In this document: positions 1-64,000 of the stretch, piece after piece
Layout: every line of letters starts with the position of its first letter
How positions within the stretch are numbered: position 1 is the stretch's first letter
Assembly (NCBI GenBank): GCA_033344895.1
Contig: JAWPMN010000001.1
Coordinates: 930,001 to 994,000 of the forward strand
Length of the DNA: 64,000 nt
Direction of reading: 5' to 3'
From: Alphaproteobacteria bacterium
GTDB taxonomy: Bacteria; Pseudomonadota; Alphaproteobacteria; UBA8366; Aestuariispiraceae
The notes under the pieces: generated by a model
Told to the model about the DNA's origin: nothing
Databases searched by the model: none
What the model saw: the letters and a program-made list of their open reading frames with translations, nothing else
Position numbers and translations under genes: made by a program

Positions 1-719
1 GTCCGAACGCCGGCCGCGGCCAATTGTTCCGCAAAGTTTTGGGCCTGCGTGATCAGATGCGGGAAGTCCTTCGATCCGAAGGCCACCAGGAATGGCGGTG
101 CGTCCGGACGGATATGCGTGACCGGCGAGGCCGGTCCCTCGTTGCCCAGTTCGGGGTCTCCCAGGAAGCGCGGGCGCATGGAAAGTCCCGACGCATCACC
201 GAAAAGATAGGTCCCGGATATCGGCAGGGCCGACTTGATGACATTTGTCGGGACTTCGCATGCGCCTTGCCAGTCCGTGCGAAGTGCCAGCAGGGCGGAT
301 AGATGGCCCCCGGCCGAATGCCCCGCCACATGGATCTGTTCAGGGTCGCCGCCAAAATAGGCAATGTTCCGCCAGGTCCAGGCAACCGCCTTCGCGCAGT
401 CCTCGAACTGGGTCGGATACACATGATCCGGGGCCAGCCGATAGCCAAAGGAGACAACCGTGATGCCTCGGGTCGTCAGGGCGGGCGCCATAAAGGCCAT
501 CCATTCCTTGTAACCATTGGTCCAGCCGCCGCCATGAATCAGGCAAAGGACGGGTCCCGCAGGCTTTTCGGCCTGATAGACAGCGACGGACTGATACGGG
601 TCGTCGCCAAGGGAGACATCACTTCCCGCAACCTCGGCACCAAGACGCAGCACCTCCGCGTGATAGCGTTCGCCGATGGCCGAGAAGGGTTCCTGTGCCG
701 GATAGTCCTCAGGCCGCAT
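1..719 (-). CDS. Alpha/beta hydrolase, kynurenine-formamidase/BD-FAE-like (3' end outside window)
   Basis: The 239 visible residues carry the oxyanion-hole motif HGGGW (about 62-66) and the nucleophile elbow GHSAGG with Ser135. This pairing is typical of the BD-FAE, carboxylesterase and kynurenine-formamidase branch of alpha/beta hydrolases. The gene runs off the left edge, so the catalytic His is not visible and the C-terminus is missing. The ATG overlaps the end of the molybdenum hydroxylase large-subunit gene by 11 bp, which implies translational coupling as last visible gene of the operon. Members of this branch hydrolyse esters or N-formyl amides. Given the NicX-like gene at the head of the operon, an N-formyl-amide substrate is a reasonable inference but is not proven. 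Confidence 0.85.
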   Translation of the reverse strand, partial: MRPEDYPAQEPFSAIGERYHAEVLRLGAEVAGSDVSLGDDPYQSVAVYQAEKPAGPVLCLIHGGGWTNGYKEWMAFMAPALTTRGITVVSFGYRLAPDHVYPTQFEDCAKAVAWTWRNIAYFGGDPEQIHVAGHSAGGHLSALLALRTDWQGACEVPTNVIKSALPISGTYLFGDASGLSMRPRFLGDPELGNEGPASPVTHIRPDAPPFLVAFGSKDFPHLITQAQNFAEQLAAAGVR

Positions 720-3030
720 CGCAGTCCTCCAGCATGGCGCGGAAGATCTTTTCCGGCTTCATCGGCAGACTGTTCAGGCGGTTTCCGATTGCATCGGCGA
801 TGGCATTCGCGATGGCGGCCGGGACCGGCACCAGCCCGATCTCGCCGGCCCCCTTTGCCCCGAACGGTCCGTCCGGTTCCGGCGCATCGACAATGGTCGT
901 ATGCATGCGATAGGGCGAATCCAGCGATGTCGGGACCTTGTAATCCAGCAGTGTGGGATTGGCGAGTTTCGGGCCGTCCCAAACCATTTCCTCGGATAGC
1001 GCAAAGCCCATGCCCTGGACAAAGCCGCCATCCATCTGACCGACCACCATGGACGGGTTGATGGCCCGGCCGACATCGACCGCACACCAGACCTCATCGA
1101 CTTCCGTCTTGCCGCTGACTTCATCGGTCAGGGTGTCGACGATGGTACAGATGAAACTGTAGACCCCGATCTGCGGGAAGGGCAGGCCCTTCGCCACGGC
1201 CCGTTTCGGATCGACGGTGGGCTGGTCGAAGACCAGCGTGTTGTGCCCGACAATCGGCCCGCCGGCGGCCCAGTGGGCACGCAGCGAGATCTCATGGAAA
1301 CTCACTTCCTTGTCGGATCCGGTGACACCGACGGAACCGCCGGGACGCAATTCCAGGTCCTCCACAGCGCATTCCAGCATCTGGGACGCATGCTGCTTCA
1401 GTTGTTTCTCGACCTCTCCTGCGGCGCCGACGACGGCGCGACCGGTCGTATAGGTCACCCGACTGGCGGTCGTGCCCCAATTGTAGGGGGACCCGTCCGT
1501 ATCCGGGCTGGCCAGGCTGATCTTCTCAACCGGCATCTTCAGCGCTTCGGCGCAGATCTGGACCAGAACCGTATCCGATCCCTGCCCGATATCGACCGCG
1601 CCGGTATTCAGAACGACCGATCCATCCTCAAGCACACGCACGATTGCACCGGTTCCCAACAGCCCCGAAATATGGGCCCCCAGGGCAACACCGGTGCCGC
1701 GCCGCTTCCCTTTCGGGGCCGGACGGTCATGCCGGGAATCCCAGTTCGAGTCCTTGCGCGCGGCGGCGATGCAATCCGCAAGCCCGTTGGACGCCACCTT
1801 GCCCCCCCCGAACCAGGGGTCACCGGGCTGAATCAGGTTCTTTTCCCTCAGATCCAGCGGATCCATGCCGAGCCTGGCAGCGATCTCGTCGATCTGCTGT
1901 TCGCCGGCGAACGAAACCTGGGGATTGCCGAAACCGCGATAGGCCCCGAACCGCATCTTGTTGGTATAGACCAGCTTGCCGTGGCATTTGGCATTCGGAA
2001 TGCGATAGGGTCCCCGCGCCATCAGCAGGCTGTATCCCAGGACACCCGGACTATCGTCACCGAACGCACCGCAATCCAGCAACACCTCCATCTCCCGGGC
2101 GACCAGCGTCCCGTCCTTCTTCGCGCCGGTCCGACAGCGAACCTTGAACGGATGGCGGGCGCGCACGCATTCGAAATCCTCCTCCCGGCTCAGGATCAGT
2201 TTCACCGGGCGACCGGTCACCTGGGTCAGGCGCACCACGAGCGGCTGAATATGCGGCTCCATCTTGTTGCCGAAGCCGCCGCCGATCCGCGGCGTCAGGC
2301 AGCGCAGCTTGCTCATCGGCATTTGCAGACTTTCGCAGACATTGGCCTGAACCCGGAAGACGGACTGATTGGCTGACCACAGGGTCACCCGCCCCTGGCT
2401 GTCGATCTCGGCAAGCGCACCGACCGGCTCGATGGCGAGATGCGCCTGCGGCGCAGTCTCGTATTCGCCCTCGACGATAACGTCGGCTTCCGCAAAGCCG
2501 GCATCAATGTCGCCCTCGCTCAGCTCCGTGTAGGATGCCATGTTACCGGAACAGACCGCCGGGAAGACCTTCAGATAGTCTTCCAGATCTTCGTGGACGA
2601 CGGCCGCGCCCTCCGCCAGCCCGGCTTCGGGAGACAGAATGGCGGGCAATTCATCGTAATGTACGACAACAAGCTTGGCAGCCATGCGAGCCGCCCCTTC
2701 GGACTCGGCCGCCACGACCGCGACAGGTTCCCCGAAATACCGGATCTTGCCCTTGGCAATGGCGTGTTCGTCCTTGATGAACGCGCCCATCCGACCGTCA
2801 GGGAAGTCTTCGCCGGTCAGCACGGCGGCCACCCCTGGCACAGCTTGCGCCGCCGTCAGGTCGTAGCCTGTGATCCGGGCATGGGCGACGTCGCTCTGTA
2901 CGATGGCGGCATGCAGCATGTTCGGACGGCTGAGATCGGCGATGTATTGCGCCGAGCCTGTCAGTTTCTCTGCGATTTCCAGCTTCGTGACATTGGCACC
3001 GACGGCGCCGGAAGGGTTCACCGCGCTCAT
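709..3030 (-). CDS. Xanthine dehydrogenase family molybdopterin-binding (large) subunit
   Basis: This 773-residue protein is the molybdenum-cofactor subunit of a three-subunit molybdenum hydroxylase, which hydroxylates an (often N-heteroaromatic) ring or aldehyde using water as the oxygen source. Visible motifs are GGFGNK near 251-256, AYRGFG at 363-368, and GAKGAGE near the C-terminus, whose Glu730 fits the catalytic glutamate. The active-site loop is the xanthine-dehydrogenase-like AYRGFG and not AYXCSFR, so it is not a form I CO dehydrogenase. Its ATG overlaps the stop of the 2Fe-2S subunit by 4 bp, and its end overlaps the hydrolase gene. Annotation pipelines often call such genes coxL-like. 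The substrate is unknown; the neighbouring dioxygenase suggests a pyridine-type ring. Confidence 0.93.
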   Translation of the reverse strand: MSAVNPSGAVGANVTKLEIAEKLTGSAQYIADLSRPNMLHAAIVQSDVAHARITGYDLTAAQAVPGVAAVLTGEDFPDGRMGAFIKDEHAIAKGKIRYFGEPVAVVAAESEGAARMAAKLVVVHYDELPAILSPEAGLAEGAAVVHEDLEDYLKVFPAVCSGNMASYTELSEGDIDAGFAEADVIVEGEYETAPQAHLAIEPVGALAEIDSQGRVTLWSANQSVFRVQANVCESLQMPMSKLRCLTPRIGGGFGNKMEPHIQPLVVRLTQVTGRPVKLILSREEDFECVRARHPFKVRCRTGAKKDGTLVAREMEVLLDCGAFGDDSPGVLGYSLLMARGPYRIPNAKCHGKLVYTNKMRFGAYRGFGNPQVSFAGEQQIDEIAARLGMDPLDLREKNLIQPGDPWFGGGKVASNGLADCIAAARKDSNWDSRHDRPAPKGKRRGTGVALGAHISGLLGTGAIVRVLEDGSVVLNTGAVDIGQGSDTVLVQICAEALKMPVEKISLASPDTDGSPYNWGTTASRVTYTTGRAVVGAAGEVEKQLKQHASQMLECAVEDLELRPGGSVGVTGSDKEVSFHEISLRAHWAAGGPIVGHNTLVFDQPTVDPKRAVAKGLPFPQIGVYSFICTIVDTLTDEVSGKTEVDEVWCAVDVGRAINPSMVVGQMDGGFVQGMGFALSEEMVWDGPKLANPTLLDYKVPTSLDSPYRMHTTIVDAPEPDGPFGAKGAGEIGLVPVPAAIANAIADAIGNRLNSLPMKPEKIFRAMLEDCDAA

Positions 3031-3506
3031 TCTGCCTCTCCCATGGCCGCATCGATCACGGCATCGACAATGGAACGGTAGCCGGAGCAGCGACAGATAT
3101 TGCCCGAAAGGGCCGTTCGCACCGCGTCCGGATCGGTGCTGGGATTCCGCTGCAGAAAATCATGGGCTGTCATGACGATCCCCGATGTACAGAAACCGCA
3201 TTGCACGGCGTTCTGCCGCAGCAGGCTTTCCTGCACCCGCGTCAGCTCTCCACGCGGTGCCAACCCCTCCACGGTCGTCACCTCCGATCCGTCCAGATTG
3301 GCGGCGAGAGTCAGGCAGGACCGCACCGGGCGACCGTCGACCAGCACGGTACAGGCCCCGCAGACGCCCTGATTGCAGCCTCGCTTCGCCCCGGTCAGTG
3401 CAAGCGTTTCGCGCAGGGTGGTAAGCAGCGTTGTCGTCCCGTCGCACGAGACCTCACGCGCCGTTCCGTTCACGGTCATGGAGACATCCTGGCGGGCGCT
3501 TGTCAT
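3027..3506 (-). CDS. (2Fe-2S)-binding small subunit of molybdenum hydroxylase
   Basis: This 159-residue protein shows both iron-sulfur cluster motifs of the family. The plant-ferredoxin-type N-terminal set is Cys44, Cys49, Cys52 and Cys64. The C-terminal set is CGFC (103, 106) with CRC (138, 140). It passes electrons from the molybdenum site to the FAD subunit. Its start overlaps the stop of the FAD-subunit gene by 4 bp, and its stop overlaps the large-subunit start by 4 bp, so the three subunits are clearly translationally coupled. The length matches CoxS, XdhC-type and NdhS-type small subunits. The call is firm; the substrate of the complex cannot be read from this subunit. Confidence 0.95.
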   Translation of the reverse strand: MTSARQDVSMTVNGTAREVSCDGTTTLLTTLRETLALTGAKRGCNQGVCGACTVLVDGRPVRSCLTLAANLDGSEVTTVEGLAPRGELTRVQESLLRQNAVQCGFCTSGIVMTAHDFLQRNPSTDPDAVRTALSGNICRCSGYRSIVDAVIDAAMGEAE

Positions 3507-4375
3507 TTCACTTGCTCCACATCTGAAAGGATCTCGTCGAAGGCCTTGGCAATCAGCCGGGGGGCGACCTGCATCCGATACTCGGCGCTGCCCCGGACGT
3601 CATCGACGGGATCGAGCTCCTCCACGAGGCGTTCCGCAAACGCGGCGATGCGTTCAGCCGTCGGGACACTGCCGATCAGCATCGCCTCCGCCGCCTCGCT
3701 GCGCACCGGCCCACCGCCGCAGCCGCCGACGGCCAGCCGCAGATGCGTCAAGGCGCCGTCCCCGCCTCGGGCAAGCACGATAGCGACCGATGCCAGCGCA
3801 AAGTCCCCCGCCACACGACACAGTTTCTCGTAATGGCCGACGGCCCCATCGGGCTGGGGTGGCAGAATGACCGCCGTCACGATATCCCCGTCCTCCAAAG
3901 CGGTTTCATACCAACCGAGAAAGAACGCCTCCGCCGGAACCAGGCGGCGCCCGTCGGGACCTGCAATCTCGACTTCGGCGTTCGCCGCGACCAGCGCTGG
4001 CGGATAGTCCGCTGCGGGATCGGCGAAGGAGATGGACCCGCCCAGGGTCCCCATATTGCGAACCGGCGGATTTGCGATCTGGGACGCGGCCGCAGATAGC
4101 ACCCTGTGACCGCCCGACAGGTCCGATTCGAAAGCTGTTTCGCGATGACGCCGCATGGCGCCGATCCGCACCGACCCATCGGCATTGACCTTCAGATCAC
4201 GCAATTCCTCGATCGCGCGCAGACTGACCAGACTTTCCGGCTCCACCAGTCGCGCATTCATCATCGCAACCAATGTCGCACCGCCGGAAATCGGACGGCC
4301 GCCTTCCCCAGCGGCAACAAGCAGCGCAACCGCTTCCTCGACGGTGGTGGGTTTCTGGAATCGCGCCTCGCCCAT
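3503..4375 (-). CDS. FAD-binding medium subunit of molybdenum hydroxylase
   Basis: This 290-residue protein belongs to the CoxM/XdhB-like FAD-binding family. The N-terminal region has the FAD-pyrophosphate loop GGATLVAMM (about 31-39). The second FAD motif NMGTLGGSISFADPAADYP follows in the middle, and the C-terminus carries the CO-dehydrogenase flavoprotein domain. It takes electrons from the 2Fe-2S subunit and hands them to an unidentified acceptor. The subunit order here is FAD, 2Fe-2S, Mo (M-S-L), with ATGA-type overlaps. The upstream CoxG-like gene ends 4 bp before its start, so all belong to one transcript. Confidence 0.93.
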   Translation of the reverse strand: MGEARFQKPTTVEEAVALLVAAGEGGRPISGGATLVAMMNARLVEPESLVSLRAIEELRDLKVNADGSVRIGAMRRHRETAFESDLSGGHRVLSAAASQIANPPVRNMGTLGGSISFADPAADYPPALVAANAEVEIAGPDGRRLVPAEAFFLGWYETALEDGDIVTAVILPPQPDGAVGHYEKLCRVAGDFALASVAIVLARGGDGALTHLRLAVGGCGGGPVRSEAAEAMLIGSVPTAERIAAFAERLVEELDPVDDVRGSAEYRMQVAPRLIAKAFDEILSDVEQVK

Positions 4376-4379
4376 TGCC

Positions 4380-4844
4380 TTACCCCGTGACCGGTTCGGA
4401 TTCCTCCGCCAGCTGGCGGAAGGAATCTTCGAATTTCGCTGCCAGCTTGGTGGCGATCTTCTTCATCATGCCGGCCCCGTAGCGACCGAGACGGCCGCTG
4501 ATCTCGACATCCGCCGCATAGGCGATCTCCGTCTCGCCTGCGGACAGGCTCGTCAGCCGCATCTCATTGACCGACTTGACCATGCTTGCCCGTGACCCTT
4601 CCTCGCCGCGCGAATGGGTCTTTACGAAGACCGGGGGCATTTCTTCCACAATCTCTATGATCAGGTTGAAGGTCGCCTTGATCGGGCCGACCGACACGGT
4701 GACGTCGGCCTTGTAGGTCGTGTCATCCACCTGCTCGATGGCATCGCAACCGGGCACGCAACTGACCATGATCTCCGGATCACGGATCAACGACCAGACC
4801 CGGTCGGCGGGCGCCTCAACGACAAAGGATTGTTCGATCTTCAT
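4380..4844 (-). CDS. CoxG-type SRPBCC-domain protein
   Basis: This 154-residue protein starts MKIEQSFVVEAPADRVWSLI and continues with a CVPGC segment and the SAGETEIAY region. That pattern is characteristic of CO dehydrogenase subunit G (CoxG), a START/SRPBCC-fold protein. In CODH systems CoxG helps anchor the enzyme at the membrane. Relatives accompany many molybdenum hydroxylases that do not act on CO. The C-terminus here has no obvious hydrophobic anchor and ends soon after an amphipathic segment near residues 130-148. It sits 16 bp after the dioxygenase-like gene and 4 bp before the FAD subunit. A role in assembly, tethering or electron acceptance for the adjacent hydroxylase is inferred. 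Confidence 0.88.
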   Translation of the reverse strand: MKIEQSFVVEAPADRVWSLIRDPEIMVSCVPGCDAIEQVDDTTYKADVTVSVGPIKATFNLIIEIVEEMPPVFVKTHSRGEEGSRASMVKSVNEMRLTSLSAGETEIAYAADVEISGRLGRYGAGMMKKIATKLAAKFEDSFRQLAEESEPVTG

Positions 4845-4860
4845 TGCGGGCTCCGTCGGA

Positions 4861-5940
4861 TCAGCGTTTCACGCGCGGCACGATCATCTTCGGATCGACC
4901 AGCCGACCTTCGTCCACAACGACCTTTCCGTCGAGGCTGATGGTGCATTCACGCATCGGCACATCGTAGTGCCCGCGCGTCGTGCGCTTTCCGCCGCCCT
5001 GCGTGTTAGGTCCCGTCGAGAACAGGAAGTTGCCAGGGAAGCATCGCGACGCGGCGCGGCTGCGCTCCGGTCCGTCCCCATAAAGCGCGATCGAGTCCCA
5101 ACGGCATTGCGGGTTCATGCCCCAGCCCAGATGGGACACCGCATAAGGATCCCGATCCCCCTCGAAATCCTCGCCGTCCTTCAGCCACTCCCGCATCAGA
5201 GCCGCGTCCAGCCCGCCGTCGATTTTCGTAATATGCCCGCCGTCGATCTCCAGATGGATCGGGTCCACGACATATCTGCAATAGGGCAGGATGATCACAT
5301 CGCCGGGCTGGATGACAACCGTCCCATGGGCACTTTCCTCGTTCGGGAAGGTATGGATCAACCCGACGCCCCAATGATCGAACCGACCCGGCTCATCTGC
5401 CATGCCGTACTGGCTCATCACAGGGTATTCGCCGCATTCGTAATGCAGGTCCGTTCCGGCCTTGCTGGTCACATGAACGGTACTGGTCTTTTCGTAGACC
5501 TTGTGCGCATGCAGAACCGCTTCCTTCAAACCGGGCGGGGATTGCAGCTGCTCCAGATCGTCCGGCGCATCGATGATCATCTGAACGCGGACACCGTTGT
5601 CCATCACCTGGCGCAGCCACTTGGCGAATAGCGGGACATGGAAGATCAGCACCATGTCGCAGGCCATCAGCGCCTCCAGCGTACCCTTGCACTGCCCAAC
5701 GGTCGGCACGCCAACCTTGGTCCAGCCGGGTATCTGGTTCACGCACATCTCGTAGATGTCGGCGCCCAGTTCATCGGCCGCGGCGAAGGCCGCCTGGATG
5801 TATTCCCGCCTTGTCCCCAGGTCGGAGACGATCGCAATGGTCTCGCCCTTCTTGATATTGCAAAGCTCGAACTGTTTGCGAAACAGCATCGCCATCTTGG
5901 CCGGGTTGACCTCCATCGTGCGGATATCTGCCTGCATCAT
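4861..5940 (-). CDS. NicX-like (2,5-dihydroxypyridine 5,6-dioxygenase / M29-related) enzyme
   Basis: This 359-residue protein resembles the family that contains 2,5-dihydroxypyridine 5,6-dioxygenase (NicX, Hpo), a fold related to M29 aminopeptidases. NicX opens the pyridine ring to N-formylmaleamate using Fe(II). His270 (SHLGWG) and the pair His324/Asp326 (GHYD) have nearly the same spacing as the His/His-x-Asp iron-ligand set I recall for NicX, 54 against 53 residues. The frame is open 69 bp further upstream, but GGAG lies 4-7 bp before the two ATGs at 5940 and 5937, so one of these is the start. It is the first gene of the operon. Many relatives are annotated as leucyl aminopeptidase; the hydroxylase context favours a ring-cleavage role. 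Confidence 0.8.
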   Translation of the reverse strand: MMQADIRTMEVNPAKMAMLFRKQFELCNIKKGETIAIVSDLGTRREYIQAAFAAADELGADIYEMCVNQIPGWTKVGVPTVGQCKGTLEALMACDMVLIFHVPLFAKWLRQVMDNGVRVQMIIDAPDDLEQLQSPPGLKEAVLHAHKVYEKTSTVHVTSKAGTDLHYECGEYPVMSQYGMADEPGRFDHWGVGLIHTFPNEESAHGTVVIQPGDVIILPYCRYVVDPIHLEIDGGHITKIDGGLDAALMREWLKDGEDFEGDRDPYAVSHLGWGMNPQCRWDSIALYGDGPERSRAASRCFPGNFLFSTGPNTQGGGKRTTRGHYDVPMRECTISLDGKVVVDEGRLVDPKMIVPRVKR

Positions 5941-6350
5941 CTGTCTCCAATCCTCGGCGCCGGCCTGTTTCGGCGCACCTGTCCCCAGACGGCCAACCGA
6001 CCGCCCCAACTATCCGATTGAATGATTTCCGCTCGGGTGAAGTCTATCCGCCTGCCGACCAAAGAGCCCGCAGCCCACCGTGCGTTGTTCATTCCCATCC
6101 AATCCCGGCCGCCTTCCTGTTCATGAGGCAGCTTCGAATTCCATGGCCTCACGATGCGCCGATCACATATCGATGTCAATACCGTATTGCGTTCGTTTTT
6201 AAACCAAACTGGAGATCTGCAAATCGCATGGGAGCCAAAAAGTTCCGAAAAATATTGATTATCTTGGGCTTTCAGGCTTCTTTTAATCGCACATCGTTCG
6301 GTTTTAATGAATTCCCCGCGAAAGAAGGCGGCAACCAGCCAGAGGATTTC
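5941..6350 (+). promoter_or_regulatory. Divergent intergenic region between NicX-like operon and tetR
   Basis: These 410 bp separate the minus-strand NicX-like operon from the plus-strand TetR gene and should hold both promoters. The stretch from about 6170 to 6320 is clearly richer in A and T than its surroundings, as expected for promoter DNA. I found no clean palindrome to propose as the TetR operator. An open frame continues upstream of the TetR start through this region, but it lacks a ribosome binding site and family similarity. Confidence 0.5.
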
Positions 6351-6941
6351 ATGGTCCAAGTCAAGAAAGCGGATGTCCGGGAGGCGATACTCGACAGCGC
6401 CTTCGAACTGTTCTCCGAAAAGGACTACGCCTCGACGAGCCTGTCGCAGATCGCCAAGCGGGCCGGGGCGTCGACATCGAACCTGTATGTCTATTTTCCC
6501 TCGAAACTGGACTTGCTTTGGGCCGTCCTCAGACCCTGGCTGTTTCGCCAGATTGACCAGTTGGAGCTCGAGCTTCAGGGGATCGAGGATGGCCGCGCAC
6601 GGGTCGAGCGAATCCTGCATGTCCTGTGGGGTGAAATTCCGGCGGCGGACAACAATCTGGCGATCAACCTGGTCCAGGGGGTCGCGCTGTCGAAGCCGGA
6701 GGACAATTACAGCCGCGATCTGCTTCTGTATCTGGAACAACGACTGACCGTCATGCTGCGCGACAGCCTACCGGAGGACCGCAAGGGGGTCCTGGGAGAC
6801 TCGGACGCCTTCTCCCATCTCGCCTTCATGGCCTTCGACGGTTTCGTCCTGACCACCCGGGTCAAGGGACGCTCCAAGCGCCTAACCGAAATCGTGCGGA
6901 TCACGAGCGATCTGCTGTTCGGGACGTGTCGTACGGAGTGA
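6351..6941 (+). CDS. TetR/AcrR family transcriptional regulator
   Basis: This 196-residue protein begins with a classic TetR helix-turn-helix. The order is ILDSAFELFSEKDYASTSL, then QIAKRAGASTSNLYVYFPSK at about 29-48, followed by the helical ligand-binding domain. The ATG at 6351 was chosen because AGAGG lies just upstream and the HTH then starts at the usual distance from the N-terminus; an open extension exists upstream but looks non-coding. It is transcribed away from the NicX-like/molybdenum hydroxylase operon, the usual arrangement for a local repressor. The ligand, possibly the aromatic substrate of the operon, is unknown. Confidence 0.9.
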   Translation: MVQVKKADVREAILDSAFELFSEKDYASTSLSQIAKRAGASTSNLYVYFPSKLDLLWAVLRPWLFRQIDQLELELQGIEDGRARVERILHVLWGEIPAADNNLAINLVQGVALSKPEDNYSRDLLLYLEQRLTVMLRDSLPEDRKGVLGDSDAFSHLAFMAFDGFVLTTRVKGRSKRLTEIVRITSDLLFGTCRTE

Positions 6942-6962
6942 GGGGATTTGAGGGAGGGGGGA

Positions 6963-7038
6963 TGGTGGGCCACGTAGGATTCGAACCTACGACCTGCCGA
7001 TTAAGAGTCGGATGCTCTACCAACTGAGCTAGTGGCCC
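6963..7038 (-). tRNA. tRNA-Lys (CUU anticodon)
   Basis: A 76-nt cloverleaf can be drawn by eye. The acceptor stem is GGGCCAC/GTGGCCC, the D arm GCTC..GAGC, the anticodon loop CTCTTAA (anticodon CTT, lysine), the T arm GTAGG-TTCGAAT-CCTAC, and the 3' CCA is encoded. The outermost anticodon-stem pair (27-43) appears as T-C, a mismatch; the other four pairs are standard. It lies alone between the tetR and asmA genes. Confidence 0.96.
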
Positions 7039-7158
7039 GCCGTGTTCGCCCGAACCATGCCGATGGCATGTGGGCTCCCTCATGAAGGTGCGCGGATTTA
7101 GCAGAGTAATTCCGGGCGGTCAATCGCTCACGTCCCACAAAGTAATGGGCCCCGGAGG

Positions 7159-9069
7159 TCACATCCGACTGTCCGGAGCCACATATACCGGCTCTCCGGC
7201 CAGCAATGCCGAACAGTCGACATCCTCCGCTTCACCGAGTTCCAGAAACGGCAGCGGATCGAGACCGCCGAGACCGACCGACGGGCTGCGGAACGGGCCA
7301 TGGACATGGACCGGTGCAGCCATGTCGATCAGGCTGAAATCCTTTGGGCGCGCCTCGATCTGCAGGTCCATTGATTGCCCGTTCAGATCGGCGTTGCCCC
7401 GCGCCAGCAAGATGGAATCGGACGTGTCGACGATCACCCGCTGCGCCGTCACCGCGCCGGCGTTGGCTTCGATCTCGGCACGCCCGCAACGGATGGGGAT
7501 GCGGGCATCCTCGGTGACCAGCACCGCCAGAGCCTCAATGACATCCACACCGGCCGCCTCTACGAGCAGTCCACTGATTGTTCCGTCACGCATGCCCAGC
7601 CAGCCGGACCCGTTCGCAGCAGCCAGCATCTCGGCAAGGCTCGCCCCCTGACCGTTCAGTTTCAGATCGCCGAAGAACCTACCGCCCATCTCATTCACGA
7701 ATTCGGTGTCCGTGAAGAAGGGTTTCAGGTTCAGTTCCTCAAACGTCGCTGCCAGCTCTGCGACCGGCACGGACGGCCGGGCATCCAGGATCAGCGCCGC
7801 ATCGACCCTGCCCTGTGCCACGGACAGGTTCAGCGGATCAATCATCGCGCGCCCGTCTTCAAGCACCAGATGTGCCTCCAGTTCCTCCAGAGGCAGACCG
7901 GGGGCGAGGATCTCCCTTCCGCTGAAGCGCACATCCATATCCATGGCATGCATCCGCTCCGTGTCGACGGGCGTGTCTGGAAAGACGCCTTGGCTTTCAT
8001 CATCCGCTGCCGCGCGCTGCGCCTCGTTGGCCGATTCGTCCGGGTCGGGTTCGGCCCCGATGAAACCGGCGAGGTCATCAAAATCCAAGCGTCCGGACAC
8101 CAGATCGCCCTGGAGTCGGGGCCGCTTTCCGGACGGATCGATCGACGCCTCACCCGATAGATCACTGTCGCCGACCCGCCCGTCGAACGCGGTCAGCCGC
8201 CAGACCGCGCCCTCCCGAGCGAGCCTCCCGGACAGGGCGTATGGAGGCGTATCCGGCAGCGGTATGCCGGTGATCAGATAGATTTCGGCCATGGTTGCGC
8301 CTTCGATTTGAAAGCGGGCGTCCAGTTGCCGGACGGCAAGCGGCTCCACCGCCGTGCCTTCGACCTCCAATTGGGTTGCCCCCGCCGCAATCCGGAGCGA
8401 AATCGGGTAAGGCCTGTCGGATTCCCGAAGATGTGCCAGAGACCCGCCGCGAAAGGCGACCGACACATCCCGGCCGGCAAGCGATCCGTCCAGCGACAGG
8501 GTCAGACCGTCGCTCTCCGCCGCTTCGCCGGTTGCGGTGGAAATTTGCCCCGTCAGGTTCATGTCTCGGATGGCATCCCGATAGGAAACCCGTCCATCGG
8601 AGACCTTCAACTGGCCGACAGTCGGGAATTCGTCCCGTTCATCCGGTGTGACCGCACCCGCAATCTCGTCACCAGGCCCGGCAAAGGACCAGTTGACCGC
8701 GCCCGATCCATCGCGTTCGAAGGCCAGAACAGGATCACCGACCGCCACGGACGGCAACACGATCCGCCCCCGGATCAATGGCGAGAGTTCGACCGCGATG
8801 TCCAGCGACCCGATATCCGCCATCCGGTCCGCGACGGCCCATTCCGCATTGCCGATTTCGATGTCTTCGGCGCGAATCCAGGTCGTCCAGCCCCACTCCA
8901 CGTCCATGCGGCCAATCGAGACGTCTCGATTGATCGACGCCCCGATCGCTTCAGCCAACTGACCCTTGATCCAATTCCAGTCGAACAGCAGCAATCCGAA
9001 ACTCGCAAAGACCAAGATGAATATCGGGGTCAGGAACAGACCGACGGCAATTTTCGCGCCTCTGGACAT
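7159..9069 (-). CDS. AsmA family protein
   Basis: This 636-residue protein has an N-terminal signal anchor (about 7-30, GLFLTPIFILVFASFGLLLF). The start of an AsmA N-domain follows (WIKGQLAEAIGASINRDVSI), then a long beta-rich body with repeated short strand motifs, and an AsmA_2-type C-terminal segment around the WLGMRDGTISGLLVEAAGVD stretch. AsmA-like proteins are anchored in the inner membrane, project into the periplasm, and are linked to outer-membrane biogenesis and phospholipid transport. The region around 340-365 (AEPDPDESANEAQRAAADDE) is a low-complexity acidic insert. It is monocistronic, between tRNA-Lys and the rod-shape operon. Confidence 0.88.
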   Translation of the reverse strand: MSRGAKIAVGLFLTPIFILVFASFGLLLFDWNWIKGQLAEAIGASINRDVSIGRMDVEWGWTTWIRAEDIEIGNAEWAVADRMADIGSLDIAVELSPLIRGRIVLPSVAVGDPVLAFERDGSGAVNWSFAGPGDEIAGAVTPDERDEFPTVGQLKVSDGRVSYRDAIRDMNLTGQISTATGEAAESDGLTLSLDGSLAGRDVSVAFRGGSLAHLRESDRPYPISLRIAAGATQLEVEGTAVEPLAVRQLDARFQIEGATMAEIYLITGIPLPDTPPYALSGRLAREGAVWRLTAFDGRVGDSDLSGEASIDPSGKRPRLQGDLVSGRLDFDDLAGFIGAEPDPDESANEAQRAAADDESQGVFPDTPVDTERMHAMDMDVRFSGREILAPGLPLEELEAHLVLEDGRAMIDPLNLSVAQGRVDAALILDARPSVPVAELAATFEELNLKPFFTDTEFVNEMGGRFFGDLKLNGQGASLAEMLAAANGSGWLGMRDGTISGLLVEAAGVDVIEALAVLVTEDARIPIRCGRAEIEANAGAVTAQRVIVDTSDSILLARGNADLNGQSMDLQIEARPKDFSLIDMAAPVHVHGPFRSPSVGLGGLDPLPFLELGEAEDVDCSALLAGEPVYVAPDSRM

Positions 9070-9181
9070 GGGGATGCCTTTCTCGCGGATCTGAATGACG
9101 CACCTTGGCGGAGCAAGCGCCGCGGGCGGTCATGTCATAAACGCGCAAGAGGCGTGTCGGTTTCAATTTTCGGAATGAATA

Positions 9182-10336
9182 TCAGGACTGGCTGTCACCC
9201 TGACGGCCGATCCGGACGTCGCGATGTACAAAGACATTCATGATCAGGCCGAACCCGAACATGACCGCCAGCAGTGCCGACCCCCCGTGGCTGACCAGTG
9301 GCAGGGGCAGGCCGACGACGGGAATGACCCCCATCACCATGGCTATGTTGATGAAGACATAGAAGGAGAAGGCGACGATGCAGCCCATGGCCAACAGGCG
9401 TCCGAACTGACTGCGTGACCTCAGAGCAATTCCGAATCCGTAGACCATCAGGATGAGATAGAGCCCCATCAACCCGATGCAGCCCAGCAGGCCGAACTCT
9501 TCAGCCAGCATCGTAAAGATGAAATCCGTCTGTTTCTCAGGCAGGAAGTTCAGGTGGCTCTGCGAGCCCTTGGTAAAACCGCGCCCGCTGATCCCGCCGG
9601 CGCCCATCGCAATCTTGGACTGAAGGATGTGATATCCCTTGCCCAGCGGATCGGATTCCGGGTCGAACAGAACCATGACCCGCTGTTTCTGATAGGGGTG
9701 CATCATGCCCCAGATGAACGGGCTGGCTGCTATGGCCGACATGCCGACCAGGGCAAATTTCCACCACCGCACGCCTGCAAGGATGAACATGCAGGCGCCG
9801 CCCCCCGCCATCACGACCGCTGTTCCCAGGTCCGGCTGACGGAGAATCAGGATCATCGGCGCGGCGATCAGCAGGCTGGGCACGACCAGATAGCTCAACC
9901 GCCCGACATCTTCATAAGACAGTTTGTGGAAATAGCGCGCCAACGCCAGGATCAGCGTGAATTTCATGAGTTCCGAAGGCTGGAAATTGCCGAAACCGAA
10001 GATCGGCAACCACCGCTCCGCCCCGCCCCGCATGGCGCCATAGACCTCGACCCCGACCAGCATCAGGAAGGAAATCCCGTAAGCAACATAGGCGTAGCGC
10101 AGAACCACGCGGATATCGATCACGGCAAGCACCAGCACACCGATTGCCGCAACGGAGTAGATAATAAACTGTTTCTTGGCCCACGGCTCCCAGGACCCGT
10201 TGGCGGCGGAATACTGCATGGCGATGCCGATCGCGACACACAGGCCGAGCAGCAGCCACATCGACCAGTTGATCTGCCAGATCTTCTGCGTCAGCGTCAT
10301 TTCGGGCTGCCGCAATTCACCGTGACGGATCGCCAT
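9182..10336 (-). CDS. rodA: Rod-shape-determining protein RodA (SEDS glycosyltransferase)
   Basis: This 384-residue polytopic membrane protein of the SEDS family polymerises peptidoglycan glycan strands together with PBP2 during cell elongation. It has about ten hydrophobic segments. SEDS-typical stretches include PIFGFGNFQPSELMKF, the extracytoplasmic loop with GRGFTKGSQSHLNFLPEKQTDFIFT, and the C-terminal VGLPLPLVSHGGSALLA. The frame stays open far upstream, but only because it overlaps mrdA in another frame. The ATG at 10336 shares a base with the mrdA stop (TGATG), so the pair is coupled. It is the last gene of the mreBCD-mrdA-rodA operon. Confidence 0.96.
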   Translation of the reverse strand: MAIRHGELRQPEMTLTQKIWQINWSMWLLLGLCVAIGIAMQYSAANGSWEPWAKKQFIIYSVAAIGVLVLAVIDIRVVLRYAYVAYGISFLMLVGVEVYGAMRGGAERWLPIFGFGNFQPSELMKFTLILALARYFHKLSYEDVGRLSYLVVPSLLIAAPMILILRQPDLGTAVVMAGGGACMFILAGVRWWKFALVGMSAIAASPFIWGMMHPYQKQRVMVLFDPESDPLGKGYHILQSKIAMGAGGISGRGFTKGSQSHLNFLPEKQTDFIFTMLAEEFGLLGCIGLMGLYLILMVYGFGIALRSRSQFGRLLAMGCIVAFSFYVFINIAMVMGVIPVVGLPLPLVSHGGSALLAVMFGFGLIMNVFVHRDVRIGRQGDSQS

Positions 10337-12312
10337 CAGCCGGCCCCTCCCGTCTTGATGCCAACCCCATCGGCGGTGACGTAGCCCTGCAGGCGCAACA
10401 CCTCCTCCAGCAGATCGCGCGCGATCGGGGCCGCGGCTCGGGACCCGCCCTCGGCATGTTCGACCACGACGGATACCGCATAGCGCGGGGCGTGGACCGG
10501 CGCGAAGCCGACGAACAGGGCATGATCCCGCAAGCGCCACGCGATGTCTTCACCCGACCGGATGCCCGCCTCCCGTTCAGCCTGGGAAATACGCCGAACC
10601 TGACTGGTCCCGGTCTTGCCGCCCATGGTGAAATCCGAAAACCGCAAGGTCGATTTGCGTGCGGTGCCGCGATCGCTGTTCACCACTGCGTTCATCGCAT
10701 CCAACAGGGTGGCAAGATGTTCATCCCGGAACCCGAGATCCTCGAACTCGGGTGCATTGCGATCCGGCAGCGGCCCGCCGGCCGCCACCGCCTCGGTCGC
10801 TTCCGCGAGTGTTTCGCCCGGCGGCATGTCACCGTCCTGGCCGGAATTGACGATCGGTTTCCCATGGCGGTCGAAGCCAGGCAGCGGATAGGCAAGGCGC
10901 GGGGTCACCGCCTTTCCGCCATTGACCAGTCGGGCCGTCATGACGGCAAGCTGAAGCGGCGTGGTCAGAACGAAGCCCTGTCCGATACCGACCACAAGAG
11001 TTTCGCCCATATGCCAGGGTTGGCCGCGCTTCTCGCGCTTCCACGCCCGCGTCGGAATCAGGCCGCCCCGCTCGCCCAGCAACTCGATACCGGTTTCCTC
11101 TCCGAGGCCCAGACGCTTGCAGACGGTGGCAATCCGGTCAACGCCGACCCGCCGGGCGACATCGTAGAACCAAACGTCGCAGGACTGTTCAATCGCGGTA
11201 TGCAGGTCCATGGAGCCATGGCCATGTCGCTTCCAGCAATGGAAGCGCCTGTCACCGAGTTCGACATGGCCCGGGCAGAAAACGGTGTGATCCGGCTGAA
11301 TGCCGTTTTCCATCGCCGCCAACGCGACGGCCATCTTGAAGGTCGATCCCGGCGAATACTGACCTGCGATGGCCTTGTTCGTCAGCGGACCATAGGGATT
11401 CTTGACCAGGGCCTGCCATTCGCTCGCCCCGATCCCCTCACTGAAGGCATTCGGGTCGTAGGAGGGGACCGACACCAGGGCAAGGACATCGCCGCTGTGA
11501 ATGTCCATTACGACGGCGGAGGCCGCTTTCTCGTTACGAAGCCGCGCACCGGCAAAGTCCTGCAGGCGCATGTCCAGGGTCAGCTTGACCTCTCGCCCGG
11601 GCTGCCCTTCCTGCCGATCGATCTCCCGAATGACCCGGCCGAGGGCGTTCACCTCGACCTTGCTGGTCCCGGCACTGCCGCGAAGGGCCAGGTCATAATG
11701 CTTCTCGATCCCATTCTTGCCGATCCGGAACCCCGGCAGATCCAATAGCGGGTCCCCGGTCTGTTCGGCTTCCGACACCGCCCCGACATAGCCGACGACA
11801 TGGGCCATGTGTTCCGAATAGGGATAGTGGCGGGTCTGACCGACATCGATGCTGACGCCCGGGAGATCCGGCTGATTGACCCCGATCCGGCTGACTTCCT
11901 GCCAACTCAGGTTCTCCGCGACCGTGATCGGCACGAAGGCGCGGCGGCTTTCGGTTTCGCGCAGCACCCGGGCCATCGTGTGCTCGTTGATGTCGATGAG
12001 TTTCGCCAGCTTTTCCAGGACCGCCTGAACGCCGCCGGCATTCTTCGCCTGCTCCCGCACCAGAACGACCCGATAGTTCTGGACATTGATCGCCAGGTAA
12101 TCACCGTTGCGGTCGGTGATGAAGCCGCGCGGCGGCGCAATCAGCCGAAAATTGATGCGGTTCTCTTCAGCCAGCGTCGCATAACGCTCGGACTCGACGA
12201 CCTGAAGGTAGTAGAGACGCCCACCGAGTCCCCCCATCACGAGACACTGCCCCCCCATGAACAGGGCGGCACGCCGGTTGAAAACCTTGGTCCGTGTCTT
12301 CTCTGGATTCAT
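10336..12312 (-). CDS. mrdA: Penicillin-binding protein 2 (elongasome transpeptidase)
   Basis: This 658-residue class B penicillin-binding protein crosslinks peptidoglycan during elongation as partner of RodA. It has a short cytoplasmic N-terminus and one membrane segment near 16-36, then the PBP dimerisation domain with the conserved APPRGFITDRNG stretch. The transpeptidase domain follows, with SPGSTFK holding the active-site Ser323 and Lys326, a YSC-like second motif (EQSCDVW) and the KTGT motif in MGGKTGTSQ. The length fits MrdA. It follows mreD after 18 bp and overlaps the rodA start by one base. Confidence 0.96.
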   Translation of the reverse strand: MNPEKTRTKVFNRRAALFMGGQCLVMGGLGGRLYYLQVVESERYATLAEENRINFRLIAPPRGFITDRNGDYLAINVQNYRVVLVREQAKNAGGVQAVLEKLAKLIDINEHTMARVLRETESRRAFVPITVAENLSWQEVSRIGVNQPDLPGVSIDVGQTRHYPYSEHMAHVVGYVGAVSEAEQTGDPLLDLPGFRIGKNGIEKHYDLALRGSAGTSKVEVNALGRVIREIDRQEGQPGREVKLTLDMRLQDFAGARLRNEKAASAVVMDIHSGDVLALVSVPSYDPNAFSEGIGASEWQALVKNPYGPLTNKAIAGQYSPGSTFKMAVALAAMENGIQPDHTVFCPGHVELGDRRFHCWKRHGHGSMDLHTAIEQSCDVWFYDVARRVGVDRIATVCKRLGLGEETGIELLGERGGLIPTRAWKREKRGQPWHMGETLVVGIGQGFVLTTPLQLAVMTARLVNGGKAVTPRLAYPLPGFDRHGKPIVNSGQDGDMPPGETLAEATEAVAAGGPLPDRNAPEFEDLGFRDEHLATLLDAMNAVVNSDRGTARKSTLRFSDFTMGGKTGTSQVRRISQAEREAGIRSGEDIAWRLRDHALFVGFAPVHAPRYAVSVVVEHAEGGSRAAAPIARDLLEEVLRLQGYVTADGVGIKTGGAG

Positions 12313-12330
12313 GACCGCCGCCCCCTTCCG

Positions 12331-12855
12331 TCACGCATCGGCATCGCGTGCCGGCACCAGCTTGTGCGCCTGGGACAGCAGCGCCGCCAGGGGTGGATAA
12401 AGAAGAATGGTCAGCAGCAACCCAATCGCTGCGCCTGTCGGATCAATCCAACGGCCGCTCAGGATGAAATTGGACAACCAGGACAGGAACGCCGCGCCGA
12501 TCGCGACCAGCATGAACCCCCACCAGACAACGCTGAAGCTCTTGCCGTGGAAAAAGCGCCGTTGAGAGACGACCACCAGGTAGGCCAGCAGCAGGACCAT
12601 CGACGTAACCCCGGGGGCGCCACCGGTCAGAAGATCCTGCAGCAGCCCAAGTAGCAGTATGAAGAAACCGTTCAACAGGTCCGGTCGATAGATCGTCCAA
12701 TAGTAGACGGCAATCAGCGTCAGCGATGGGGCAACCATCGCAGCCATGGGCAAACGCAGCGGGAGGGCGCTCAACAGGACGACCAGCAGCGTGCAGATCA
12801 GCGGCAGCAGCCCGCGCGCGAAATGATCCAGTCTGGAGAGAAATCCAGTTCTCAT
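12331..12855 (-). CDS. mreD: Rod-shape-determining protein MreD
   Basis: This 174-residue, very hydrophobic protein has five to six predicted membrane segments and fits MreD in size and position. MreD is the inner-membrane partner of MreC in the elongation complex. The reading frame could also start at an upstream TTG (12885), but the ATG at 12855 gives the usual MreD N-terminus (MRTGFLSRLDHFARGLLP). It lies between mreC and mrdA in the conserved order. MreD sequences are poorly conserved, so the call leans on the operon and the hydrophobic profile. Confidence 0.92.
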   Translation of the reverse strand: MRTGFLSRLDHFARGLLPLICTLLVVLLSALPLRLPMAAMVAPSLTLIAVYYWTIYRPDLLNGFFILLLGLLQDLLTGGAPGVTSMVLLLAYLVVVSQRRFFHGKSFSVVWWGFMLVAIGAAFLSWLSNFILSGRWIDPTGAAIGLLLTILLYPPLAALLSQAHKLVPARDADA

Positions 12856-12909
12856 CGTCCGTTCGATCCATCTGGTCCGGCGCAAGGTCCGGACATACCG
12901 CTGCCGCGT

Positions 12910-13755
12910 CTATTGCAGCACTCCGTCCAGGCCGAAATCCATCAGCCTGACAAGTTCCGGTCGTTCGTCGGCCGCATAGGGCTGAACCCGCACGCCGTTT
13001 TCATCCGCGCTGGAGATCACGCCGACCGGCAGACCGGGCGGAAACGCCCCGGCATCGCCTGACGTTACCACACGCTGACCCGGCGTCAGATCCGAATTCG
13101 CCGCGCCGTAGATCAACCGCGGAAAGGAAGTATTGTCGCCGGCCAGAATTGCCCGCGCCCGCGAATTTTCGATCACGACCGGGACCCGGCTATTCAGGTC
13201 GGTAATCAGCAGCACCCGTGACGATCTTTGCCCAACCTCGGCCACCCGGCCAATCAGACCGTCGCCGGTCACCGCCGCCTGCCCCTTCTGTGCGCCATCG
13301 CTGTGCCCGACATTCAGCACCAGAGAACGCACGAAAGTGCTGCCCATTCCGATAACCCGGCCCGTCACGAAGCGTTTCACATCCTCGCGTTCGAAGGTCA
13401 GCAGTTCACGCATCTGGATGTTTTCAACTTCCAGCCGGCGGGCGACCGCCTGCCATTGCTGCAGCCGCGCCACTTCCTGGCGCAGCCGGGCATTCTCCTC
13501 ATGCAGATGGGCAAGGTTCTTCACTTCGCCGACGACGTTGTTCACCGCGTCGACCGGACGGGTCAGCGTCTCCAGGATCGGTGCCGCCGCATCGGTAACC
13601 TGCGTACGCGCACGCTCGAACGCTTCCGGATCGGACCGCCCGAGAACCATAAGGGCAATGGAACTTCCGAGGAAAAGCGCGAAGAGCAGTCGCTGCGCCA
13701 GCGTGCGAAGCGGCTGCGCCGTTCTGATTTCAGGCCCTTTTGCGCGTTTCGCCAA
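12910..13755 (-). CDS. mreC: Rod-shape-determining protein MreC
   Basis: This 281-residue protein matches the MreC layout. There is a basic N-terminus and a single membrane anchor around 26-43. A coiled coil at about 75-105 (NLAHLHEENARLRQEVARLQ) follows, then a beta-rich periplasmic domain with GRVIGMGSTFVRSLVLNVG and TGDGLIGRVAEVG. MreC links cytoplasmic MreB to PBP2 and RodA. A 124-bp gap separates it from mreB upstream; no clear terminator is visible there, so co-transcription is likely. Confidence 0.95.
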   Translation of the reverse strand: MAKRAKGPEIRTAQPLRTLAQRLLFALFLGSSIALMVLGRSDPEAFERARTQVTDAAAPILETLTRPVDAVNNVVGEVKNLAHLHEENARLRQEVARLQQWQAVARRLEVENIQMRELLTFEREDVKRFVTGRVIGMGSTFVRSLVLNVGHSDGAQKGQAAVTGDGLIGRVAEVGQRSSRVLLITDLNSRVPVVIENSRARAILAGDNTSFPRLIYGAANSDLTPGQRVVTSGDAGAFPPGLPVGVISSADENGVRVQPYAADERPELVRLMDFGLDGVLQ

Positions 13756-13879
13756 GATGGCCCCCAGCCTCTACCAACCAGTCAACACCAACCAGACACC
13801 AAAACCCGGACCAACCGGAGCCCCCACCCGATCGTCCCACGGCGACTTTCGCGTCGGCCGGGGGAACCCGCGGCAGCGA

Positions 13880-14947
<1,068 letters not shown>

Positions 14948-15194
14948 CTAGCAATCCAGCCGCATGCCATGTCGCTTTTCAGCCATTGGATGCGGCGGCT
15001 CAACACCGCTGAAACCCGCGCGAAATGGAGCGTTGCGGCGCGCTCATACAAGCGTGTGACTTACGCCGATTCAGCCATTCCGGCAATTCTTTTCTCCTTA
15101 GGAAATCCGGCAAAAGTAAGGCATTTTCGGTTTATTCGCCCCATCGCGCGACCGAGCACGCGGAATCGCCGATTCGTCCCGCCGACCGGATCGA

Positions 15195-15797
15195 TCAGCG
15201 CTCCGTCACCGGCACTGCCGGACGGTCGTCCGTACGCAGGATGCCGAAGGTGTCGTGATCCTGCCAACGCCCGGCGATGCACAGATATTTGCGGGCGCGG
15301 CCTTCAAGCCGGAATCCGGATTTCAGAAGCAGGTTCCGGCTCGCCTCGTTGTGAACGAGACAGGCGGCTTCGATGCGGTGAAGGTTCAGCTTGCAGAAGG
15401 CGAAATCCAGAAGAATCTGAATGGCTTCCGTCATGTAACCCTTTCGCGAATGATCCTTCGCGATCCAGTATCCGACATTGGCCGATTCAACGACGCCCCG
15501 ACGCACATTTGCCAGGGTGATGCCCCCCAAAAGCTCGTCCGTCTTGTCGTCGACGATGAAGAAGCCGTACCCGATACCCGACCGCCATTCCTGCTCAACC
15601 CGATGCAGGCGCCGGCGAAAGGCACCCGGCGTCAGAGCATCCCGAGGCCAGGCCGGTTCCCAGGGTTCCAGGAAGGCTTTCGATCGGTCCCGAACCGCCA
15701 TCCATGCCGCCTGGTCCGACACACGCGGTGGTCGCAATGCGACGCGAGGGCCGGAATATCGACATCGCGGCAGGGAGTGTCGAAAGAATTGAAGCAT
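15195..15797 (-). CDS. GNAT family N-acetyltransferase (RimJ/RimL type)
   Basis: This 200-residue protein has the Gcn5-related fold. The pattern YWIAKDHSRKGYMTEAIQILLDFAF (about 112-136) is the acetyl-CoA-binding motif A/B region, followed by LNLHRIEAACLVHNEASRNLLLKSGFRLEG. RimJ/RimL-type members acetylate N-termini of ribosomal or other proteins. The ATG at 15797 lies 19 bp after the stop of the M16 peptidase gene and gives the usual N-terminal distance; upstream extensions overlap that gene in another frame. It ends the long co-directional run that begins at the cytochrome oxidase genes. The substrate is unknown. Confidence 0.9.
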   Translation of the reverse strand: MLQFFRHSLPRCRYSGPRVALRPPRVSDQAAWMAVRDRSKAFLEPWEPAWPRDALTPGAFRRRLHRVEQEWRSGIGYGFFIVDDKTDELLGGITLANVRRGVVESANVGYWIAKDHSRKGYMTEAIQILLDFAFCKLNLHRIEAACLVHNEASRNLLLKSGFRLEGRARKYLCIAGRWQDHDTFGILRTDDRPAVPVTER

Positions 15798-15816
15798 GTA
15801 TCGCGGGCTTGCTGTG

Positions 15817-17082
15817 TCAGGCTGCCCGCAAACGATCCGCGATACGGTCGTAACTTTCAAGCCGTGAGAGAGGTCCGATGGCCGAAACGGTCGGTCGGGA
15901 CGCGAAGATGCGTCGTGCAAGCGCCTGCAGTTCTGCCTTTCCGACACGTTCCACGGCGGCGACCTGTTCCGCCTCGTCGAGCGCGCGGCCATGTATCAGA
16001 ACCTGATTGCCGAGTTGATCGCATCGTCCGCCGGAGCTTTCCCGCGACATCAGGAGCGACGCCTTGACCTGGGTGATTGCGCGGGCGATCTCCGCATCGG
16101 TCAAGCTGTCCGCCAGCCCCAGGATCTCGTCGGTCATGACCGGCACAAGTTCGCCGACATCATCCTCTCCGGTTCCGGCATAGATCCCGAAAAGGCCGGT
16201 ATCGGCAAAGGTCCAGGCGAAGGAATAGATCGAATAGGCCAGCCCGCGCTCTTCCCGGATCGACTGAAACAGTCGGGAGGACATGCCGCCGCCCAACAGG
16301 GCGGAAAGGACGTTCGAGGTGTAGTAGTCGTTGTCGGCAAAGGAAGGCCCTTCGAAGCCGAGCAGCAGATGAACCTGTTCGCTGTCGCGGTTCAGCCTGT
16401 GTTCCCCGCCCTGATAATCGGCCTGCGCAATCTCCGTTTCCTGCACCGCCCCCAATGCCTGAAACTTCTCCTCCGCCAGGGCAAGGAACCGATCGTGATC
16501 GACGCCGCCAGCGGCGCAAAGAACCATGTTCTCACCGGCATAGCGCCGCGCCATGAAATCGCGAATGGAATCGCGCGGCATGCGCCGGACGGTTTCGGAT
16601 GTGCCCAGCACCGGCCGGCCCATCGATTGGTCCGGATAGGCCACTTCCTGGAACAGATCGAAGACAAGATCGTCCGGCGTGTCGTGGCACTGGCCGATTT
16701 CCTGCAGGATCACGCCGCGCTCGCGCTCCAGCTCGACCTCGTCAAAGGTCGGATTCTGCAGGATGTCGGCGACGATATCGACCGCCAGCGGCAAATCCTC
16801 GGCAAGGACCTTGGCGTAGTACGCTGTGTTCTCCCGGGCGGTATAGGCGTTCAGATAACCGCCGGCGGCCTCGATCTCCTCGGCAATCTGGCGGGCGGAG
16901 CGGGAACGGGTTCCCTTGAATGCCATATGCTCCAGAAAATGCGCGACACCATTGATTTCCTTGGGTTCCGCCCGGGCACCCGTGCCGACCCAGACGCCGA
17001 CACTGGCCGTACGCGTACCCGGCATGGTATCCGTGGCGACCCGCAGGCCGTTGGATAACGTGTCAATTCGGACCGAGCTCAT
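15817..17082 (-). CDS. M16 family zinc metallopeptidase (processing-peptidase-like)
   Basis: This 421-residue protein has the inverted zinc motif HFLEH (His48, Glu51, His52), followed by FKGT as in mitochondrial processing peptidase beta-subunits and bacterial PqqL/YmxG-type peptidases. The distal glutamate is expected in the ELERERGVILQEI helix around 125. The C-terminal half is the second, inactive M16 domain. Alphaproteobacterial genomes typically keep this gene directly after thrC, as here, with a 4-bp overlap. Its natural substrate is not established. Confidence 0.93.
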   Translation of the reverse strand: MSSVRIDTLSNGLRVATDTMPGTRTASVGVWVGTGARAEPKEINGVAHFLEHMAFKGTRSRSARQIAEEIEAAGGYLNAYTARENTAYYAKVLAEDLPLAVDIVADILQNPTFDEVELERERGVILQEIGQCHDTPDDLVFDLFQEVAYPDQSMGRPVLGTSETVRRMPRDSIRDFMARRYAGENMVLCAAGGVDHDRFLALAEEKFQALGAVQETEIAQADYQGGEHRLNRDSEQVHLLLGFEGPSFADNDYYTSNVLSALLGGGMSSRLFQSIREERGLAYSIYSFAWTFADTGLFGIYAGTGEDDVGELVPVMTDEILGLADSLTDAEIARAITQVKASLLMSRESSGGRCDQLGNQVLIHGRALDEAEQVAAVERVGKAELQALARRIFASRPTVSAIGPLSRLESYDRIADRLRAA

Positions 17083-18482
17083 TGCTGCCCCGCCCGGTTG
17101 GATCCGCGCACAAATTCCTGAATGGCGTTCAGTGTGTTCGGCAGACGCTCGTAACGCTCCTCGCGCTCAAACAGGTCGCTCAGACGCGGCGGCAGCTGCG
17201 GACGTGTGCCGGTCGCCTCCTCGACGGAATCCGGGAACTTGGCCGGATGCGCGGTGGCCGCCACGACCAGCGGCACCGCCGGGTCCTGGCGCCGCGTCCA
17301 GCCCGCGACGACCCCGATCGCACTGTGCGGATCGACCAGTTCCCCGGTGGATTCAAGCACTGCCTTCATGGCGGCACGGCACTCATCATTGGACAGTCGA
17401 TGGGCCGAAAACAGCTGAAGGGCACGCTGCCAACGCTCCCGATCCAGGTCCAGCTTGCCTGACGCCCGGAAGGTCTGCATCAGATGCGCAACCGCCGGCC
17501 CGTCCCGATCCATCAATTCGAACAACAAGCGTTCGAAATTGCTGGAAACCTGGATATCCATAGACGGCGACAGGGTAGGCACCACGGTCTGCATCGACAT
17601 GTCGTTGGCATTGAAGAAGCGCGACAGGATGTCGTTTTCGTTGGCGCCGACGATCAGTTGCCCGATCGGCAAGCCCATCTGACGGGCGGCGTAGGCAGCG
17701 AAGACATTGCCGAAATTGCCGGTCGGCACGGCAAAGGACACCTCACGATCAGGCGCCCCCAGAGACAGGGCGGCATGGGCATAATAGACGATCTGACACA
17801 TGATCCGTGCCCAGTTGATTGAGTTCACCGCCGACAGGTGCATCTGATCGCGGAAAGCCATGTCATTGAACATCGCCTTCACCAGATCCTGGCAATCGTC
17901 GAACGTACCGTCGACGGCGATGTTGTGGACATTGGTAGCCTGGATCGTGGTCATCTGCCTGCGCTGCACGTCCGAGCAGCGCTGATAGGGATGCATGATG
18001 AAGATGTCCACCGCATCCCGGTCGCGGCAGGCCTCGATAGCAGCCGAACCGGTATCGCCCGAGGTGGCGCCGACGATACAGATCCGTTCGCCCCGCCGGG
18101 TCAGGACATGATCGAACATGCGACCGACCAACTGGAGCGCGTAGTCCTTGAAACTGAGCGTCGGACCGTGGAACAGCTCCATCAGCCAGGTATCCCCGCT
18201 GAGCTGTTTCAGCGGGGCGACGGCATCGTGGTCGAAGCCGCTATAGGCATCCGCCGCCATATCGGCGAAATCATCCTCGTCGATGGCGTCACCCAGATAG
18301 GGGGAGCACACGCGCGCGGCCAGCTCATCATAGGAAAGGCCACGCATCTCGCGCCATTCGGCGGCCGAGAAACGCGGCCAATCCGCCGGAACATAAAGCC
18401 CTCCGTCCCGGGCAAGCCCGGTCAGCAGAACGTCGTCAAATCCGAGATCCGGCGCCGTGCCGCGCGTACTGATGTAACGCAT
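17079..18482 (-). CDS. thrC: Threonine synthase
   Basis: This 467-residue PLP enzyme converts O-phosphohomoserine to threonine. HGPTLSFKD contains the Schiff-base lysine (Lys112), and VGATSGDTGSAAIEA is the phosphate-binding loop. The PTGNFGNVFAAYAARQMGLP stretch is typical of the fungal/proteobacterial threonine synthase subtype, whose N-terminus (MRYISTRG) is also seen here. It starts 9 bp after the MscS gene and overlaps the M16 peptidase start by 4 bp. No leader peptide or attenuator is visible upstream. Confidence 0.97.
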   Translation of the reverse strand: MRYISTRGTAPDLGFDDVLLTGLARDGGLYVPADWPRFSAAEWREMRGLSYDELAARVCSPYLGDAIDEDDFADMAADAYSGFDHDAVAPLKQLSGDTWLMELFHGPTLSFKDYALQLVGRMFDHVLTRRGERICIVGATSGDTGSAAIEACRDRDAVDIFIMHPYQRCSDVQRRQMTTIQATNVHNIAVDGTFDDCQDLVKAMFNDMAFRDQMHLSAVNSINWARIMCQIVYYAHAALSLGAPDREVSFAVPTGNFGNVFAAYAARQMGLPIGQLIVGANENDILSRFFNANDMSMQTVVPTLSPSMDIQVSSNFERLLFELMDRDGPAVAHLMQTFRASGKLDLDRERWQRALQLFSAHRLSNDECRAAMKAVLESTGELVDPHSAIGVVAGWTRRQDPAVPLVVAATAHPAKFPDSVEEATGTRPQLPPRLSDLFEREERYERLPNTLNAIQEFVRGSNRAGQQ

Positions 18483-18491
18483 TTTCGGTCC

Positions 18492-19334
18492 TTACTTTTC
18501 CGACGGTGCGGGCAGCATATGCACATCACGCTGCGGGTACGGAATGCTGAGGCCGCCTTCTTCGATCTTTTCCTTGGCCCAGCGGGTCATGTCCCATTTC
18601 AGGGCCCAGAAATCCGAACTCATCGCCCACATGCGCATGGTGATGTTCACCGAACTGTCGCCCAGCGTCGTTACCATGCATTGCGGCGCAGGATCCTTCA
18701 GCACGCGATCGTCCTTTTCCATCAGACCGGACAGAATTTCGACCGCCTTGCCGATATCATCGTCATAGGAAATCCCGACGACCAGATCCATGCGGCGCTT
18801 GTTGTTGCGCGAATAGTTCGTGATCTTCGAATTCCACAGGCTCGAGTTCGGACAGGAAACGTAGACGCCGTCCACCGTCGTGAACTGCGACGTGAACAGA
18901 CCGATTTCATCGACGGTCGCCGATACAGGACCGGCGTCGATAAAATCGCCCACCTTGAAGGGGCGCAGGATCAGAAGCATGATCCCTGCCGCGATGTTCT
19001 GAAGCGTACCCTGAAGCGCCAGACCGATTGCGAGGCCGGCGGCACCGAGTACGGCGATGATGCTGGCTGTCTGGACCCCGAACTGGCTCAGGATCGCAAT
19101 GACCGTCATGATGACGATCGTGTAGCGAACCAGGCTTGCGAAGAGCGGCTTCAGCGTGCCATCGACCCGCTTGTACTTGTCCAGCGTCCGCCGGGTCGCA
19201 CCGGAAAGCCAGCTGGCCAGCCAGAGACCGATGATCAGTATGATCAGAGCCTCAAGGATGTTGCTGCCATATTCCAGCGCAGTGGGAACAGCCCATTCCC
19301 AGAATTCCTGCATCTGCTTCGCGGTGTCTTCCAT
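18492..19334 (-). CDS. Small-conductance mechanosensitive channel (MscS family)
   Basis: This 280-residue MscS-type channel has three membrane segments at roughly 24-45, 70-90 and 93-115. The pore-lining third segment shows the Gly/Ala packing pattern AAGLAIGLALQGTLQNIAAG. It is followed by the beta domain (PFKVGDFIDAGPVSATVDEIGLFTSQFTTVDG) and the C-terminal vestibule domain. MscS channels open on membrane tension to release solutes after hypo-osmotic shock. It lies 3 bp after the M32 peptidase gene and 9 bp before thrC. The size is that of E. coli MscS, without added domains. Confidence 0.95.
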   Translation of the reverse strand: MEDTAKQMQEFWEWAVPTALEYGSNILEALIILIIGLWLASWLSGATRRTLDKYKRVDGTLKPLFASLVRYTIVIMTVIAILSQFGVQTASIIAVLGAAGLAIGLALQGTLQNIAAGIMLLILRPFKVGDFIDAGPVSATVDEIGLFTSQFTTVDGVYVSCPNSSLWNSKITNYSRNNKRRMDLVVGISYDDDIGKAVEILSGLMEKDDRVLKDPAPQCMVTTLGDSSVNITMRMWAMSSDFWALKWDMTRWAKEKIEEGGLSIPYPQRDVHMLPAPSEK

Positions 19335-19337
19335 TTC

Positions 19338-20837
19338 CTACTCTCCCAGATAGCGTTGCCGAAGATGCCGTTTGAAGGCGGCAGCGTTCAGCGGGTTTCC
19401 CGATGCGCTACGGATCAAGTCGTCTGATGTATTAAAGCAACCCTTCGAATGAATGGCATCGCGTAACCATGCCATCAAGGGTGAAAAGTCCCCGTTTGCA
19501 AGTGCCTGCGGAATGGTCGGCACCGCGCGGGCGGCCGCCTCCGCCAGTTGCGCCGCCAGCATGGCCCCCAACGTATAGGTCGGGAAGTAGCCGATGGCAC
19601 CGTCATACCAGTGGATGTCCTGAAGACAGCCCCTGCGGTCATCCGGCACATCGATGCCGAGCAAGCTCTTCATACCGTCATTCCAGGCTCCCGGAAGCTC
19701 CGCCAGGGGCAGATCGCCGGACAGAATGGCCCGCTCCAGCCGGGTGCGCAGAATGACGTGGGCCGGATAGGTCACCTCGTCCGCATCAACCCGAATGAAG
19801 TCCGGCTTCACCCATTGTTGCAGTCGGCGGAAGTTCTCCGGTTCATAGGCCGGATCGTCCCCCAGCACCGAGGCGGCCTGACCGGCCAGCCAGGTCAGAA
19901 ATCCGCTGGAGCGGCTGGCCTGCATCTCAATGCTGAGAGACTGACTTTCATGGACCACCATGCCAAGAGACTGACCGACCGGCTGCCGGATCCAGTCGCG
20001 GGGCAAGCCGGCCTCATAGGCCGCATGACCGCATTCATGCAGGGCGGCCATGACCGCAAATGTCGGCTCCTCTGCATTGTAACTCACGGTGATGCGCTGA
20101 TCGCCGGGATAGCCGGTTGAAAACGGATGGGCGCTGACATCGACCCGACCGCGGGTGAAATCGAAGCCGGTCGCGGCAGCCAGTTTCTCGACCAGGACCC
20201 TCTGTCGCTCGACCGGGGCCGGTTTCGGTTTCAGCGGCTCACCCCCTTTTACCTGCCGCTCCAGGACCTGCGGAAGGAAGTCGGGCAGAAATGCCGCATA
20301 ATCGTCGAAGATCGGGTCGAAATCGGCCGAGCGCGTTCCCGGAGCATAGGTTTCCACCAGGGCATCATAGGGCGACAGGCCAAAGACGTCGGCATAGGCA
20401 GCCGCGATCTCCCGGGTCAGTTCCACGACCCGTTGCAGCAGGGGTTGTACGGACGCAAAATCGGAACTGGCCCGCGCCTCCCGCCATGCATGCTCACAGG
20501 CGCTGGCGGCCTTGCTCATCGCTTCGACCAGGGATTCATCCAGGGCAGTCGTCAGCCTGTGGTCCCGGCGCATCTCGCGAAGATTTGCGGCCTCCCAATC
20601 CGTCAGATGCGTTACCGCCGCCTCGGCGTCATCCAGCAGTGCGGCCACCGCCGGATCCGTCATGGCCTGGTGCCGGATCAGCTTCATTTCGGCCAGTTGA
20701 TCGCTGCGCGGACCGGCACCGCCGTCGGGCATGGTCGTAGCCGCATCCCAGTGCAGGATCGTTGCGACCTCGCCCAGAACGGCCATGCGATGGAAGCGAC
20801 GCTCCAGATCCCGATAGGCAGCCTTCGAATCGGTCAT
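19338..20837 (-). CDS. M32 family metallocarboxypeptidase
   Basis: This 499-residue protein is a thermostable-carboxypeptidase-type M32 enzyme that removes C-terminal residues from peptides in the cytoplasm. The zinc motif HECGH lies in the stretch AVMAALHECGHAAYEAGLPRDW. Nearby are the family motifs HESQS and DVSAHPFSTG. The ATG at 20837 was chosen because it overlaps the surf1 stop as ATGA and gives the normal N-terminus; an upstream extension is out-of-frame surf1 sequence. It is probably co-transcribed with the oxidase assembly genes. Confidence 0.95.
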   Translation of the reverse strand: MTDSKAAYRDLERRFHRMAVLGEVATILHWDAATTMPDGGAGPRSDQLAEMKLIRHQAMTDPAVAALLDDAEAAVTHLTDWEAANLREMRRDHRLTTALDESLVEAMSKAASACEHAWREARASSDFASVQPLLQRVVELTREIAAAYADVFGLSPYDALVETYAPGTRSADFDPIFDDYAAFLPDFLPQVLERQVKGGEPLKPKPAPVERQRVLVEKLAAATGFDFTRGRVDVSAHPFSTGYPGDQRITVSYNAEEPTFAVMAALHECGHAAYEAGLPRDWIRQPVGQSLGMVVHESQSLSIEMQASRSSGFLTWLAGQAASVLGDDPAYEPENFRRLQQWVKPDFIRVDADEVTYPAHVILRTRLERAILSGDLPLAELPGAWNDGMKSLLGIDVPDDRRGCLQDIHWYDGAIGYFPTYTLGAMLAAQLAEAAARAVPTIPQALANGDFSPLMAWLRDAIHSKGCFNTSDDLIRSASGNPLNAAAFKRHLRQRYLGE

Positions 20838-21553
20838 TCGCCGTTTCCGCCGCGACGATGGTAGACGACATAAATCACCACCAGCGCACCGGCCAGCAGG
20901 AACCATGTGAGGGCATACTGCAGATGGTCATTGCGGATATCCAGAATCCATTGCCGGCCAAGAGGATAGGTGCCCGGGACGTCCGTGTTACCATCCACGA
21001 CATAGAAGTTCGTCAGGGACAGCGACGCCGTTTCCTCAATCTGGGCCTGATCAACCGAATACCAGACATTGTTCGCCGGTTCGTTCTCCGGCAGGAAGAC
21101 CCGCTGCAGGCCGGTGATGGGACGCTGAAACCGGACAATGCCTTCCACCGTAACCGGGCCGTCGACCAGCCCGTCAGGACGGGCCGAGCGCTCTTTCAGT
21201 TCGAACGGCACCCAGCCTCGATTCACCAGCACAGTCTGCGCGTCGGGCATGTCGGTGCGGCGCAACGGAGTCAGGATATGGAGACCCGGATTTCCGTTCA
21301 GCGACCGGTTCAGCAGGTGAACCTCCTGGTCGTGCAGAAATTCGCCGGTCACGGTGACGCGCTGAAATTCCCACTCGTCGATATCGAGATCGCCTGCCGG
21401 AAGGGCAACGGCTTCGGCCTCAGCCCGCGTATGCAGCCGGTCCAGCAGGGTTTCCTTCCATTCCAGGCGCTGCAGCTGCCAGGCGCCGAGCCAGACCAGG
21501 GCCACCAGCGCGGGAAGAGTGAACAGGGTAGGGATCAATTTCGGTCGGAACAT
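20834..21553 (-). CDS. SURF1 family cytochrome oxidase biogenesis protein
   Basis: This 239-residue protein has the SURF1 layout: an N-terminal membrane helix (about 7-24), a periplasmic beta domain, and a C-terminal helix (about 212-231). Diagnostic stretches are GAWQLQRLEWKE, VTVTGEFLHDQEVHL and VLVNRGWVPFEL. SURF1 helps deliver or insert heme a into subunit I of aa3-type oxidases. It starts 7 bp after the DUF983 gene and overlaps the M32 gene by 4 bp. The ATG at 21553 gives the expected short cytoplasmic leader (MFRPKLIPTL). Confidence 0.95.
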   Translation of the reverse strand: MFRPKLIPTLFTLPALVALVWLGAWQLQRLEWKETLLDRLHTRAEAEAVALPAGDLDIDEWEFQRVTVTGEFLHDQEVHLLNRSLNGNPGLHILTPLRRTDMPDAQTVLVNRGWVPFELKERSARPDGLVDGPVTVEGIVRFQRPITGLQRVFLPENEPANNVWYSVDQAQIEETASLSLTNFYVVDGNTDVPGTYPLGRQWILDIRNDHLQYALTWFLLAGALVVIYVVYHRRGGNGE

Positions 21554-21560
21554 CTGTCTC

Positions 21561-21932
21561 TCACGACTTATCGTAGCTGTCAGTGCCGGTATCGCTGGCC
21601 TGATTGACATATTGCAATGCAATCAGAAGCCCCTTCGTGCGGGGCAGCATAATCAGGGTCAGAATGCTGACCACCGGCACGGCAATGACAATAGGGACCC
21701 AGATGGCGGTATCAAATGCCAACATCACCCAGGCGCCCAGACCGACGCCGATGGCACCGATGATCAGGATCAGAAAGGGGACGGCACCATCTCCGGCATT
21801 CTCGAAGCTGTACTTCAGGCCGCAATGGCCGCATTCATCCGCGACCTTGAGGAAACCGGAATAGAGGGGGCCGGTGCCGCAACGCGGGCATCGGCCGCGA
21901 AAACCGGTATGCAAGGGAGATGGCGCAGTCAT
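21561..21932 (-). CDS. DUF983 family membrane protein
   Basis: This 123-residue protein begins with a zinc-ribbon-like region: CPRCG, then CGHCG about 20 residues later. Two membrane segments (about 50-72 and 76-97) follow. This is the DUF983 pattern, often found in alphaproteobacteria between the cytochrome oxidase subunit III gene and surf1, as here. The function is not established; genomic context suggests oxidase biogenesis. The ATG at 21932 leads directly into the TGFRGRCPRCG motif. It is preceded by a terminator-like hairpin after ctaE, so it may be expressed at a lower level or from its own start. Confidence 0.9.
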   Translation of the reverse strand: MTAPSPLHTGFRGRCPRCGTGPLYSGFLKVADECGHCGLKYSFENAGDGAVPFLILIIGAIGVGLGAWVMLAFDTAIWVPIVIAVPVVSILTLIMLPRTKGLLIALQYVNQASDTGTDSYDKS

Positions 21933-21989
21933 CGTACAGATCCTTCTGGTCACGCCGGGCGAAGCCGGAAGCCGCGATGTCGCTCCCCC

Positions 21990-22025
21990 AAAAACCGAAC
22001 GGGCCGCCTGTTCCCAGGCGGCCCG
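21990..22025 (-). terminator. Rho-independent-type terminator after ctaE
   Basis: A perfect 11-bp stem (22000-22010 with 22015-22025, GGGCCGCCTG core) with a TTCC loop lies 20 bp after the ctaE stop. On the minus strand it is followed by GTTCGG and then five T residues. This is a good intrinsic terminator. Because DUF983 and surf1 continue in the same direction, it may act as an attenuator between structural and assembly genes. Confidence 0.75.
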
Positions 22026-22045
22026 CACAACTCAACTCTGGCCGA

Positions 22046-22885
22046 TCAGCCGCCCCACCAGTAGACGCAGACGAACAGGAACAGCCACACAACATCAACG
22101 AAGTGCCAATACCAGGCCGCAGCCTCGAAACCGAAATGCTTGCTCGGCGTGAAGTCGCCGCGCGACGCCCGGATCAGGCAAACCAGCAGGAACAGCGTTC
22201 CGACGATAACGTGGAAACCGTGGAAGCCGGTCGCCATGTAGAAGGTCGACGAGTAGATGCCTTCCGTGAAACCGAAGGCCGCATGGCCGTACTCATAGGC
22301 CTGCAGCGCGGTGAAGCAGGCGCCCAGAACGACCGTCAGAGCCAGCCCCTGGATGAGTTCCTTGCGCTTGCCTTCGCGCAGGGCGTGGTGTGCCCAGGTC
22401 ACGGTGCAGCCCGACAGCAGCAGGATCATCGTGTTCATCAGCGGCAGATGGAACGGATCGAAGGTCTCGATATGCGCCGGCGGCCATTGCCCGCCATTGG
22501 CTTCCGTCCGCCAGAACTGGATTTCCTCGGTCGCAAACAGGCTGGCGTCGAAGAAGGCCCAGAAGAATGCGGCGAAGAACATCACCTCGGAGGCGATGAA
22601 CAGCGACATGCCGTAGCGCAGCCCCAGCTGCACGACCGGCTTGTGGTCGCCCGCATGAGACTCTCGAACCACATCGCGCCACCAGAAATACATGGTGCAC
22701 AACACCATGATCAGCCCGATTGCCGTTCCCGCCAGGCCGATGGAAAAATCGCCCAGCATTGTCGGATGCATATACCAAACCGTGCCGAAAGCCAGCACGA
22801 AGCCGCTCAGCGCACCGAATGCCGGCCACGGGCTCGGATTTACCAAGTGATAGTCGTGGTCGACCGCGTGATGATCGCCTGCCAT
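22046..22885 (-). CDS. ctaE: Cytochrome c oxidase subunit III
   Basis: This 279-residue protein has the seven-helix profile of subunit III of aa3-type oxidase. Family stretches visible are HPWPAFG-like PSPWPAFGAL at the N-terminus, WWRDVVRES, GLRYGMSLFIASEVMFFAAFFWAFF, and the C-terminal FHGFHVIVGT and WYWHFVDVVWLFLFVCVYWWG. Subunit III stabilises turnover of the core enzyme. It follows ctaG after 108 bp and is followed by a terminator-like hairpin. Confidence 0.97.
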   Translation of the reverse strand: MAGDHHAVDHDYHLVNPSPWPAFGALSGFVLAFGTVWYMHPTMLGDFSIGLAGTAIGLIMVLCTMYFWWRDVVRESHAGDHKPVVQLGLRYGMSLFIASEVMFFAAFFWAFFDASLFATEEIQFWRTEANGGQWPPAHIETFDPFHLPLMNTMILLLSGCTVTWAHHALREGKRKELIQGLALTVVLGACFTALQAYEYGHAAFGFTEGIYSSTFYMATGFHGFHVIVGTLFLLVCLIRASRGDFTPSKHFGFEAAAWYWHFVDVVWLFLFVCVYWWGG

Positions 22886-22993
22886 GGCTTACCCCCGTCT
22901 CTGAGGCACCGAAACCGTTCCGGCGCCGTCGTCACTATACTTCAAAACCTGTCCCGGTCCCGCACCAGCGGCACCGTTCTCACCCAATCGGCG

Positions 22994-23590
22994 TCAGTTG
23001 ACCGGCGCCGGCTGTCCGGACGCGGCGGTGCTGCCGGCCCCGGACGTGTCTTCTTCAACTTCCATCGGGAAGAATGTGTAAGACAATGTGATCGTATCCA
23101 CATCGTCCAGATTTCTGTCTTCAGCGATGGCCGGATCGACATAGAAGCTGACCGGCATGGCCACCCTCTGGCCGGGCTCCAGCACCTGCTCAGTAAAGCA
23201 GAAGCATTCAACCTTCGTGAAATACTGTCCCGCCTTCAGCGGCGTCACATTGAACGTCGCGGTCCCGACCGTGCGCGTGTCCGTGGGATTCTCCGCGGCA
23301 TAGAAGGCCATTGCGGATTCACCGACGCGGACATCCACACTCCGCTGCTCTGGGCTGAAGCGCCACGGCAGCGCTACATTGGTCGACGCATCGAAACGGA
23401 CCGTGATAACGCGATCCAGCACCTCGCCCGGCGCGGTGGCCGACACCTGCGTTGTTCCGCCATAGCCCGTAACCCGGCAGAACAGATCGTAGAGCGGCAC
23501 AGCGGCGAAGCTGAGACCGATCATGCAGCCGACAGCTAAAACACAGCCAGCCAGCATCCTTCTATTCTTGCGGGCGAGTTGGGGATCCAT
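22994..23590 (-). CDS. ctaG: Cytochrome c oxidase assembly protein CtaG (Cox11 type)
   Basis: This 198-residue Cox11-type protein inserts copper into the CuB site of subunit I. One N-terminal membrane segment (about 12-30) is followed by PLYDLFCRVTGYGGTTQV and the periplasmic immunoglobulin-like domain. The copper-binding CFCF motif is visible (VECFCFTEQVLEPGQ). It lies 11 bp after the small CoxF-like gene and 108 bp before ctaE, the standard alphaproteobacterial order. Confidence 0.96.
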   Translation of the reverse strand: MDPQLARKNRRMLAGCVLAVGCMIGLSFAAVPLYDLFCRVTGYGGTTQVSATAPGEVLDRVITVRFDASTNVALPWRFSPEQRSVDVRVGESAMAFYAAENPTDTRTVGTATFNVTPLKAGQYFTKVECFCFTEQVLEPGQRVAMPVSFYVDPAIAEDRNLDDVDTITLSYTFFPMEVEEDTSGAGSTAASGQPAPVN

Positions 23591-23601
23591 GCCGTTCTTC
23601 C

Positions 23602-23772
23602 TCAGCCGCCCATCGAGGCGTCGATACCCGCCTGCATCCGCACGATCGTGACGACGAACACGATGACGACGAATGCCCCGACAGCCAGCGCCACCGCGAC
23701 GTTGCGGCTGCGTTGACGGCGGCGGATTTCCTCGTCCGTCATCGCCAGGTCGTTCTTGTCATCGGCAGCCAT
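23602..23772 (-). CDS. Small CoxF-like single-span membrane protein
   Basis: This 56-residue protein has a charged N-terminal half (DEEIRRRQRSRN) followed by one membrane helix (about 25-45) and a short C-terminus. The ATG at 23772 has an excellent ribosome binding site (AAGGAGG, 6 bp spacing), so it is a real gene despite its size. Small proteins of this kind sit between ctaB and ctaG in many alphaproteobacteria and are usually called CoxF or left hypothetical. A role in oxidase assembly is inferred from position only. Confidence 0.85.
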   Translation of the reverse strand: MAADDKNDLAMTDEEIRRRQRSRNVAVALAVGAFVVIVFVVTIVRMQAGIDASMGG

Positions 23773-23798
23773 TTGCGCCTCCTTCATGGCCATCGCCG

Positions 23799-24710
23799 TC
23801 AGACGGCAAGGCCCGCGCCGGCATCGAGGATCATCGCCCCGAACAGCGCGAACAGATAGAAAATCGAATAGCCGAACATCCGCTTCGCCGACTTGTCCGT
23901 GTCGTCGAACCAGACGGCAATGGCGGACAGCGTGAACAGGATGCCCAGCACCGCAGCGGCGGCACCGTATAGCGGGCCGGCAATGCCGAGCCAGTAGGGC
24001 GCCACGGCCAGCGGCAGCAGCAGGACCGTGTAGGCCAGCATCTGCAGCTTGGTCGAACGGACACCGGCAACGACCGGCAGCATCGGCACGCCGGCATCGG
24101 CGTAGTCGCCGCGACGATAGAGTGCCAGCGCCCAGAAATGCGGCGGCGTCCAGAAGAAGATCAGGCTGAACAGAACGACGGATTCGATGGAAATCCCGCC
24201 GGTCACCGCGGCCCAGCCGATCATTGGCGGGAACGCACCGGCCGCCCCGCCGATCACGATGTTCTGGGGCGTCGACCGCTTCAGCCACATTGTATAGATG
24301 AAGACATAGAACAGGATTGCGACGGCCAGGATGGCGGCCGCCATGTAGTTCACGGCCAGTGCCATAAGGAAGACCGACCCCACCGCGAGGACAGTTCCGA
24401 AAGCCAGCGCATCGTCCGCCGCGATCTTGCCGCGCGGGATCGGCCGTCCACGAGTCCGGGTCATGATCGCGTCGATGTCGCGATCGTACCACATGTTGAT
24501 CGCACCGGCCGCGCCGGAACCGACGGCGATGCACAGAACGGCAACAGCCGCGAGAACGGGATGCAGATCGCCGGGCGCCAGAATCAGGCCGGCAAAACCG
24601 GAAAAGACGACAAGCGACATCACCCGCGGCTTCAAAAGGCGGATGTAATCCCGGACCTCCGCCCCCTTCGAACCGGCGGCCAGACCATCTTGCAAAGCCG
24701 TCTCGCTCAC
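23799..24710 (-). CDS. ctaB: Protoheme IX farnesyltransferase (heme O synthase)
   Basis: This 303-residue UbiA-family enzyme adds a farnesyl group to heme b to make heme o, the precursor of heme a. The prenyl-diphosphate-binding motif NMWYDRDIDAIMTRTRGRPI (about 93-112) is clear, with a second conserved loop YRRGDYADAGVPMLPVV. About nine membrane helices are predicted. It lies between ctaD and the small CoxF-like gene; a strong hairpin occupies the 93-bp ctaD-ctaB gap. No ctaA (heme A synthase) is in the window. Confidence 0.97.
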   Translation of the reverse strand: MSETALQDGLAAGSKGAEVRDYIRLLKPRVMSLVVFSGFAGLILAPGDLHPVLAAVAVLCIAVGSGAAGAINMWYDRDIDAIMTRTRGRPIPRGKIAADDALAFGTVLAVGSVFLMALAVNYMAAAILAVAILFYVFIYTMWLKRSTPQNIVIGGAAGAFPPMIGWAAVTGGISIESVVLFSLIFFWTPPHFWALALYRRGDYADAGVPMLPVVAGVRSTKLQMLAYTVLLLPLAVAPYWLGIAGPLYGAAAAVLGILFTLSAIAVWFDDTDKSAKRMFGYSIFYLFALFGAMILDAGAGLAV

Positions 24711-24753
24711 GTCTCTAGAACCTCTAACAAGCCAACAAACGTCATGTCACGAA

Positions 24754-24802
24754 CCGTGCTCCCGCCGCCGGAACAGTTCGCCCGGCGGCGGGTAGAACAC
24801 GG
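24754..24802 (-). terminator. Strong inverted repeat between ctaD and ctaB
   Basis: An 11-bp perfect stem (CCCGCCGCCGG at 24761-24771 with its complement at 24782-24792, 10-nt loop) is extended by an outer CCGTG/CACGG pairing. It sits just after the ctaD stop. No T-run follows on the minus strand, so it may be a weak terminator or an mRNA 3'-end stabiliser and not a full stop to transcription. Confidence 0.5.
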
Positions 24803-24803
24803 A

Positions 24804-26438
<1,635 letters not shown>

Positions 26439-26480
26439 TTAGCGGACCCCGCACCGAAACAGGGCCCTCTCCTGCCCCGA

Positions 26481-27359
26481 TTATTGCGCGGCGCCGGCCG
26501 GCGTCACCGCCAGCGCTTCACCCGTGCCGGGCTTGCGAGCTTCTTCGACCAGGTCGTACTTCTCGCGCGCTTCGGCCGCCCAGGCCTCGAACTCATCCTT
26601 CGGGACGACCCGGACGTGGATCGGCATGAAGGCGTGATCCGTGCCGCAAAGCTCGGAGCAGAACCCGAAATACTCACCCGTCTTCTCGATCGGGCTCAGC
26701 GGAAATTCGTTCAGACGCCCCGGCACCGTATCCATGCGCACCCCGAAATCGCTAAGCGACCAGTTGTGGAGCACGTCCGCCGACGTCATCTGCAGGCGGA
26801 TCTTGGTGTTGGCCGGCAGGACGATGATTTCGTCCGTCGCCATCAGACGCTCAACGCCCAACTGCTCCGCTTCCTCATGGGTGCGCGCGGCGACATAGGC
26901 GTCGATCTTGAAGTTGCCGTGATCGGGATACTGATATTCCCAGTACCACTGATGCCCAACGATCTTCAGCGTCATTTCCGACCCTTCGAAATCGTCGGTC
27001 GCATAAAGCAGCGACAACGACGGGAAGGCGAGCACGACCAGGATCACCACCGGAATACCAGTCCAAAGGACCTCCAGCAGGGAATTGTGTGTCGTCTTGG
27101 ACGGGACCGGATTGGCGCTTTCGCGGAACCGCCAGCAGACATAGAGCAGCAGCACCAGCACAAAGATGGTGATGATCGTGATGATCGGCATCAGCCAATA
27201 GGTATGGAACTCGTCCATTTGGCGGGCCAGCGCCGTGACCGGCTCCGGCAGCCCAAGCTGCCAGGGTTCGGCCTTCGCTGCCAGCGCTTGACCGGCGGTC
27301 GCCACGGCGCCTACCGCCAACGCGCTCAGTCCCGAAAGGATGGTGAAGAGCTTGCGCAC
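26481..27359 (-). CDS. ctaC: Cytochrome c oxidase subunit II
   Basis: This 292-residue protein has a signal peptide (about 1-27), two membrane helices, then the periplasmic cupredoxin domain with the CuA site. The motif GFCSELCGTDHAFMP supplies the two Cys and one His ligand, with a further ligand His in VLHNWSLSDFG. It accepts electrons from cytochrome c. There is no fused cytochrome c domain. The start was taken as the GTG at 27359 because GGAG sits 7 bp upstream and the signal peptide then begins correctly. It is the promoter-proximal oxidase gene. Confidence 0.96.
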   Translation of the reverse strand: MRKLFTILSGLSALAVGAVATAGQALAAKAEPWQLGLPEPVTALARQMDEFHTYWLMPIITIITIFVLVLLLYVCWRFRESANPVPSKTTHNSLLEVLWTGIPVVILVVLAFPSLSLLYATDDFEGSEMTLKIVGHQWYWEYQYPDHGNFKIDAYVAARTHEEAEQLGVERLMATDEIIVLPANTKIRLQMTSADVLHNWSLSDFGVRMDTVPGRLNEFPLSPIEKTGEYFGFCSELCGTDHAFMPIHVRVVPKDEFEAWAAEAREKYDLVEEARKPGTGEALAVTPAGAAQ

Positions 27360-27700
27360 CCTATTTCTCCCGTCTTTACCCCCGCGCCTGCGAATTCCCG
27401 ATCCGCAGGAGCGATGCAAACCTCGTCGATTCAGATCCTGTCACGGCCGCGTACCGACGGCCCGTAATACAGCTCTATCCGAACGTCTCACATAGTACCT
27501 CGCTATGCGCCTCATTCAAGGCGGCGCCGGGTAGGGTCTTTCTGACGATCGGCCCTCCGGTAGCTCCGCGCGTTAAACACCAGCATCGCCCGCAAATCAA
27601 CGGAATTCAGGGGCTTGCGAAGAAATTTCATTGCCCGCCAAGCCCGAGATTCCGGCGTCAGCGACAGATTGTAGCACCTGATCCGGGGCGCCGTCGGGCT
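27360..27700 (-). promoter_or_regulatory. Intergenic region upstream of the cytochrome oxidase genes
   Basis: These 341 bp separate the DUF3422 gene from ctaC and must contain the ctaC promoter. I found no further coding potential with a ribosome binding site, no convincing terminator for DUF3422 and no clear operator palindrome. The ctaC ribosome binding site (GGGAG) is at its left end. Confidence 0.5.
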
Positions 27701-29107
27701 TCAGCCGTCGCGGTCCAACCGCTTGCGTACCCGGTGGAGCCCCAACCAAACGGCCAGCGCAACCAGCGGCACCGCCGCAGCCTGGACATAGGGCGGATAG
27801 AGGGGCACCCCCAGATCCACCACACCCTTGGCCGCATAGCCGATCAGGCCGACCGCGTAATAGGTTATCGCCGCAACGGACAGCCCTTCGACCGTCTGCT
27901 GGAGGCGCAGCTGCATCCTGGCGCGGCGGTCCATCGAACTCAGAAGTCCCTGATTCTGCTTCTCCAGCATGAAGTCGACCCGAGTCCGAAGCAGGTTTGC
28001 CGCCCGCGTCGCGCGCCGCGACAGGTCCGCCATGCGGATCTCGACCGATTCGCAGGTCCGCCGCGCCGGCGCGAGACGCCTATCGAGGAATTCCCGAACG
28101 GTCTGATAGCCTTCATGGCGTTCCTCCCGCAGCTCATCCAGCCGGGCATCCACAAGGGCGAAATAGGCCCGGGCGGCGGAGAAACGGTAACTGTGCTGGG
28201 AGTTCATTCGCTCGATCTCGGCGGAAATCTGCATCAACTGGGTCAGCAATTCCGATTCCCGACGCGCACCGTCTTCACGTTTGCCACCCTCCACATTGCC
28301 CTGTTCGACAATCTGCGCCATTTCGCCGGTCAGCGATGCCAGCCCCCGGTCGATCCGGGTCAGTTCCGGTCCGACCTCGCGCGAAACCGGCAGCGCCAGA
28401 AGGGCGAGGTTGCGATAGGCAACGACCTCCAGGAGCCGCTGGACCACCCGCCCGGCCTTTGCCGGCGGCAGATCGTAGGGCTTCAGCAGAATTCTGTTAT
28501 GCCCGTCGCCATGAATGCGCAGGTCCGACCAGACCCTCGAGGATGCACCGGACAAGGTGCTGGTAACCAGGCTTTCCGGCACGAACATTTCCGAGAGGAT
28601 TTCTGGATCGGGGTCGTCGCCATCGACGGGCAGAACCGCCAGATTCGTCGCGACCAGCACTTCACCCGGCATCGCGGCAAGCCAGTCTTTCGGCAGATAT
28701 TGCCAGGCGCTGACGGCAAAGGGCTTATCGAAGCGGCCATGGCGCAGGACGGTGTAGCTGGCAAACTCGGTATGGCGCTCGAAGCGCAGCCGGAAGGGCC
28801 CGAAATCCGCCGAGAAATGGTTCATGTCCTCGGTAGGCGGGTTGACGCCATGCCGGTCGCACAAATCCTTCAGATGCGCATGCACGCCGGAGTTCCGGCC
28901 CTCTGCCAGCATCGTCGCATACATGCTGATCCGGACTGGCGGCTCGAGCATCTCGAACGGCCGGGCATGCAGCTCGTTTGTCAGCGCATACCGCAACGGG
29001 TGTTCGTTCCCGAACAGGCCGGTGCGCGATGCGCCGGATTCCACGCCATCCTGATTGCCGGGGATCGGCGCGGGTTGCGTGTCGATGGTGCCTTGGGTCT
29101 TGCCCAT
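27701..29107 (-). CDS. DUF3422 family protein
   Basis: This 468-residue protein has the N-terminal family signature HPLRYALTNELHARPFE followed by a mainly helical body and two C-terminal membrane segments (about 410-432 and 440-458), the usual DUF3422 layout. The function of the family is unknown; it is widespread in alpha- and betaproteobacteria. The frame remains open to an ATG at 29167 with no ribosome binding site; the ATG at 29107 has AGGGA about 10 bp upstream and was preferred. It is divergent from tldD. Confidence 0.85.
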   Translation of the reverse strand: MGKTQGTIDTQPAPIPGNQDGVESGASRTGLFGNEHPLRYALTNELHARPFEMLEPPVRISMYATMLAEGRNSGVHAHLKDLCDRHGVNPPTEDMNHFSADFGPFRLRFERHTEFASYTVLRHGRFDKPFAVSAWQYLPKDWLAAMPGEVLVATNLAVLPVDGDDPDPEILSEMFVPESLVTSTLSGASSRVWSDLRIHGDGHNRILLKPYDLPPAKAGRVVQRLLEVVAYRNLALLALPVSREVGPELTRIDRGLASLTGEMAQIVEQGNVEGGKREDGARRESELLTQLMQISAEIERMNSQHSYRFSAARAYFALVDARLDELREERHEGYQTVREFLDRRLAPARRTCESVEIRMADLSRRATRAANLLRTRVDFMLEKQNQGLLSSMDRRARMQLRLQQTVEGLSVAAITYYAVGLIGYAAKGVVDLGVPLYPPYVQAAAVPLVALAVWLGLHRVRKRLDRDG

Positions 29108-29272
29108 AACGGTGGCGTCCCTATCTGCGGTTCCATGGATCGATTCACGCCGGGTTGGGGCTTGCATAACCCGAACTGGCGAAGGACGCTACGGAACATT
29201 TTGCCGTAAGGTCCGGAATCCCGGCCCCACAGTCGGCGCGAGGCCCGCGCCCGCGCCCCGGAAGGAGAGTAC

Positions 29273-30706
29273 ATGTCCGACATCGCCATCACCGACGGTC
29301 TGTTCTATGGCCGGACCGAACTGGACCAGGATCGCGTTACCGCCCTGGTTTCCGACAGCCTGCACGGCGCAGAGGACGGCGAACTGTATCTGGAATATGT
29401 GCAGAGCGAGAGCCTGCTGCTGGAGGACGGCAAGATCAAGAGCGCCAGCTTCGACACATCGCAGGGATTCGGTCTGCGGTCGGTCGTCGGTGAGGTTTCC
29501 GGCTATGCCCATTCCGGGGAGTTGAGCGAAGCGGCGATCAAGCGTGCCGCCGACGCCGTCCGCGCGGTGCACGGCGGTCATGGCGGCACATTGGCCGGCG
29601 GCCCGCCGAAGACGAACATGGCTCTCTATTCGGATATCAATCCGCTGGAAACCCTGTCTTTCGACGCCAAAGTGGCACTACTGGGCGAAATCGACGCCTA
29701 TGCCCGCGCCAAGGATTCGCGTGTGAAGCAGGTCTCGGCCCGTCTCGGCGCGGAATGGGCGGCGGTTCAGATCGTTCGCCCGGACGGTGAGCGCATGGCC
29801 GACATTCGCCCGCTGGTGCAGATCTTCGTCAGCGTCGTTGTGGAACAGGACGGCCGTATGGAGACCGGATCCCAGGGCTGCGGCGGACGCCTGGACTTTG
29901 CCGGCTTCGTTCAGCCGGACCAGTGGCAGGCCCAGGTCGATGAAGCCCTGCGACAGGCGCTGATCAATCTGGAGGCGGTCCCCGCCCCGGCCGGCGAAAT
30001 GCCGGTCGTGCTGGGCCCGGGCTGGCCGGGAATCCTGCTGCACGAGGCCGTCGGGCACGGCCTGGAGGGCGACTTCAATCGCAAGAAGACCTCCGCTTTT
30101 GCGGGTCTCCTGGGGGAACGCGTGGCAGCCCCGGGCGTTACGGTCGTCGACAACGGCACCCTGAAGGACCGCCGCGGATCGCTGACGGTCGACGACGAAG
30201 GCACGCCGACCAGCGAAACCGTGCTGATCGAGGACGGCATCCTGAAAGGCTATATGCAGGACCGGATGAATGCGCGACTGATGGGCGTTAAGTCGACCGG
30301 TAACGGGCGCCGCCAGTCCTATGCCCACTGCCCGATGGTACGCATGACCAATACCTACATGCTGGGCGGCGACAAGGATCCGGGCGAAATCCTCTCCTCC
30401 GTCGACAAGGGCATCTATGCCGTCAATTTCGGTGGCGGCCAGGTCGACATCACCAATGGCAAGTTCGTCTTCTCCTGTACGGAGGCCTATCGCATCGAAA
30501 ACGGCAAGATCGGCGCGCCGCTGAAGGGGGCTACCCTGATCGGCAATGGCGCAGATGCGTTGACGAAAGTGTCCATGATCGGCAACGATCTGAAACTGGA
30601 CGATGGTATCGGTACCTGCGGCAAAGAGGGCCAGGGCGTACCGGTCGGCGTCGGCCAGCCGACACTGCGTCTGGACGGGCTGACCGTCGGCGGCACGTCG
30701 GCGTAA
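29273..30706 (+). CDS. tldD: Metalloprotease TldD
   Basis: This 477-residue TldD/PmbA-family protein is expected to pair with TldE to form a hollow protease that degrades unfolded or modified peptides. The zinc motif HEAVGH (His257, Glu258, His262) is visible. A third ligand Cys lies near the C-terminus (GTCGKEGQGVPVGVGQPTLR), the usual glycine-rich TldD ending. A strong ribosome binding site (AAGGAGA) precedes the ATG. No tldE is in the window. Confidence 0.97.
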   Translation: MSDIAITDGLFYGRTELDQDRVTALVSDSLHGAEDGELYLEYVQSESLLLEDGKIKSASFDTSQGFGLRSVVGEVSGYAHSGELSEAAIKRAADAVRAVHGGHGGTLAGGPPKTNMALYSDINPLETLSFDAKVALLGEIDAYARAKDSRVKQVSARLGAEWAAVQIVRPDGERMADIRPLVQIFVSVVVEQDGRMETGSQGCGGRLDFAGFVQPDQWQAQVDEALRQALINLEAVPAPAGEMPVVLGPGWPGILLHEAVGHGLEGDFNRKKTSAFAGLLGERVAAPGVTVVDNGTLKDRRGSLTVDDEGTPTSETVLIEDGILKGYMQDRMNARLMGVKSTGNGRRQSYAHCPMVRMTNTYMLGGDKDPGEILSSVDKGIYAVNFGGGQVDITNGKFVFSCTEAYRIENGKIGAPLKGATLIGNGADALTKVSMIGNDLKLDDGIGTCGKEGQGVPVGVGQPTLRLDGLTVGGTSA

Positions 30707-30767
30707 CCCGCTTCCGTGACCGGCCTCCAGCCGGATGCGGAACACAGTACGGCGGTTTGGAGGATTG

Positions 30768-31370
30768 ATGGGTATTCAACGGTGGCAGGGAATTGCAGCG
30801 ATCATGCTCGCCACCGTCATGGTGGCGGCCTGTGACGATCAGGGCAGCGCCGAAACCGACAATGCCGAAATCCTGTCCGAACTGGCGCCGGCGGCAGGAA
30901 CGGCGGGCGACGACACCGGGCGGCCTCAACCGCAGGGCACCGACAAAGTCGTCGATATCGTCACGGCGGAAGTCAGCACGGCCTGTCTGCGGGAATTGCC
31001 CGAACCGTCCGTCGAATCCACCACCCCGGCCCGCCTGACGCTGACGCTGGAGGATTTTTCCTATTCCTTCGAGGAGGGCCGGCATCGGTTCAGTCACGAT
31101 CGGCGCTTCAAGGAATCCGCCGGCATCGGGCTCTACATCTATCGCGGCAAGGTCTGCGTCGAGGACGCGCAGGTTTGTGCCGACGCTTGTGTGCGTTATC
31201 GGGTCGAGCCCGGCGGCAGCCTGACCCAGCGCGGACACCATATCGCGACCCCGGTCGATCCGGATCGCATGACCCTGCAGTACTGGGCGCGCGATGACGC
31301 CGGCAACACCTTCACGATCCGGCGGGAAATCCGGACAGAAGGCGAAACGGCGACCGTCGTCGGCAATTAG
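30768..31370 (+). CDS. Predicted lipoprotein of unknown function
   Basis: This 200-residue protein has a lipoprotein signal peptide with lipobox VAAC, modified Cys22. The residues after the Cys are Asp-Asp, which in enterobacteria would signal inner-membrane retention. The mature part has a low-complexity Ala/Gly/Asp linker to about residue 60, then a beta-rich domain with four further Cys (in TACLREL, KVCVEDAQVC and ADACVRY), suggesting disulfides. I do not recognise the domain. The ATG at 30768 has GGAGG directly upstream. It follows tldD after 61 bp and converges on the TVP38-type gene with a 4-bp overlap. Confidence 0.8.
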   Translation: MGIQRWQGIAAIMLATVMVAACDDQGSAETDNAEILSELAPAAGTAGDDTGRPQPQGTDKVVDIVTAEVSTACLRELPEPSVESTTPARLTLTLEDFSYSFEEGRHRFSHDRRFKESAGIGLYIYRGKVCVEDAQVCADACVRYRVEPGGSLTQRGHHIATPVDPDRMTLQYWARDDAGNTFTIRREIRTEGETATVVGN

Positions 31371-32125
31371 GCATTCCCCGACCCGGTCGGGCGACGTCCC
31401 CGGAAATACTTGTAGACCACCGGTATCAGGGACAGCCCGGCCAGCCCCACCAGGGCCAGGATAACATCGGGTGTCAGAATGCCCGCCAGACTGAGCGATT
31501 CACCCGACGCAATGACGCTGTCGAACCCCGCGCCAACCTGGGCATAGACGAAGGTGCCGGGCACGATCCCGATCAGCGTTGCGAAAACGTAGATCCGCAA
31601 TGGAACGGACGCGAAAGCAGGGGCGACATTGACCACGAAGAACGGAAACAGCGGCACCAGACGCAAAACCAGAAGATAGCTGAAGGCGTTGTCGCGGAAG
31701 CCGTCCAGCAACCGCTCGACGCGCCCGCCAGCCTTCTGCCTCAGCGCATCGCCGAAGGCGGAACGGGCAATCAGAAAGATGATGGTGGCGCCGAGTGTCG
31801 CTGCGAAAACGGTATAGACCGTCCCCAGAAGGCTGCCGAACAGCAGTCCCCCGGTTACCGTGAAGATGGTCGCCCCCGGTAGGGATGCCGCAACCATCAC
31901 CGCATAGAGGATCATGTAGATCAGGACAGCCGACACGGCATGGGCGCCAACGAATTCCTGAAGATCCGTGCGATGCGCCTGTAGGGCATCGAGGCTGACA
32001 AACCGGTCGAGGCCGCTGGCAAAGAAGGCCGCAAAAAGCCCCAACAACACCGCCACCGGCAAAAGCCGGCGCCAGAGTGGTTTCGCCTTGGGGGGTCGGG
32101 GATCGGTCACCATGGTGTCGCTCAT
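31367..32125 (-). CDS. TVP38/TMEM64 family membrane protein
   Basis: This 252-residue protein has five to six membrane segments and the VTT/SNARE-associated domain (PF09335 type). Signature stretches are GATIFTVTGGLLFGSLLGTVYTVFAATLGATIIFLIARSAFG and the RLVPLFPFFVVNVAPAFASVPL block with GIVPGTFVYAQVG. Bacterial members are DedA-related and thought to act in lipid flipping or transport; the exact role is not known. Two possible ATGs lie four codons apart. It converges on the lipoprotein gene. Confidence 0.92.
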   Translation of the reverse strand: MSDTMVTDPRPPKAKPLWRRLLPVAVLLGLFAAFFASGLDRFVSLDALQAHRTDLQEFVGAHAVSAVLIYMILYAVMVAASLPGATIFTVTGGLLFGSLLGTVYTVFAATLGATIIFLIARSAFGDALRQKAGGRVERLLDGFRDNAFSYLLVLRLVPLFPFFVVNVAPAFASVPLRIYVFATLIGIVPGTFVYAQVGAGFDSVIASGESLSLAGILTPDVILALVGLAGLSLIPVVYKYFRGRRPTGSGNA

Positions 32126-32223
32126 CGAATTGTCGCCGATTCAGCTTATGGTCTGTAAGGCGGAATGTACGCTCAAATCCGCCCTGCGCCATTGACATGA
32201 CATGACATTCCCGTGAGAGCCGC

Positions 32224-32715
32224 TCACGCCGCCTGAGAACATCCCTCCAATCCCAGCACGGCATGCAGCGCCGCCGCCGCTTCGCGCCCCTTGGTGACGA
32301 AGTGTTCCGCGAAAAAGTCGACATGATCGCCGTGTTCGTGGAAATGGTGCGGTGTCAGCACGACGGACAGGACCGGCGCGCCTTCGTCCAGTTGAACCCG
32401 CATCAACCCGTCTATGACCGACGACGCCACGAAGTCATGTCGATAGATCCCGCCGTCGACCACCAGCGCGAAGGCGACGACCGCATCCGCCTGTCCCGAC
32501 CGCAACAGCCTTTGGGCAAGCAGCGGGATTTCGAACGCGCCGGGAACGTCATAGGTCTGGATACTGTCCCGGGGCACACCGTTCCCGGCTGCCGCGGCCA
32601 CAAATGCATCATGGGCACGGTCGACTATGCCGGCATGCCAACGCGCCCGGATTGCGGCGATTGCAGGGCGCTTCTGACTGGTTTGGCTCGACTGGCTGTC
32701 GGTCCGCTGATTCAT
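32224..32715 (-). CDS. ribH: 6,7-dimethyl-8-ribityllumazine synthase
   Basis: This 163-residue lumazine synthase performs the penultimate step of riboflavin synthesis. Characteristic segments are DVPGAFEIPLLAQRLLRSGQADAVVAFALVVDGGIYRHDFVA, with the usual GAFE motif, and GAPVLSVVLTPHHFHEH near the C-terminus. In many sequences the last motif ends FGVLT(T); here it ends SVVLT. It is preceded by an FMN riboswitch. No ribA, ribB, ribD or ribE lies beside it, so this looks like the stand-alone, riboswitch-controlled (RibH2-like) copy seen in some alphaproteobacteria. A second copy may exist elsewhere. Confidence 0.94.
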   Translation of the reverse strand: MNQRTDSQSSQTSQKRPAIAAIRARWHAGIVDRAHDAFVAAAAGNGVPRDSIQTYDVPGAFEIPLLAQRLLRSGQADAVVAFALVVDGGIYRHDFVASSVIDGLMRVQLDEGAPVLSVVLTPHHFHEHGDHVDFFAEHFVTKGREAAAALHAVLGLEGCSQAA

Positions 32716-32810
32716 CTCTCGTTCCCTCCTTCAGGACGTTTCAGAATCAGGGCGCACGGCTCAACGCACGTCCCGCGGAACCGCCTCACGGTCCGGCGCG
32801 ACGCCATCTG

Positions 32811-32958
<148 letters not shown>

Positions 32959-32971
32959 ACAAGACATCAAT

Positions 32972-33916
32972 CTAGTCCGAAACCGGCGCGCGCCTCAATC
33001 CGTGAATGAGCCGACTGTGAAAAGCGGCATAGCCGGGCGAGATCGTCTCGATCCGGTCGCGCAGCAGCTGATGTGCCGCCGGCAGTCGGTGGAAAGGAAC
33101 CGCCATGAAGGCATGATGTTCCGCGTGATAGGGCATGTTCCAGGCCAGAAAACGGACCGCGCCGATGGAGAGGGTCGTACGGGTGTTGCGGAACATGTCC
33201 TCGACCATCGGGCACAGCTTATGCTCCGCCAGCAGATAGAAGCGAAGAAAGGGCTGCCCCAGCAGCACGGGAACCAGCCAATAGGTTAAAACCAGCGTGC
33301 TTCCTGTCGCGACAGAGGCAGCGGCCAGCCCGGCATAGAACAGCAGATAGAGCCGCGCCTCCACGATAACGGCTGGCGCTGTCCGGGCCGTCAGAAAGGC
33401 TTCCCCGGTTTGGCCCAGCGCACGGGATACAAGCCCTCCGACGGCCGCGCGCCAGTAGGGCAGCCCGCTGAGATACAGCGCATAACCGGAAAGGCTGCCG
33501 ATTTCCTTGCCGGGAAGCTCCGGGTCCATTCCCGGGATCTGCGTGAAACGATGGTGCGCCAGATGGAAGGCCCGAAAATAGTGCGGCGGCAGGATCAGTA
33601 CGGCCCCGGCGATCGCGGCCACAACATCGTTAAGACGCCGGCTGGCAAAGGCGGTGCGATGGATCGTCTCGTGCAACGGCGCGAACAGGAAGACGAGGCA
33701 AAGCCCCAGAATCCCCTGAAACGGCGCGGCAGCCAACATGCCCAATCGGGTCTCCACCCAGGCGACCATGCCGCCTGCCAGCACGATCAGTCCGGCGTGA
33801 CCGGCAAGACGGCACAGCCCCACCCGATCGGACAAGACGCAGAGCGCCTTCAATTCCCGGCGGGTTTCCTGATCGAGGGCGCCGGCTGGGCCTGTTCCTG
33901 CTGCGAGATTCGCCAC
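32972..33916 (-). CDS. Fatty acid desaturase family protein
   Basis: This is an integral-membrane di-iron desaturase or hydroxylase with three histidine boxes: HETIH, HLAHH and, after two further membrane segments, HAEHH followed by HRLPAAH. Four to five hydrophobic helices are present. The substrate (acyl lipid, carotenoid or sterol-like) cannot be inferred. The start is uncertain: no ATG is available, and the GTG at 33916 (314 residues) with GGGGA upstream was preferred over a GTG at 33988 without a ribosome binding site. It stands alone, divergent from a PAS_5-type gene. Confidence 0.88.
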   Translation of the reverse strand: MANLAAGTGPAGALDQETRRELKALCVLSDRVGLCRLAGHAGLIVLAGGMVAWVETRLGMLAAAPFQGILGLCLVFLFAPLHETIHRTAFASRRLNDVVAAIAGAVLILPPHYFRAFHLAHHRFTQIPGMDPELPGKEIGSLSGYALYLSGLPYWRAAVGGLVSRALGQTGEAFLTARTAPAVIVEARLYLLFYAGLAAASVATGSTLVLTYWLVPVLLGQPFLRFYLLAEHKLCPMVEDMFRNTRTTLSIGAVRFLAWNMPYHAEHHAFMAVPFHRLPAAHQLLRDRIETISPGYAAFHSRLIHGLRRAPVSD

Positions 33917-34019
33917 GCTGTCCCCGCCTGCCTGAAATTTCCGAATGGATGCGACCACGGAACGGCTTGCCCTAGGCGCCGGCTCCACGGCACTGTACTA
34001 AGCACAGGAGCGTACGCTT

Positions 34020-34523
34020 ATGAAGGAAGATTTCAGCGCCGGGATCCAGCCGGTTTTTGACCTGTGGAACCGGTTGCGTGGCGACAGGGACTTTCCAGCC
34101 TTTACCGATCTTGAACCCGAGACACTTGGGCGGCATGCAGAGCATGTCATCCTGCTGACGGTCATCGCCGACACCGAACCACCGGATTTTCGCTTTCTGG
34201 CAGTCGGGTCTCACCTGGCAGAACGGTTCGGGCCCGGCCTGTATCGAAGTCTGGTGTCGGGACTCGACGACCTCGTTTTGCGCGATACCCTGCTGACGCG
34301 ATATCGAAAGGTTGTCGCGACCAGAGCGCCCGTCTACGGCAAGGGCGACCGTCAACTCGACCGGCTGCCCTACAGTTATGAGGCCCTGACCATGCCGCTG
34401 GGAGACGCTGACAGTGGACGCGTCACCCACCTTCTGGGGGTCGCGATCTATTATTCGCTGCAGCAGTACCGCGCCCTTTTCGGAAAAGACAATGCCGGCG
34501 GTTCAGAGCCGACCTCCGGCTGA
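34020..34523 (+). CDS. PAS_5-type small PAS-domain protein
   Basis: This 167-residue protein has the single-domain pattern of the PAS_5 family (PF07310 type) common in Rhodospirillales: LWNRLRGDRDFPAFTDLEPETLGRHAEHVILLTV, PDFRFLAVGSHL, then an LPYSYEALTMPLGD core and a C-terminal strand LLGVAIYY. No output domain is attached. It is a distant relative of the three tandem copies at 53-55 kb. A good ribosome binding site (AGGAG) precedes the ATG. Ligand and partner are unknown. Confidence 0.75.
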   Translation: MKEDFSAGIQPVFDLWNRLRGDRDFPAFTDLEPETLGRHAEHVILLTVIADTEPPDFRFLAVGSHLAERFGPGLYRSLVSGLDDLVLRDTLLTRYRKVVATRAPVYGKGDRQLDRLPYSYEALTMPLGDADSGRVTHLLGVAIYYSLQQYRALFGKDNAGGSEPTSG

Positions 34524-34625
34524 AACGGCATTTCCCGCGCCCGAATCACCGCCGCAGTTGACGCGAACACGGGCCGCGCCTAGTTTCCGGCGCGTTTTCA
34601 ACCTTATCCGAAACGAGATGAAGCA

Positions 34626-36212
34626 ATGACCAATTTGCGCGACCTAGCCCTGAATGCCCGAGCCTGGCCTTTCGAAGAGGCGCGCAAGGTCCTGAAACGC
34701 TACGAGAAGAAGGATCCGGAAAAGGGTTACGTCCTGTTCGAGACCGGTTACGGACCGTCCGGCCTGCCGCATATCGGGACTTTCGGCGAGGTTCTTCGCA
34801 CCACCATGGTGCGCCGCGCCTTCGAACTGATGAGTGACATTCCGACCAAGCTGATAGCCTTTTCGGACGACATGGACGGTCTGCGCAAGGTGCCGACCAA
34901 TGTGCCGAACCAGGATCTGCTGAAGGCAGCCCTCAACAAGCGTCTGACCAAGGTGCCGGACCCGTTCGGCATCGACGAGAGCTTCGGCCACCACAACAAC
35001 CGTCGTCTTCGGGAGTTCCTCGACGGCTTCGGCTTCGAATACGAATTTGCCAGTTCCACGGAATACTACTTTTCAGGCCGGTTCGATGATGCCCTGATCC
35101 GGATGCTGGAATGCTACGAACAGGTCCAGAAGATCATGCTGCCGTCGCTGCGCGACGAGCGACGGGCGACCTATTCGCCCTTCCTGCCGGTCGACCCGGA
35201 GACCCATGAGGTCTATCAGCTGCCTGTGATCGCCACGGACGCCAAGAAGGGGACGATCGTCTACCGTCGCGAAGACGGCCAGGAAATCGAGACGCCGGTT
35301 ACCGGCGGACACTGCAAGCTGCAGTGGAAGCCCGACTGGGGCATGCGCTGGTACGCCCTGGGTGTGGATTACGAGATGTCCGGCAAGGATCTGATCGATT
35401 CCGTCAAGCTGTCCGGCCGCATTTGCAAGACCCTGGGCGCGCCCCAGCCGGAGTTCCGGATCAACGAGTTGTTCCTCGACGAGAAGGGCGAAAAGATCTC
35501 GAAGTCGAAGGGCAACGGCCTGTCGATGGAAGAGTGGCTGACCTACGCGCCCAATGAAAGCCTCGCGCTCTTCATGTTCCAGAAGCCGCAAACGGCCAAA
35601 AAGCTGTATTTCGACGTCATCCCGAAGGCGGTGGACGAATATTACACCCACCTGTCGAAGTTTGATGACGAAGACCTGGACAAGCGCCTGGAAAATCCGA
35701 TCTGGCACATCCATCGCGGTCAACCGCCGCACGGTGCGCCGCCGATCAGCTTCGGCCTGCTGCTGAACCTGGCGTCGGTCTGCAACACCGAAGACACGTC
35801 GGTCCTGTGGGGCTTCATCAGCCGCTACGTCCCGGACGCCACCCCGGAAACCGCGCCGGAACTGGACAAGCTGGTCGGCTATGCCATCCGCTACTACCAG
35901 GATTTCGTGAAGCCGGAAAAGGCCTTCAAGGCACCGGACGAGACCGACCGGGCGGCCCTGGCCGACCTGCGCGCGGCCCTGGCCGGATTGGCGGAGGACA
36001 CCTCTGCGGAGGACATCCAGACCCAGGTTTACGAGATCGGCAAGCAGCACCCGTATGAAAACCTGCGGGACTGGTTCAAGGCGCTGTATCAGGTCCTGCT
36101 GGGCCAGGAGCAAGGGCCCCGCATGGGCTCGTTCTTCGCCCTTTACGGACTGAAGGAAACTATCGCCTTGATCGACCGGGCGCTGGCGGGCGAAGATTTG
36201 TCTGCAGCGTAG
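34626..36212 (+). CDS. lysS: Lysyl-tRNA synthetase, class I
   Basis: This 528-residue protein is the archaeal-type class I LysRS, which replaces the common class II enzyme in many alphaproteobacteria. The HIGH-like motif HIGT is at 49-52 ([11 protein letters not shown]) and the KMSKS-like loop is KISKS at 290-294. The C-terminal helical domain binds the anticodon. It charges tRNA-Lys, one copy of which (CUU) is at 7.0 kb. It begins a plus-strand run with two small membrane-protein genes. Confidence 0.97.
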
Positions 36213-36224
36213 GAAGGAAAGACG

Positions 36225-36494
36225 ATGCGCACCGAACTGTCGAAAGTTATGGCAACCCTGCTGAAACTGGCGGTGATCAGCTTCGTCGTCGGGTGGCTAC
36301 TGGTTCAGTTCGACGTGACGCCGGAAGCCATCTTCGACAATTTCGGCGTAACGGTTCGGAAGATTTACGATTTCGCACGCGGTGCCATCGAATGGAGCGC
36401 GGGCTATATCGTGATCGGTGCCGTCATCGTCATTCCGATCTGGCTGATATCCTTGATCCTCGGCATGCTGAAGGGCCGACGACGCAGCGAATAG
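36225..36494 (+). CDS. DUF6460-type small membrane protein
   Basis: This 89-residue protein has two membrane segments (about 9-26 and 60-83) separated by an amphipathic region with VTVRKIYDFARGAIEWSAGYI. The layout and sequence fit the DUF6460 family of small alphaproteobacterial membrane proteins; the function is unknown. It starts 12 bp after lysS with AGGAAAG upstream, so it is very probably co-transcribed with it. Confidence 0.82.
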   Translation: MRTELSKVMATLLKLAVISFVVGWLLVQFDVTPEAIFDNFGVTVRKIYDFARGAIEWSAGYIVIGAVIVIPIWLISLILGMLKGRRRSE

Positions 36495-36504
36495 GGGCAC
36501 GCCC

Positions 36505-36678
36505 ATGGGGCTTCTGGGTCTGATTTTCGTATTGGTGGGCATCCTGCTCTCCGGCTCCGGCATCGGATTGATCTTCGGTATTCCCTGCATTGTTCTGGGG
36601 GTGCTCCTCTGGATCATCGCGATCATCAAGGGCGGGATTTCCGCACTTTTCAGCCTCGGCGGCGGCAAGAAGGACTGA
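36505..36678 (+). CDS. 57-residue hydrophobic protein
   Basis: This short gene encodes a protein that is almost entirely two hydrophobic, glycine-containing stretches (about 3-24 and 26-42), ending in a GGGKKD tail. The ATG has AGGGG 7 bp upstream and follows the DUF6460 gene by 10 bp, so it is likely the third gene of the lysS transcript. I do not recognise a family. The lysine-rich tail suggests a cytoplasmic C-terminus. Confidence 0.65.
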   Translation: MGLLGLIFVLVGILLSGSGIGLIFGIPCIVLGVLLWIIAIIKGGISALFSLGGGKKD

Positions 36679-36721
36679 CCGGCATGTCCCTCAGGACCAC
36701 AATCCGCCCCGGGTCGGATTG

Positions 36722-37339
36722 ATGCGCCTCCCTGCCCTTGCCGGATTGCTGTTCCTTGCCGCCTGCGCCGGTTTTCCGGCGCTTCCTTATTCACCGCCGA
36801 CCTATTCCGCCTATCGCTGTGATGCAGGCAGTTTCGAGGTACGTCTCGGGGATGAGGCCGCCCTCGTCCTCTGGAACGGCAGAAAAGTCTCAATGCAGCA
36901 GATTCCGGCAGGCTCCGGTGCCAGATACCGGTCCGACGACGGACATGCGCTCTGGCTCAAGGGGCAGGAAGCCCTGTTCGAAACGCCGGAACGCTCATGG
37001 CGCGATTGCCACGGTGAGCAGGTCGACACGCCCTGGCGCGCGGCCGCCGTGCGAGGGGCAACGTTTCGCGCAACCGGTCATGAACCTGGATGGCTGGTGG
37101 AAATTCACCCGGAATTCGGTGGCCTGATCGTACTTGGCTATGGCACGACGAGACTGTTTCCGACGCCGAAGGATGCCGCCACATTTCCGGCGGCCTTCAC
37201 GGTCGACGGACGACAGATCGCCTTCACCATCCACGATGAGGGGTGCCGCGACGAGATGAGCGGCGAATACCTGCCGCTGACCATTGTGATGACTGTCGAC
37301 GGCACGGACCATCGCGGTTGCGGGCGGTTTTTCAGCTAA
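36722..37339 (+). CDS. Predicted lipoprotein: MliC-like domain plus COG3650-like domain
   Basis: This 205-residue lipoprotein has lipobox LAAC with Cys15. The region about 28-88 (YRCDAGSFEVRLGDEAALVLW to GARYRSDDGHALWLKG) follows the pattern of MliC, the membrane-bound inhibitor of C-type lysozyme. The second half (GATFRATGHEPGWLVEI to CRDEMSGEYLPLTIVMTVDG and GCGRFF) resembles the COG3650/DUF306-adjacent domain often found beside MliC domains. A role at the envelope is inferred. The ATG at 36722 begins a proper signal peptide; an upstream in-frame extension overlaps the preceding small gene. Confidence 0.8.
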   Translation: MRLPALAGLLFLAACAGFPALPYSPPTYSAYRCDAGSFEVRLGDEAALVLWNGRKVSMQQIPAGSGARYRSDDGHALWLKGQEALFETPERSWRDCHGEQVDTPWRAAAVRGATFRATGHEPGWLVEIHPEFGGLIVLGYGTTRLFPTPKDAATFPAAFTVDGRQIAFTIHDEGCRDEMSGEYLPLTIVMTVDGTDHRGCGRFFS

Positions 37340-38339
37340 CCGCCTCCCAGCGCCCGGTTCTCGCGGTTTGCGGCGACGGTTCCGGTTCGCTCCATGTGAA
37401 CGGGATAAGGCCTGGCAGAACGCGGCCCTGTTCCACCCCGAAACGCACCATCCGGACCGCCCCGTCAAAGGTCTCGATCGCCGGATCATCCCAGAGTATT
37501 TCTGCGCGCCCAGAAAGGCTGAGCCCCGTGCCATTGAGGAAATCCGGGAACAGAAGGCCAACCTGCGGGTTCACCGCGATGTTGCCGAATGTATTGAAAT
37601 AGCGGTTTCCGTTGAAGTCCGGAAAGGTCAGAACGGTTCCCGTTGCCCCCTGCTCCACCTTCACGAAGCCGGGCCGTCCGCCGCGATGGCTGACATCGAC
37701 GCCTTCGACCGGGTTCGGGCCCGCCGCGTCAAGGGATGCGCTGGCGATGAACAGGGTATCCGCCTCCCCGATCTGGCGCAGCGTTTCCTCATTCAGATCG
37801 GCCCCCAGAATCGCGACTTCCAACGCCTCCTGCACCGCACGGAATCGTGGATTGCGCGCCTGAATGTATTGCGGACAGTTGCCGAAGCTCTGATCCACCC
37901 GCACATCGAATCCCGTTCCGTCGACCGACACCACTTTCCCGGTCATGCGGTTGCGGCGGCGTGTATGGAACTCGACACCGATCAGGGCGACTGGTGCTCC
38001 GACATGAACGCCGTCCCGCGCCGGGTCGGCCGTCACCGGCAGTGCCCGAATGCGGAGGTGCTTCGGATCGGGGCTGGTCATGAAGCCGGTGGGACCGGTC
38101 AGGACCGATGCCCATGGCTTCCCGTCCCGATCTAGCGCCCCGAGGAAAACCAGGGGTAAGGCCTCGAAGAAGGTCCTGTGTTGATCGGGCATGTAATCGC
38201 GGATCATCCGGCGCCCGGCGCGATCCGCCAAGTCGGAAACACCGTCCCGCGCCTGAACCGCCTTCTCGCCGGCATGATAGGGGCTGGAGGGCAGCGACCA
38301 TCCGGTCGCTGCCCGATTTCCATCGTTTCTGTCCGCCAT
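37332..38339 (-). CDS. Pyridoxamine 5'-phosphate oxidase family (FMN-binding split-barrel) protein
   Basis: This 335-residue protein contains an FMN-binding split barrel of the PNPOx type. The core runs from RDYMPDQHRTFFEALPLVFLGALDRDGKPWASVLTG through the SFGNCPQYI region to a second half with FVKVEQGATGTVLTFPDFNGNRYFNTFGNIAVNPQVGLLF. Such double-length members are often annotated as flavin-nucleotide-binding proteins and are not true PdxH enzymes. It overlaps the end of the lipoprotein gene by 8 bp, convergently, and sits 9 bp after the GST gene, so it may share its transcript. Confidence 0.87.
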   Translation of the reverse strand: MADRNDGNRAATGWSLPSSPYHAGEKAVQARDGVSDLADRAGRRMIRDYMPDQHRTFFEALPLVFLGALDRDGKPWASVLTGPTGFMTSPDPKHLRIRALPVTADPARDGVHVGAPVALIGVEFHTRRRNRMTGKVVSVDGTGFDVRVDQSFGNCPQYIQARNPRFRAVQEALEVAILGADLNEETLRQIGEADTLFIASASLDAAGPNPVEGVDVSHRGGRPGFVKVEQGATGTVLTFPDFNGNRYFNTFGNIAVNPQVGLLFPDFLNGTGLSLSGRAEILWDDPAIETFDGAVRMVRFGVEQGRVLPGLIPFTWSEPEPSPQTARTGRWEAVS

Positions 38340-38348
38340 GACCCTGCC

Positions 38349-38972
38349 TCACGCGGCCAGAGGGGTCGCCTGCATCGCGACGAAACCCGGCAAGGCCTCA
38401 ATGCGACAGAGCCAGGCCTGGATAGCAGGATAGGGCTGCAGGGAAACACCGCCTTCCGGTGCATGGGCCGTGTAGCTGTAAAGGGCCACATCCGCGATGG
38501 TCGCGTGCGTGCCGACCAGAAACTCGCGGTCTGCCAGATGGGTGTTCATGTAACCGAACAGTGCCCCTGCAATCGATCGTGCCCGGTCTCCATCCGCTTT
38601 GAGGCCGAAGACATTGATGACACGCGCCAGGGCCGGACCGGCCGCTAGTTGACCTGCGGCGAGCGACAGCCAGCGTTGCACATCTGCGGCCACCGTCGCT
38701 TCCGAGGGATACCAGTGTCCCGGCGTGTCGTATTTGCGCGCCAGATAGACCAGAATCGCGTTGCTGTCCGCCAGGGTGACGGCACCGTCCTGCAGTACCG
38801 GAACCTGCCCCAACGGATTGAGCGCCAGGAAATCCGGTGCCTTATGGGCCCCGCTGGCAAGGTCGACATCGACGAGTTCGGCCGGCAGGCCCAGCAGGGC
38901 CAGCATCAGTTCCGCGCGGTGGGCATGACCGGAAAGCGGATGACGATAGAGACGGATACGGTGTTCAGGCAT
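38349..38972 (-). CDS. Glutathione S-transferase family protein
   Basis: This 207-residue GST has the thioredoxin-like N-terminal domain (IRLYRHPLSGHAHRAELMLALLGL, then LNPLGQVPVLQDGAVTLADSNAILVYLARKY with the glutathione gamma-glutamyl-binding Asp-Ser pair) and the all-helical C-terminal domain. The catalytic Ser/Tyr near the N-terminus is likely within RHPLSGH. The ATG at 38972 has GGAGGA upstream. It is divergent from a LysR-type regulator, which probably controls it together with the flavoprotein gene downstream. Confidence 0.92.
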   Translation of the reverse strand: MPEHRIRLYRHPLSGHAHRAELMLALLGLPAELVDVDLASGAHKAPDFLALNPLGQVPVLQDGAVTLADSNAILVYLARKYDTPGHWYPSEATVAADVQRWLSLAAGQLAAGPALARVINVFGLKADGDRARSIAGALFGYMNTHLADREFLVGTHATIADVALYSYTAHAPEGGVSLQPYPAIQAWLCRIEALPGFVAMQATPLAA

Positions 38973-39055
38973 GACTTCCTCCGGAATGGCAATTGGATGC
39001 CCGAAAGATAGTTGCTTATCCTGTTGGGAATAATAACGTGTTTTCGGAAACGATA

Positions 39056-39072
39056 ATTCCGGATTATGGAAT
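39056..39072. promoter_or_regulatory. Candidate LysR-type operator
   Basis: The imperfect dyad ATTCC-GGATTAT-GGAAT contains the T-N11-A core preferred by LysR-type regulators. It lies between the GST and LysR genes, directly before the LysR start codon, where binding would repress the regulator's own expression. Assigned by eye only. Confidence 0.35.
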
Positions 39073-39075
39073 AAT

Positions 39076-39975
39076 ATGGATCTTCTGAAAGCCATGCGCA
39101 CGCTGATTGCGGTTGCCGATAATGGCGGGTTTTCCGCCGCGGCGCGCAGTCTGGGGCAATCGCCACCTTCCGTGACCCGCGAGGTCGCGGCACTGGAAGA
39201 AAGATTCGGCTGCAAGTTGCTGACCCGAACGACGCGTCAGGTGCGCCTGACGGAGGCCGGCACCCGCTATCTTGCTGACGCCCGGCGCATCCTGGCGGAG
39301 GTGTCGGAGGCCGAGGCCGCGGTCGCCGGGGTTCACGGTGAGTTGCGCGGGCCGATCACCGTGACCGCGCCAGCGACCTTCGGGCGGCTGCATGTTGCGC
39401 GGCGAATCACGGATTTCGCCCTGCGCCACCCGCAGATCCGGTTCACCACGCTGTTCCTGGACCGCATGGTGAATCTGGTGGATGAAGGCGTTGATGTGGC
39501 CTTGCGCATCGCGCAATTGCCGGATTCCTCCGCTACTGCGATTCGGGTCGGCAGTGTCCGCCAAGTCCTATGCGCGGCCCCGGCCTATATTGACCGCATC
39601 GGCCCCATTGAAGGGCCTGAGGACCTCCAGAAGGCGGAGGGAATCTACACGGCCGCGTTTCAAGGACCCTGGCCCCTGACCCGCGACGGACGAACGGTGA
39701 GCATGCGCCCGCCCGCCCGATTCGTCGCCAACACGATCGATGGCGCCCATGAAGCGGCGCGCGCCGGGATCGGGGTCGTCCGTCTGCTGTCCTATCAAGT
39801 TGCCGACGCGATTGCGGACGGAAGTCTGGTGCCGCTGCTGCGGGATTACGAACCGGACCCGGTGCCGGTCCATGTCGTCCATCTGGAGGGCCGGAACTCG
39901 CCGATGCGGATCCGGTCCTTCATCGACTATCTGGTCGAGGAACTGCGGCGCGAGCCGGTCTTGCGCAACGGCTGA
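39076..39975 (+). CDS. LysR family transcriptional regulator
   Basis: This 299-residue protein has the LysR N-terminal winged helix-turn-helix (MRTLIAVADNGGFSAAARSLGQSPPSVTREVAALEERFGCKLLTRTTRQVRLTEAG) followed by the periplasmic-binding-protein-like effector domain (PITVTAPATFGRLHV onward). It belongs to the branch that often regulates neighbouring oxidoreductase or GST genes. It is transcribed away from the GST gene, with a short promoter region between them. The effector is unknown. Confidence 0.94.
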   Translation: MDLLKAMRTLIAVADNGGFSAAARSLGQSPPSVTREVAALEERFGCKLLTRTTRQVRLTEAGTRYLADARRILAEVSEAEAAVAGVHGELRGPITVTAPATFGRLHVARRITDFALRHPQIRFTTLFLDRMVNLVDEGVDVALRIAQLPDSSATAIRVGSVRQVLCAAPAYIDRIGPIEGPEDLQKAEGIYTAAFQGPWPLTRDGRTVSMRPPARFVANTIDGAHEAARAGIGVVRLLSYQVADAIADGSLVPLLRDYEPDPVPVHVVHLEGRNSPMRIRSFIDYLVEELRREPVLRNG

Positions 39976-39983
39976 CGCCGCGA

Positions 39984-40325
39984 TCAGTACATCCGCCCGC
40001 CATTGGGAACGTCGAGATCGGGACGCAGCAGAACAACTTCGCCCTCCTCGTCCGGGACCCCTAGCACCAGGACCTCGGACATGAACTTGCCGATTTGCTT
40101 GGGCGGAAAGTTCACCACACCGACGACCTTCCGCCCCGGGAGGGTCTCAATGTCATAATGCTTGGTGATCTGGGCCGATGTCTTGCGTTCCCCGATCTCC
40201 GGACCGAAGTCGACCCAAAGCTTGAAGGCAGGACGCCGGGCCTCCGGGTATGGCTCGGCCCGAAGAATGGTTCCGACACGGATATCCACCTTCAGGAAAT
40301 CATCGAAGGAAAGGGTGTCTGTCAT
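39984..40325 (-). CDS. csaA: CsaA-type tRNA-binding-domain protein
   Basis: This 113-residue protein is a free-standing tRNA-binding (OB-fold) domain of the CsaA type. It contains FLKVDIRVGTILRAEPYPEARRPAFKLWVDFG, then SAQITKHYDIETLPGRKVVGVVNFPPKQIGKFMSEVLVLG. CsaA has been described with chaperone-like activity linked to protein export and binds tRNA in vitro. The ATG at 40325 gives the standard N-terminus; an upstream GTG-started extension is unlikely. Confidence 0.92.
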   Translation of the reverse strand: MTDTLSFDDFLKVDIRVGTILRAEPYPEARRPAFKLWVDFGPEIGERKTSAQITKHYDIETLPGRKVVGVVNFPPKQIGKFMSEVLVLGVPDEEGEVVLLRPDLDVPNGGRMY

Positions 40326-40396
40326 AATCACTCCCGTCGCGGCATGGCTGCAATCGGCCACAGCCTAGACGGTTTGAGCCGGAAGGAAAGGCGCAC

Positions 40397-40432
40397 CAAA
40401 GAAGAACGCCCCGGCACCGGGCCGGGGCGTTC
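40397..40432 (-). terminator. Rho-independent terminator after the phasin gene
   Basis: An 11-bp perfect stem (GAACGCCCCGG at 40404-40414 and its complement at 40422-40432, 7-nt loop) is followed on the minus strand by TTCTTTGG. It begins 22 bp after the phasin stop. Confidence 0.75.
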
Positions 40433-40453
40433 CGAAACGCGATGTCCTGCGCC

Positions 40454-40951
40454 TTACTTCGGCAGCTTGGACAGCGAATCCTTCAATTCATCGAGGCTTT
40501 CGACAAAGCGCTTGTTGACGATGTCAAAGGCTTCGGCCTGCGACTTCGCCATCATTTCCGACAGTTCGCGCATGTTCGAGACCGCGGATTCGATCGTCGT
40601 CTTGACCTGATCGATCTGGGCCGACGCGTCCGGCGCGGCCATCGACTTGCCCTGCAGTTCCTGCAGCGCCGCGTTGGCCTCATCCATCGTGTTCTTCAGG
40701 ATTTCGCTCTGGCGTTTGAAGATCGCCTGCACGCCTTCAGCGGCCGTTTTGTTCGCGGCGCTGAGCGCTTCCATGTTCTTGCGCTGGGCGTCGGTGATCC
40801 CTTTCAGGTCCGGCGCTTCGACACCCTGGAAGTACTGGGTGAAGTCGGTTTTCAGGAACGGGTTCTTTTCCGGGTCGAGGAACGGATTGTTCTTCGGATC
40901 CAGGAACGGGTTGTTCATCGGGTCGAACGCCGAGGACGGTTTCTTGGCCAT
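40454..40951 (-). CDS. Phasin family protein with N-terminal NPF repeats
   Basis: This 165-residue protein has the helical, Ala/Gln/Glu-rich core of phasins (about 50-160), which coat polyhydroxyalkanoate granules. The core includes KNMEALSAANKTAAEGVQAIFKRQSEILKN. Before the core lies a tandem 8-residue repeat: NPFLDP at 14-19 and 22-27 and NPFL at 30-33, with a decayed copy before them. The ribosome binding site GGAGGAG is optimal, suggesting high expression. Two palindromes resembling PhaR operators lie upstream, and a strong terminator follows. Confidence 0.87.
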   Translation of the reverse strand: MAKKPSSAFDPMNNPFLDPKNNPFLDPEKNPFLKTDFTQYFQGVEAPDLKGITDAQRKNMEALSAANKTAAEGVQAIFKRQSEILKNTMDEANAALQELQGKSMAAPDASAQIDQVKTTIESAVSNMRELSEMMAKSQAEAFDIVNKRFVESLDELKDSLSKLPK

Positions 40952-41018
40952 GGGGGTACTCCTCCAATCGAACGTTTAGATGGGGTACAAGCCGCCCCGC
41001 CCCATCATGCGGATTCAG

Positions 41019-41035
41019 ATGCTGCACCGCAGCAT
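41019..41035. promoter_or_regulatory. Candidate PhaR operator (CTGC-N3-GCAG palindrome)
   Basis: ATGCTGC-ACC-GCAGCAT is a perfect 7-bp dyad containing CTGC-N3-GCAG, the consensus I recall for PhaR, the regulator of polyhydroxyalkanoate genes in Rhodobacter and Paracoccus. It lies 68 bp upstream of the phasin start. Confidence 0.55.
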
Positions 41036-41076
41036 TCGCCTATCACATGATACTTTTCCGCGCGTTGGTCAAGATA

Positions 41077-41096
41077 TTTTGTGCAGTGCAACAAAA
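41077..41096. promoter_or_regulatory. Second TGC-rich palindrome upstream of the phasin gene
   Basis: TTTTGTGCAGTGCAACAAAA is a near-perfect dyad (TTTTGT and ACAAAA arms around GCAGTGC). TGC-rich sites of this kind occur before phasin genes bound by PhaR. It sits about 125 bp from the phasin start and about 100 bp from the divergent transporter start. Confidence 0.5.
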
Positions 41097-41192
41097 ATGT
41101 CGTGCCACGACTCTTCTGCCCTACCGACGGCTGGCTTCTGCCGCAGCAGCATGTCACATTACAGATAGGGAATATAGGGGGAGTGCAATTTC

Positions 41193-42470
41193 ATGGAGAA
41201 TTTTCAGGCGACCGCGGGATTCGCGGCGTTGATCGGCTGTGCGTGGTTCTTCAGCGAAGGCAAGCAGCAATTTCCGGTACGTCTCGCTCTGATCTGCATC
41301 CTGCTTCAGGTCGGCCTGGCCGCGCTGTTCCTGTATCTCCCGGGAATGGCCATCCTTCTGGCCGGGCTGAACGACGGCGTGACGGCCTTGGGAGAGGCGA
41401 CCCGCGCCGGGACATCCTTCGTTTTCGGCTATACCGGCGGCGGACCGATCCCGTTCGAAAGCAGCGATGGCGCAACAAGTTTCATTCTCGCCTTTCAGGC
41501 TCTGCCCATCGTGCTGGTAATCAGTGCCCTGACAGCGTTGCTGTTTCACTGGGGTGTGCTGCAGGCCATCGTGCGGATTTGCGCCTGGGCGCTACGCCGG
41601 ACACTGGGCATCGGCGGTGCCGAGGCGGTCAGCGCCGCGGCCAATGTTTTCATCGGCATGGTGGAGGCGCCGATCCTGGTCGCGCCCTATCTGAAGCGCC
41701 TGCACCGGTCCGGCCTGTTCCTGATCATGACCGTCGGCATGGCGACCATCGCCGGCACGGTCTTCGGCATCTATGCCGGCTTTCTGAACGGCGTTATCCC
41801 CGGTGCCGCCGGCCATCTGTTCGCCGCCTCGCTGATCAGCCTACCCGCCGCAATTCTGATAGCAAGGATCATGGTTCCCGCGCCACCAGCCGGCGTTCAG
41901 CACGAACAGCTCGATGTCGACATGTCCTTTGCCGGTGAAGCGGAGGGGCTGCAGTCCAGCAACATGATGGACGCGATATCCCGGGGCACAGCGGTCGGGG
42001 TGAAGCTGCTGATTTCGATCATTGCGCTGTTGCTGGTCCTGGTCGCGCTCGTCGCGCTGGTCGACATGATCCTGGCCGGCACGCTGCCGGACGTGTCCGG
42101 TGCGCCGCTATCCGTCGAACGCATCTTCGGTTGGGTTTTTGCGCCGGTCGCATATGCGATGGGGATACCCTGGGCAGAGGCTGATCTGGCCGGGGCCCTC
42201 TTGGGGACAAAGACGGCGCTGAACGAACTGCTGGCCTATCTGGCGCTTTCACAACTGCCGCCGGATGCCCTCTCGCCCCGCACGCAATTGATTCTGACTT
42301 ATGCGCTATGCGGGTTTGCCAATTTCGGCAGTCTGGGGATCATGCTGGGCGGGCTGACCGCCATGGTGCCAGAGCGACGACATGACCTCGTTCGTCTGGC
42401 ACCTCGCAGCCTGATTTCGGGAACTCTGGCGACCTGCCTGACGGGGGCAACCGTCGGGATCCTGGTCTGA
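41193..42470 (+). CDS. Concentrative nucleoside transporter (NupC/CNT family)
   Basis: This 425-residue protein has the CNT fold with N-terminal, core and gate helices. Signatures are GEATRAGTSFVFGYTGGGPIPFE, QALPIVLVISALTALLFHWGV, the EAVSAAANVFIGMVEAPILVAPYL motif and ALCGFANFGSLGIMLGGL near the C-terminus. It imports nucleosides with sodium or protons. The ribosome binding site (GGGGGAG) is 9 bp before the ATG. Its stop directly abuts the stop of the convergent RHH gene. Confidence 0.95.
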   Translation: MENFQATAGFAALIGCAWFFSEGKQQFPVRLALICILLQVGLAALFLYLPGMAILLAGLNDGVTALGEATRAGTSFVFGYTGGGPIPFESSDGATSFILAFQALPIVLVISALTALLFHWGVLQAIVRICAWALRRTLGIGGAEAVSAAANVFIGMVEAPILVAPYLKRLHRSGLFLIMTVGMATIAGTVFGIYAGFLNGVIPGAAGHLFAASLISLPAAILIARIMVPAPPAGVQHEQLDVDMSFAGEAEGLQSSNMMDAISRGTAVGVKLLISIIALLLVLVALVALVDMILAGTLPDVSGAPLSVERIFGWVFAPVAYAMGIPWAEADLAGALLGTKTALNELLAYLALSQLPPDALSPRTQLILTYALCGFANFGSLGIMLGGLTAMVPERRHDLVRLAPRSLISGTLATCLTGATVGILV

Positions 42471-42749
42471 TCAGTCGCTGATCGCGTCGAGCAGAACGAA
42501 GGTCCGGATCGCACTGGACAGATTGCCGGTCCGCTGCCGGTCGATATCGGTAACGAGCTGGTTGACCGAGATGCCCTTGTCGACGGCAATCGTGCGGAGC
42601 GCTTCCCAAAAGACGTTTTCGAGAGAAATACTTGTGCGGTGACCGGAGATCACGACAGAGCGTTTTTTGATCTCGGCCGGGTCTTCCGCATTCTTAATCC
42701 GCGCCCGACGGGCGGTTCCGCGTGTCATGAGCATACTGATATCGTTCAT
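42471..42749 (-). CDS. Ribbon-helix-helix domain protein (RHH_4 type)
   Basis: This 92-residue protein carries a ribbon-helix-helix fold at the centre (KRSVVISGHRTSISLENVFWEALRTIAVDKGISVNQLVTDIDRQR), the pattern of the small alphaproteobacterial RHH_4 proteins. They are thought to bind DNA as dimers; targets are generally unknown. The ATG at 42749 has GAAGG 8 bp upstream; a further ATG five codons in is possible. No toxin-like partner is adjacent, so an antitoxin role is unlikely. Confidence 0.85.
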   Translation of the reverse strand: MNDISMLMTRGTARRARIKNAEDPAEIKKRSVVISGHRTSISLENVFWEALRTIAVDKGISVNQLVTDIDRQRTGNLSSAIRTFVLLDAISD

Positions 42750-42848
42750 GTTGCAGACCTTCGGTCCCAAGGAGGTCAGACAGTGCCGTCCGACTTGATC
42801 TGCAGTCTACGGTTCAGTTCTTAAGGAATACTTACCGCTTCCGTAATA

Positions 42849-43502
42849 TTAAATCCGTTCCAGAAAGTCCCGGATTTCAGCGCCCGCTTCGGCGATGGCC
42901 TGATCATGGGTACGGCCGGATGCCTTGCGCGGCTTCAGATCGTGATCGCCGTCCTCGGCCCAAAGGACCGTGGCCCGTTTCGGCAGCACATAGCCCGCGA
43001 CATCTGCGCGCGTTCCAAAGGGGTCGCGTGTCCCCTGAACCATCAGCACCGGCTTGGCGAGCGCTCCGAAATGATCCGTACGCAGCTTGTCCGGCTTGCC
43101 CGGCGGGTGAAATGGGTATCCCAGGGTGATCACGGCCTCGACCGATCCCGGACAATCCGGTTCCGCCGCCAGCAGCGTCGCCATGCGTCCCCCCATCGAC
43201 TTGCCGCCGATCGCCAGGCGCGCGCCGGGGAAATTCCACTCGGCGGAGTCGATTGCCCTGCGCCAACTCTCCAGCAGAACCGGCGCCCGGTCCGGCGGTT
43301 TCTTCCCACCCTCGGTCCGGCGGCGCGCCATATAGGGAAACTCGAAACGAGCGACGCCGATTCCGCGCCCCGCAAGAGCCGCGGCGATGGCGTTCATGAA
43401 GTCGCTGTCCATTGGCGCCCCCGCGCCATGCGCAAGAAGCAGGCGCCAGGTCGCGCCATCCGGGCCATCGCACATGAACTGGATATCGTCGTTCCCTGTC
43501 AT
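42849..43502 (-). CDS. Alpha/beta hydrolase (TEX30/KANSL3-like family)
   Basis: This 217-residue compact hydrolase has LLAHGAGAPMDSDFMNAIA near the N-terminus, the nucleophile elbow GGKSMGGRMAT (Ser near 106), VQGTRDPFG with the acid residue, and GDHDLKPRK with the catalytic His. This matches the small alpha/beta hydrolases related to human TEX30 (dienelactone-hydrolase-like). The substrate is unknown. It is divergent from the CheW-globin gene. Confidence 0.9.
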   Translation of the reverse strand: MTGNDDIQFMCDGPDGATWRLLLAHGAGAPMDSDFMNAIAAALAGRGIGVARFEFPYMARRRTEGGKKPPDRAPVLLESWRRAIDSAEWNFPGARLAIGGKSMGGRMATLLAAEPDCPGSVEAVITLGYPFHPPGKPDKLRTDHFGALAKPVLMVQGTRDPFGTRADVAGYVLPKRATVLWAEDGDHDLKPRKASGRTHDQAIAEAGAEIRDFLERI

Positions 43503-43666
43503 GGGTGAAACGAACGAAATCCCCCCGCTACCGTCAAGAGGTTGTTAACTTTCTTATGCAAAGACTTGAGTGTCACGGGACGCGTAATAGGCTACCGTGG
43601 AGCGGCAGGCGGAGGCACAGGGGTTTCCGGGGTGAGCCGCCAAGGATCAATGAGGGACGGATCAGA

Positions 43667-44686
43667 ATGTCGGATTTGGCGATTGCGGGGATTTCGAGCC
43701 TGACCGCGGGCGACGAGGAACAACTCGTCACCATGACGGTCGACAGTCAGTTGTTCGGTATTCCAATCCTGCGCGTTCAGGATATCGTGGAGCCGGTTCA
43801 GATCACACCTGTGCCGCTTGCCTCTTCGGCTGTCGCCGGCGTCCTCAATCTGCGCGGCCGGATTGTCACGGTCATCGACCTGCGGGTTTGCCTGGGCGCG
43901 GAACCGAAGGATCTGAGCGAACGGCCGATGTCCGTTACCGTCGAACACAAGGGTGACCTTTACACCATCCTTGTGGATTCGATCGGCGACGTCCGCTCCT
44001 TGCCGCGTCGAGACCTCGACAAACCGCCACAGACCCTGGACGCGCGCATGCGCAAGCTATGCTCGGGCGTGTTCCGCCTGCAGGATGACCTGCTGGCGGT
44101 TCTGGACGTGGAACGCGTGCTGGATCCGGCCACCATCGCCGAAGCACCGAAGCGGCGACCGCTTAAGCGCCACAAGACGGCGAAAACCACGGGCGGCGCG
44201 CCGCAGAAGAAGGCGTCCAAGAAGCCGGCCTCCAACGACGATTCGGAGCCCGCCAAAGGAAAAAAGCCTGACGCCGCCAAGCCGAGCAAGGCCAAGGCGG
44301 CGGAAAAAGCATCGGCTGAGCCGGGATTGTATGAACGGCTGGGCGGCGAACTCGGCGTAGATGCGATGGTCGATCTGTTCCTGGAGAAGGCCCGGGCGGA
44401 CGCCCGCCTGAGCCCCTTGCTGGAAGGCGGCGACCCGTCGCAGCAGGCAAAGCATGTCAAATCCTACCTGACGCAGACCTTCGGCGGGCCGGCGGCCTAC
44501 AAGGGCCCCAACATCGCTGGCATCAGCCGTCATCTGGTCCAGGATAAGGAGATGGACGACGGGCATTTCATTGCGGCTGCGGGCTACATGGCGGACTGCC
44601 TGAACCAGATGGGCATGCCGGCCGAACTGATCGACGAGGTCATGGCCGCCGTGGAAGACGTTCGTGACGAGCTCATGGGACGCTGA
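43667..44686 (+). CDS. CheW domain fused to a truncated-hemoglobin-like domain lacking heme ligands
   Basis: This 339-residue protein has a CheW domain at about 17-155 (VTMTVDSQLFGIPILRVQDIVEP, SAVAGVLNLRGRIVTVIDLR, FRLQDDLLAVLDVERVL). A Lys/Ala/Pro-rich linker of about 60 residues (158-218) follows. A group I truncated-hemoglobin-like domain covers about 220-339 (LYERLGGELGVDAMVDLF, LTQTFGGPAAYKGPN, DDGHFIAAAGYMADCLNQMGMPAELI). Aligned by eye with cyanobacterial GlbN, the proximal His (F8) is Ser287, the B10 Tyr is Leu239 and the CD1 Phe is Leu; only the E10 His (His263) remains. CheW couples chemoreceptors to CheA. The globin half may be a non-heme sensor or scaffold. It is not beside other che genes. 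Confidence 0.9.
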   Translation: MSDLAIAGISSLTAGDEEQLVTMTVDSQLFGIPILRVQDIVEPVQITPVPLASSAVAGVLNLRGRIVTVIDLRVCLGAEPKDLSERPMSVTVEHKGDLYTILVDSIGDVRSLPRRDLDKPPQTLDARMRKLCSGVFRLQDDLLAVLDVERVLDPATIAEAPKRRPLKRHKTAKTTGGAPQKKASKKPASNDDSEPAKGKKPDAAKPSKAKAAEKASAEPGLYERLGGELGVDAMVDLFLEKARADARLSPLLEGGDPSQQAKHVKSYLTQTFGGPAAYKGPNIAGISRHLVQDKEMDDGHFIAAAGYMADCLNQMGMPAELIDEVMAAVEDVRDELMGR

Positions 44687-44743
44687 CCACGGACGCGCTT
44701 CCGGAGCCCATCCCCTATACCACCATCGCATCCGGCTGAATTG

Positions 44744-44760
44744 CCGTCCGCAACGGACGG
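44744..44760. terminator. Short hairpin between convergent CheW-globin and fumarase genes
   Basis: CCGTCCG-CAA-CGGACGG is a perfect 7-bp stem between two convergent genes. There is no T-run on either side, so it is at best a weak bidirectional terminator. Confidence 0.35.
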
Positions 44761-44768
44761 GCTGAACC

Positions 44769-46391
44769 TCAGTCGGGCATCATGCCCTGAAAGAAGTCGT
44801 TGCCCTTGTCGTCGATCACGATGAAGGCCGGGAAGTTTTCGACTTCGATCCTCCAGATCGCCTCCATCCCAAGCTCGGGATACTCGATGCACTCGACCTT
44901 CTTGATGCAGTCCTGGGCCAGACGCGCCGCCGGCCCGCCGATGGAGCCCAGATAGAAACCGCCATGCTTCTCGCAGGCCTTGCGCACGACCGGGGACCGG
45001 TTGCCCTTCGCCAGCATGATCATGGAGCCCCCAGCCGCCTGAAACTGGTCGACGAAACTGTCCATGCGCCCGGCCGTGGTGGGCCCGAAGGAACCGGATG
45101 CATAGCCTTCCGGCGTCTTTGCAGGACCTGCGTAATAGATCGGATGATTCTTGAAATAGTCCGGCAGCGGTTCGCCGGCGTCCAGCTTCGCGCGCAATTT
45201 GCTGTGCGCCGCGTCGCGCGCCACGATGATCGTTCCCGTCAGGGACAGACGGGTCTTGATCGGATGCTTGGTCAGGGTTGCCAGCATGTCCTTCATCGGC
45301 ATGGAGAGATCGATCTCGACCACCTCTCCCCCGAAGGCCTTGTCGGTAATGTCCGGCAGGTATTTCGCCGGATCGCGTTCCAGTTCCTCCAGGAAGATGC
45401 CGTCCTTGGTGATCTTCCCCAGCGCCTGACGGTCGGCGGAGCAGGAGACCCCGATACCGATCGGCAAGCTGGCGCCATGACGCGGCAGGCGGATGACCCG
45501 GACGTCGTGACAGAAATACTTGCCGCCGAACTGCGCGCCGATGCCCATGTTGCGGCTGAGTTCGTGGACAACCTTCTCCATTTCCAGGTCGCGATAACCG
45601 TTGCCGTTCTCGCTGCCCTCGGTCGGCAGGCTATCGAGGTAACGTGTGCTGGCCAGCTTCACGGTCTTCAGGTTGAACTCCGCCGACGTACCGCCGATCA
45701 CGACCGCCAGGTGATAAGGCGGGCAGGCCGCGGTACCCAGGGTACGGATCTTCTCGTCCAGGAACTTGATCAGGCGTTCGCGTTCCAGAAGCGACGGCGT
45801 GCCCTGAAACAGGAAGGACTTGTTGGCCGATCCGCCACCCTTCGCGATAAACAGGAATTTATAGGCATCCTCCTGCCCTTCGGCGTAGATCTCGATCTGG
45901 CCCGGCAGGTTGTTGCGGGTGTTCTTTTCCTCGAACATCGACAGGGGTGAGACCTGGCTGTAGCGCAGATTATTGCGCTCATAGGCGTCCAGAACGCCGG
46001 TGGACAATGCCGCCTTGTCCTCGCCATTGGTCCACACCCGGCGTCCCTTCTTGCCCATGACAATGGCCGTGCCGGTATCCTGGCACATCGGCAGGACACC
46101 GCCGGCGGCGATATTGGCATTCTTCAGCAGATCGTAGGCAACGAACCGGTCGTTATCCGATGCTTCCGGGTCCTTAAGGATGTTCGCCAATTGCTGCAGG
46201 TGCCCTGGGCGCAGCAGATGGTTGATGTCGCGGAATGCCTCTTCCGACAGCAACCGGATCCCCTCCGGATCGATCATCAGCATCTCCTCGCCGTTGAATT
46301 CGGCGGTGGAGACATAGCGATCGGTCAACTTGCGATATTTGGTCTGGTCCGGACCGAGGGGAAGCATGTCCAGAAAGGCGGCGTCGACCAT
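44769..46391 (-). CDS. fumA: Fumarate hydratase, class I
   Basis: This 540-residue single-chain class I fumarase is an oxygen-sensitive 4Fe-4S enzyme of the TCA cycle. Cysteines in conserved contexts are Cys103 ([11 protein letters not shown]), one in [12 protein letters not shown] and one in [14 protein letters not shown], plus [29 protein letters not shown]. The alpha and beta domains are fused, as in E. coli FumA. AGGAG lies 7 bp before the ATG. It is convergent with the CheW-globin gene and follows the sspB gene after 62 bp. Confidence 0.97.
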
Positions 46392-46453
46392 GGGGCGGCT
46401 CCTACTTTGGCGGTTAGCTAAGCGCGGCGGCCGATACGGTGGGACATGGCGCG

Positions 46454-46984
46454 CTATTTCTTGCGGGTGAAGTCCAGGGTAACAACGTTGTCGTTGCGCT
46501 GATCATCGTCGCCTTCCGGCGTATCCTCGTCCGAGGCGTCCGGAACCCCGGCTTCCATTTCTTCCTGCGTCGGGCCTTTTTCGTCCGACGCCGCTTCGGG
46601 ATGTTCCGTCGTAATCGCGTCCTCTTCGACCTCGACATGGAACTGCAAGCCGAAATTCACCGACGGATCGGCAAAGGTAATCAGGGCGGCATAGGGAATG
46701 CGCAGATGTTCGTGCTGACGGTTGAAGCTCAGCTCGACATCGAAACCCTCATCATCCGGCTGCAACCCCCAGAACTGATGCTGCAGCACGATGGTCATTT
46801 CTTCCGGATACTGGTCCACCAGCCGATTGGGGATCATGACGTCCGGATGGTCGGTCTTGAACGTGATGTAGAAATGATGATTGCCCGGCAAACCGCCCTT
46901 GGCAGCCCGCTCCAGCGCCTTGCGCACCACGGAGCGCATGGCCTGTTCCACCATCTCGTTATAACCGAGCAGATCCTCGTTCAT
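46454..46984 (-). CDS. sspB: ClpXP specificity-enhancing factor SspB (alphaproteobacterial type)
   Basis: This 176-residue protein has the SspB substrate-binding fold: [36 protein letters not shown] and [34 protein letters not shown]. After an acidic, disordered linker (about 118-165), the short C-terminal segment [10 protein letters not shown] corresponds to the ClpX-binding tail. SspB delivers ssrA-tagged proteins to ClpXP. It precedes fumA in the same direction. Confidence 0.93.
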
Positions 46985-47087
46985 ACCCTATCCATCGGAT
47001 TGTCGTCGCGTGCCCCCGGGCGCCGCGATCCGACCCAAGCCTAGCGGGAAATCCGGCTAGGTCAAAGGCGAATTCCGACGCTGGAAA

Positions 47088-47792
47088 TCAGCCTTTCAGA
47101 ATGGGCCAGTCCCCCGGTGCGTAGCCGCCCTCGGAAAACCGCCCGGTACGCGGACGGTCGACTTTCGGCTCTTCCGCCGCCGCTGCGATCCATTGCCGCA
47201 TCAATGGATGGGTCAGGATGGCGTCGGCATAGGCCTGGGCGGCATCGGAGACCGGCAGACAGAAGGTATAGATCCGCGCCGCGACCGGGGCGAAGAAGGA
47301 ATCGACCGCCCCGTATGAGCCATAGAGGAAGGGCCCGCCGGATCGTTCCAGACAGGGCTCCCACATCGATTCCAGCACCCGCAGGTCGGCCAGGACCGCA
47401 TCAGACGGTTTGAAGTCCGGGAACTGATTCGACAGGTTCATCGGGCAATTGCCGCGAAGGCTTGTGAACCCGGCATGCATCCGCGCGGCCAGCGAGCGGG
47501 CCTCGGCCCGATCCAGGGGATCGGTGGGCCACAATCCGGCATCAGGCGCCGCTTCCGCCGCATATTCCGCGATCGCCATGCTTTCCGCCACGATCCGCGT
47601 GCCCACGCGAAGGGTCGGCACCGAGCCGACCCCCCCGGTCGCCGCCCGCAGCCCGTCCTTGTAATCCGGCGCGTCGAGCCAGAACATCTCCTCCTCGAAG
47701 GGCAATCCGGATTGCGCCATGAACAGCCAGCCACGCAGCGACCAGCTGGAATAGGTGCGGTCCCCCAGAACAAGTGTCAGCGTATCCGTCAC
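47088..47792 (-). CDS. Glutathione S-transferase family protein
   Basis: This 234-residue GST begins LTLVLGDRTYSSWSLRGWLFM. The SSWS segment holds the likely catalytic Ser, and the glutathione-binding part continues GSVPTLRVGTRIVAESMAIAEYAAE. The C-terminal helical domain is complete. It resembles the YfcF/maleylacetoacetate-isomerase-like branch. The GTG at 47792 was chosen because GGGAG lies 8 bp upstream; a longer frame exists without ribosome binding site. It is divergent from the ABC-F gene. The substrate is unknown. Confidence 0.9.
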   Translation of the reverse strand: MTDTLTLVLGDRTYSSWSLRGWLFMAQSGLPFEEEMFWLDAPDYKDGLRAATGGVGSVPTLRVGTRIVAESMAIAEYAAEAAPDAGLWPTDPLDRAEARSLAARMHAGFTSLRGNCPMNLSNQFPDFKPSDAVLADLRVLESMWEPCLERSGGPFLYGSYGAVDSFFAPVAARIYTFCLPVSDAAQAYADAILTHPLMRQWIAAAAEEPKVDRPRTGRFSEGGYAPGDWPILKG

Positions 47793-47911
47793 AGCAGTGT
47801 CTCCCTTGGACGAAATGAGGCGCGCAACCTTTTCGCACAATTCGTCCGTCGGACAAGCGTGGACTTGCGAACCCTCTTGCCGTCCCGATGAACGGAGCGT
47901 ACATCGCCCCC

Positions 47912-49732
47912 ATGGCGCGCCAACTTCTCACCCTCGAAGACATTCACCTGACATTCGGCGGACACCCGCTGCTGAACGGCGCCGGCCTGTCCGTCGGGCC
48001 GGGAGAGAGGCTGTGCCTGGTCGGTCGAAACGGCTCCGGCAAGTCCACCCTGCTCAAGATCGCGGCGGGACAGATCGAACCGGATGGCGGTGAGCGCTGG
48101 GTCCATCCCGGAATCACGGTCCGGTATCTGCCGCAGGAACCGGACCTGACGGGGTTCGATACCGTACTGGCCTACGCCGAGGACGGGTTGGATCCGACGA
48201 CCGGACACCATCGCGCCGAATATCTTCTGAACCGTCTCGGCCTGACCGGACAGGAGGATCCGAAGACCCTGTCCGGCGGAGAGGCGCGCCGCGCCGCACT
48301 GGCGCGGGTTCTGGCACCGGAGCCGGACATCCTGCTGCTGGACGAGCCGACGAACCATCTGGATCTCACCGCGATCGAATGGCTGGAAGAGGAAATCCAG
48401 AGCCTGAAATCCGCCATGGTCCTGATCAGCCACGACCGGCGCTTTCTGACACGCCTGTCCAACGCGACGGTCTGGATTGACCGCGGCACCGCGCGCCGCC
48501 TTGATGAGGGTTTCGGCGGGTTCGAGGCCTGGCGGGATCGCGTGCTGGAGGAGGAGGAGCGCGACCGGCACAAGCTGGACCGCAAGATCGCGATGGAGGA
48601 GGACTGGCTGCGCTATGGCGTGACCGCCCGCCGCAAGCGCAATCAGAAGCGTCTCGGCAACCTGATCGCCATGCGCCAGGAGCGCAAGGATCATCGTCGG
48701 GCCCAGGGCAGCGTCACCATGAGTGCCTCCGACGCCGGCGCTTCCGGCAAACGGGTCATGGAGGTTGAAAACCTGCACAAGTCCTTTGGCGACCGGCCGA
48801 TCGTCCGGGACCTGTCGCTGCGGGTTCTGCGCGGCGACCGGCTGGGCATCATCGGACCGAACGGCGCAGGCAAGACAACCCTGCTGAAGCTGCTGATCGG
48901 GGAGTTGGAGCCGGATTCCGGCACAGCGGTTCAGGGCAGCAAGCTGCAGGTCGCCTCGCTGGACCAGCGTCGAGCCTCACTGGATCCCGATACCAGCCTG
49001 CAGGACGCACTGACCGGCGGCGGCAGCGACAAGGTCATTGTCAACGGCCAGCCGCGCCATGTCATTGGCTACATGAAGGACTTCCTGTTCACACCGGAAC
49101 AGGCACGCCAGCCCATCGGCCGCCTGTCCGGCGGAGAACGCGGCCGCCTGATGCTGGCCCGGGCGCTCACCCTGCCCTCCAACCTCCTGATCCTCGATGA
49201 ACCGACAAACGATCTCGACCTCGAGACCCTGGATCTTCTGCAGGAACTGATCGCCGACTATCCCGGCACCGTTATTCTCGTCAGTCACGACCGCGATTTC
49301 CTGGATCGCGTGGCCACGACGGTTCTGGTAGCGGAGGGCAACGGCAAATGGCAGGACTATGCGGGCGGCTATTCCGACATGGTCAGCCAGCGGGGCGGTG
49401 CGCCGGCCCGCAAGCTGGCCGCGCCGGAGCATAAGTCCAAAAAGGTCCAGGCGTCCAAACCGGCCACCTCAAAACCGCAGGCCGACGCGGCGAAGCGAAA
49501 ACTGTCTCTGAAGGAACGCGAGGCGCTGAAGACCCTGCCCGGCCAGATCGAGAAGCTGCGCGTCCAGAAGGAAAAGCTGGAAACGGCCATGGCCGACCCG
49601 GACTTCTTCACTCGCGACCGGGCCGCCGCCGACCGGACGGCCAAGGCCCTGGATTCGACCCTGTCCGCCCTGTCCCTGGCAGAAGAACGCTGGCTGGAAC
49701 TGGAAATCCTGCGCGAGGAGCTGGAGGGCTGA
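47912..49732 (+). CDS. uup: ABC-F family ATPase (Uup type)
   Basis: This 606-residue protein has two ABC ATPase domains and no membrane segments. Walker A motifs are GRNGSGKST (38-46) and GPNGAGKTT, and the signature/Walker B blocks are LSGGEARRAALARVL..LLLDEPTNHLD and LSGGERGRLMLARAL..LILDEPTNDLD. The C-terminal 80 residues form a charged coiled coil (KLSLKEREALKTLPGQIEKLRVQKEKLE) typical of Uup. ABC-F proteins act on the ribosome or on nucleic-acid branch structures. The ATG at 47912 gives the usual MARQLLTLEDIHLTFGG start; an ATG at 47888 is also possible. Confidence 0.93.
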   Translation: MARQLLTLEDIHLTFGGHPLLNGAGLSVGPGERLCLVGRNGSGKSTLLKIAAGQIEPDGGERWVHPGITVRYLPQEPDLTGFDTVLAYAEDGLDPTTGHHRAEYLLNRLGLTGQEDPKTLSGGEARRAALARVLAPEPDILLLDEPTNHLDLTAIEWLEEEIQSLKSAMVLISHDRRFLTRLSNATVWIDRGTARRLDEGFGGFEAWRDRVLEEEERDRHKLDRKIAMEEDWLRYGVTARRKRNQKRLGNLIAMRQERKDHRRAQGSVTMSASDAGASGKRVMEVENLHKSFGDRPIVRDLSLRVLRGDRLGIIGPNGAGKTTLLKLLIGELEPDSGTAVQGSKLQVASLDQRRASLDPDTSLQDALTGGGSDKVIVNGQPRHVIGYMKDFLFTPEQARQPIGRLSGGERGRLMLARALTLPSNLLILDEPTNDLDLETLDLLQELIADYPGTVILVSHDRDFLDRVATTVLVAEGNGKWQDYAGGYSDMVSQRGGAPARKLAAPEHKSKKVQASKPATSKPQADAAKRKLSLKEREALKTLPGQIEKLRVQKEKLETAMADPDFFTRDRAAADRTAKALDSTLSALSLAEERWLELEILREELEG

Positions 49733-52700
49733 TCAGCCCTCCACCACTGCCAGAAGATCCTTCGCATCAACCTGGACGCCGGCCTTCACGGCGACCCGCT
49801 TAACCTTGCCGGCGCGCGGGGACGTGATCGACGTTTCCATCTTCATCGCCTCCAGGGTCATCAACACGTCGCCGGCCTGGACCGACTGACCTTCGCTGAC
49901 CACCATGGTGGAAACGACGCCCGGCATCGGTGCGGGAACGTGGCCCGGATCGGACATGTCCGCCTTCTCATTGGCCGGCGCGCTGGGGGCGACAGCCTTG
50001 TCGGCGACGCGGATCACGCGCGGCTGCCCGTTCAGTTCGAAGAAGACTTCGCGTTCGCCCTTTTCATCCGCCTCGCCCACAGTCATCAATCGGATGACCA
50101 GCGTCTTGCCGGGATCGATGTCGACCGAAATCTCATCCCCCGGCTTCATGCCGTAGAAGAAGACCGGCGTCGGCAACACATCGACCCGCCCGAACTCCCG
50201 GCGATGTTTGGCATAATCGGCAAAGACCTTCGGATACATGATGTGAGAGGCCAGCTCGAAATCGCCGACATGGCGCTGCGCTGCCTTCTGGGCCTTCGAT
50301 CGTTCCTCCGCCAGGTCAATCGGCTTCAGATGCTTGCCGGGGCGATCGGTGATCGGTGCCTCCCCCTTGAGCGCCTTCGCCACGATGGCTTCCGGCCAGC
50401 CACCCGGCGGCTGCCCCAGATCGCCGCGCAACATCGCCACCACCGAATCCGGGAAGGCAATATCCGTCGACGGGTCCAGCACGTCCTCCGGCGATACACC
50501 GCTGGAGACCATGTAGAGCGCCATGTCGCCGACCACCTTGGACGACGGCGTCACCTTGACGATGTCGCCGAACAGTTTGTTGACCTCGGCATACATGCGG
50601 GCCACCTCGTGCCAGCGTTCCGCTAGGCCCAGCGCCCGGGCCTGCTCCTTCAGGTTGGTGAACTGGCCCCCCGGCATTTCATGAAGGTAGACCTCGGACG
50701 CGCCGGCCCGTAGGTCCGGTTCGAAGGCGGTGTACTGCACGCGCACCGCTTCCCAATAGTCCGAGAAGCTGCGGATCGTTGCCAGATCCAGGCCGGAATC
50801 CCGATTCGTGTCCGCCAGCGCCGTGGCGATCGACCCCAGATTGGGCTGCGACGTCAGTCCGGAGAAGCTGTCCATCGCCGCGTCCACGGCATCCGCACCG
50901 GCCTCACAGGCCGCCAGTACGGTTGCCGCGGCAATGCCTGACGTATCGTGGGTATGGTAATGGATCGGCAGCCCGGTTTCTTCCTTCAGCGCCTTTACGA
51001 GAACCCTGATTTGCGCCGGACGGCACAGCCCGGCCATGTCCTTGATGCCCAGGATATGGGCGCCGTGTGATTTCAGTTCCCGACCAAGATTGACGTAGTA
51101 GTCCAGGTCGTATTTCGGACGGCTCTTGTCGAACAGGTCGCCGGTATAACAGATCGCCGCTTCGCACAGACGGTCGGTCTTCAGCACCGCATCCATCGCG
51201 ACCCTCATGTTTTCGGCCCAGTTCAGGCTGTCGAAGACGCGGAAGACATCCATACCGGCATCCGCCGCTTTCTCCACGAAATACTGGACGGCATTGTCCG
51301 GATAGTTCGTGTAGCCGACCGCATTGGAGGCGCGCAGCAGCATCTGCAGCAGGATGTTGGGGACCTTCTCACGAATGTCGATCAGACGATCCCACGGATC
51401 TTCCTTCAGGAACCGCATGGAAACGTCGAAGGTCGCCCCGCCCCAGCATTCGAGGGAGAACAGCTCCGGCAAACGCTGGGCGTAGGCTTCCGCGACCTTG
51501 ACCATGTCATAGGACCGCATCCGCGTCGCCAGCAGGGACTGATGCCCGTCGCGCATGGTCGTGTCGGTAATCAGAACCCGCTGCTGCTGCAGCATCCAAT
51601 CGCGGAATCCCTCCGGCCCGCGCTCGTCCAGCACCTGTTTCGTTCCCTGAGGGGGCTCACGATACAGCGTGATCGGCACGACGGGGCTATGCGCATGCGC
51701 CGGCGGCTTCGGTCGGCCGGACGCTTCGGGATTTTCGTTCACCGTAACATCGGCGATGTAACGCAGCAGTTTGGTCGCCCGGTCGCGGCGCTTGGGGAAG
51801 TGGAACAGGGCCGGGGTCGTGTCGATGAAGCGGGTCGTGATGTTGCCCGACGCAAAGTCCGGGTGATTGATCACGTTTTCCAGAAAGGCGAGGTTGGTCG
51901 CCACGCCGCGGATTCGGAATTCCTTCAGTGCGCGATCCATCCGGCGCACCGCGGCATCCCGGGTCGACGCCCGCGCCGTCACCTTTTCCAGGAGACTGTC
52001 GTAGTATCGGGTGATGACCGCGCCGGAATAGGCCGTGCCGCCATCCAGTCGGATGCCGAAGCCGGTCGCCCCGCGATAGGCCGTGATGCGCCCATAGTCG
52101 GGCGTGAAATTGTTCTCAGGGTCTTCGGTCGTCACCCGGCATTGCAGGGCGTGACCATTCAGGCGGATGTCCTTCTGCGCCGGCACACCGGTTTCGTCCT
52201 CAACACCGATCCGCCCTCCCAGGGCGATCAACATCTGGGCCTTCACGATGTCGATCCCGGTCACTTCTTCGGTAACGGTGTGTTCGACCTGGACCCGTGG
52301 GTTGACCTCGATGAAATAGAACTCGCCGGTATCGGCATCCATCAGGAACTCGACGGTGCCGGCACCATAGTACCCGGCCTCCCGGCACAGGTTCAGCGCC
52401 GATTGGCAGATCCGCTCCCGCTTCTCGTCGTCCAGATAGGGCGCCGGGGCGCGTTCCACGACTTTCTGATTCCGGCGCTGAACGGAGCAGTCACGTTCGA
52501 AAAGATGGACCAGATTGCCGTGGGTATCCCCCAGGATCTGGACTTCCACGTGACGGGCCCGCTGGACCAGCTTCTCCAGATAGACCTCACCATTGCCGAA
52601 AGCGGCCTCGGCCTCACGGCGACCGGCGCTCACCTGCTCCTTCAGCTTGGACGCGTCCTCAATCACACGCATCCCACGGCCGCCGCCGCCCCAGCTTGCC

Positions 52701-53179
52701 TTCAGCATCACCGGATAGCCGATCTCCTCGGCCAGGCGGGCACATTCGCCAAGGTCGTCGGGCAAGGGACCGGTCGCCGGCATGACAGGCACATTGGCCT
52801 TCACCGCCATCTCCCGGGCGGACACCTTGTTGCCCAGCGATCTCATGACCGACGGGTGTGGTCCGACAAAGGTAATGCCGTTCGCCGCGCAGGCTTCAGC
52901 CAGGTCCGGGTTCTCGGACATGAAGCCATAGCCCGGATGCAGCAGGGTCGCCCCGGCCTTCTTGGCGGTTCGGATCACTTCGTCAATCGACAGATAGGCT
53001 TTGACGGGTCCAAGGCCCTCGCCGATGCGATAACTTTCATCGGCCTTGAACCGATGCAGGGACAGCTTGTCCTCCTCCGCGTAGATCGCGACCGTCCCGA
53101 GACCCAGTTCGGTTGCGGCGCGCATCACACGGATGGCGATTTCGCTGCGATTGGCGACAAGTACCTTGTGCTCGGACAT
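49733..53179 (-). CDS. pyc: Pyruvate carboxylase
   Basis: This single-chain, biotin-dependent enzyme of about 1148 residues makes oxaloacetate from pyruvate. The domains in order are biotin carboxylase (KVLVANRSEIAIRVMRA, the ATP grasp GGGGRGM, EVNPRVQVEHTVTEEVTG), carboxyltransferase (TTMRDGHQSLLATRMR, the Zn/Lys region GIKDMAGLCRP, HYHTHDTSG), the tetramerisation segment, and the biotin carrier domain with EAMKMETSI (biotinyl Lys about 1113). ATGs at 53179 and 53185 both fit; GGGGG lies just upstream and favours 53179. It is convergent with the ABC-F gene, the stops being adjacent. Confidence 0.97.
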   Translation of the reverse strand: MSEHKVLVANRSEIAIRVMRAATELGLGTVAIYAEEDKLSLHRFKADESYRIGEGLGPVKAYLSIDEVIRTAKKAGATLLHPGYGFMSENPDLAEACAANGITFVGPHPSVMRSLGNKVSAREMAVKANVPVMPATGPLPDDLGECARLAEEIGYPVMLKASWGGGGRGMRVIEDASKLKEQVSAGRREAEAAFGNGEVYLEKLVQRARHVEVQILGDTHGNLVHLFERDCSVQRRNQKVVERAPAPYLDDEKRERICQSALNLCREAGYYGAGTVEFLMDADTGEFYFIEVNPRVQVEHTVTEEVTGIDIVKAQMLIALGGRIGVEDETGVPAQKDIRLNGHALQCRVTTEDPENNFTPDYGRITAYRGATGFGIRLDGGTAYSGAVITRYYDSLLEKVTARASTRDAAVRRMDRALKEFRIRGVATNLAFLENVINHPDFASGNITTRFIDTTPALFHFPKRRDRATKLLRYIADVTVNENPEASGRPKPPAHAHSPVVPITLYREPPQGTKQVLDERGPEGFRDWMLQQQRVLITDTTMRDGHQSLLATRMRSYDMVKVAEAYAQRLPELFSLECWGGATFDVSMRFLKEDPWDRLIDIREKVPNILLQMLLRASNAVGYTNYPDNAVQYFVEKAADAGMDVFRVFDSLNWAENMRVAMDAVLKTDRLCEAAICYTGDLFDKSRPKYDLDYYVNLGRELKSHGAHILGIKDMAGLCRPAQIRVLVKALKEETGLPIHYHTHDTSGIAAATVLAACEAGADAVDAAMDSFSGLTSQPNLGSIATALADTNRDSGLDLATIRSFSDYWEAVRVQYTAFEPDLRAGASEVYLHEMPGGQFTNLKEQARALGLAERWHEVARMYAEVNKLFGDIVKVTPSSKVVGDMALYMVSSGVSPEDVLDPSTDIAFPDSVVAMLRGDLGQPPGGWPEAIVAKALKGEAPITDRPGKHLKPIDLAEERSKAQKAAQRHVGDFELASHIMYPKVFADYAKHRREFGRVDVLPTPVFFYGMKPGDEISVDIDPGKTLVIRLMTVGEADEKGEREVFFELNGQPRVIRVADKAVAPSAPANEKADMSDPGHVPAPMPGVVSTMVVSEGQSVQAGDVLMTLEAMKMETSITSPRAGKVKRVAVKAGVQVDAKDLLAVVEG

Positions 53180-53342
53180 AGACATCCCCCGAAGAAAAGA
53201 CATGGCAAAGGGACGCAGCGCCCGGAGCAAGCCTGCGACTGCGTCGGTCCTATCCCGATTGCTCCCCACGCACTGTATCGCCCACGTCCCGGTTTAGATC
53301 AACCGCGACACCGCGCCGAATTCAGCGCTCGGCATTCGGGGG

Positions 53343-53882
53343 TCAGACGTCGGCCAGTTTCTTGAAGAGGAAGAAAGACATGACGAAACCGATCTCCGGA
53401 CGGTCTTCGGTGGCGTCGTTCGCCAGGAGTGGAAGGCGCAGAATACGGGTCTGACGGCGGTTCCCGCGGTTATTGGTGAAAAGCAGTTCAACCCATTGCG
53501 GCTGCCCCGTGTCGACAATACGGGTCAAATCCCGCCGCATGGATTCCGCCAGCATCCCGGGCTGCAGCTCATCTGTGTATAGCCCGGTAATGTTCCGTTC
53601 ATGAATTTGATCTGCCTGCGTTCCGGTCAGACGTATGCGAAACCGTAACGGTTTCCGGACGACTTCGATCAACATCAGACGGGGCAGCACATCCGCGGTG
53701 AAATCGAACGCGTCGACGTCTCGCCGGAACGGTGCCGGCGCGGGGCCACGCTTGGCATCCCATACAGCGAGCGCCTTCCTGAAGAACGGATCCCGGCGTG
53801 CGGCATCGACCTCCAGCTCTGTCCGCGAACAGTCGGAAATGCTGGAAAGTGTGAAGTCGTCGTTTGCGGCAATCGCGGACAT
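53343..53882 (-). CDS. PAS_5-type protein, tandem copy 1
   Basis: This 179-residue single-domain protein has the PAS_5 pattern: KALAVWDAKRG, ADVLPRLMLIEVVRKPLRFRIRLTGTQADQIHERNITGLYTDEL, a central WVELLFTNNRGNRRQTRILRLPLL strand pair and a C-terminal strand. There is no output domain or membrane segment. It is the last of three paralogues in a row, all on the minus strand. The function is not established; most alphaproteobacterial members are annotated only as PAS domain-containing proteins. Confidence 0.8.
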   Translation of the reverse strand: MSAIAANDDFTLSSISDCSRTELEVDAARRDPFFRKALAVWDAKRGPAPAPFRRDVDAFDFTADVLPRLMLIEVVRKPLRFRIRLTGTQADQIHERNITGLYTDELQPGMLAESMRRDLTRIVDTGQPQWVELLFTNNRGNRRQTRILRLPLLANDATEDRPEIGFVMSFFLFKKLADV

Positions 53883-53936
53883 GGATCAGTCTCTGCTCAT
53901 TTCACTCAATGGATGAGATACTCTAACCCACACTTA

Positions 53937-54500
53937 CTAATCGTTGGTAAACACTGCCCTTTCGATCGGTTCGGCCTGCTCGAAAGCAACCAGAATGCGA
54001 TCCACCCGCAGCGGATCGGCATCCGGACCATCACCGGAAAGGGGCAGACGCAGCACGTAGTGCCGACGATGGTATTGGTGAATGTTGGTACATTGAAGCA
54101 GCACGAGCTGCGGGACCTTCCGATCGACAAGCGCCTCCAGATCGGGCTGGAGGTCATCACGCATGAAGACCCGTGCGACATCCTCGACATACATGCCGGT
54201 CATGTTGGCGCCATGGGCTTCATCCACTGCCGTTCCGGTCAGACGATACCGGAAACGCAGAGGCGCGTGCTCTACCTCAATGAGGCCGAGCTTCGGCAGC
54301 ACCGCACGACTGAAGTCCGGGGCGTCGCAATCCGCCCTGGACGGCATAGTCCGCCCTCGGCGCCGGTCTTCCCACAAGGTCAGAACTTCGTTCAGAACAG
54401 CGCTCTGTCCGACCTGAGTGAAGGGCAGAGCGGTACGTCGACAAAGGGTGGCCGCGTGTAGAGGAAACGCCGCCGCCCAAGGGTGCGATTGGGAGTCCAT
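53937..54500 (-). CDS. PAS_5-type protein, tandem copy 2
   Basis: This 187-residue paralogue has the same core: LTLWEDRRRG, AVLPKLGLIEVEHAPLRFRYRLTGTAVDEAHGANMTGMYVEDV, then RRHYVLRLPLSGDGPDADPLRVDRILVAFEQ. The N-terminus of about 30 residues is not shared with its neighbours. The ATG at 54500 was chosen over an upstream GTG because it leaves a normal length. A 54-bp gap separates it from copy 1 and a 94-bp gap from copy 3, so they may have separate promoters. Confidence 0.8.
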   Translation of the reverse strand: MDSQSHPWAAAFPLHAATLCRRTALPFTQVGQSAVLNEVLTLWEDRRRGRTMPSRADCDAPDFSRAVLPKLGLIEVEHAPLRFRYRLTGTAVDEAHGANMTGMYVEDVARVFMRDDLQPDLEALVDRKVPQLVLLQCTNIHQYHRRHYVLRLPLSGDGPDADPLRVDRILVAFEQAEPIERAVFTND

Positions 54501-54594
54501 GTCTTTTCTGCGTGATGGTTGATTACCTTTGCAGCGAGGATGTACCACTCAAAGGTAAACGAGTCGGAAAGAGCCCCGGTAATTTCCCTATAAT

Positions 54595-55125
54595 TTAACG
54601 AAAATCGAATGCGAGAAAGATATGCGCCACCTCGCTCCTGGTGTCCGCTGACCCGGACAGAGGCAGGCGGAGTATCCGCAGCTTTCGGCTATACCCCTCG
54701 GCATTCAGGAAGGCCATTTCCACCAGATGCGGCGCGCCGGATTCCACCAGTTCATCCAGATCGTGCAGCAGAATACGGCGGAGTTCTTCCGGGCGGTTTT
54801 CATCGACGAAGGTTCCGGTCAGGTTCCGGTTCTGAATTCGGTCGATCGCCGTCCCGGTAAGCCTGTAGCGGTAGCGCCGCGGATTGTTCTCCACGTCCAT
54901 CAGGATGATGTTCGGCAACGCTGCTACCCCGATTTCAGTGGGATCGAGGTCGCTCTTGCCCGGAAATCCCCCATCGGGACATTTGGCCCGCCAAAGCGCC
55001 AGCACACCGGAAAGAACCGGGATGGTTTCCGCGTCCTCGATCGGCAGACGTGTCCGCCGACAGCTCGCCAGATTCCATGGACTGTCGTCGCCTGTCAGCG
55101 CCCCGGTTTGATTCGTCGGCGGCAC
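54595..55125 (-). CDS. PAS_5-type protein, tandem copy 3
   Basis: This 176-residue paralogue starts at a GTG with a strong ribosome binding site (GAGGAG, 6 bp). Its core matches the others: VLALWRAKCP, AALPNIILMDVENNPRRYRYRLTGTAIDRIQNRNLTGTFVDENRP, then YSRKLRILRLPLSGSADTRSEVAHIFLAFDF. It shares with copy 2 the N-terminal motif CRRT-LP. The three copies differ too much to be very recent duplications. Confidence 0.8.
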   Translation of the reverse strand: MPPTNQTGALTGDDSPWNLASCRRTRLPIEDAETIPVLSGVLALWRAKCPDGGFPGKSDLDPTEIGVAALPNIILMDVENNPRRYRYRLTGTAIDRIQNRNLTGTFVDENRPEELRRILLHDLDELVESGAPHLVEMAFLNAEGYSRKLRILRLPLSGSADTRSEVAHIFLAFDFR

Positions 55126-55212
55126 GAAATGCTCCTCAACCAGAACCGCCCCTTGGTTTCAGTACCTTATCTCGATTTGGCGGCAATGTCACAGGACCGC
55201 TTAACCGGTTCC

Positions 55213-55560
55213 TCATGCGCCATGGGACTCTCGGGAATCCTCCGGTGCTTCATCCCGATCGGTCATGCCGTAATCCCGCACGACTTGCGCGACACGCAGG
55301 CGGTAGCCGGCGAAGACCTCCCCGCGTCCCTTTGCCTGGGCGATGCGATGCGGGTCGGTATTCCGCCAGCGCTCGATGGCGGCTTCATCCCGCCAGAAGG
55401 ACAGCGATAGATATTTGCCCGGCGTGGTGAGGCTCTGAAACCGCTCCACGGAGATGAATCCATCCATCGTTTCCAGAAGCGGCTTCAGTTCCGCCGCGAT
55501 ATCCAGATATTCCTGGGTCTTGCCGTCGGCCGGCTCCACTTCGAAGATGATCACATGCAT
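55213..55560 (-). CDS. ABM-fold antibiotic biosynthesis monooxygenase family protein
   Basis: This 115-residue protein has the small dimeric alpha/beta-barrel ABM pattern (IIFEVEPADGKTQEYLDIAAELKPLLETMDGFISVERFQSLTTPGKYLSLSFWRDEAAIERW). Members include quinone-forming monooxygenases and heme-degrading enzymes, but many are of unknown function. It lies 44 bp after the BKACE gene in the same direction, so the two probably share a transcript. No heme-binding signature is evident. Confidence 0.88.
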   Translation of the reverse strand: MHVIIFEVEPADGKTQEYLDIAAELKPLLETMDGFISVERFQSLTTPGKYLSLSFWRDEAAIERWRNTDPHRIAQAKGRGEVFAGYRLRVAQVVRDYGMTDRDEAPEDSRESHGA

Positions 55561-55604
55561 TCTCGGACTTTTCCTTTCGCCGTGGTTGGCAGAGAACCTT
55601 CAGG

Positions 55605-56534
55605 TCAGAAATTGACCCGGTCGCCGCCTTTCAGTTTCAACCGCGTGCGCGCTTCTTCCGGGGTCGCCACCGAAAGCGACAAGTCCTCGATGATACGCCG
55701 GATCTTGGCGACCTGATCGGCATTGCTCTTCGCCAGTTCACCCTTGGAGATGTAGAGGCTGTCCTCAAGGCCGACCCGAACATTCCCGCCAAGGATGGCG
55801 GCCTGGGTCACGAAGGGCATCTGATGGCGCCCGGCTGCCAGAACCGACCATTCGTAATCGTCTCCGAACAGCTTGTTGGCGATGCGGCGCATATGCATCA
55901 GGTTTTCTTCATCCGCGCCGATCCCGCCCATGATCCCGAAAATCGTCTGTATCAGGAAAGGCGGCTCGACCAGTTTGCGATCGACGAAATGTGCCAGATT
56001 GTAGAGATGGCCGACATCGTAGCATTCGAACTCGAACTTGACCCCGTGCCCCTGGCCCAGATCCATCATGGTGCGCTCAATGTCGCCGAAAGTGTTCTTG
56101 AAGATGAACTCCTTCGTGCCCTCGATATACGGCTGCTCCCAATCGTACTTCCAGTCCTTGATCTTGTCGGCAATCGGGAACAGGCCGAAATTGAACGACC
56201 CCATGTTCAGCGAGGTCATCTCCGGGCTGGCGGCAACGGCGGCGGCGAGGCGTTCCTCCAGCGACATGCCCAGTCCGCCGCCGGTGGTGATGTTCACAAC
56301 GGCATCCGTCTGCTGCTTGATGCGCGGCAGGAACTCCATGAAGACCTTCGGATCCGGCGTCGGCCGGCCGTTCTCGGGATCACGGGCATGGAGATGCAGG
56401 ATCGAAGCACCGGCTTCCGCCGCGGCAACGGCGTCATCGGCAATCTCCTGCGGGGTGATCGGCAGATATTCCGACATGGTCGGGGTATGAATACCGCCGG
56501 TCACGGCACAGGTGATGATGACGCTCTTCGCCAT
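55605..56534 (-). CDS. BKACE family beta-keto acid cleavage enzyme
   Basis: This 309-residue enzyme is of the 3-keto-5-aminohexanoate cleavage (Kce/BKACE) family. These enzymes transfer acetyl from acetyl-CoA to a beta-keto acid to give acetoacetyl-CoA and a new acid. Zinc ligands His47 and His49 are visible in ILHLHARD, followed by the family loops NITTGGGLGMSLEER and ECYDVGHLYNL. BKACE members acting on dehydrocarnitine release glycine betaine. The divergent glycine-betaine/carnitine-type ABC transporter makes such a substrate plausible here. The ATG at 56534 has AAGGGAG about 6 bp upstream. Confidence 0.92.
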   Translation of the reverse strand: MAKSVIITCAVTGGIHTPTMSEYLPITPQEIADDAVAAAEAGASILHLHARDPENGRPTPDPKVFMEFLPRIKQQTDAVVNITTGGGLGMSLEERLAAAVAASPEMTSLNMGSFNFGLFPIADKIKDWKYDWEQPYIEGTKEFIFKNTFGDIERTMMDLGQGHGVKFEFECYDVGHLYNLAHFVDRKLVEPPFLIQTIFGIMGGIGADEENLMHMRRIANKLFGDDYEWSVLAAGRHQMPFVTQAAILGGNVRVGLEDSLYISKGELAKSNADQVAKIRRIIEDLSLSVATPEEARTRLKLKGGDRVNF

Positions 56535-56868
56535 GAAGCTCTCCCTTCGCTGGATGTTTTCTCGCGCCTGCGCGCTCTTGGCCGGAAGCATAACCTGCGT
56601 CGGCGAAAGCAAGCCAGTGCCGAACATGCGCCCCTGCCGTCGGAGGCGCCTTATGGCGCAAAAGTTGGAAATCATGGCGCACTTGGTGCGCTCTTGTGTT
56701 AGCCGGCCTGCAACAGTAAGGCTGGCCACGGCTGAGGGTGGGAGGTCCGAAATTCAATTTCGGGCATGACTTCCACGATCAATGACCTCACACTACGGGC
56801 CGAACGGGCGCGTTCAAGCGTTCCGGCTGAAATGAAATGTACAGGGATCGAGAGGGAGACAATCGAAC
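56535..56868. promoter_or_regulatory. Divergent promoter region between BKACE and transporter genes
   Basis: This 334-bp region must carry both promoters. It contains three perfect dyads: GCGCC-TTAT-GGCGC (56646-56659), GCGCAC-TTG-GTGCGC (56677-56691), and CCGAAATT-C-AATTTCGG (56747-56763). The octamer ATGGCGCA occurs twice, 21 bp apart, within the first pair. No regulator gene lies alongside. Confidence 0.6.
56747..56763. promoter_or_regulatory. 17-bp perfect palindrome, candidate operator
   Basis: CCGAAATTCAATTTCGG is a perfect 8-1-8 dyad in the promoter region upstream of the transporter binding-protein gene. Its size and symmetry fit an operator for a dimeric regulator such as a GntR- or TetR-type protein. 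No such gene lies alongside. Confidence 0.5.
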
Positions 56869-57840
56869 ATGTCTTACATCAAGAATTTGACCCGGGCGGC
56901 CGTCGTCGGCGGTGCCGCCATGCTGGCCGTGACGTCGGCACAAGCGGCCGAGCTGGGGGCCACCGATGAGCCGATCAAGCTGGCGATCAACGAATGGACC
57001 GGCCAGCATGTGACCACGCATATCGCCGGCCAGGTTCTGCAGAAGATGGGCTATTCCGTCGAATACGTGACCGCCGGCAACTACCCGCAGCATTCAGCGC
57101 TGGCAGACGGCACGATTCACGCCACCCTGGAAGTCTGGCTGAACAATGCCGGCGACATCTATCCCAAGATGAAGGAAACCGGGAAGCTGGTCGATATCGG
57201 CCCGCTGAAGCTGGAAACCCGTGAAGGCTGGGTCTACCCGGTCCATATGAAGGAAACCTGCCCGGGCCTGCCGGACTGGAATGCCCTGAAGGATTGTGCC
57301 GAAGCCATGGCGACGCCGGAAACCTTCCCGGACGGGCGCATCCTAAGTTATCCGGCCGATTGGGGGAATCGCTCCGCCCAGATGATCCAGGGGTTGGATC
57401 TGCCCTATGCCGCCGTCCCTGCCGGTTCGGAAGGCGCGCTGGTTGCCGAGCTGAAGGCCGCCGCCACCGCCAAAAAGCCGCTGGTCATGATGTTCTGGGC
57501 GCCGCATTGGGTGCTGGCCGAAGTCGATGTCGAATGGGTCGAACTGCCGACCTACGACCCCGCCTGCGAGACCGATGCATCCTGGGGTCCGAACCCGAAT
57601 GAAGTGATGGATTGCGGCGTTTCTCCGCCGGACACGATGAAAGTCGCGTGGTCGGGCTTCGAGGAAAAATGGCCGGCCGCCTATGCTTTCCTTGAGCAGA
57701 TGACCATGTCGGCTGCGGAACAGCAGAAGATGATGCTGGCAATCGACCAGAAGGGCGAGAAGCTGGAAGACGTCGTTTCCGCCTGGGTCGAAGCCAATGA
57801 AGCGACCTGGAAGCCGTGGATGGACGCGGCGATGAACTGA
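56869..57840 (+). CDS. Glycine-betaine/choline/carnitine-type ABC transporter substrate-binding protein
   Basis: This 323-residue protein has a signal peptide (about 1-27, ending SAQAAE) and the OpuAC/ProX fold: IKLAINEWTGQHVTTHIAGQVLQKMGYSVEYV, ATLEVWLNNAGDIYPKM and PLVMMFWAPHWVLAEVDVEWVELP. Tryptophans such as those in FWAPHW and NEWTG are the kind that form the aromatic cage for quaternary amines. It has four or more Cys, some likely in disulfides. It starts the transporter operon; a hairpin separates it from the ATPase gene. Confidence 0.93.
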   Translation: MSYIKNLTRAAVVGGAAMLAVTSAQAAELGATDEPIKLAINEWTGQHVTTHIAGQVLQKMGYSVEYVTAGNYPQHSALADGTIHATLEVWLNNAGDIYPKMKETGKLVDIGPLKLETREGWVYPVHMKETCPGLPDWNALKDCAEAMATPETFPDGRILSYPADWGNRSAQMIQGLDLPYAAVPAGSEGALVAELKAAATAKKPLVMMFWAPHWVLAEVDVEWVELPTYDPACETDASWGPNPNEVMDCGVSPPDTMKVAWSGFEEKWPAAYAFLEQMTMSAAEQQKMMLAIDQKGEKLEDVVSAWVEANEATWKPWMDAAMN

Positions 57841-57873
57841 TCGGCAAGCGCCGAATCAGGACCCATTGAGCGA

Positions 57874-57907
57874 CGGCCGGCGGTCGGCAATCCCGTACCG
57901 CCGGCCG
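57874..57907 (+). terminator. Intercistronic hairpin between binding-protein and ATPase genes
   Basis: An 11-bp perfect stem (CGGCCGGCGGT at 57874-57884 and its complement at 57897-57907) with a 12-nt loop follows the binding-protein stop by 33 bp. No long T-run follows. Such hairpins commonly protect the upstream mRNA or attenuate transcription so that the binding protein exceeds the membrane components. Confidence 0.6.
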
Positions 57908-57937
57908 GTTCCTTGCGCAAATTGAAGGGGGAAGCAC

Positions 57938-59035
57938 GTGTCGGACACCACCGGTGGGGCGCCGGACAACCGGCCCGTAAAACTATCCTGTCGTAATATC
58001 TGGAAGGTGTACGGGACGGACCCCGCGCAATTCTTCGAAAAGGGCAACGGCAAGGTCGGGGATCCCGACGCCCATACGGCGCGCATTCGCGACGAGGGTC
58101 ATATCGTTGCCGCCGGGGATGTCAGTTTCGACGTCCATGCCGGCGAAATCTTCATCATCATGGGGCTCAGCGGCTCCGGCAAATCGACCATGGTCCGCTG
58201 CCTGTCGCGTTTGGTCGAACCAACCGCGGGCGAGGTCCTGCTGGATGGTGAGAACCTGCTATCCGCATCCGAGTCGGAACTGATCGACATCCGCCGCCAC
58301 AAGATGGGCATGGTGTTCCAGAATTTCGGCCTGCTGCCGCATCAAACCGTGCTGCAGAATGTGGCCTTTCCACTGAAGGTTCAGGGGGTCGGACTGGCGG
58401 AGCGCGAAGCCAAAGCCCGGGAGATGATCTCCCTCGTCGGGCTCGACGGGCGCGAAAACGCATTCCCCCGGCAGCTTTCCGGCGGTCAGCAGCAGCGCGT
58501 GGGCATCGCCCGGTCACTGTGCGTCGGCCCGGAAATGTGGTTCCTGGACGAGCCGTTCAGCGCGCTGGATCCGCTGATCCGACGCCAGATGCAGGACGAG
58601 TTCGTGCGCCTGCAGACCATGCTTCACAAGACCATCGTCTTCATCACTCACGACTTCCTGGAAGCCCTCAAACTGGGCGACCGGATCTGCATCATGAAGG
58701 ACGGACGCGTCGTTCAGATCGGGACACCGTCCGAGTTGGTCCTGAACCCGGCCGACGACTACGTCGCCGAGTTCACCGAGGACGTGCCGCTGGTTCGGGT
58801 TATCCGCGTCCGGGATGTGATGGAGCCGGTTACGGGAGAAGTGCCGTCCGATGCCTCCACCGTGTCCCCGGGAATGTGCCTTGAGGAAATCCTGCCCGCC
58901 TTCGCGGGAACTGATCGGCCGCTGATCGTGCAGGACGACGAGGGCAAGGTTATCGGCCGCGTAACACCGGCCGGTGTCGTAAAGTCGCTTGCCGCCGGCG
59001 AGAGGCGCCAGGGCAACGCCCAGGGCGCAGCGTGA
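57938..59035 (+). CDS. Quaternary-amine ABC transporter ATP-binding protein (ProV type)
   Basis: This 365-residue ABC ATPase has Walker A GLSGSGKST (76-84), signature LSGGQQQRVGIARSL and Walker B MWFLDEPFSALD. The N-terminal helical segment with NIWKVYGTDPAQFFEKG is typical of ProV/OpuAA. The C-terminal part (about 285-355, VRVIRVRDVMEPVTGE to GRVTPAGVVKSL) is a CBS-type regulatory region that in related systems senses ionic strength. The start is GTG with AAGGGGG upstream. The permease gene begins 10 bp after its stop. Confidence 0.94.
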   Translation: MSDTTGGAPDNRPVKLSCRNIWKVYGTDPAQFFEKGNGKVGDPDAHTARIRDEGHIVAAGDVSFDVHAGEIFIIMGLSGSGKSTMVRCLSRLVEPTAGEVLLDGENLLSASESELIDIRRHKMGMVFQNFGLLPHQTVLQNVAFPLKVQGVGLAEREAKAREMISLVGLDGRENAFPRQLSGGQQQRVGIARSLCVGPEMWFLDEPFSALDPLIRRQMQDEFVRLQTMLHKTIVFITHDFLEALKLGDRICIMKDGRVVQIGTPSELVLNPADDYVAEFTEDVPLVRVIRVRDVMEPVTGEVPSDASTVSPGMCLEEILPAFAGTDRPLIVQDDEGKVIGRVTPAGVVKSLAAGERRQGNAQGAA

Positions 59036-59045
59036 GGTCCGCGAG

Positions 59046-61127
59046 ATGAACGGGCTCCCCTTCCGACTCGACCGGACGGCCGTGATGTGGATCGGCCTTG
59101 CGGTCTTCGCCGCATTCTGCTTCGCACTGCGTGGTGAAATCCGCTGGCTGACCGATTACCCCGGTTCTCTGGTCATCCCGCTGGCCGACTGGCTGAACAT
59201 CGTAATGACCTGGTTCGTGAATACGTTCCAGTTCATCTTCCGGGGCATTTCGGCCGTCATGGACGTGCCGATGTCCGCGATTCAGGTCGTGCTGCACTGG
59301 TTGCCCTGGCCGGCCACCATGGCGGTCTTCACCGCGCTGGCCTATCGCGCCGGCGGCTGGAAGCTCGCGCTCTTCACGCTGCTGTCCATGGTCTACATGC
59401 TGATCACCGGTTACTGGTTCGAAAGCATGAACACGCTGGCGCTGGTCGGGGTTTCGGTACCTCTGTCCATTGCCATCGGCTTCGGGCTGGGTGTCCTGTC
59501 CTTCCGCAACGCTACCGCGCGCAAGATCGTCGACCCCATGCTGGACCTCATGCAGACGGTTCCGGCCTTCGCCTATCTGATCCCGATCCTGCTGCTGTTC
59601 GGTTTCGGGCCAGTTGTCGGCCTGATCGCCAGCGCGATCTACGCCGCCCCGCCGATGGTCCGAAACACGATCCTGGGCCTGGAATGCGTGCCGCCGGAAA
59701 TCCGCGAATCCGGGCAGATGAGCGGCTGTACGAAGCGGCAGACCTTCTGGCTGGTGCAACTGCCGACGGCGATGCCGCAGATCATGGTCGGCGTGAACCA
59801 GTCGATCATGGCAGCGCTGAGCATGGTCATCATCGCCGCCATTATCGGCGGCTTCGGTGACATCGGCTGGGAAGTCCTGTCGACCATGCGCAAGGCCCAG
59901 TTCGGGCAGAGCCTTCTGGCCGGCGTCGTGATCGCCATTCTGGCCATGATCATGGACCGGGTCAGCCGCGGCCTGACCGATCTGGAGCGCAACCTCGCCT
60001 ATTCTCAGCTTCCCGCCAGGCAGCGGCACGGACACTGGATCATTGCCGGTATCGTCGCGGTCGCCGCGATCCTTCTGGCCCAGGTCTTCCCTGCGCTGAA
60101 GGTCTTTCCCGACGAATGGATTTTCCATCACGCCGTTTCCCTCTGGCTGAATGCCGGGATCGACGAAATCGTGCGCAGCTATTCCGCAGTGCTGGACGGC
60201 ATCAAGAACAGCGCCAACTTCTTCCTCCTGCTGCCGTTGCGCATCGGGCTGGTCAAGGCGGTCTATCCGAAGTTCTGGGGCTTCGCCATGACGCCGGAAA
60301 TCGCGGCGCTCTATTGGGGCGCGGCGGTGCTGCTTTTCGGCTATTGCCTGTGGAAGGGGCGGACGACCCTGGCAATCGTGATCGGAATTGCGACGCCGAT
60401 CCTGTTCTGGGGCCTGGACGGCACCCCCTGGCCGGTCTTTATCGCTCTGGTCGGGCTTACCGCCTATCTGGCGGGTGGCTGGAAGGTCTGTCTGTTCGCC
60501 GTGGCATCGCTGACCTTCATGCTGGTCAACGACCTGTGGGATGAAACCATGCGGTCAGTCTATCTGTGTGGCGCAGCCGTCTTCCTGTGCTTCCTGATCG
60601 GTGGCTCTCTCGGTGTATGGGCCGCGCATAGCGACCGGGTCTCCGCGATCCTGCGACCGATCAATGATACGCTTCAGACCATGCCGCAATTCGTGATCCT
60701 CATCCCGGTGCTGATGTTCTTTGCGGTCGGGGAATTTTCGGCCCTGCTGGCGGTCATCCTCTACGCGGTCGTACCGCCGATCCGCTATGTCGAGCACGGC
60801 CTGCGGAACGTCCCCGCCCATGTGGTGGAGGCCGCAAGACAGATCGGCTGCACGCCGCGCCAGATCCTGTTCGAGGTCAAACTGCCGCTGGCCCTGCCGG
60901 TCATCATGCTGGGCCTGAACCAGACCATCATGTACGGGCTGGCCATGTTGGTGATTGCCGCCCTGGTCGGGACCAAGGGATTGGGCCAGGCGGTCTATCT
61001 TGCGCTCGGCAAGGCGGATACAGGCATGGGGTTGGTCGCGGGCCTCTCCATCGCGCTGGTCGCCATGACGGCGGATCGGATCATCCAGGCCTGGAGCAAC
61101 CGCAAGCGAAAGGCGTTGGGATTGTAA
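59046..61127 (+). CDS. Fused double ABC permease (two ProW-type domains)
   Basis: This 693-residue permease contains two homologous BPD-transporter domains in one chain, about 90-310 and 465-690. Each has the AGGWK stretch (102 and 476) and an EAA-type loop for ATPase contact: ESGQMSGCTKRQTFWLVQLP at 221-240 and EAARQIGCTPRQILFEVKLP at 595-614. Ordinary ProW/OpuAB is about 290-350 residues and works as a homodimer, so this single chain should form the whole channel. The linker half includes extra membrane segments around 330-450. The start has GAGG about 8 bp upstream. Its stop overlaps the MBL gene by one base. Confidence 0.93.
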   Translation: MNGLPFRLDRTAVMWIGLAVFAAFCFALRGEIRWLTDYPGSLVIPLADWLNIVMTWFVNTFQFIFRGISAVMDVPMSAIQVVLHWLPWPATMAVFTALAYRAGGWKLALFTLLSMVYMLITGYWFESMNTLALVGVSVPLSIAIGFGLGVLSFRNATARKIVDPMLDLMQTVPAFAYLIPILLLFGFGPVVGLIASAIYAAPPMVRNTILGLECVPPEIRESGQMSGCTKRQTFWLVQLPTAMPQIMVGVNQSIMAALSMVIIAAIIGGFGDIGWEVLSTMRKAQFGQSLLAGVVIAILAMIMDRVSRGLTDLERNLAYSQLPARQRHGHWIIAGIVAVAAILLAQVFPALKVFPDEWIFHHAVSLWLNAGIDEIVRSYSAVLDGIKNSANFFLLLPLRIGLVKAVYPKFWGFAMTPEIAALYWGAAVLLFGYCLWKGRTTLAIVIGIATPILFWGLDGTPWPVFIALVGLTAYLAGGWKVCLFAVASLTFMLVNDLWDETMRSVYLCGAAVFLCFLIGGSLGVWAAHSDRVSAILRPINDTLQTMPQFVILIPVLMFFAVGEFSALLAVILYAVVPPIRYVEHGLRNVPAHVVEAARQIGCTPRQILFEVKLPLALPVIMLGLNQTIMYGLAMLVIAALVGTKGLGQAVYLALGKADTGMGLVAGLSIALVAMTADRIIQAWSNRKRKALGL

Positions 61128-61873
61128 TGGGTATGCCCGTCGCGGATCGCTGGTTCCGGTCAGAGCGTCTGGATGACGGCGTCCGGCTGATCTGGGAGCA
61201 CCACCTGAGCCCGGACATTCATTGCAACATCTGGTTCATTGAAGGCCGGGACCGGAACCTGATGTTCGATTCCGGCATGGGCGTCCGGTCCCTGAAACAG
61301 GAACTCGCCTTCCTGTCGGAGAAGCCCGTCATCTGCGTCGCCGGTCACAGCCATTTCGACCATGTCGGCGGTCATTGGGAATTCGAGGACCGCGTCGGTC
61401 ATGCGGCGGAAGCCGATATCCTCGCCGACCCGACATCCAACAATGCGATGGCGGCGGACTTCATCGAGCCGCACCATTTCTCGGCGCTGCCGCATTCGGA
61501 CTTCTCCTATGCGTCCTATACGGTGAAGCCGGCTGCCCTGACCCGGCTGGTCGATGAAGGCGACGTGATCGATCTCGGCGACAGGGTTTTCCGTGTCCTG
61601 CATGTTCCCGGCCATTCACCGGGCTCGATCGCGCTGCATGAGGCGGCGACAGGCCTGCTGCTGTCCAGCGACTGCATCTATGACGGCAATCTACTGGACG
61701 ATATCTGGCATTCGAACATCCCGGATTACCTGGAAAGCATGGCACGGCTGAAGGAGTTGGACGTGCGCACGGTGCGACCCGGCCATTACGACAGTTTCGG
61801 GAAGGACCGCCTGATCGAACTGGCCGACGACTATATCGCCGGGCGCCGCAAGCCGGGCTGCCCGAGGGACTGA
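61127..61873 (+). CDS. MBL fold metallo-hydrolase
   Basis: This 248-residue protein has the metallo-beta-lactamase zinc motif HSHFDHVGGH (His74, His76, Asp78, His79, His83), followed by further ligands in VLHVPGHSPGSIALH and the C-terminal RPGHYDSFG. It resembles the glyoxalase-II/quorum-lactonase-like branch. It is coupled to the permease by TAATG, so it is part of the transporter operon. A hydrolytic step on the imported compound is inferred, but the substrate is unknown. Confidence 0.9.
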   Translation: MGMPVADRWFRSERLDDGVRLIWEHHLSPDIHCNIWFIEGRDRNLMFDSGMGVRSLKQELAFLSEKPVICVAGHSHFDHVGGHWEFEDRVGHAAEADILADPTSNNAMAADFIEPHHFSALPHSDFSYASYTVKPAALTRLVDEGDVIDLGDRVFRVLHVPGHSPGSIALHEAATGLLLSSDCIYDGNLLDDIWHSNIPDYLESMARLKELDVRTVRPGHYDSFGKDRLIELADDYIAGRRKPGCPRD

Positions 61874-61889
61874 CCAGGCGCCGCGATTT

Positions 61890-62915
61890 CTAAAGCGTCC
61901 ATGCGGGGGCCGCGCCGACCGGCTCCTGCTGCGTGATGCAGTGGATGCTGCCGCCGCCGGTGGCCAGCGCCAGGATAGGCACCTGGACGACCTCCCGCCC
62001 CGGAAAGGCCGCCTGGACGATCTCTCGGGCTTCGGCATCACCGGGCAGGTCGAAGCCCGGCATCACCACACCGCCATTGCAGACGTAGAAATTGATGTAG
62101 CAGTTGCAGAAATCGAAGTTCTCCGTCGTCGCAGTATCGCGGCGCGGCGCGGCCCGCAGCTCCGTGATCTCCAGCCGCCGTCCCCTAGCATCGGTCGCGT
62201 CGCGCAGGATGTCGATATTCCGCCGGGCGATCGCCGCCTCGTCCGCGTCCGCTTCGGGATCGATTTCCACCAGCACCTTCCCCGGCGCGGTAAAACAGGC
62301 GATGCCGTCGATATGGCCGTCGGTGCCGGTTTCATACGGGTTGCCGGGCAGCCAGATCGTCTTCTCGATCCCCAAGGTCCGGGCAAAGATCGCCTCCGCC
62401 TTTTCGCGCCGGATGCCGGGATTTCGGTTCGGATTCAGAATGACCGTATCCGTCGTCAGCAAGGTCCCCTCGCCGTCGACATGCAAGGCGCCGCCTTCTG
62501 TCGCCAGGGCCGAATGCAGGACGGGCAGGTTCAAATCGCGCAAGACCGTCGCGGCGAGGGCGGCGTCCTTGTCGAAATGGTCCGTCTTCCCGCCCCAGGC
62601 GTTGAAGCGCCAGGACACGCCGGCCCGCCCTTCCGAGGAAATCACAAAGCTGGGTCCGGTGTCGCGAAACCAACTGTCATCGACCGGATAGGCGACGACC
62701 TCGACCTCGCCGCCGCAGACCGCGCGCGCCCCTTCCGCCGCCGACGGGTCGGCGATCATGCGCACCGGTTCGAAACGCGCAATGGCGCGCGCAACCGCCG
62801 CATAGTCCTTCTGAACGGATGCCAGATCCGGCGCCCACATCTCTTGCCGGTGCGGCCACACCATCCAGGTTCGGATATGCGGTTCCCATTCCGCGGGCAT
62901 GCGATATGCGGTCAT
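61890..62915 (-). CDS. aguA: Agmatine deiminase / peptidyl-arginine-deiminase family protein
   Basis: This 341-residue protein belongs to the agmatine deiminase family, which converts agmatine to N-carbamoylputrescine and ammonia in polyamine synthesis. Motifs are MPAEWEPHIRTWMVWPHR at the N-terminus, WFRDTGPSFV, WRFNAWGGK, GGALHVDGEGTLLTT, GTDGHIDGIACF, and the C-terminal GGGSIHCITQQEP with catalytic Cys326. Its 5' leader can fold so that the ribosome binding site is paired (see separate entry). It is convergent with the MBL gene. Confidence 0.94.
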   Translation of the reverse strand: MTAYRMPAEWEPHIRTWMVWPHRQEMWAPDLASVQKDYAAVARAIARFEPVRMIADPSAAEGARAVCGGEVEVVAYPVDDSWFRDTGPSFVISSEGRAGVSWRFNAWGGKTDHFDKDAALAATVLRDLNLPVLHSALATEGGALHVDGEGTLLTTDTVILNPNRNPGIRREKAEAIFARTLGIEKTIWLPGNPYETGTDGHIDGIACFTAPGKVLVEIDPEADADEAAIARRNIDILRDATDARGRRLEITELRAAPRRDTATTENFDFCNCYINFYVCNGGVVMPGFDLPGDAEAREIVQAAFPGREVVQVPILALATGGGSIHCITQQEPVGAAPAWTL

Positions 62916-62941
62916 CGTTTCCCCCTGTCTTTTGGGAAACG
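62916..62941 (-). promoter_or_regulatory. Hairpin enclosing the ribosome binding site of the deiminase gene
   Basis: On the minus strand CGTTTCCC pairs perfectly with GGGAAACG, which ends directly at the ATG; the loop is 10 nt. The presumed ribosome binding site AGGGGG lies partly in the 3' arm. Folding would hinder initiation, so a translational switch is possible. Confidence 0.5.
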
Positions 62942-62985
62942 TTACCGCCGAACGGAAACCGAAGGCTATACCCCGTTTGGCCTAG

Positions 62986-64000
62986 TCAGCGAACAAGACC
63001 CAAGGTATCGCGCACTTCCGCCAGGATCGGGGCGGACAGAGCCCGGGCCCGTTCGCCGCCCTTGGCCAGGATACGGTCGATTTCGGCCTTGTCTTGCAGC
63101 AGTCGGTTCATCTCGGTCGTGATCGGCTCCAGATGGGCGACCGCGGCGTCGGCGAGTTGCTGTTTGAAGGCGCCGAACTGACCGCCACCGATGTCACGCA
63201 ATGCGGATTCGACCGTCTGGTTGGTAAGGGCGGCATAGATTGTCACCAGGTTCTGCGCCTCAGGGCGACCTTCGAATCCGTCCTTGTCCGTCGGCAGGTT
63301 TTCCGGGTCGGTCTTGGCCTTGCGGATCTTCTTCGCGATCGCGTCGGCATCGTCCGTCAGGTTGATGCGCGACATGTCCGACGGATCCGACTTAGACATC
63401 TTCCTGGTACCGTCGCGCAGCGACATGACGCGGGTCGCCTCGCCCAGGATCAGCGGTTCGAGGACCGGGAAGAAGTCATCTACGCCCCAGTCATTGTTGA
63501 ACTTGATCGCAATATCGCGCGCCAGTTCCAGATGCTGCTTCTGATCCTCGCCCACCGGCACATGGGTGCCGCGATAAGCCAGGATGTCCGCCGCCATCAG
63601 GTTTGGGTAGACGAACAGGCCGGTCGATGCGTTTTCCTTGTTCTTACCCGCCTTCTCCTTGAACTGGGTCATGCGGTTCAGCCAACCCATCCGCGCGACA
63701 CAGTTGAAGTACCAGGCCAGTTCCGAATGGTCCGGGTTCTGCGACTGGTTGAACAGGATATGCTTGTCCGCATCAATGCCGCAGGCAATCAGCGCCGCCG
63801 CCACCTGGCGTGTCGCATCGCGCAGGGTCGCCGGCTCCTGCCACACGGTCAGCGCATGCAGGTCGACGACGCAATACAGGCAGTCGAATTCGTCCTGCAG
63901 CGGGACCCAGTTTCGGATCGCGCCCAGATAATTGCCCAGGGTCAGATTGCCCGTCGGCTGAATGCCGGAGAAAACACGGCGCGGATGCTTTGTGGCGGTA
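62986..64000 (-). CDS. trpS: Tryptophanyl-tRNA synthetase (5' end outside window)
   Basis: The visible 337 residues are the C-terminal part of a class I TrpRS; the start lies beyond the right edge. The HIGH-like signature [12 protein letters not shown] is near the edge, and the KMSKS loop is [13 protein letters not shown]. The tRNA-binding helical C-terminus ends at [12 protein letters not shown]. Only the first few residues before [16 protein letters not shown] appear to be missing. Confidence 0.97.

Follow-up and report, generated by a model that had tools for sequence, protein, structure and literature searches.

A CheW adaptor fused to a truncated-hemoglobin-like domain that lacks the classical heme ligands

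CheW is the adaptor that joins chemoreceptors to the kinase CheA, and it is commonly viewed as a passive link. Here we describe a gene in which CheW is fused, through a basic linker, to a truncated hemoglobin (trHb)-like domain that is predicted to keep the globin fold and has neither the proximal histidine nor the other classical heme ligands. The gene lies in a 64,000-nucleotide stretch of DNA (hereafter the window) from a single-contig, 4.64-Mb alphaproteobacterial genome (G000). It is not a one-off: the gene belongs to a wider family of CheW-globin fusions, and in the other branches of that family the heme ligands are kept. Judged by its residues, the window domain would not bind heme, and it probably does something other than O2 sensing. 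Our preferred reading, held tentatively and at a probability of roughly 0.43, is that the domain works without heme, as a docking or tuning module in the array baseplate, and derives from an ancestral heme sensor.

Gene architecture, predicted fold and genomic setting

The gene is a single continuous open frame, with an ATG at 43667, a stop codon at 44684-44686 and no internal stop. Its parts, and the codons that matter for the argument below, are the following (coordinates are those of the window).

43667..44686, + strand: whole gene, CheW - basic linker - truncated-hemoglobin-like domain, 339 aa plus stop (open frame)
43721..44125, + strand: CheW domain, residues 19-153 (PF01584, 108.8 bits; fold match to E. 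coli CheW 6s1k_C, Z 17.1)
44144..44314, + strand: Lys/Ala-rich linker, about residues 160-216, predicted disordered (pLDDT <50 over 164-217; pN/pS 0.39-0.79 in 13 pairs)
44324..44683, + strand: trHb (2/2 globin) domain, residues 220-339 (PF01152, 40.6 bits; phmmer to THB1 4xdi, 1.4e-18; predicted helices A-B-C-E-F-G-H; 6cii, Z 17.6, 2.3 Å)
44381..44383, + strand: Leu239 codon, position B10, Tyr in heme-binding group I relatives (sequence alignment)
44420..44422, + strand: Leu252 codon, position CD1, Phe in heme-binding group I relatives (sequence alignment)
44453..44455, + strand: His263 codon, position E10, distal; His in 2 of 11 members of the window's family, the window protein and G004 (sequence alignment)
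44525..44527, + strand: Ser287 codon, position F8, proximal His lost; within predicted helix F, 283-293 (alignment and model)
44564..44566, + strand: His300 codon, near the start of predicted helix G; invariant (11/11) in the window's family although the pocket is lost (column table and model)

At the N-terminus, the PF01584 match spans profile positions 1-135 of 138 and exceeds by far the curated cut-off of 23.5 bits, and this half of the predicted model superposes on E. coli CheW over 141 residues at 2.7 Å. Arg63 of the window protein aligns with Arg62 in the NLRG motif of E. coli CheW, which we take to have a functional role. At the other end, Bac_globin (PF01152) matches residues 221-335, where the curated cut-off is 21 bits. 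With E values admitted up to 10, Pfam returned CheW, Bac_globin and one sub-cut-off DUF match on the window protein and nothing else; neither a receiver domain after CheW, nor Protoglobin, nor STAS was among the matches.

The fused architecture is real. Because a relative with 81% identity (G004) aligns with the window protein end to end, the fusion is not a frameshift or an assembly joint, and the same domain order in one frame recurs in the 11 members of the window's family (f1) and in 22 members of the order, so that a fusion created by annotation was likewise rejected. A divergent hydrolase gene adjoins the cheW-globin gene in eight of nine loci; the ninth (L039) starts only 361 bases before the gene.

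Among solved structures, the best relative of the globin part found by phmmer is Chlamydomonas THB1 (gapless over 119 residues), followed by cyanobacterial GlbN. An AlphaFold2 model, built on the sequences of 10 relatives and with a mean pLDDT of 65.6 overall, contains the CheW strands, a linker disordered over residues 164-217 and, in the order typical of trHbs, seven helices: A 221-224, B 227-244, C 246-252, E 257-271, F 283-293, G 298-314 and H 319-337, with block means of pLDDT of 70-86 over these globin helices. In a structural alignment of the model with THB1 (6cii), 124 of 124 residues are aligned, 216..339 on 6..129. If this alignment is gapless, as the equal lengths imply, residues 287 and 263 fall on THB1 residues 77 and 53, which we take to be its heme ligands.

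We also built a profile without any row from the window's family. It gives the window's globin domain 91.7 bits, whereas none of 560 shuffled sequences exceeds 5.7 bits, and it finds the globin in all 11 fusion proteins of the family, at 28 to 122 bits. Pfam alone detects it in four of the 10 family proteins scanned, so that ordinary annotation misses most of them. The lowest globin score in the family belongs to Aestuariispira, whose domain is also predicted as a globin and reaches Z 12.3 to 6cii over 118 residues, with a best Foldseek E value of only 6e-3; the alignment behind that model included less diverged relatives, which may pull it toward a globin. A sequence-only reading of the window had proposed one frame joining CheW, a basic linker and a trHb-like domain whose fold persists. 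The open frame, Pfam (including the PF01152 profile), the model and the fold search bear out this arrangement, and the heme-less domain is predicted to retain the globin fold.

Within the genome, a profile search for PF01584 found three domains, one in the window gene and two in a single CheA, the fusion being the only CheW outside CheA. This CheA carries Hpt, dimerization, HATPase, CheW and receiver domains. Its domain listing shows a single CheW stretch; the second CheW match comes from the PF01584 search and scores 24.2 bits against the cut-off of 23.5. Its gene has HPTransfase, cheY, cheB and cheR genes as neighbors, and the PF01584 search of the genome placed no cheW in this cluster. By its predicted domains the protein has the two CheW domains and the receiver of the F5-class pattern, as given in a survey of CheA architectures (PMC10782961). 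The genome further contains 18 MCP (receptor) matches and one flagellin match. With these receptors, the flagellin and the CheA cluster, the fusion would serve as the stand-alone adaptor of a working-looking array. It is also the sole CheW outside CheA in G001, G004, G006, G007, G011 and G013; further CheWs outside CheA occur in G008, G009, G010 and G012.

Several observations were made alongside. The HPTransfase-domain gene lies directly before cheA in the G000 chemotaxis cluster (locus L078, 9314-10006, + strand) and is presumably ChpT-like. The linker between the Hpt and dimerization domains of CheA (L078, 10100-12931, + strand; L100-L117) holds a short motif resembling ELQAAFDxAxYKGPGDP in disordered-looking surroundings; the motif is found in the window's family and in two f2 genomes, is shortened in f4, is doubled in G007 and G012 and does not occur in any of the three f3 genomes read. 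G000 also has another PF01152 match (C1:843853-844110, L044; 28.6 bits), which lies in a 160-aa frame and looks like a stand-alone globin. Two congeners, G003 and G005, have no CheW domain at E 0.001, which suggests a loss of chemotaxis inside the window's genus; a third, G002, has a distant stand-alone CheW only, together with a shorter CheA-like frame. Finally, a database record titled 'MAG: Mesoflavibacter sp.' (CP051228.1, L034) contains all 14 window genes tested at 67-97% protein identity. Mesoflavibacter is a Bacteroidota name, and the label of this record looks wrong.

Heme-ligand positions in the window protein and across the order

In the alignment with Synechocystis GlbN, Tyr22 (B10) corresponds to Leu239, Phe35 (CD1) to Leu252, Gln43 (E7) to Gln260, His46 (E10) to His263 and His70 (F8) to Ser287; E11 is Val in the window protein and Gln in GlbN. 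The ligand positions assigned by eye in the sequence-only reading, with Ser287 at F8, Leu239 at B10, a Leu at CD1 and the E10 His kept, were all right, and neither the sequence alignment nor the structural one places a conserved His at F8. His289, two residues on, was considered as F8 and rejected, as the gapless THB1 and GlbN alignments, together with G004, which has His at both places, fix F8 at 287. Our argument weighs on F8 and CD1. B10 is a weak criterion because Tyr is missing there from 14 of 20 diverged, low-scoring stand-alone trHbs; all 20 have the F8 His and an aromatic residue at CD1.

A close relative of the window CheW is present in 30 of the 43 genomes of the order, and 22 of these 30 carry the globin. 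Seven of the remaining eight (all f4) have a long tail without a detected globin, which in two cases is truncated by the end of the contig; the eighth (G028) is likewise truncated and does not enter any globin count. Among the 13 genomes without a close CheW, nine have no CheW domain at E 0.001. As a separate observation, the f4 tails (L020, L022-L027) share a conserved block (LSALMTDLNAYE ... RRPVxERWQEVL) and no globin. Outside the order, six CheW open frames of 224-373 aa were considered as further candidates and set aside; their length is upstream open sequence, and no globin was found in them.

Heme ligands differ between the branches. Seven f3 genomes (among them G038, counted though its CheW part is cut) and G027 of f2 have the F8 His, Tyr at B10 (Phe in G042) and Phe at CD1. 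In G021 and G030, positions B10, CD1 and F8 are Tyr, Tyr and His, and G037 has none of these ligands. In the window's own family, where the fusion occurs in 11 of 14 genomes, the F8 His is missing from 10 of the 11 and the full B10-CD1-F8 set from all of them. Single ligands survive: Tyr at B10 in G011, Phe at CD1 in G006, G009 and G010, and the F8 His only in G004, the closest relative of the window protein. Five of the 11 members have Tyr at F8 (L003, L005, L008, L011, L013), a residue that can ligate heme in other proteins, and part of the E-helix stretch is deleted in G001.

A CheW tree of 29 of the 30 order members and 10 outside CheWs sets the order apart (support 100/99), with the window's family weakly supported (54/22). 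Because G004 is nested among members that have lost the F8 His, the tree needs at least three changes of F8 state within the order. The ancestor of the family probably bound heme, since relatives in two other families (f2 and f3) keep the classical ligands. The sequences point to a heme-binding domain that was fused early and lost its ligands later, with F8 in the window's line perhaps lost recently; in another reading, the F8 His of G004 is a regain.

Constraint on the heme-less domain and its possible role

We compared the columns of the 11 family members with those of 19 closer stand-alone trHbs, leaving the diverged L097, L128 and L134 out of a set of 22. Six residues (GlbN Tyr22, Phe35, Phe50, Tyr61, Arg67 and His70) are invariant in the 19 stand-alone trHbs and scattered in the window's family, where no strong new consensus is found at these positions; at F8 the commonest residue is Tyr (5/11). 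Other residues are kept, namely H300 (GlbN His83) and R333 in 11 of 11 members and D245, L248, G273, L290, D298 and L312 in 10 of 11. In the model, H300 falls close to the N-terminal end of helix G and R333 close to the C-terminal end of helix H, hence at the same end if the two helices are antiparallel. The fold or surface is kept and the pocket is not, a pattern that suits a docking module better than a sensor for a single new ligand. Most of the conserved positions are also conserved across trHbs in general and may hold the fold rather than form a binding face.

Of the two functions that we could infer for the domain, an adaptor is favored over a sensor of a ligand other than O2 because the heme-less members have no conserved new pocket. 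In our proposal, the window globin would descend from a heme-binding group I trHb hung on a flexible linker, which in the CheW-globin ancestor would have carried a gas or redox signal directly to the array baseplate. Heme would then have been given up in the window's family and the apo-globin retained as a folded docking or tuning module. Each CheW of a ring would hold one globin below the ring on its linker of about 60 residues, so that many copies would crowd the baseplate. The apo-globin may bind a partner, such as a response regulator, the P1 domain of CheA, a polar anchor or a neighboring globin, and this binding or packing would shift kinase output or array packing without heme. Two features speak against a docking module, as His263 at E10 and the Tyr at F8 in five of the 11 members leave some heme ligation possible.

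We estimated pN/pS (NG86) for 13 pairs, nine from the window's family, three from f3 and one from f2; synonymous sites are near saturation in many of these pairs, and the values are rough. Globin pN/pS lies between 0.08 and 0.67 in all 13 pairs, with upper bounds of at most 0.88. It is 0.30-0.67 in the nine pairs of the window's family versus 0.08-0.34 in the four pairs with the F8 His. Because the ratio of globin to CheW pN/pS is higher in the former (2 to 7.5) than in the latter (0.7 to 2.6), constraint looks relaxed after heme loss.

The linker provides a second yardstick. Between G000 and G004, globin pN/pS is 0.31 (0.23-0.44) and that of the linker 0.39, with wide overlap, and identity is 0.65 in the globin versus 0.74 in the linker; for the window-genus pairs with G001, the values are 0.53 and 0.60 for the globin versus 0.46 and 0.60 for the linker. 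Among G006, G009 and G010, the globin is clearly the better kept, by pN/pS (0.30-0.31 versus 0.51-0.63) and by identity (0.58-0.67 versus 0.43-0.46), and the same holds for pN/pS in two pairs among G008, G011 and G013 (0.38-0.42 versus 0.63-0.72). The pair G007-G012 gives 0.67 for the globin and 0.79 for the linker. Constraint on the heme-less domain thus persists, clearly above that on the linker in two subgroups of the family and not in the window's own genus; purifying selection on it is partly shown.

These values bear on the strongest alternative, namely that the domain is a decaying relic, a heme sensor that has become useless and drifts toward loss, as in the f4 tails. The globin of the window's genus changes as fast as the linker, globin pN/pS is raised in the family relative to the F8-His pairs, G001 has a gap in the E-helix stretch, and the seven f4 proteins (two of them cut by contig ends) end in a tail in which no globin was found. 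A relic is less likely in our estimate than a retained module, although the window's own genus may well hold one. Against decay stand pN/pS below 1 in every pair, a frame that is open in all 11 fusions of the family, a globin that is still recognizable in each of them and two subgroups in which it is better kept than the linker.

Less likely still is a different small hydrophobic ligand in the emptied pocket, such as an alcohol, a fatty acid, a quinone or another tetrapyrrole, which would make the domain a cytoplasmic sensor signaling through CheW. A cavity could remain in a heme-free globin fold, and the window protein has Leu, Leu, Val and Ser at B10, CD1, E11 and F8. The globin domain of HemAT is moreover reported, in passages of PMC7542364, to sense ethanol between helices and not at the heme. 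A shared ligand should, however, keep the residues that line its pocket, and these are unconserved among the 11 members.

We give the least weight to unusual heme binding, in which His263 at E10 would be the sole axial ligand (or, in relatives, the Tyr at F8 a ligand) and the signal would be redox, NO or heme itself: the E10 His of the window protein and G004, the F8 His that G004 also has and the recurrent F8 Tyr are in its favor, and the B10 change alone is no counter-argument given the diverged F8-His trHbs described above, but the window protein has Ser at F8 and a non-aromatic CD1, a position that is aromatic in all 20 of those trHbs, and the E10 His is confined to two of the 11 members, with part of the stretch deleted in G001.

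Globins on CheA and comparison with known systems

A PF01152 search of 385 Alphaproteobacteria genomes revealed further trHb domains in long frames, in ten genomes about 3.1 kb or less from a cheW on the same contig. The 20 regions fetched hold 16 CheA proteins with 18 trHb domains, two receptors with an N-terminal trHb and two stand-alone trHbs. CheA-trHb fusions are accordingly present in at least 16 of the 385 genomes, at least four shorter frames of 259-290 aa (G165, a second one in G206, G135 and G223) having been left out. Pfam was run on five of the 16 and gave the order Hpt - Bac_globin - dimerization - HATPase - CheW, with a receiver in four; the frame of the fifth (G340) ends early. 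The other 11 were recognized by eye, and the frames of G237 and G267 stop short of the protein end.

In these proteins the globin occupies the place that the CheY-binding P2 domain has in other CheA. G101 (L080, 1354-4953, + strand) has a second trHb at residues 709-824, which Pfam profile positions and the sequence place inside the P5 CheW-like domain, with a part of that domain on either side. By eye, G123 (L093) looks alike, with one trHb within P5 and one between the Hpt and dimerization domains. In 11 of the 16 genomes, a search at E 1e-30 found a cheW whose open frame of 150-191 aa is too short for a globin. Conversely, no globin was found in 19 complete and one partial CheA of the window's order (best score 0.8 bits), and no PF01152 match was listed in the frames of G023 and G026 or of CheAs of other classes. 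The globin is thus on the kinase or on CheW and was not seen on both; these states are clustered by lineage, so the pattern is not a test.

The F8 His is lost from 11 of 22 CheW-fused and 7 of 18 CheA-fused trHbs, and from 0 of 2 receptor-fused and 0 of 44 stand-alone ones. By Fisher's test, with kinship ignored, this gives p 1.2e-7 for 18/40 versus 0/44, and p 8.2e-5 for the CheA-fused domains alone (7/18 versus 0/42). The 44 stand-alone domains are 22, two references and 20 low scorers; the first 20 controls were mostly high scorers, and the low scorers, some of which score below degenerate CheA domains, were added to offset this. CheW-fused rows were found through CheW and stand-alone rows through PF01152, so that stand-alone globins too diverged for PF01152 are missed; the CheA-fused rows were also found through PF01152. 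At least five lineages have lost the F8 His: the window's family, G037, the genus g55 (four genomes), the pair G340/G417 and G129. A globin tree (66 rows, 126 columns) gives five F8 changes when gaps are counted as loss; 30 of its 63 inner branches are open and long branches meet, and this poor resolution does not decide whether the CheA and CheW globins go back to a single fusion event. Among plasmid records, none covers 80% of either query, and the Azospirillum matches consist of two pieces of the CheA query (52%) that skip the globin.

The CheA parallel suggests a trend and not an accident. A wider version of our preferred reading would be that trHbs have been repeatedly captured by array-core proteins (by CheW here and by CheA elsewhere, including within P5), repeatedly stripped of heme, and now form a heme-free globin module common to array baseplates, one that acts on the kinase through protein contacts. 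We consider this generalization doubtful, and somewhat more so than the reading for the window's family itself. In several genomes the only stand-alone CheW carries a globin, and input or tuning could therefore enter the array below the receptors. With full sets of heme ligands, the half-stripped G004 and heme-less members, the family also offers a series for how a gas sensor becomes something else.

Known systems share parts of this design. Like any CheW, the window protein has the full PF01584 domain and the fold of E. coli CheW, from which it differs by its C-terminal linker and globin. CheV, a CheW-receiver fusion according to passages of PMC4742279, likewise adds a C-terminal regulatory domain to CheW; that domain is a response-regulator receiver in CheV and a trHb in the window protein. 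With the group I trHbs GlbN and THB1, the window domain shares the sequence family, the helix order, the G-helix His and the E10 His, but it is part of a signaling scaffold and lacks the F8 His, the B10 Tyr and the CD1 Phe. The CheA-trHb proteins, which are F5-like, are similar in carrying a trHb on an array-core protein, in some copies without the F8 His; they differ in that the host is the kinase, with the domain between the Hpt and dimerization domains or within the P5 CheW-like domain.

Two further comparisons concern globins tied to signaling assemblies. In HemAT-type globin-coupled sensors, as passages of a 2026 aerotaxis review describe them (PMC13401364), a globin is likewise tied to the chemotaxis array; there it is N-terminal, heme-bearing and on a receptor, whereas in the window protein a 2/2 globin lacking the proximal ligand sits at the C-terminus of an adaptor. 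The N-domain of RsbR in the stressosome is described as a heme-less globin fold on a large signaling assembly. The window protein has no Pfam match to the RsbR family, although weak matches can drop in HMMER's filters, and no STAS domain was found in it. No fusion of CheW or CheA to a trHb or other globin was among the matches listed from open papers. The main text of the survey of CheA architectures (PMC10782961) contains no word beginning with 'globin', and the matching passages of a trHb family paper (PMC4720485), of the CheV paper (PMC4742279) and of the aerotaxis review (PMC13401364) do not mention the fusion.

The two receptors from the 385-genome search form a separate observation. Both (L094 in G327 and L098 in G235) begin with a trHb that keeps its heme ligands, followed by repeats that look PAS-like by eye; G327 also has an MCP-like signaling part, and the frame in G235 runs into the contig end.
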